Virus record (IMG/VR): IMGVR_UViG_3300006754_000234
Location: 1-21,304 of that record
DNA: 21,304 bases
Strand: one strand, 5' to 3'
DNA from: a virus
Within the stretch, counting starts at the first letter, position 1. Every line of letters begins with the position of its first letter. The notes beneath the pieces were generated by a model, which was given only the letters and a program-made list of their open reading frames with translations, was not told where the DNA came from and did not search any database. Positions 1 through 21,304 of this stretch are shown here, piece after piece. Position numbers and translations under genes: made by a program.

Positions 1-2142
1 ATCTGCAATAGTAACATTAAATTGTCTTCTAACTATTAAATTAGAATTGACTAGATCCGCATATTGAATATTTTTCTTAGGAAAAGCACTATAGATACTT
101 TCATTATTAGAAATATTACCAGATCCATTTGTCTTCTGAATCTTAGTTCCAACTAATTCTAATGATGAAACTGTCTCTGCACTGGTCGGAAGAGCTCCAC
201 TAACTACACTACTTAAATTCTCTACTGCTTCTACTGTTACTGAAGTATTAGAAACACTAGTTACTCTATTGTAAGTAGCTAATGTTTGCCCTGGTCTCTT
301 ATACTTGATAAGATTTCCAGTGGTTACAATACCAGCAAATACGTCTCCAGCACTTGTTACTGTAGAAATACCACTATGTACAGCAGTAACCTGTCCTCCT
401 CCAAATTCAAGAATCTTTTTAGGTATAGTATCAGCTGTAAATGTAACTGCTGTACCTGTTGATGGAGTAGTACTACCCCAGAAAGATTGAATATCAGATA
501 TTTCCCAATTCTTAATGCTAGTTATAAATCTAGTATTAGGGTCCTCTCCATTAAAAGTAATTCTTTCTCCCAAGAAAAAGTTTCCTTTTACATCATAAGC
601 AGTTAAAGCAACACCAGCACTTACTCCATATCTAAGATATGCTGATGCACCACTAGACTGACCCTCAATATAAGCAGGAGCAGACTGATCAACCTCAACA
701 TTTATAGTAAGATCAGTATAAGGTTGTAAATCCCATAATGACATATCCCACTCATTTTGAACTCCATTAGAAGTATTATAAGATCCAGTCTCTAAAGCAC
801 TATCATATATTCTAGCAACACCAATTTCCTTTCCTGCAAGTCCATGAGATACTGAAGGTTGCTTTTCAGATCCTACTCTTTCACTTCTCAAACTTAATGT
901 ATTGGATGTATTAAATCCAATTATTGGGGATCCACTAAGATTATTAACAGTAAAAGATGGTCCAAAACCAAAATTGATTGATTGACCTTTTAATGTTTTT
1001 ACATCTCTAGGTTTTTGAACATCTATAAGAGAAGGACCATCTGATCCAACTTCATATCCTTTAATAAATGCTTTACCTGGACTCACTTTATAAATCATCA
1101 AGTCATCAGATGGCGTATTACCATTATTAGTAACTTGCCCTGTTTCGTATAGTCCTCTATTTCCCGTTCCGTTATTTAAGGATTCTCTAACAGTAGTAAC
1201 AAACTCTTTTACATAATAATGTCCAGATTCCTCCCAAGTTCTTCTAGCTAATTCATCTCCCAAATAATTATACTTACTACTCTCGGCAGGTGTGATAACT
1301 TGACCGTTCTCTACTTTAGTAATCTGAACAAAATTTGTATTATTAAGATCATCAGTAGTCTTCTTAGCTAGAGTAGCAGTGATTCTTAATCTATCAGCAC
1401 CTGGAGCAGTAAAATTATTAAATCCTTGAGCATTGTCCGATAAAGTAGGATCTACATCAGAAGAAATAACATCTTCCTGAACATCCAGTCCAATTCTATA
1501 AGTTGGCTTATTATCATACTGATCAAGAATTAAAACTTGTTTATGAACATCTACAAAATATCCCCTAAGATAATATACTCCATCAGTTATGGAAAAAGCA
1601 GATCCTAAGGCATTGGATTCTATAGCTATAGAAGTAGCAAATCCTTCTCCACCAGCTATAAAGGTGGTAGCATAGTTAATAGATTCATCAGTTGTTAAAA
1701 CTTCATTATCAAAGAAAGTATTTACATCATCCCCTTCTCCACTATTAATATAAGAAAGATATAAGGTATAATTATTTTTTTCTGATTCTTTATCTGTGAT
1801 ATACGTTACAACTTCAGCAGTAACTCCCGATGATGCTCCTGTAATCTTCTTACCTATTAATTTATTAAGATATAATCCTACAGGAACTCCCAAATATTCT
1901 GGATCTATTTGAATCCCATGAAAATCTTCTCTATAATGCAAATCTCCAGGTATAACTCGAGCACCCTCCTTAAACATGTGAGTGCCAATATCTTCAATTT
2001 GATTCTGAAGAGTTGATTGTAAAGTCGTTAGTTCTCTTGCCTGAACAGGAAATCCAGGTTTGAATAATACTTTGTAGTAGTTACTATCATCCTTAAAATC
2101 GTCAAAATAAGGAGCAACATTAAGATTAGTTTCCTGTGGCAT
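1..2142 (-). CDS. DUF4815-type virion structural protein, 5' part (C-terminus outside window)
   Basis: The frame is open from an ATG at 2140-2142 to base 1, giving 714 residues with no stop. I checked every in-frame triplet, so the gene continues past the left edge. The N-terminus (MPQETNLNVAPYFDDF) and the segment at about residues 34-66, with QARELTTLQSTLQNQIE and then HMFKEGARVIPG, match what I recall as the DUF4815 signature of T4-like cyanophage and pelagiphage virion proteins. The rest is Thr/Ser/Gly-rich and looks beta-structured, with segments such as an SSGVTAEVV stretch near residue 95 that resemble fibre modules. The gene lies directly after gp8, where T4 carries gp9 and gp10, so a baseplate-periphery or fibre-attachment role is inferred and not shown. 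Only 6 nt separate its start from the gp8 stop, which suggests translational coupling. No strong Shine-Dalgarno is visible (TAAAGAATTATG). The family call is fairly firm and the function is open. Confidence 0.9.
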   Translation of the reverse strand, partial: MPQETNLNVAPYFDDFKDDSNYYKVLFKPGFPVQARELTTLQSTLQNQIEDIGTHMFKEGARVIPGDLHYREDFHGIQIDPEYLGVPVGLYLNKLIGKKITGASSGVTAEVVTYITDKESEKNNYTLYLSYINSGEGDDVNTFFDNEVLTTDESINYATTFIAGGEGFATSIAIESNALGSAFSITDGVYYLRGYFVDVHKQVLILDQYDNKPTYRIGLDVQEDVISSDVDPTLSDNAQGFNNFTAPGADRLRITATLAKKTTDDLNNTNFVQITKVENGQVITPAESSKYNYLGDELARRTWEESGHYYVKEFVTTVRESLNNGTGNRGLYETGQVTNNGNTPSDDLMIYKVSPGKAFIKGYEVGSDGPSLIDVQKPRDVKTLKGQSINFGFGPSFTVNNLSGSPIIGFNTSNTLSLRSERVGSEKQPSVSHGLAGKEIGVARIYDSALETGSYNTSNGVQNEWDMSLWDLQPYTDLTINVEVDQSAPAYIEGQSSGASAYLRYGVSAGVALTAYDVKGNFFLGERITFNGEDPNTRFITSIKNWEISDIQSFWGSTTPSTGTAVTFTADTIPKKILEFGGGQVTAVHSGISTVTSAGDVFAGIVTTGNLIKYKRPGQTLATYNRVTSVSNTSVTVEAVENLSSVVSGALPTSAETVSSLELVGTKIQKTNGSGNISNNESIYSAFPKKNIQYADLVNSNLIVRRQFNVTIAD

Positions 2143-2148
2143 AATTCT

Positions 2149-3720
2149 TTAGAATTGCAATATGATTTTTAAGTCTTCTTTTTGGGAGGAAGATCTAGTA
2201 ACAGATGGTCTATTATCAACATAGATGATTTCACCAGAATATTTTTTAACTTCTGGTTGAGCAACACCACTTACGAAATTTTGACCGAGATAATATGTCC
2301 TATTATTTATTACTGTAGACAGACCCTGAAATTCAGTATTAATACCGAGGGATACGCTACCACCTGTAATGGTAAAACTACCTCCTCCAGTCTCATTAAC
2401 AGCAGTTATATCATGTCTAAATCTATTTTGTCTGAATCCATAAACTGGATCAGGATTTAAGGTTCCATTGGAATTAAATCCAGCAGTAGTTCTATCCTGC
2501 CAATACTTTAGAACTCCAGTTATTGGATCATAAGAAATAACCCTTCCAACAGCAGTAGATCCAATACCTACTGTTTGTGTAACAAAAGTGTCAGGAGTAA
2601 AAGCAGCTTCACTATATCCAGTTCCGGAAAGCCTCATACCATACACGGCACTAGCTTTATCCAAAATAAGCATTTGAGTAGAACCCTGTGCTTCAGGATT
2701 CTTTATAAGACCAATTCTAGCAAATTGTTGTCCTGTAACAAAATCTGGATTTTCAGAATCATTTTCAAACCTAGCATATGCTAAAGCATTAAAAGATCCT
2801 AATTCTTGGTATATGTTAGCACCATGTCCACCTGGTGGAGGAATAATAACATCAAAAATTGGAGTAGTGGTCCCAAGAGGAACTCCACCAGCAGCCAGAT
2901 CTAAACTAGCATAAGTGTAATTATCCCCACCATCTGATACAGTAACAGATTCTACTTTAGAGTCGTTATTAACCACAATAGTAGCCTGAGCACCTGCTCC
3001 ATCACCTAAAATAGGAACACCAGTATAGGTCATATTGGCAGTGCCTAGTCCAACTCCCCTATTTTTAATAGTTACAATCTTGAGTTGTCCGCTAGCAGCA
3101 GCATTTGCTACCATAGGTTGATCAGTATTATTTGTTTTCCACTCATCAGGAACAGGAATATAAGATGTAGAATCAAACTTAATTGCTTGACTTGGTTTTA
3201 CACTATAAAGATACTTCCAAATATATCCATCACCACTACTTCCAGCAGCTCTAGGTTCCAAATCAGTAAATGTTGGCTCATCTAAAGAAGGACCACCTTG
3301 ATTATTATTTTCAGGATTAGCATTATTGAAGATACATGCATAAACTCTGAAATCACTATTCATTACATAATAATTTGCAGAATAAATGTCAAAAGCACCC
3401 GAAGGTTGAGAGGCATTATCTCTAGTAATATCATTTCTCCACATGTCATAGGTAACACCTGATGACCATTGCAGCTTTCTAATTACTTGACTTATATCAC
3501 TACTGCCAATTCTCTTGACAGCTAGCATAGTGTCCCAATAATCATTAACCTGTCCGAAACTATCTTTAGGTCCAGGAGGATCAGAGTCCCAAGTCGATGA
3601 ATAGTTGGTAGCATTAGGCAATCCAATAAATGCATAATAAGAATTAGCACTAGATTGTACACCAACTACAAAATTGGTCGCATTCAATATACGAAGCTGA
3701 TCAGTAATTATTGCCGCCAT
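2149..3720 (-). CDS. gp8: Baseplate wedge protein gp8, enlarged
   Basis: This is the T4 gp8 homologue, a baseplate wedge subunit that in T4 binds gp7 and gp10. Landmarks match T4 gp8 as I remember it: GDGYIWKYLY at residues 163-172 (T4 GDGYVWEYLF), FARIGLIKNP at 333-342 (T4 FRQISIITNP) and the C-terminus YSGEIIYVDNRP at 494-505 (T4 HSGEMIYMENRP) followed by a hydrophobic-aromatic end. The N-terminal region with SFGQVNDYWDTMLAVKRI (54-71) also fits. It has 523 residues against 334 in T4. The excess falls in two places: about residues 205-300, which carry two G-x-G-Y-like repeats also found in the giant gp7, and about 345-490, which includes GRVISYDPITGVLKYW (392-407). The ATG at 3718-3720 gives the conserved N-terminus. 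A TAATAAATA box precedes it in a 31-nt gap. The DUF4815 gene follows after 6 nt. Identity is confident; the role of the inserts is unknown. Confidence 0.95.
   Translation of the reverse strand: MAAIITDQLRILNATNFVVGVQSSANSYYAFIGLPNATNYSSTWDSDPPGPKDSFGQVNDYWDTMLAVKRIGSSDISQVIRKLQWSSGVTYDMWRNDITRDNASQPSGAFDIYSANYYVMNSDFRVYACIFNNANPENNNQGGPSLDEPTFTDLEPRAAGSSGDGYIWKYLYSVKPSQAIKFDSTSYIPVPDEWKTNNTDQPMVANAAASGQLKIVTIKNRGVGLGTANMTYTGVPILGDGAGAQATIVVNNDSKVESVTVSDGGDNYTYASLDLAAGGVPLGTTTPIFDVIIPPPGGHGANIYQELGSFNALAYARFENDSENPDFVTGQQFARIGLIKNPEAQGSTQMLILDKASAVYGMRLSGTGYSEAAFTPDTFVTQTVGIGSTAVGRVISYDPITGVLKYWQDRTTAGFNSNGTLNPDPVYGFRQNRFRHDITAVNETGGGSFTITGGSVSLGINTEFQGLSTVINNRTYYLGQNFVSGVAQPEVKKYSGEIIYVDNRPSVTRSSSQKEDLKIILQF
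2516..3110 (-). other. Inserts in gp8 relative to T4 gp8
   Basis: This span covers most of the extra sequence of the enlarged gp8. Residues about 205-300 contain an IKNRGVGLG segment (219-226) and SDGGDNYTY (262-270), each preceded by a Val/Ile-rich strand. This is the same pattern as the G-x-G-Y repeats of the neighbouring giant protein. A third GTGY occurs at 366-369 in a different context. The conserved T4-like landmarks flank the inserts on both sides, so they look like insertions into the gp8 fold and not a replacement. Boundaries are approximate. Confidence 0.6.
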
Positions 3721-3738
3721 TTGTGGAAGTTTTTTTTC

Positions 3739-3747
3739 TATTTATTA
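3739..3747 (-). promoter_or_regulatory. T4-type late promoter box upstream of gp8
   Basis: The minus strand reads TAATAAATA, close to the T4 late-promoter consensus TATAAATA and to the NATAAATA form described for cyanophage late promoters. It lies in the 31-nt gap between the fibre gene stop and the gp8 ATG, about 18 nt upstream of the ATG. A run of eight A follows it on the minus strand, just ahead of the start. The same 9-mer occurs upstream of gp25 and of the 752-aa gene. Confidence 0.6.
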
Positions 3748-3751
3748 AGGA

Positions 3752-6010
3752 TTATCTAAGAGTCGGATAGACAAATATAGTTCCACCCATTCCTGTGTGA
3801 GCAGTACACTGATAATACAGAGTATCAGGAGCATTAAATGGTACTTCAAAAATAATAGTTGATCCACCAGCACCATCATTATTAATTACTCCAGAACCAT
3901 ATGCTGCTCCTGTAGAACCATTTTGAGTGGTTTGAATTCTAAATGGATGTGCATTAGTACTATTACCATTAACAAACTGATAAGTATTACCTCTTGCAAG
4001 ATAAAGATCTGGATCATTTTCTGTTGCAGTAAGTCCAATACCAGTAAATGTATAATCAGTAGTGCCATTAGCACCAAGAACCCAGGTTCCTCTAATAGAA
4101 CGAGAAATGTCCCCACTTACAGATGAACCAGCACCAATTACAATTCCAGTAGATGAAGTAGTTACAGCAGAACCAACTACAGAAGAAGTAGATGTTGTAA
4201 CACCACTAATAACAATACCACCAGCTCCAGTATCAACACTTGCACCATTAAGTTCACCATTCACATCGCCTGTTACATTTCCAGTTAAAGGTCCAACAAA
4301 ACTAGATGCAGTAGAAATACCAGAATTAACTTGCCCTACATTATTAAGACTAACAGCACCAATAGTAGCAGTGGTTGCTGACAAATTAGTAACAGTACCA
4401 GTAGTTATGGTTGCAACACCAGAATTAACATTACCACTGAATGTAGTAGATGTTGTAACACCCAGAACTTCTAAACCCCAAGTAGTAACAGTAACTCCAG
4501 TACCCAAAGTAGGAGTACCAGTCAAATTACCACTAAAGGTAGCAGCAGTTACAATACCTGCTTGACCTGCATCAACACCCCATCCATAAAGTGAAACCCC
4601 AGAACCAACAATTGCTTTAGTAGCAGTAACTATTCCAGAATCCACTTGCCCAACAAAAGTTGTGGCAGTTGCAAATCCCGATACAGTTAAGTCTGTAATA
4701 GTGGCAACACCAACTTGTAATACTCCACTGACAGTTGAAACACCAGCAGAAGAGACATATATTGCATCAGAGAATGTAGCAATGCCAGAAGAAGTAATAT
4801 TATCGGTTCTAGCAACACCAGTTAAATTTGTACCATCTCCAAATAAGAAGTTAGAATAAATATCAGTTGCCTGAACAGAAGTAGCACCTGTAACAATACC
4901 AAGAGTAGTAATACCAGGAACACTCAATCCAGTACAAATACCAATTATATTCAGACCATTCGTTCTCCCATCAACATATAATTGACCTACAGTAGCAAGA
5001 CCTGCTACATTTAAATCTGTGAAATCATTTGGTGTAGCTTCTATTGCAGATTCAATTGTTGCTGTAGTTGTAGCATCAAGAGATGCTATATTACTTAATT
5101 TTCTTGCAGCAGTAACAACAGCATTAGCACCAACACTAAATGATGATGCAGTACAAACTCCACTAATATTTGCACCAGAACCACCAGTAGCATGTAGATC
5201 TGTACCTGTAATTATCCCACAAAGAATACTAGGAGAACCTGATAATCCTTGAGCATTAGTTGCAATTGTTGCTGTACTAGCAGTACCTGTCAGATTACCT
5301 GTTACATCACCAGTTAAATCTCCTATAACTCCGCCATTAGCATCTATACTACCAGTAAATGTTCCAACTCCGGTAACTTCAATTCCAGCAGAACCAATAG
5401 TTACTGCAGTACCAGTTACATTAGTTGCAGTAAGATTTGTAATAGTAGCATTAGTAATAGTTGCAGTATCAGTAATGCTAATAGCTGTTGCAGCAATACC
5501 AGTAGTTCCTAAAGTAACTGTACTAAGACCAACCCAAGAATCTACCCCTGTTCCTCTAACTGAAAATGAAGTTGCTGTTACAACCCCAGTTACCTGAACA
5601 CCTAGTGTGCTAGAGGTAACAACACCAGCAGTAACCACTGAAGTGTTAATTACTGCGGAACCAGCAGTTACAATACCAGCAGCATTGAAGTATCCAGCAG
5701 AAGAGAATGTATTACCAGAACCTACTGTACTATCTCCAAGAGTAGATACCCCAGTTACATTAAGAGTCTCTGCACTGATTACAGCAGTGTTTGCCAGTCC
5801 TGTAATGGTGGGAGCACCATAAGAAGTGGAAATACTAAGAGGTCCTGAAACTGCAATAGAACTAACAATTCCTACAAACGTACTACTTCCATCTCCTATT
5901 ATTCCATAAACTTCAGTAAAGTTTGAATTGACTTTAACGGCACCAGCTAATAGGCTATCACCTGTGCCATCATTCGGAGTCGTTCCTGTACTTATTCCTA
6001 ATTTAGCCAT
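3752..6010 (-). CDS. Repetitive tail-fibre-like structural protein with C-terminal cupredoxin-like domain
   Basis: This 752-aa protein has three parts. The N-terminus (MAKLGISTGTTPNDGTGDS, then VKVNSNFTEVYGIIGDG) is a form I recognise from T4-like cyanophage structural proteins and probably anchors it to the particle. Residues about 45-640 are low-complexity Thr/Ser/Val/Gly repeats with recurring elements such as GIVTAATFSG, GVVTATSFS, GISTASSFVG, GDVTGNLTG and LFGDGTNLTGV, typical of elongated beta-rich, usually trimeric, fibres. Residues about 641-752 look like a cupredoxin fold with H688 (HPFRIQ) and C735-x2-H738-x2-M741, a complete type-1 copper ligand set. The gene lies between gp7 and gp8, so a fibre attached to the wedge is inferred. 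It starts at an ATG 38 nt after the gp7 stop and has its own TAATAAATA box. There is no clear Shine-Dalgarno and no signal peptide. Whether metal is bound and what the receptor is remain unknown. Confidence 0.93.
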   Translation of the reverse strand: MAKLGISTGTTPNDGTGDSLLAGAVKVNSNFTEVYGIIGDGSSTFVGIVSSIAVSGPLSISTSYGAPTITGLANTAVISAETLNVTGVSTLGDSTVGSGNTFSSAGYFNAAGIVTAGSAVINTSVVTAGVVTSSTLGVQVTGVVTATSFSVRGTGVDSWVGLSTVTLGTTGIAATAISITDTATITNATITNLTATNVTGTAVTIGSAGIEVTGVGTFTGSIDANGGVIGDLTGDVTGNLTGTASTATIATNAQGLSGSPSILCGIITGTDLHATGGSGANISGVCTASSFSVGANAVVTAARKLSNIASLDATTTATIESAIEATPNDFTDLNVAGLATVGQLYVDGRTNGLNIIGICTGLSVPGITTLGIVTGATSVQATDIYSNFLFGDGTNLTGVARTDNITSSGIATFSDAIYVSSAGVSTVSGVLQVGVATITDLTVSGFATATTFVGQVDSGIVTATKAIVGSGVSLYGWGVDAGQAGIVTAATFSGNLTGTPTLGTGVTVTTWGLEVLGVTTSTTFSGNVNSGVATITTGTVTNLSATTATIGAVSLNNVGQVNSGISTASSFVGPLTGNVTGDVNGELNGASVDTGAGGIVISGVTTSTSSVVGSAVTTSSTGIVIGAGSSVSGDISRSIRGTWVLGANGTTDYTFTGIGLTATENDPDLYLARGNTYQFVNGNSTNAHPFRIQTTQNGSTGAAYGSGVINNDGAGGSTIIFEVPFNAPDTLYYQCTAHTGMGGTIFVYPTLR
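3755..4090 (-). other. Cupredoxin-like domain at the fibre C-terminus
   Basis: Residues 641-752 of the 752-aa protein run from a GTWVLG segment through DYTFTG, a DPDLYLARGNTYQFVN strand and HPFRIQ (H688) to YYQCTAHTGMGGTIFVYP (C735, H738, M741). The order His, then Cys-x2-His-x2-Met near the C-terminus, is the ligand layout of type-1 copper proteins. Plastocyanin has Cys-x2-His-x4-Met, and cytochrome oxidase subunit II has the His-x2-Met spacing. All four candidate ligands are present. Copper binding itself is an inference. Confidence 0.7.
4091..5876 (-). repeat. Degenerate Thr/Ser/Gly/Val fibre repeats
   Basis: Residues about 45-640 of the 752-aa protein consist of imperfect units of roughly 14-30 residues built around a 'GIVTATSF-x-G' core, interspersed with 'LTGDVTGNLTG' type stretches. 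Examples are GVVTATSFSVRGTG, GQVDSGIVTATKAIVG, AGIVTAATFSGNLTG, LGVTTSTTFSGNVNSG and SGISTASSFVGPLTGNVTG. The pattern is visible at protein level. At DNA level the copies have diverged, so this is an old repeat and not a recent tandem duplication. Confidence 0.75.
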
Positions 6011-6039
6011 CTATTTTTGCTTAGTGGTTTCCGTAAAGG

Positions 6040-6048
6040 TATTTATTA
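6040..6048 (-). promoter_or_regulatory. T4-type late promoter box upstream of the fibre gene
   Basis: The minus strand reads TAATAAATA immediately before the stop codon of the giant gene ends and about 30 nt before the fibre ATG. This leaves a leader of perhaps 20-25 nt if initiation is as in T4. The identical 9-mer occurs upstream of gp8 and gp25. Confidence 0.6.
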
Positions 6049-9000
6049 TTATGAAATGACATAATTCCTGAATCTGAGTGGATTATACCTAGTAACCACT
6101 CCAGAAGTAGAAATACCAAGTATTCCATTGTCACCCCAGAAGTCATATGAATGAGTTTTGGTTCTGGTTCCAAAATCAAGTTTACCCCAACTAAATTCTC
6201 CCATAGTAGGAGCATGGGTAATTATTCCAGTATATGGGAGATATTCTTGAGTATCCCATGTAGTCTTACCAACACCAGTTAGATTATAAGAGAAATCAAT
6301 TAAATTAGAAGAGAAGTTTCCTCTTGCTGAAGAAATTCCAGCAACGTTACAGAATACTCTTCTCACATCAGTAGTAATTCCAGTAAAGTGCGAACTGACG
6401 CCAATCAGAGAATTAGGAACTGTAACTGTTTCTGCACTTGCAACTTGATAAACACAATCCAAGAAAGAAGTAGTAGCGCCAACTTTAACTGTGGGATCAG
6501 TCTTTCTTGTTTCAAGAGTACCATTAGCAAAGGTTAAATTAGTATCAAATGCAGTAAAGTAATCACTAGTTGTAATACCACTTACTGTAGTAGCACTAGA
6601 AACAGGGCCAGTTCCACTAGATTGAACATTTCTCAACATAGAATCTGGTGGAATCCAGAAATCAAACATTATTTGAGTTGTACCCCCGCTAGTTGTAGTA
6701 CCAAATCCTACAATAGTTCCATAATCACCAGTATATGCATCAATATCAATCTTCTCTTTTACTGTATCTGGAGGTGCAATGAAAACAGTAGGTGGATTTG
6801 TAGTGGTATATCCAGTTCCAGCATTTGTTACTGTTAGACTGGTAACAACATCACTAGACAATGCTGCAGTAGCAGTTGCTGTAGTATACCCACTTCCTTC
6901 TGCAGGAGGAGTAAATTGAACTGTAGGGGTTCCAGTATAACCAGCGCCAGCAATAGTAAGATCTAAAGAAGTTATAGTTCCAGTATCAGAAACTATTGCT
7001 GTTGCTGCAGCACCAGTATAAGTCTGCTGAGAAGTTAATTCAATATAATTCTGCAGATCATCTCTACTAGCATCTGCTTCATGATAAAGATTAAAGAATG
7101 GTCTTACATTTTCAACATATCCCTCTGTAGAAGAACTAGTAACTGGTTGTATAAGATAAGTTGTAGGATATACATCAGTCTCATATTCATCACGTGCTTT
7201 TGAAATAAATTCATCATTAATAACTTTATCATCTAACTGTTTTGTCCAATCTACTGGTCTTAATAAACTCCTATCTGTACTCAATCCTAAGCCCCTATAG
7301 GGGTTAGTAGTTACTTGATCTGAAGTATATGAGGTAATTCCAGTAACCACCCTTGGGAATTGATTATAACCAACACCCTGACCCATATCTGGGTTATTAT
7401 TGATGTCTAGAATATCACCTGCTTTTACTGTATTAGCAGTCTGAGTGAAGACAACATCAACATCACGAGTTCCCTTATAGAATAAAACCTTACATGTGTC
7501 ACCATTTCTAGGAGGAGTAGTGTATACAATAGCACCTCCCCCACTACTTAAAGTATATGCTGAATTGGGTTCTTGTAAAACATTATTGATGAATACTAAA
7601 GTAGTCATAATGGGATCAATAAGATTACCATTATTTGCTGCTATAGCAACTGGTACTTCATTAAGACTCAATCTAAAGACCGTTCTGCTTCCATCAAATA
7701 GATTCTGAATAGGATCTAATACTTCTAATTGTCCAAATGTCCATCCACTAAATTCATCAGTATAAACTTTCTGTATATCTACTCTAAATTCATCATAAGT
7801 CTTAGTAGTATCAGTAGGTATTCCAGTGGTTCCACCAACAGGAATTGTTAATATCTCACCATTACCGAACCCAAACCCTTCACGTTTAATCTCAAAACTG
7901 ATTACACTAGATCCTTGCCCAACTACTATATCAATAGATGCACTCTGACCAACTCCAGTAGTAGAAGCTGAGCTATAGGTAAGAGGGATATTTGAATAAG
8001 GTAGAGGAGAATCTATTACTACTGATGGTGGATTAGTAGTAGTATATCCAGCTCCAGGATTAGTAATAGCAACACTTACTATATGACCACCACTAATAGC
8101 AGCAGTACCAATAGCAACATAACTTGCAATACCTACTCCAGCAGTCTGAACCCCAACATTAACTACAGTTTGAACTCCAACTCTATAACCAGAACCTGTA
8201 TTTCCAATACTAATAGAAGAAATAGTTCCTAATCCAGAAACAACAGCAGTTCCACCAGCACCAATTAGAGGCTGGAAGGCAAATCCAGCAGCAGATCCAA
8301 CAGAAATAATTTTACCACCAACAGGATATTCTGTTCTATTTGCATTCTCACCTAAAATTGTATCAGTAGGTCTACGAGCTGTTGCATCTTCTTCTCCAGT
8401 AAACGTAATACTAGAAGCAGCACCAGTCTGAACTATATCATATGAACCCTCATAAATGCCTGTAGGCTCTTGGAAGATATTATTAACTAAAACTACTGCA
8501 TTATCAGTACCAAATCCTATTGCATTAGTTTCATCTCCACCAATACCGGCAGTCAAGTTAAAGTAACTTGTGATTCCAGTAAATTGATCAGAAATATCAT
8601 TAAGAACCATATTCTTAGAATAAGTCTCAAATTCAGCACCTCTAGGTGCAGTTCTCATGAATGTTCTACCTTGGAAAGTAGAATGAGTAGTAATTCCAGC
8701 CCAATCTCTTTGATCTGGATCTGTAGTTGTACTTAATGGTGTTTTACCATAAGGTGCCTGCGAGAAGTGAATAGTATTATAGACAATATTATACTCACCA
8801 CTTAATTTAGTAACCGTGGATCCAATAGAATGAGCATCTATGGTTGTTCCCATCTGTGCTCTTATAGTATTAAGATACTGGGTTCCTCCCACACCTACTC
8901 CAGTAACTTTTATTATCTCATTGTCTATCTTAATAAGATCATTAGCAGCAAATGAGGTTATTCCTACAGTAGGAAGATTCTGATCGAATACAATAGCCTC

Positions 9001-12000
9001 AGATAGACCAGAAGTAACAGCGGTACCAGCAATAGGAGATTGAATAATATTATCAATAGCAACTAATGCTTTAGAATTCTGATTATCAGCAGTCAGGTGG
9101 TGTGAAGTTCCTATACCAACTGCAGAAATTTCTAATACAACAGGAGTAGTTTTCAGAGCATTCTCTGCAGTAGTTGCAAATCTTAATTCTCCTTGACTCT
9201 TAACTACAGCATAAAGATCCTTAGGAAGTTTATCTGTAGAACCTACGCCAGGAACGGTGGTTGTTTCAATACTAACAGCATTAGTACTATTTGTTCCTGT
9301 GTAACTATAAGTAAGTTTTTCTCCAGTTACAAAGTAATGATCAGGAATCTTAACTACATTTTGCGTTGGATTTACAGATGCACTTGAGTTTCCATCAAAC
9401 TGTCTTCTGAAGATGTCTAATTCATTATGCTTTAATCCAAATGAAGTTCTAAGATCTAACTTTGTTCCAACATAACGTCCCCTATCAGCATAATAGATTA
9501 AATTATTCAAATCTAAATCAGGAGCTCCTGGAATATCATTAAATGGTTGTATTTCAATTCCAAATATACTAACATTTACAGCAGCATCTGTTCTTGGTGT
9601 AAAGGTTAAATCAATATTATTACCAACAGAGGAAATTCCTACAGTACCAAGACCAACTGTACCCAAACCAACATTACCAAACTCAACTACTGCCTGATTA
9701 GAAGCAGAGTTTAGAACACATGCCTCAAGACATTCATATTGCCCAGAAGCAGAGGCATTACTACCTTCTATTGATACAAAGTAATATCCACAACTAGCCT
9801 TAAAGTCTAATCCAGATCCATCAGTTCCATAAGATGCTATAGTTCCAGTTGAACCTGCAGCAATCTGAGTCCTATTTGAAGTTAATCTACCAATCTCTAA
9901 CAAGCAAGATCCAACTCCAGTTACACTACCAGTAGCAACGTTCATCATAGAAGCATTACAGGTAAGAGCAATTCCAGAATTAGTAAAATTAGGAATAAAG
10001 TCTACTAAAACATTTCCACCACTAACATAAGCGTGATAGGTTCCGAACCCTGTAGGAAGTGGTCCACCAGTATTCTGGATGTCCCCATATTCCATCATGG
10101 ATACTGAACTACCATTATTGATTATGTTTAATTCACTACCATAATATAATTCATTATTATCCTCCAATTGAGAAATAATCTTAGTTGATCTCCAAGATTG
10201 TGGAATCGTAGCAATTGTTGTTGTAGATCCAATTCCAGCTGTTGAATCATATGGTATATTAATACTTGTAGATGCTAATGAAACAGCATTACCTAATGCA
10301 GTACTTCCTATACCAATCTCATTATCTTTAAGACTAATGGATACAACTGAAGCGTCATACTGATTCCATTCTGCTTTAACAGGAACGAAAGTTAAATCCC
10401 AACCAGTCTTAGTAGGATTATAATCAAAAGTCCCCAAATGAGGGTAAGTTTCCAATGTTGCATATTCATTGACATATGCTATTCCATTATGTTGTAAAAG
10501 TGAAACAATAGAGAATTGCCTTTCATCAGAATAAACTTCATCCTTTACAAAAGTTAAGCACTTGTTAAATCTATCATTAGTACCATAGAAAGGTGCAATT
10601 GCAGACCACCTTTGAGGTCTTTCCTGACTATTGAAAGTATCACTAAAATTATCAATTGCAAGTACTCTATTACCTACAGACTGATAGTAATCTGTAATAA
10701 TTCTATTAGCAAATATAATATCTCTAGATACATCCAAATCCTGTATCTTAACAGTAATTTCACTTACATAATCAAAATCACTAAAGGATTGAGTACTAGC
10801 TGTAGTATCAATATCAATAACAAGTTCGAAATTAGCTGGTTCTGTCCTAGTAATAACAGCTTCTGGATCTTGACTTTCAATAACCAAATCACCAAATCTT
10901 GCAAAACCACTAATATGACTTAGATTGCTTACAGTATTATCCCATTTGTCTATAGGAACCAAAGATTTCAATGCATAAGAGAACCTTTGATAATATTCAT
11001 TATCAGGAAGCTTCTGGAAATTACTATTAAGCATCCCAGAATCAGTTTGCCACCCATGAACTACTGTTGCACCTGCTCCAGTAGCAATCTCAGCATCAAA
11101 CTGAAGATTGGATTCAACATATGCTTCTACATGAGAACTTAGACCTTTAAACTTAGTCCCTGGTTCTAATTCCTGCTGAATAGAAACTACTAAAGTTTCA
11201 CTATCCGGATTCCATCTTTCAACAGTACCTACAGCACCCTTATCATCCTCTACCTTCTCTCCTTTAAAGAATTGATTTTGCTTTAACTTAGTTTCATAAA
11301 TTGGAAAATGATTCTGAAGTACAAGTCTTCCAGCAGATTCTGCAGTATCCATCTTTCCAGGAATATCTCCTGTTTTTAGGACATCTTTCATAGTAAATTC
11401 TATGAAAGCATTAGAACCACCAATTTGACCACTAGAAGCAGTTATGGTCCAGAAATGGAATCCATAATCTCCAGAATTATAACCCTTTCCTGTACTACCA
11501 ACACCTACACTAACATTTTCCAGTAAGAATTTTTCTCCAGGATACCATCCACCAGATTCAAAATCCTCAGACTTACTAAATTCTCTATCCATATAAAGTC
11601 TAACACTATGAGGTTCCCCAGTAGAGGTTCCTGCACCAGTAGCAGAATAAAGTAAATCTCTAATACCAACACCATTAGAATTACCAACTGGAATGATTCT
11701 AGGAGGTAAATCATATATTCCTTCTACATTCTTAATAATCTTAACTTCACGTTCTCCCAAATCGTAAGAAAGGTCAACATCAAATAATTGCTCATTAGTA
11801 TAACCATCCAAAACAACCAAATCTGGAGATACAAGATAATTTCTTCCTTGTGAAGTGACACCTACAGAATCTAAAGTATTAAGTCTATCAACTTTAATGA
11901 TATCTGGTAAATTAGGAATTACTTTTAAAGTAGCATCAGTGGGATAATCGAATCCAATTCCATTAAGTTGAGTCTTAGCAATTTTACCTATACTATTGGT

Positions 12001-15000
12001 TTCAGCCTTTAGGATTGCTCCACTACCTATTCCAGATCTAACAGTAGATCCAATAGACACTCCTGTTACCTTAGGTATTTCTCTATATTCAGTTCCACCA
12101 TTTCTAATATCTAATTTAACAATAGGACCTTCTGCTGTCTTAGAAATTGTAGTATATTCTGGAACAGAATTTGTATAATTATAAGAACTTGTATCAGGAG
12201 TATATGGAATATTATAATCAAAAGTTGTACTACCTATCCCACTTGCAGAAATATTATAAATTCCATCATAATAAGTTTTTCTAGCATTGATTTGATTATA
12301 TTGTGGAACAAATGTATCAATTTGCAATTCCTTCTTCAATAAGGGAATAAGACTAATATTTGCAAGTTCAAATTTGTAATAAAGAAGATTGGGAGTCTCA
12401 TTAGTAAAATCAATAGTAAGATGAGCATCGGCATCAATACCAATTTGTCCACTTTGGGTTACTTCAAAAGTAGAAGTAGTTTTGCTAGTAAGGAATTGAT
12501 TAGAATAATCCTTATCTGAATATATCTTTAATTCAAATGCAGGATAAGTTGTCCCGTTATTCTCAAAAGATAGAGAAGAATCAGAAAGATTGAATTTAAT
12601 CTTCTCATTTTTCTTCACAAGAAGTGGAGGATTAATTTTAGAAAGAGTTCCTGCAGATGCGCTTGTAATATCCACATATGCTGGATTTTTAGATTGGAGT
12701 TCTGTTCTTTGCTCAACTAATCTGATACTAGTCTTAGTATAAGGTATCACATAATAAATCCCTTCATTATTAAGTCCACCAGAAGAAGTTGAAGCGGTAT
12801 GGATTACCTTATCACCTAGTTCAAATATATTTTCAGAAACTGTAATAGTATTCAAAGAAACATCAATGTCACCAGAAACAAAATCTTGAGGATCGAATAC
12901 TATTCTTCTATTGTAATCATTATATTTAACTACAACATCAATAAAACCTATAGGTTTAACACTTACAGTAACTTGATCATTTCCAACCAATTGATGGGAT
13001 GAACCTGTAGATACTGTAACAACATTCTGAGTAATATCACCAGTGATTACCTTCTTCAACCTTGTCGTGAAACTATGAGTATTTCCTACACCAACTCCAG
13101 TGAAATATAACAATCCACTAATAGTATTAATACCAACATAATGTCCTGTTGTCCCCATACCAACTTTGGTAGATGAAAGACCTACGAGATTCTCATTAAT
13201 AGGAGAAGCATAAAGTGTCTCATACATCGTCAAAGCAACTCCAGTAGGAGCATTAGAGATACCAGTCCATACTTTAATAGAACTTCCCCCATTAGTAGAA
13301 TAGGAAACCTCATCATTTATTTGGAAACTATGACCTGCAAACCAAAGAGATCTAGTTGGTACAAAATATTGAGTTAGCCCTGCACCAACACCAAAAGAAA
13401 TAGCTGATGAATCAGTAACAGTTGTACCAATACCAACACTAGGGAATGCTGTTCCAGTACCACAATGATCTACTGGATTAAAATATATTTCCCTATTAAT
13501 ATTCCAAGTAGTCTCTGTTGTTAATGATCCTACATTAATAGAGAATCGTCTGGGATCCTCATAAAAAACAGCAGAATTGGTATGCGCTAATCCAGTAGTT
13601 CCATATTGAGATCTTAATATACGTAGTCTTGAATTTGCAAGATCCTTATTCAGTATCTTTACTTTTTCCTGATCAATATTAAGAATATCATTTTCTCTGA
13701 GAGAAGATCTTGCTAATGAACCACCAACACGAGCCCAGACTACCTTTCCGGTAGAACTCTCAGCTGCCATAGTATCTAATAGAACAAGAGCTTCACTACT
13801 TACACCAACACTGTATCCTTTTGCAAATCCAGCAATATTAGTAGAAAGACCAGCTATCCTAATTATATCTTTAGTAATTAAATTATGTGGAGTATTAGCA
13901 ATTCCAACAAATAGTCTTCTGCTTCTGGCAGGAACGAATTCTACATTAGAATAGGACCTAGTAGCAAGACTAATAGTATCAATTTTTTGACCTCCTACTG
14001 ATTCAACTCTTACATCAGCACCTCTTCCACTAGTTCCTGTATTATCAAATTCTACCCTATCACCAATCTTATATTTGGTTCCTCCTGTCACTACTCCCAC
14101 ATTATCAACTTTTCCATCTTCAGTACGTTTAACTTCTAATGTTTGTTCCTTGACTGTATTAGAATTGAAGATATATTTATATCCACTTTTAACATCATTA
14201 GTATGATATGCTTTAGTATTTCTCAACCATTCATTTTCTTGAATATCATAGGTATATTGATTAGAATTTAAATTAAAATTAAAATCATTTGGTTCAGATT
14301 TAAAACTCTCTCCTACAAAGTAAGGGAAAACAGGTCTTCTATAATTTTCAAAAGGACCGCTAGAATCATTAACAGTGTTTATTGTAGAAAAATAAGCATA
14401 AGTTCCTTCTGGATAATCTGGTGTTATACAGAATCTTCCATTATGCTTATCTAAATGTCCTTTCCCAGTATAAACATAATCTTCATTAAAGAATCCACCA
14501 GAATATACTGTAGTAGGTGGCCTATTGGTTTGATCAACTGCTAATTCATATCCAGGAATCATTGGCACAATAGCGCCAGATCCATCTTCATTAGCAAATC
14601 CATATGGACCATAAATTGGATTACCATCATATGCCCATCCTAAAATAGGAGAATGATTACTACTATCAACTTCCACTCCATTAATCTTGACTAGATCTGG
14701 CGTACCATAAAGAGTATTATCTTCATTTGATCCAGATATAGAATAAGTAGACTCTCTTAAAGGACGAGGTGCATAAATGTGAGAATATTCTAAAGATGAA
14801 TCATCAATATTTTCCTCTAAGATCCCATCATCATCATTAATAGTATTAAAGTTTCTTTCAAATAAATTAACACTCCAACTACGAATATTAGCAGTTACTT
14901 GCGCTGTCTTTCCCGGAGCAACTAATACAATCTGAGTACTACCTGCAACATATCCAGCTCCTCCACTAATAACTTTAATTTCGGATATTTTGCCTTGATC

Positions 15001-18000
15001 TACAAGAGGAGTTAAACGAGCATGAGATCCATCAGGACTTTTAATTTCTATATCTGGAGGTGCATGATAAAATCTTCCTCTATTATCAATGAGAACTTGT
15101 GTAATCTGACCATTATTGATAACCGGAGTACATTGCCCCAATTCCCCATTCTCAAATTCTATTAAAGGTTGTCTATCAAAGTTAATTATTTCGGAAGCAC
15201 CATATCCTACCCCACTTTCAGTTAAATCAACAGATGTTATTTCTCCCCTAAAGATAGGTTGCAAAACAGCTCTAAAATCTTGATTTACTGCAGTACTGAC
15301 CCCTATAACACCTTCTACAGTAGCAGTAATGGGTGGATAATTAAATGATCCCAATCCATCTGATATTAAATCAACTAGAATGTTATTATCATAATAATGA
15401 TCTACCCCGGTGGACCCTATTCCAACTTCACTAAGAGAAAATGTATCAGCACTATACTTAATTACATAATATTCCTTTACATCAGATAACCCTGTTACAA
15501 CACTCGCTGCGATAACATCTCCATTAGCATCTAAAGGTCCTGTATACTTTACAATCTCCTTATTTTCATATCCATGATTAGTTATAGTAAATCTATCAAT
15601 AGAAGTTGTTACTCCTGCTGTTGTTCTTAAAGTTCTCTTCTTATTTTGATATCCGCTTCCTGGATTAGTTACTACAACACCACTAATCTTTCTTTTTACT
15701 TCTACTGATCTTATAAATTGAACCCCTTCTCCATATCCTGTAAGGCCAATAGTATTAACTCCAGAAACAGCCTCTCCAAAGTTATTATGGAGTTTAATCT
15801 GGTAATTACCCACAACACTCACATAATAACTAGAATCTGTCACCAAACCTACAACATTATTCTGTCCTGCTGATTCATATACTATTTCTTCATAATCTCT
15901 AAACTTGTGGAATGTTGTAAATCCAATAGTATCAGTTGTTAATCCTATCCCATTAGTCCCTGCAGATGCCTCTGTAGCATTAAAAGGTACTTTATACTCT
16001 ACAGCAGTCATACTGGGTTCTGCTGCTGCCCCTACCCCATTACCACCATTGATTATGATTACTGGATCTCCAATATAATCATACCCTGGCTCTACAATAT
16101 CAATCCTTTCTAATTGCCCACTTACTCCAATAATACCAGTTGCACCAACTCCAACTTCATCATTAAGAACTATCCTAGGAGGATTAATGACGTCATAGTT
16201 GTACCCACCCCTATTAACTTCAAATGATTGAATATCCCCATAATATACAGTACTATTTGGTGATTTATAATTAACAATCTCAACTCCATTATTCAGAATA
16301 CCAGTATAACCTGGATCTGTAACATAATTTCCGCTTTTATTGTCTGGTGGAAGAATTTGTCTGCATATTTTTTGAGTATCAAAAATTCTTTTGTAATAAT
16401 CAAAGTAAATAATCTGATTATCTACTATATCACCAGTAAGTTCAACAAATTCACCTGCATATAGATCTCCCTTACTTCTTGCCAATCTAATATTAGTGGA
16501 ATTCTCTCTACTTACAAAATATACTCCTTCATCAAAAGTTTCGAATCTACTAGTATGTGGAGTAATGAATGTTATACCATCTGGGGTAACAGTTACTTGA
16601 TTAGTAATTCCTGGCTTATAATAAACAGTATCACCAGTATAGAATCCATGATCAGTATCTGTAGTTACTTGCCATGATGTTGCCTTATTCAACCGCCCAG
16701 AATAAGTAATTTTCCTATCATAGGGGTTAGTTTCTACATTATTGTAATTGGGAAGAGAGTTTGATGTTACAAGAACTTCATCTTTCCAAGGTTTTACATA
16801 AGTATTTTGAACATTTGCAACGAAATTCTTAATATAAGGATACCTACTGGAGGCTCCCCTTAAAATTTGATTAGTAAAGTCCCATTCTTGCCTTAAATTA
16901 AGTTTTCCTGACAGTTTTACAACAAATGATGTGCTAGAATTGATTCTAGAAACAGTACCATTAAGAACTGTAGGGGTAGTCTCTCTATTTTCGAATGTGA
17001 GATTGTACCCTGGCTTCAATAACTGAGTATCATAAGTGGAAATCTGATAAATTCTCTCATTTTCGTCAATAATTTGTATTTCTTTGACTTCCCAGTTAGT
17101 TTTTATGTTATAATTCCAATTTAATGTCTTTTCGCTCTTAGATTCAACACCTATAGATTGAAGTCTAATGGTATCTCCAACTTGATAAAAGTAATTATCT
17201 TCTTTAAATTCTAAATCTTTAAGTGTGGATCCAATTCTTACCCTAATTTGCTCATCTGTATTGATCCCAACATAAGCGTATGAGTAATCATCTAATGAAA
17301 CATCCTCAGTTTCTGGAAAAGTATTATTAATTCCACTAATATGGAAAAATTGATTTATTGATTTTCCAGTATATGCTAAAGATACTCTATTATCATCTTG
17401 ATCTAAAATGGTCAATAGACCTGTTTCTGGGAAACCTATAGTAGAATCAACATCAAGAACAGTCTCACCAATCCCAACAGCATTTAAAAGCTTTGTTTTG
17501 GGGTTAGGTTTGAATTCTTTATAGATCGTACCCTTTACGCTGATGTCTCTTTTCCATCCAGCATCTATAGAAATCTCATAATACTGCCCTTTATCATAAA
17601 GAATGGGTCTTACATCAGTAACAGATCCTCTTGCGCCTGTAGATTTTTGAAAAATAGTAAGATTTTTTAACTTAAGAGGGTCTCCATCAATTTTTTCAAC
17701 GACAAAATCCTTAGTTATCTTATAATCTGCGTTAGAAGGACGTAAAAGATACTTGTCTGGGTGAATAACTTCTACATTTGCGGCATAAAGTGCCTTGAAA
17801 AGAATTTCGAAGGCATTATCTGTACCTTTTGCACTGTAGAAACTGTGCGAATTGAAGACGAAATTTCTTTGATTGATGTCATCAGCAAATTTTCTTTCAT
17901 CGAAACCAGGAATGAACTGATTTTTGATCTTTTTGAAGAATTCCTGAAGGAAAATTACATTAAGATTGTAAATAGTTGCATCTTTTTTATGCGTTGTTGC

Positions 18001-18435
18001 AACCGAAGGAGAAAAAACTAGTTTATCTGGAGTATTTGACCCAATATACGAAGTAATTCCACTAAAACCTCTTGCACAATTCTCAAAAGAGGTGTCAGTC
18101 TTGTATTCATAAAGAATAATTTCATCATCAATCTTTAAAAGACCATTATTCTCTGGAAATCCTACAGTAAAGTTGCCAGAAGCAGCAGCGGAGACCGATC
18201 CATCAGCATATCCAAGTTCTGCGCCTAAAATTGTAGAATCTTCTAAGTCATATAACTCATCAACCTTAACATATTGGTCTAAATTCTGTATTAAATCATA
18301 AGATCCGCCTGGAATCTCCTGAGAGATGTAATATTGCTTTAAAAATTCGGGTAAAAGCGGAAAATTCTCCCTCACATAGCGAGGAAGTTGATTTTCAACA
18401 ATATCCTGGAATTTGACTCTCTGATCTACGGCCAT
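6049..18435 (-). CDS. gp7: Giant gp7-like baseplate wedge protein (4128 aa) with modular fibre-like extension
   Basis: A single uninterrupted 12.4-kb frame lies between gp6 and gp8, the place of T4 gene 7 (1032 aa). Residues 1-300 resemble the C-terminal wedge-core part of T4 gp7: PLLPEFLKQYY near 26-36, and HSFYSAKGTDNAFEILFKAL at 197-216, against T4 DFYSTKG followed by FLFKVLYNEEVEI. The T4 gp7 N-terminal half is not recognisable. The remaining ~3,800 residues look like beta-rich modules: four 'ID-x-E' modules (about 90-145, 330-375, 1580-1630, 3162-3210), about 15 G-x-G-Y repeats between 735 and 3880, three 'VxxNNxxQEP' modules (about 3121, 3312, 3611), and a YHYH-type domain at about 1255-1375. 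No transmembrane segment or signal peptide is apparent. The ATG lies 6 nt after the gp6 stop, so the two genes are probably cotranscribed and coupled. The gp7 assignment rests on one motif region plus synteny. Most of the chain has no assigned function. Confidence 0.93.
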   Translation of the reverse strand: MAVDQRVKFQDIVENQLPRYVRENFPLLPEFLKQYYISQEIPGGSYDLIQNLDQYVKVDELYDLEDSTILGAELGYADGSVSAAASGNFTVGFPENNGLLKIDDEIILYEYKTDTSFENCARGFSGITSYIGSNTPDKLVFSPSVATTHKKDATIYNLNVIFLQEFFKKIKNQFIPGFDERKFADDINQRNFVFNSHSFYSAKGTDNAFEILFKALYAANVEVIHPDKYLLRPSNADYKITKDFVVEKIDGDPLKLKNLTIFQKSTGARGSVTDVRPILYDKGQYYEISIDAGWKRDISVKGTIYKEFKPNPKTKLLNAVGIGETVLDVDSTIGFPETGLLTILDQDDNRVSLAYTGKSINQFFHISGINNTFPETEDVSLDDYSYAYVGINTDEQIRVRIGSTLKDLEFKEDNYFYQVGDTIRLQSIGVESKSEKTLNWNYNIKTNWEVKEIQIIDENERIYQISTYDTQLLKPGYNLTFENRETTPTVLNGTVSRINSSTSFVVKLSGKLNLRQEWDFTNQILRGASSRYPYIKNFVANVQNTYVKPWKDEVLVTSNSLPNYNNVETNPYDRKITYSGRLNKATSWQVTTDTDHGFYTGDTVYYKPGITNQVTVTPDGITFITPHTSRFETFDEGVYFVSRENSTNIRLARSKGDLYAGEFVELTGDIVDNQIIYFDYYKRIFDTQKICRQILPPDNKSGNYVTDPGYTGILNNGVEIVNYKSPNSTVYYGDIQSFEVNRGGYNYDVINPPRIVLNDEVGVGATGIIGVSGQLERIDIVEPGYDYIGDPVIIINGGNGVGAAAEPSMTAVEYKVPFNATEASAGTNGIGLTTDTIGFTTFHKFRDYEEIVYESAGQNNVVGLVTDSSYYVSVVGNYQIKLHNNFGEAVSGVNTIGLTGYGEGVQFIRSVEVKRKISGVVVTNPGSGYQNKKRTLRTTAGVTTSIDRFTITNHGYENKEIVKYTGPLDANGDVIAASVVTGLSDVKEYYVIKYSADTFSLSEVGIGSTGVDHYYDNNILVDLISDGLGSFNYPPITATVEGVIGVSTAVNQDFRAVLQPIFRGEITSVDLTESGVGYGASEIINFDRQPLIEFENGELGQCTPVINNGQITQVLIDNRGRFYHAPPDIEIKSPDGSHARLTPLVDQGKISEIKVISGGAGYVAGSTQIVLVAPGKTAQVTANIRSWSVNLFERNFNTINDDDGILEENIDDSSLEYSHIYAPRPLRESTYSISGSNEDNTLYGTPDLVKINGVEVDSSNHSPILGWAYDGNPIYGPYGFANEDGSGAIVPMIPGYELAVDQTNRPPTTVYSGGFFNEDYVYTGKGHLDKHNGRFCITPDYPEGTYAYFSTINTVNDSSGPFENYRRPVFPYFVGESFKSEPNDFNFNLNSNQYTYDIQENEWLRNTKAYHTNDVKSGYKYIFNSNTVKEQTLEVKRTEDGKVDNVGVVTGGTKYKIGDRVEFDNTGTSGRGADVRVESVGGQKIDTISLATRSYSNVEFVPARSRRLFVGIANTPHNLITKDIIRIAGLSTNIAGFAKGYSVGVSSEALVLLDTMAAESSTGKVVWARVGGSLARSSLRENDILNIDQEKVKILNKDLANSRLRILRSQYGTTGLAHTNSAVFYEDPRRFSINVGSLTTETTWNINREIYFNPVDHCGTGTAFPSVGIGTTVTDSSAISFGVGAGLTQYFVPTRSLWFAGHSFQINDEVSYSTNGGSSIKVWTGISNAPTGVALTMYETLYASPINENLVGLSSTKVGMGTTGHYVGINTISGLLYFTGVGVGNTHSFTTRLKKVITGDITQNVVTVSTGSSHQLVGNDQVTVSVKPIGFIDVVVKYNDYNRRIVFDPQDFVSGDIDVSLNTITVSENIFELGDKVIHTASTSSGGLNNEGIYYVIPYTKTSIRLVEQRTELQSKNPAYVDITSASAGTLSKINPPLLVKKNEKIKFNLSDSSLSFENNGTTYPAFELKIYSDKDYSNQFLTSKTTSTFEVTQSGQIGIDADAHLTIDFTNETPNLLYYKFELANISLIPLLKKELQIDTFVPQYNQINARKTYYDGIYNISASGIGSTTFDYNIPYTPDTSSYNYTNSVPEYTTISKTAEGPIVKLDIRNGGTEYREIPKVTGVSIGSTVRSGIGSGAILKAETNSIGKIAKTQLNGIGFDYPTDATLKVIPNLPDIIKVDRLNTLDSVGVTSQGRNYLVSPDLVVLDGYTNEQLFDVDLSYDLGEREVKIIKNVEGIYDLPPRIIPVGNSNGVGIRDLLYSATGAGTSTGEPHSVRLYMDREFSKSEDFESGGWYPGEKFLLENVSVGVGSTGKGYNSGDYGFHFWTITASSGQIGGSNAFIEFTMKDVLKTGDIPGKMDTAESAGRLVLQNHFPIYETKLKQNQFFKGEKVEDDKGAVGTVERWNPDSETLVVSIQQELEPGTKFKGLSSHVEAYVESNLQFDAEIATGAGATVVHGWQTDSGMLNSNFQKLPDNEYYQRFSYALKSLVPIDKWDNTVSNLSHISGFARFGDLVIESQDPEAVITRTEPANFELVIDIDTTASTQSFSDFDYVSEITVKIQDLDVSRDIIFANRIITDYYQSVGNRVLAIDNFSDTFNSQERPQRWSAIAPFYGTNDRFNKCLTFVKDEVYSDERQFSIVSLLQHNGIAYVNEYATLETYPHLGTFDYNPTKTGWDLTFVPVKAEWNQYDASVVSISLKDNEIGIGSTALGNAVSLASTSINIPYDSTAGIGSTTTIATIPQSWRSTKIISQLEDNNELYYGSELNIINNGSSVSMMEYGDIQNTGGPLPTGFGTYHAYVSGGNVLVDFIPNFTNSGIALTCNASMMNVATGSVTGVGSCLLEIGRLTSNRTQIAAGSTGTIASYGTDGSGLDFKASCGYYFVSIEGSNASASGQYECLEACVLNSASNQAVVEFGNVGLGTVGLGTVGISSVGNNIDLTFTPRTDAAVNVSIFGIEIQPFNDIPGAPDLDLNNLIYYADRGRYVGTKLDLRTSFGLKHNELDIFRRQFDGNSSASVNPTQNVVKIPDHYFVTGEKLTYSYTGTNSTNAVSIETTTVPGVGSTDKLPKDLYAVVKSQGELRFATTAENALKTTPVVLEISAVGIGTSHHLTADNQNSKALVAIDNIIQSPIAGTAVTSGLSEAIVFDQNLPTVGITSFAANDLIKIDNEIIKVTGVGVGGTQYLNTIRAQMGTTIDAHSIGSTVTKLSGEYNIVYNTIHFSQAPYGKTPLSTTTDPDQRDWAGITTHSTFQGRTFMRTAPRGAEFETYSKNMVLNDISDQFTGITSYFNLTAGIGGDETNAIGFGTDNAVVLVNNIFQEPTGIYEGSYDIVQTGAASSITFTGEEDATARRPTDTILGENANRTEYPVGGKIISVGSAAGFAFQPLIGAGGTAVVSGLGTISSISIGNTGSGYRVGVQTVVNVGVQTAGVGIASYVAIGTAAISGGHIVSVAITNPGAGYTTTNPPSVVIDSPLPYSNIPLTYSSASTTGVGQSASIDIVVGQGSSVISFEIKREGFGFGNGEILTIPVGGTTGIPTDTTKTYDEFRVDIQKVYTDEFSGWTFGQLEVLDPIQNLFDGSRTVFRLSLNEVPVAIAANNGNLIDPIMTTLVFINNVLQEPNSAYTLSSGGGAIVYTTPPRNGDTCKVLFYKGTRDVDVVFTQTANTVKAGDILDINNNPDMGQGVGYNQFPRVVTGITSYTSDQVTTNPYRGLGLSTDRSLLRPVDWTKQLDDKVINDEFISKARDEYETDVYPTTYLIQPVTSSSTEGYVENVRPFFNLYHEADASRDDLQNYIELTSQQTYTGAAATAIVSDTGTITSLDLTIAGAGYTGTPTVQFTPPAEGSGYTTATATAALSSDVVTSLTVTNAGTGYTTTNPPTVFIAPPDTVKEKIDIDAYTGDYGTIVGFGTTTSGGTTQIMFDFWIPPDSMLRNVQSSGTGPVSSATTVSGITTSDYFTAFDTNLTFANGTLETRKTDPTVKVGATTSFLDCVYQVASAETVTVPNSLIGVSSHFTGITTDVRRVFCNVAGISSARGNFSSNLIDFSYNLTGVGKTTWDTQEYLPYTGIITHAPTMGEFSWGKLDFGTRTKTHSYDFWGDNGILGISTSGVVTRYNPLRFRNYVIS
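6754..7011 (-). repeat. G-x-G-Y repeats, C-terminal pair in giant gp7
   Basis: Residues about 3809-3894 hold two adjacent units, IAGAGYTGTPTVQF (Y3833) and NAGTGYTTTNPPTVFI (Y3876), each preceded by a Val/Ile-rich strand such as ITSLDLT or VTSLTVT. The second unit is nearly identical to one in the cluster at 7837-8262. Confidence 0.8.
7837..8262 (-). repeat. G-x-G-Y repeats, cluster of three in giant gp7
   Basis: Residues about 3392-3533 include GNTGSGYRVGVQTVV (Y3417), NPGAGYTTTNPPSVVID (Y3464) and the diverged REGFGFGNGEILTIP (F3523). They share a strand / G-x-G-Y turn / short strand layout and sit between two 'NNxxQEP' modules. Confidence 0.75.
8806..8952 (-). repeat. ID-x-E module, fourth copy in giant gp7
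   Basis: Residues about 3162-3210 read FAANDLIKIDNEIIKVTGVG, then an R-A-Q-M-G-T-T-x-D-A-H-S-x-G-S-x-V pattern. This is the widespread phage tail module of the form 'Ile-Asp-x-Glu-x-Ile-x-Val ... Arg-x-x-x-Gly-Thr ... His-x-x-Gly-x-x-Val'. Related copies lie at residues about 90-145, 330-375 and 1580-1630 of the same protein. Confidence 0.65.
11797..12126 (-). repeat. G-x-G-Y repeats, central cluster in giant gp7
   Basis: Residues about 2104-2213 contain three tandem, diverged units: RNGGTEYREIP (Y2117), NGIGFDYPTDATL (Y2164) and SQGRNYLVSPDLVVLDG (Y2200). Spacing is about 36-47 residues. Each unit follows a Val/Ile/Leu-rich strand. Confidence 0.65.
14311..14673 (-). other. YHYH-type domain in giant gp7 (signature degenerate)
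   Basis: Residues about 1255-1375 carry the features I know from YHYH domains: SPILGWAYDGNPIYGPYGF ending at F1280, a KHNGRFCITPDYPEGTY stretch ending at Y1346, and a closing FPYFVG at 1370-1375. The namesake motif is altered here: the expected Tyr-His-Tyr-His reads Y1346-Ala-Y1348-Phe, so both histidines are lost. The scaffold appears intact. If the histidines have a binding role in this family, it may be lost here. Confidence 0.75.
14902..15690 (-). repeat. G-x-G-Y repeats, cluster of four in giant gp7
   Basis: Residues about 916-1178 include NPGSGYQNKKRTLR (Y929), ESGVGYGASEIINFD (Y1078), NRGRFYHAPPDIEI (Y1123) and SGGAGYVAGSTQIVL (Y1162). Each is introduced by a strand such as GVVVT, SVDLT, QVLID or IKVI. 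A further isolated copy, TGGTKYKIGDRVEFD (Y1455), lies at about 14060-14100. Confidence 0.75.
16018..16233 (-). repeat. G-x-G-Y repeats, first pair in giant gp7
   Basis: Residues about 735-806 hold NRGGYNYDVINPPRIVLND (Y745) and EPGYDYIGDPVIIING (Y785), spaced 40 residues apart. Each is followed by a Gly-Val-Gly-Ala type turn (VGVGATG and GVGAAA). Confidence 0.75.
17476..18435 (-). other. gp7 wedge-core homology region at the N-terminus of the giant protein
   Basis: Residues 1-320. A helix-rich start (KFQDIVENQLPRYVRENFPL, then EFLKQYY) resembles the T4 gp7 region around FCEAYIQYLSDGY. Residues 188-222, with FYSAKG at 199-204 and then ILFKALY and VEVI, align by eye with T4 gp7 FYSTKG, FLFKVLY and VEIE. 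Between them lies an ID-x-E module (about 90-145) that T4 gp7 lacks at this point. The alignment is from memory of the T4 protein. Confidence 0.7.
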
Positions 18436-18441
18436 TCTTTA

Positions 18442-20352
18442 TTAAGTCGATTTTCTTATAAGAGTTTCTTGTTGGTAACTTGAGGTTACCGCATAACTAG
18501 TTCCAGAAAGATTATCCCCAGAAGCAATTTCATCAGGAAGCATAGTTACAGTGCAATTACTTGCATCTAATTGTAAGTAGAGATCTTGTAATCCAATAAC
18601 ATCATTAGAAAATGGTGTCATAGAAATCTCAATTAAAGGTACTCCTCTATCTATCTCAGTAGAAATGATATTCATTGGATTTAATTTAATCTCACCTTTA
18701 ACATAATCAACAGTACCAACATTACCTTTTACAAGAACTGGTTGTGTTGGAGAGTTTAACTTGAAGAAGAAAATAGTTCCTGTCTTAAGATCTTTATTAG
18801 GAAGATCTGCCAAATAAACTACATTACTCACACCACTTACATGGAACCCTGAAGATCTAATATTGTGTCCTTCTTCACTCTTAATATGGAATCTGTTACC
18901 AAAACAAATTTCATATTCAGCAAATGTATTGATAACAGGTTCCATGTCTCTTCTCATATTTACCGTAGTAATATTAGAAGTAATTGCATCCTGACTATTA
19001 TCAATAACCTGAAGGAACTTACTATACTTAAAGCGAGCACCAAACTTATTTAACTGAGTAGAATCAGAATAATCTACAATATTATTTAATACCTGTTCCT
19101 TAACATAATTTGGTGACTGTGCTTTATTAGTGTTATAATAAACAGTACTATATGTTTCCACATACAAATACTTTAGATCAAGTATTTCAGTTATAATACC
19201 TGCAACAGAATATCTTTTCAATTCTTTTTTAATATTTGCTTTAATGGCACTAGTCAAATAAACACCATTAAATGGTTTAATACTAATAAAGACTTCACCA
19301 TATCTAGGGGGTGTTAATTCTTCACCACCATATGCAGAGACAGACTCTGCTTCAGCATAAATTCTAGGAACTAATGCTTCGAAGTCTGGTGCTGTAACTG
19401 CTCTATTCTGGGAAGCATAGATTTGAGTAGAATATTTTTTAACTGATTCTACACTTTCAATTGATTTTCCACCACCAGAAGGACTATTATTAGATATTAC
19501 AGAAACACCTTGAGTAATAGATGTTCCATCATTACTTACTAATCTACCAGCATAGGTGAAATTGGATAGTCCATTTGCATCTGCACCACTAGAAGTAATA
19601 TAACTGACTTCTATGTAATTGGGCTCTTCTATTTTCTTACCAAATGTCCCATCCCCAAAAATAACTTCATATCTTTCATTATCTACTTCTTGAAGGAAAT
19701 AGATCATGGAGTCTTTCTTTACTTGAAAAAGACTATTAAATTGTTTATACTTATCTTTAACTGACGATGCTTCTGAATCCTTAACAATTACCCTTATAAG
19801 ATTAGTATCAATTCCAGCATTAGGAAGGATAAATCTTTGATTGGGATTTCTTGAACTTGCAGTAAATGTTTGATTGATATATGTTCCTTCATATGCTTTT
19901 ACGTTCTCAAAATATGCAACACCTGTAGAAGTTACTGGTACTGTAATATCATCAGGAATAGCAAAAGTATAAGTAGTCTTTCCAAATGTCCCAGCAGTTA
20001 CTAATATAATTCCTGCTTTAAGAGTCAAAGTAACAGCAGTAGTTGCGGATGCATCTACTGAGAAAGAAATATCAGTTACTGCTGACTTCCTGGAAGTAGG
20101 AACATAACCTATATTCCTTGCCAGAGACACCACATTCTCCCTGAGAGTGGCGGAATCAATGAACACCTCATTAGTTACCATGTTGGCATTATATGAGGTA
20201 ATATAGGTATTATAAGCAAGTGTGTCTATAACTGTCGAGAGATTAGATCCTTCAAAATCATAATCAGTAAAATTGGAGTTAGCTCTCAAATAATCCGTGA
20301 TGGACGTTTTGATCTGATCAAAGTCGACGTTACTAAAATTAACTAAAGGCAT
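18442..20352 (-). CDS. gp6: Baseplate wedge protein gp6
   Basis: This is the T4 gp6 homologue (636 aa against about 660 in T4), the protein that forms the inner ring of the baseplate together with gp7 and gp25. The N-terminus is the characteristic gp6 start: VNFSNVDFDQIKTSITDYLR, then an FTDYDFEGSNLSTVIDTLAY stretch, VTNEVFIDSATLRENVVSLA and NIGYVPTSRKSA (to about residue 93). The middle has the Baseplate_J-like signature: RAVTAPDFEALVPRIYAEAE from R317, then SVSAYGGEE and PPRYGEVFISIKPFNG (to about 365). The C-terminal part is predicted to be the dimerisation and ring-forming region by analogy. The ATG directly abuts the gp25 stop (TAAATG), and the gp7-like gene starts 6 nt after its own stop, so the three genes form a tight translational unit. 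Nothing in it looks truncated. Confidence 0.96.
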   Translation of the reverse strand: MPLVNFSNVDFDQIKTSITDYLRANSNFTDYDFEGSNLSTVIDTLAYNTYITSYNANMVTNEVFIDSATLRENVVSLARNIGYVPTSRKSAVTDISFSVDASATTAVTLTLKAGIILVTAGTFGKTTYTFAIPDDITVPVTSTGVAYFENVKAYEGTYINQTFTASSRNPNQRFILPNAGIDTNLIRVIVKDSEASSVKDKYKQFNSLFQVKKDSMIYFLQEVDNERYEVIFGDGTFGKKIEEPNYIEVSYITSSGADANGLSNFTYAGRLVSNDGTSITQGVSVISNNSPSGGGKSIESVESVKKYSTQIYASQNRAVTAPDFEALVPRIYAEAESVSAYGGEELTPPRYGEVFISIKPFNGVYLTSAIKANIKKELKRYSVAGIITEILDLKYLYVETYSTVYYNTNKAQSPNYVKEQVLNNIVDYSDSTQLNKFGARFKYSKFLQVIDNSQDAITSNITTVNMRRDMEPVINTFAEYEICFGNRFHIKSEEGHNIRSSGFHVSGVSNVVYLADLPNKDLKTGTIFFFKLNSPTQPVLVKGNVGTVDYVKGEIKLNPMNIISTEIDRGVPLIEISMTPFSNDVIGLQDLYLQLDASNCTVTMLPDEIASGDNLSGTSYAVTSSYQQETLIRKST

Positions 20353-20754
20353 TTACCTAGTGGGTTGCAATGCAAACGAAAGTGATTGTTCTGGCACATC
20401 AATGCCAACAATAAAATATTGTACAGTTACATTAAATTCATTGTTATCATAATTTGGTTCAACTGTAATCTCATCTATCTCTACACGTGGTTCAAAGTTC
20501 TCAATGGTATTTTCAATCTCTGAACGAATTGCAGAAGCAGTTAGTTTATCCATATTATCAAATAACAGGTTAGAGACATTAGATCCAAGAACTGGATTAA
20601 ATGGTCTTTCACCTGGAACTGTTAAAACTAAGTTACGAATAGAACGAGCAATTGCATTTTCATTTTTTAACGCAATTAAATCAGTATTCAAGGGATTAGC
20701 TTGAAAGCTTGCACTTAAATCTTTAAAACCTTGACTGATTCTCTGAACCGGCAC
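20353..20754 (-). CDS. gp25: Baseplate wedge protein gp25 (gp25/TssE-like)
   Basis: This protein has 133 aa, against 132 in T4 gp25. It belongs to the gp25/TssE family, which clamps the gp6/gp7 core bundle and nucleates the sheath. The family core is clear: ARSIRNLVLTVPGERPFNP at residues 36-54 with the following GSNVSNLLFDN, and the E-P-R triad at 88-90 (NFEPRVEI), which in T4 and type VI secretion systems contacts the core bundle. The start is GTG (20752-20754): the preceding in-frame codon is TAA, and no ATG occurs before the conserved core. A late-promoter box lies about 22 nt upstream, and no Shine-Dalgarno is visible. In T4, gene 25 lies away from genes 6-8. Here it is fused into the same cluster, its stop touching the gp6 start. 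Confidence 0.97.
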   Translation of the reverse strand: MPVQRISQGFKDLSASFQANPLNTDLIALKNENAIARSIRNLVLTVPGERPFNPVLGSNVSNLLFDNMDKLTASAIRSEIENTIENFEPRVEIDEITVEPNYDNNEFNVTVQYFIVGIDVPEQSLSFALQPTR

Positions 20755-20775
20755 TTAATTACAACAATACTAGGT

Positions 20776-20784
20776 TTATTTATT
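20776..20784 (-). promoter_or_regulatory. T4-type late promoter box upstream of gp25
   Basis: The minus strand reads TAATAAATA, overlapping these bases, in the 49-nt gap between the 50-aa gene and gp25. It ends about 22 nt before the GTG start. It probably drives the gp25-gp6-gp7 unit, since no comparable box is found at the two following junctions. Confidence 0.6.
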
Positions 20785-20803
20785 ACACTTATTAAAAAAA
20801 TGT

Positions 20804-20956
20804 TTACTCTTGAAGAGGAAGAGGATTCTCAAAGTCATCATAAGCCTCATTTTCCTCTTCTACCTTTTCAAATAGGTCGTTATTAGTCCTTTGAGTACCC
20901 TTCCTTTTAGGTACATAAAGATCATCTGCTATTTCACGTAAGAATGTTTCTGCCAT
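20804..20956 (-). CDS. Small acidic hypothetical protein (50 aa)
   Basis: A 50-residue frame runs from an ATG at 20954-20956 to TAA at 20804-20806. It fits neatly between the 80-aa gene and gp25. The sequence begins MAETFLREIADDLYVPKRKG, continues through a basic/polar stretch (TQRTNNDLFEKVEEE) and ends in an acidic, Pro-rich tail (YDDFENPLPLQE). I recognise no family. It has no membrane segment and no cysteine. No Shine-Dalgarno is visible, and upstream there is only a weak ATTAAATA box overlapping the stop of the preceding gene. Support for coding comes from the fit, the spacing (27 nt after the previous stop) and a typical codon pattern. It could be a small virion or assembly-associated protein. 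Confidence 0.7.
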   Translation of the reverse strand: MAETFLREIADDLYVPKRKGTQRTNNDLFEKVEEENEAYDDFENPLPLQE

Positions 20957-20983
20957 TTTATTAATTACTTAGTTATACTCTAT

Positions 20984-21226
20984 TTAATCGTCATATACTC
21001 TACATTCAAGGGCATCTGGATGAACATCGCAAAACTCTTCAAATGCAGTACCAGGATGATGTCTTTCATGCCAGTCATTAATCTTACCATCATTAGGATC
21101 TATCTTTTCCCCATCATGTGAATGTTCAAAAGCATCATTATGTAATTCTAGATCAGCTTTAGTATATTCGATCATACCAGAGTTGATATGCTCTTTCCCA
21201 TCTTTTTCAATATAAGCATTAGTCAT
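20984..21226 (-). CDS. Conserved-looking His-rich acidic hypothetical protein (80 aa)
   Basis: An 80-residue protein from ATG at 21224-21226. It is acidic and rich in histidine (H13, H29, H35, H37, H53, H56, H57, H69), with two cysteines (C66, C75) in a C-terminal FCDVHPDALECRVYDD segment. I have an impression of similar C-termini in cyanophage hypothetical proteins but can name no family. The His/Cys content would be compatible with binding a metal ion, but there is no canonical zinc-finger spacing, so this is speculation. An AAGGA about 10 nt before the ATG is the best Shine-Dalgarno candidate in the window. It precedes the gp25 unit, and its own stop overlaps a weak ATTAAATA box. Confidence 0.8.
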   Translation of the reverse strand: MTNAYIEKDGKEHINSGMIEYTKADLELHNDAFEHSHDGEKIDPNDGKINDWHERHHPGTAFEEFCDVHPDALECRVYDD

Positions 21227-21304
21227 ATTAAAAAGGTCCTTAACAATTGGTCGTACTATTTACTACTTTTCTTTCTTATCTCATTGATTGCCACCATCAA
21301 AAAT
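21227..21304 (-). other. Upstream edge: leader of the 80-aa gene and possible 3' end of another gene
   Basis: Read on the minus strand, one frame gives a possible C-terminus ending MVAINEIRKKSSK with a TAG at 21256-21258. Another frame ends IFDGGNQ with a TGA at 21281-21283. With only 49 bases available the two cannot be told apart. A weak AGTAAATA box (6 of 8 against TATAAATA) lies at about 21257-21264, followed by AAGGA ahead of the 80-aa start. Confidence 0.25.

Follow-up and report, generated by a model that had tools for sequence, protein, structure and literature searches.

One gene of a marine phage contig raises the question of why a baseplate-anchored fibre should end in a domain carrying the complete ligand set of a type-1 copper protein, and of what such a domain would do there. 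The window analyzed here is the whole 21,304-nt stretch of IMG/VR record IMGVR_UViG_3300006754_000234. A sequence-only reading of it had proposed a cupredoxin-like domain with a copper site at a fibre tip. We know of no virion that has been shown to carry a blue-copper site. Our main reading, to which we give a probability of roughly 60%, is that residues 638–752 of the 752-aa protein are a cupredoxin with an intact predicted amicyanin-type copper site, forming the exchangeable outer head of a baseplate-anchored cyanophage fibre.

The fibre protein and its neighbours

The family matched by the 752-aa protein, PHROG 677, is labelled "baseplate wedge tail fiber protein connector" (Table 1). T4 gp10 matches residues 1–45 of the protein (E 1.2e-5) and T4 gp9 its first ~75 residues (E 0.0055); these matches identify the N-terminal region as the baseplate anchor, which leaves the C-terminal domain as the probable outer end. 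The N-terminal anchor, the PHROG 677 match and the adjoining gp8 are together those of a gp9-type connector. V-T-A-x-x-F motifs are dispersed along the intervening shaft (residues 46–637).

The order of the genes, gp25, gp6, the 4128-aa wedge protein, the 752-aa fibre protein, gp8 and a DUF4815 protein, is that of T4-like cyanophages. The closest isolate, judged by gp6, is Prochlorococcus phage P-TIM68; in it and in RB11-B the gene at this place has exactly the same two neighbours, the giant wedge protein and gp8. The P-TIM68 gene at this place, annotated "baseplate wedge tail fiber protein connector", encodes a protein with a cupredoxin domain at its end and with 57% identity to the 752-aa protein over residues 1–399 of the latter. 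The 4128-aa wedge protein itself contains a YHYH domain (PF14240, E 2.3e-24) at residues 1246–1353.

Table 1. Positions of the features discussed, in window coordinates unless another locus is named.
Feature	Positions	Strand	Basis
gp25 baseplate wedge	20353..20754	-	Pfam match
gp6 baseplate wedge	18442..20352	-	73.7% identical to P-TIM68
Baseplate wedge protein, 4128 aa	6049..18435	-	Synteny with P-TIM68 gp086
gp9/gp10-type baseplate-anchored fibre protein, 752 aa	3752..6010	-	PHROG 677, E 1.2e-36
N-terminal baseplate anchor, residues 1–45	5876..6010	-	Homology to T4 gp10 and gp9
Low-complexity Thr/Gly/Ser-rich shaft, residues 46–637	4100..5875	-	Translation, motif positions
C-terminal cupredoxin domain, residues 638–752, eight predicted strands	3755..4099	-	AlphaFold2, Foldseek, PDB profile search
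Codon of ligand His688, two residues ahead of the fifth predicted strand	3947..3949	-	Kept in 154/156
Ligand loop C735-T-A-H738-T-G-M741, amicyanin spacing, past the seventh predicted strand	3788..3808	-	Translation, AlphaFold2 strands
gp8 baseplate wedge	2149..3720	-	Pfam Phage-Gp8, E 1.5e-13
gp9-like genes with the TGVVTTLTGADGSG repeat (RB11-B, S-B43, RN05-S)	L154 3705-5351, L201 8193-9682, L202 10538-11869		

Fold and ligand set of the C-terminal domain

AlphaFold2 modelled residues ~638–752 with pLDDT 93.7 and pTM 0.87 from a 39-sequence alignment (pLDDT 88.3 from a shallower alignment of 26 sequences), and the model has eight strands, as in the Greek-key beta sandwich of about eight strands that characterizes the cupredoxin superfamily. 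When the model was compared with the PDB by Foldseek, the best 50 matches were all of cupredoxin fold and nearly all type-1 copper proteins, including rusticyanin, nitrite reductase, laccases, plastocyanin and amicyanin; the earlier, shallower alignment returned largely the same proteins. The sequence-only reading had asked for precisely this structural comparison, and both the predicted fold and the C-terminal location of the domain agree with what it proposed. TM-scores to solved cupredoxins were only ~0.45–0.60, marking the domain as a divergent member of the superfamily.

Profile searches led to the same group of proteins. A family profile built from an alignment of 39 viral relatives gave copper cupredoxins as 58 of the 60 PDB matches listed, with best E-values of 6e-5 for nitrite reductase, 2.8e-4 for plastocyanin and 7e-4 for amicyanin, and several below 1e-3. 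With the single sequence there was one good PDB match, 2vmj, an engineered nitrite reductase with an amicyanin loop (E 3e-4). The single-sequence score for Pfam Copper-bind (PF00127) was 15.6 bits (E = 0.021) and lies under the curated cut-off of 21.2, so that the domain is not filed as a member of PF00127; the amicyanin family TIGR02657 (NCBIfam) scored 14.8 bits against an equivalog cut-off of 110.2, with the loop spacing alone in common. When the domain family was aligned by hhalign with six phage plastocyanins (E 4.8e-6), the H, C, H and M of the domain fell on the H, C, H and M of plastocyanin, with a two-residue gap between His and Met. A chance motif was ruled out by fold, profile similarity and conservation.

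Translation of the open reading frame places H688, C735, H738 and M741 where they had been reported, the last three encoded at 3806–3808, 3797–3799 and 3788–3790, in a protein that contains three His in all (H273, H688, H738) and four Cys. In the model the strand order of the ligands is canonical: the first His stands two residues ahead of strand 5, the Cys ends strand 7, and His and Met follow in the same C-terminal loop. Judged from these strand positions, the placement of the four ligands is consistent with a predicted type-1 copper site. The Cys-x2-His-x2-Met spacing had been regarded as unusual, but it is that of the amicyanin loop CTPHPFM, described in the titles of 2vmj and 2ux6. The window loop, CTAHTGM, also has the Thr after Cys found in the amicyanin loop.

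Conservation of the ligands in homologous phage fibres is high: the pattern was HCHM in 154 of 156 distinct viral copies, and GNRM and FAVM in one each. Both exceptions lost H, C and H together and kept Met alone, and no intermediate with two or three ligands was present among the 156. At 60% redundancy, H, C and H were each found in 32/34 copies and M in 34/34, a level reached elsewhere in the domain only by Y653, G674 and Y733. Some of the patterns used to fetch loci held ligand residues, which biases this sample; all four ligands were nevertheless present in the loci fetched with a probe ending upstream of the first ligand. Ligand loss that is all-or-none, as it appears from these sequences, is what a metal site predicts.

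The same data bear on the view that the fold is metal-free in the virion, with the four residues kept for packing and the domain acting as a stable beta-sandwich adhesin. Two copies persist without three of the four ligands, one of them common to RB11-B and S-B43, and more distant copies in Eurybiavirus baseplate proteins also lack the ligands; the fold can thus persist without the metal site. These few copies apparently still serve, which counts against our preferred explanation. However, the all-or-none loss, together with a Cys-His-Met loop that is near-invariant in copies down to 21–30% identity with the window domain, makes a metal-free head unlikely. The two degenerate copies lie at residues 623–731 of a 998-aa ORF (locus L101) and, in RB11-B and S-B43 (L174/L204/L205), in another protein than the gp9-like one; they constitute a natural apo-control for the metal site.

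The ligand set also has to be considered for another metal, likeliest Zn(II), in a purely structural role. Cys-His-His sets are good zinc binders, and virions mature in the cytoplasm, where free copper is scarce. The conserved axial Met and the homology to copper proteins favour copper, and we regard zinc as distinctly unlikely.

Distribution, placement and exchange

A tblastn search of phage isolates, which requires no motif, placed the cupredoxin domain in at least 342 phage records, from phages of Synechococcus, Prochlorococcus, Pelagibacter and Methylophilales; the domain also occurs on contigs with collagen-like neighbours. The copies from Pelagibacter and Methylophilales phages retain all ligands. 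Mimicry of a host electron-transfer protein, one of the roles originally suggested, is disfavoured by this presence in phages of heterotrophs and by the occurrence of plastocyanin in cyanophages as a gene of its own. A scan of genomes for cellular copies yielded four metagenome-assembled contigs only, as candidate cellular copies. Two BFVD matches, A0A481Z6J5 and A0A481YWX9, have the same fold in pithovirus- and marseillevirus-like genomes and are annotated just "beta-sandwich protein".

The position of the domain varies. It is C-terminal in gp9 of S-SSM5, P-SSM4, Syn33 and S-ShM2, N-terminal in a P-SSM2 fibre protein and in the podoviruses P-SCSP2 and P-GSP1, tandem in one locus (L010), and internal in others. 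The proposal of a fibre tip therefore holds for the window, where the domain is the C-terminal end of a gp9/gp10-like protein, but a pure tip role is not general, and a "tip adhesin" alone could not account for every copy. A docking module placed where fibres end or join suits all of these positions. In P-SSM2 the domain is N-terminal in the fibre protein (L048 5830-9114), whereas in other phages it is C-terminal in gp9 (L050, L150, L156, L158), and no gp9-annotated match was seen among the four domain matches of P-SSM2; the two kinds of copy might occupy one joint from opposite sides.

Four phages, RB11-B, S-B05, S-B43 and RN05-S, share the host Synechococcus MW02. Across the N-terminal 343 aa of the gp9-like protein, RB11-B and S-B43 have 98.5% identity, and in gp8 they have 99.8%. 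RB11-B has the cupredoxin end, S-B43 and RN05-S have a different C-terminus, and the DNA match of S-B05 ends ahead of the domain. Near-identical phages of one strain thus differ in their C-terminus, which indicates that the domain at this position is swappable and is not required for MW02. Such a pair with and without the domain makes the question of its role testable without engineering. A near-identical repeat, TGVVTTLTGADGSG, occurs in variable copy number within the gp9-like genes of RB11-B, S-B43 and RN05-S; in S-B43 two overlapping ORFs take the place of the single gene, the break lying inside the repeat.

In hundreds of genomes the module is currently annotated only "hypothetical" or "tail fiber", and the present finding gives it a name. 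A cupredoxin module on the fibres of hundreds of marine phages has apparently not been described previously: our search, which covered the open literature, found no description of a phage cupredoxin, and a word search for copper in the P-SCSP1u and A-1(L) structure papers found grid preparation only.

Possible roles and comparison with known systems

Our best reading of the sequence and the model is that the domain would serve as a head for docking or adhesion that binds a metal, probably copper. By homology to T4 gp10 and gp9, the N-terminus would plug into the baseplate, and the repetitive shaft would extend outward from it. The head would fold and take a metal, likeliest copper, on His-Cys-His-Met; fold and ligands support this step, and we infer the uptake, with the metal, probably copper, being acquired once the cell has lysed, from its debris or from seawater. 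By holding the two loops in place at one end of the sandwich, the metal may make the ligand loops rigid, and the rigid surface of the head could then dock a partner fibre or adhere to the host surface. Of the roles suggested by the sequence-only reading, a structural one fits the modular exchange best; the data speak neither for nor against copper sensing or scavenging.

More active roles for the metal have to be weighed against this docking or adhesion head. The site could be redox-active in the virion, sensing redox at the cell surface or in the periplasm or passing electrons as an infection trigger, and the complete type-1 ligand set with axial Met and the amicyanin-like Thr after Cys would suit such chemistry. 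The domain is, however, without a known redox partner, no electron-transfer chain is known on a phage tail, and its presence in phages of both phototrophic and heterotrophic hosts shows no link to host metabolism; we consider a redox function very unlikely. Least likely among the alternatives is a copper Trojan horse, comparable to the Ferrojan hypothesis, in which a host copper-uptake receptor would mistake the loaded site for a copper source. The domain does lie outermost in a protein anchored in the baseplate, and a host-entry use has been proposed for iron in phage fibre tips (PMC11705849). Nevertheless, a single strain, Synechococcus MW02, is also infected by phages lacking the domain at this place, no receptor is known, and elsewhere the domain lies at the N-terminus, close to the tail. 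The broader idea that marine phage fibres bear a redox-capable type-1 copper centre, whose copper state is used on meeting the host as a trigger, sensor or lure, appears doubtful to us. To our knowledge, no virus has a metal-dependent infection step of this kind.

Should copper be bound in these domains, phages that infect the most abundant marine bacteria would represent a pool of particulate copper and form a new class of metalloprotein virion; the amount of copper available could then influence their adsorption.

Among known systems, the type-1 copper proteins (amicyanin, plastocyanin, rusticyanin and the nitrite reductase domain) share the cupredoxin fold, with profile E-values of 6e-5 to 1e-3. 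They also share the ligand order, which in the window domain is His ahead of predicted strand 5 and then Cys-x2-His-x2-Met past strand 7, the spacing of amicyanin. Unlike these proteins, the window domain is part of a phage structural protein, without a known redox partner, and its first His lies in H-P-F rather than in the H-N of small blue copper proteins. This H-P-F resembles the H-P-x-H motif of multicopper oxidases. Cyanophage petE plastocyanin has the same fold and ligands and is present in some of the same genomes, but it is encoded by separate genes (open frames of 107–131 aa), has Cys-x2-His-x4-Met and is only remotely similar to the domain. Recent capture of the phage's own plastocyanin gene was rejected, since the phage plastocyanins resemble the domain only distantly (best E 3e-4).

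A metal site on a phage fibre, as proposed here, has a counterpart in the HxH fibre tips of T4 gp37 and Alteromonas phage R22Y, although the metal there is iron, bound on His-x-His pairs (PMC11705849). A site of that type was rejected for the 752-aa protein, whose three His form no HxH. T4 gp9 and gp10 have the N-terminal anchor motif and the gp8-adjacent gene position in common with the window protein but match it in the first ~75 residues only, the window protein having 752 aa and a long repetitive shaft. With gp9 of the Kyanoviridae (T4-GC 398), the window protein also has the cupredoxin end in common.
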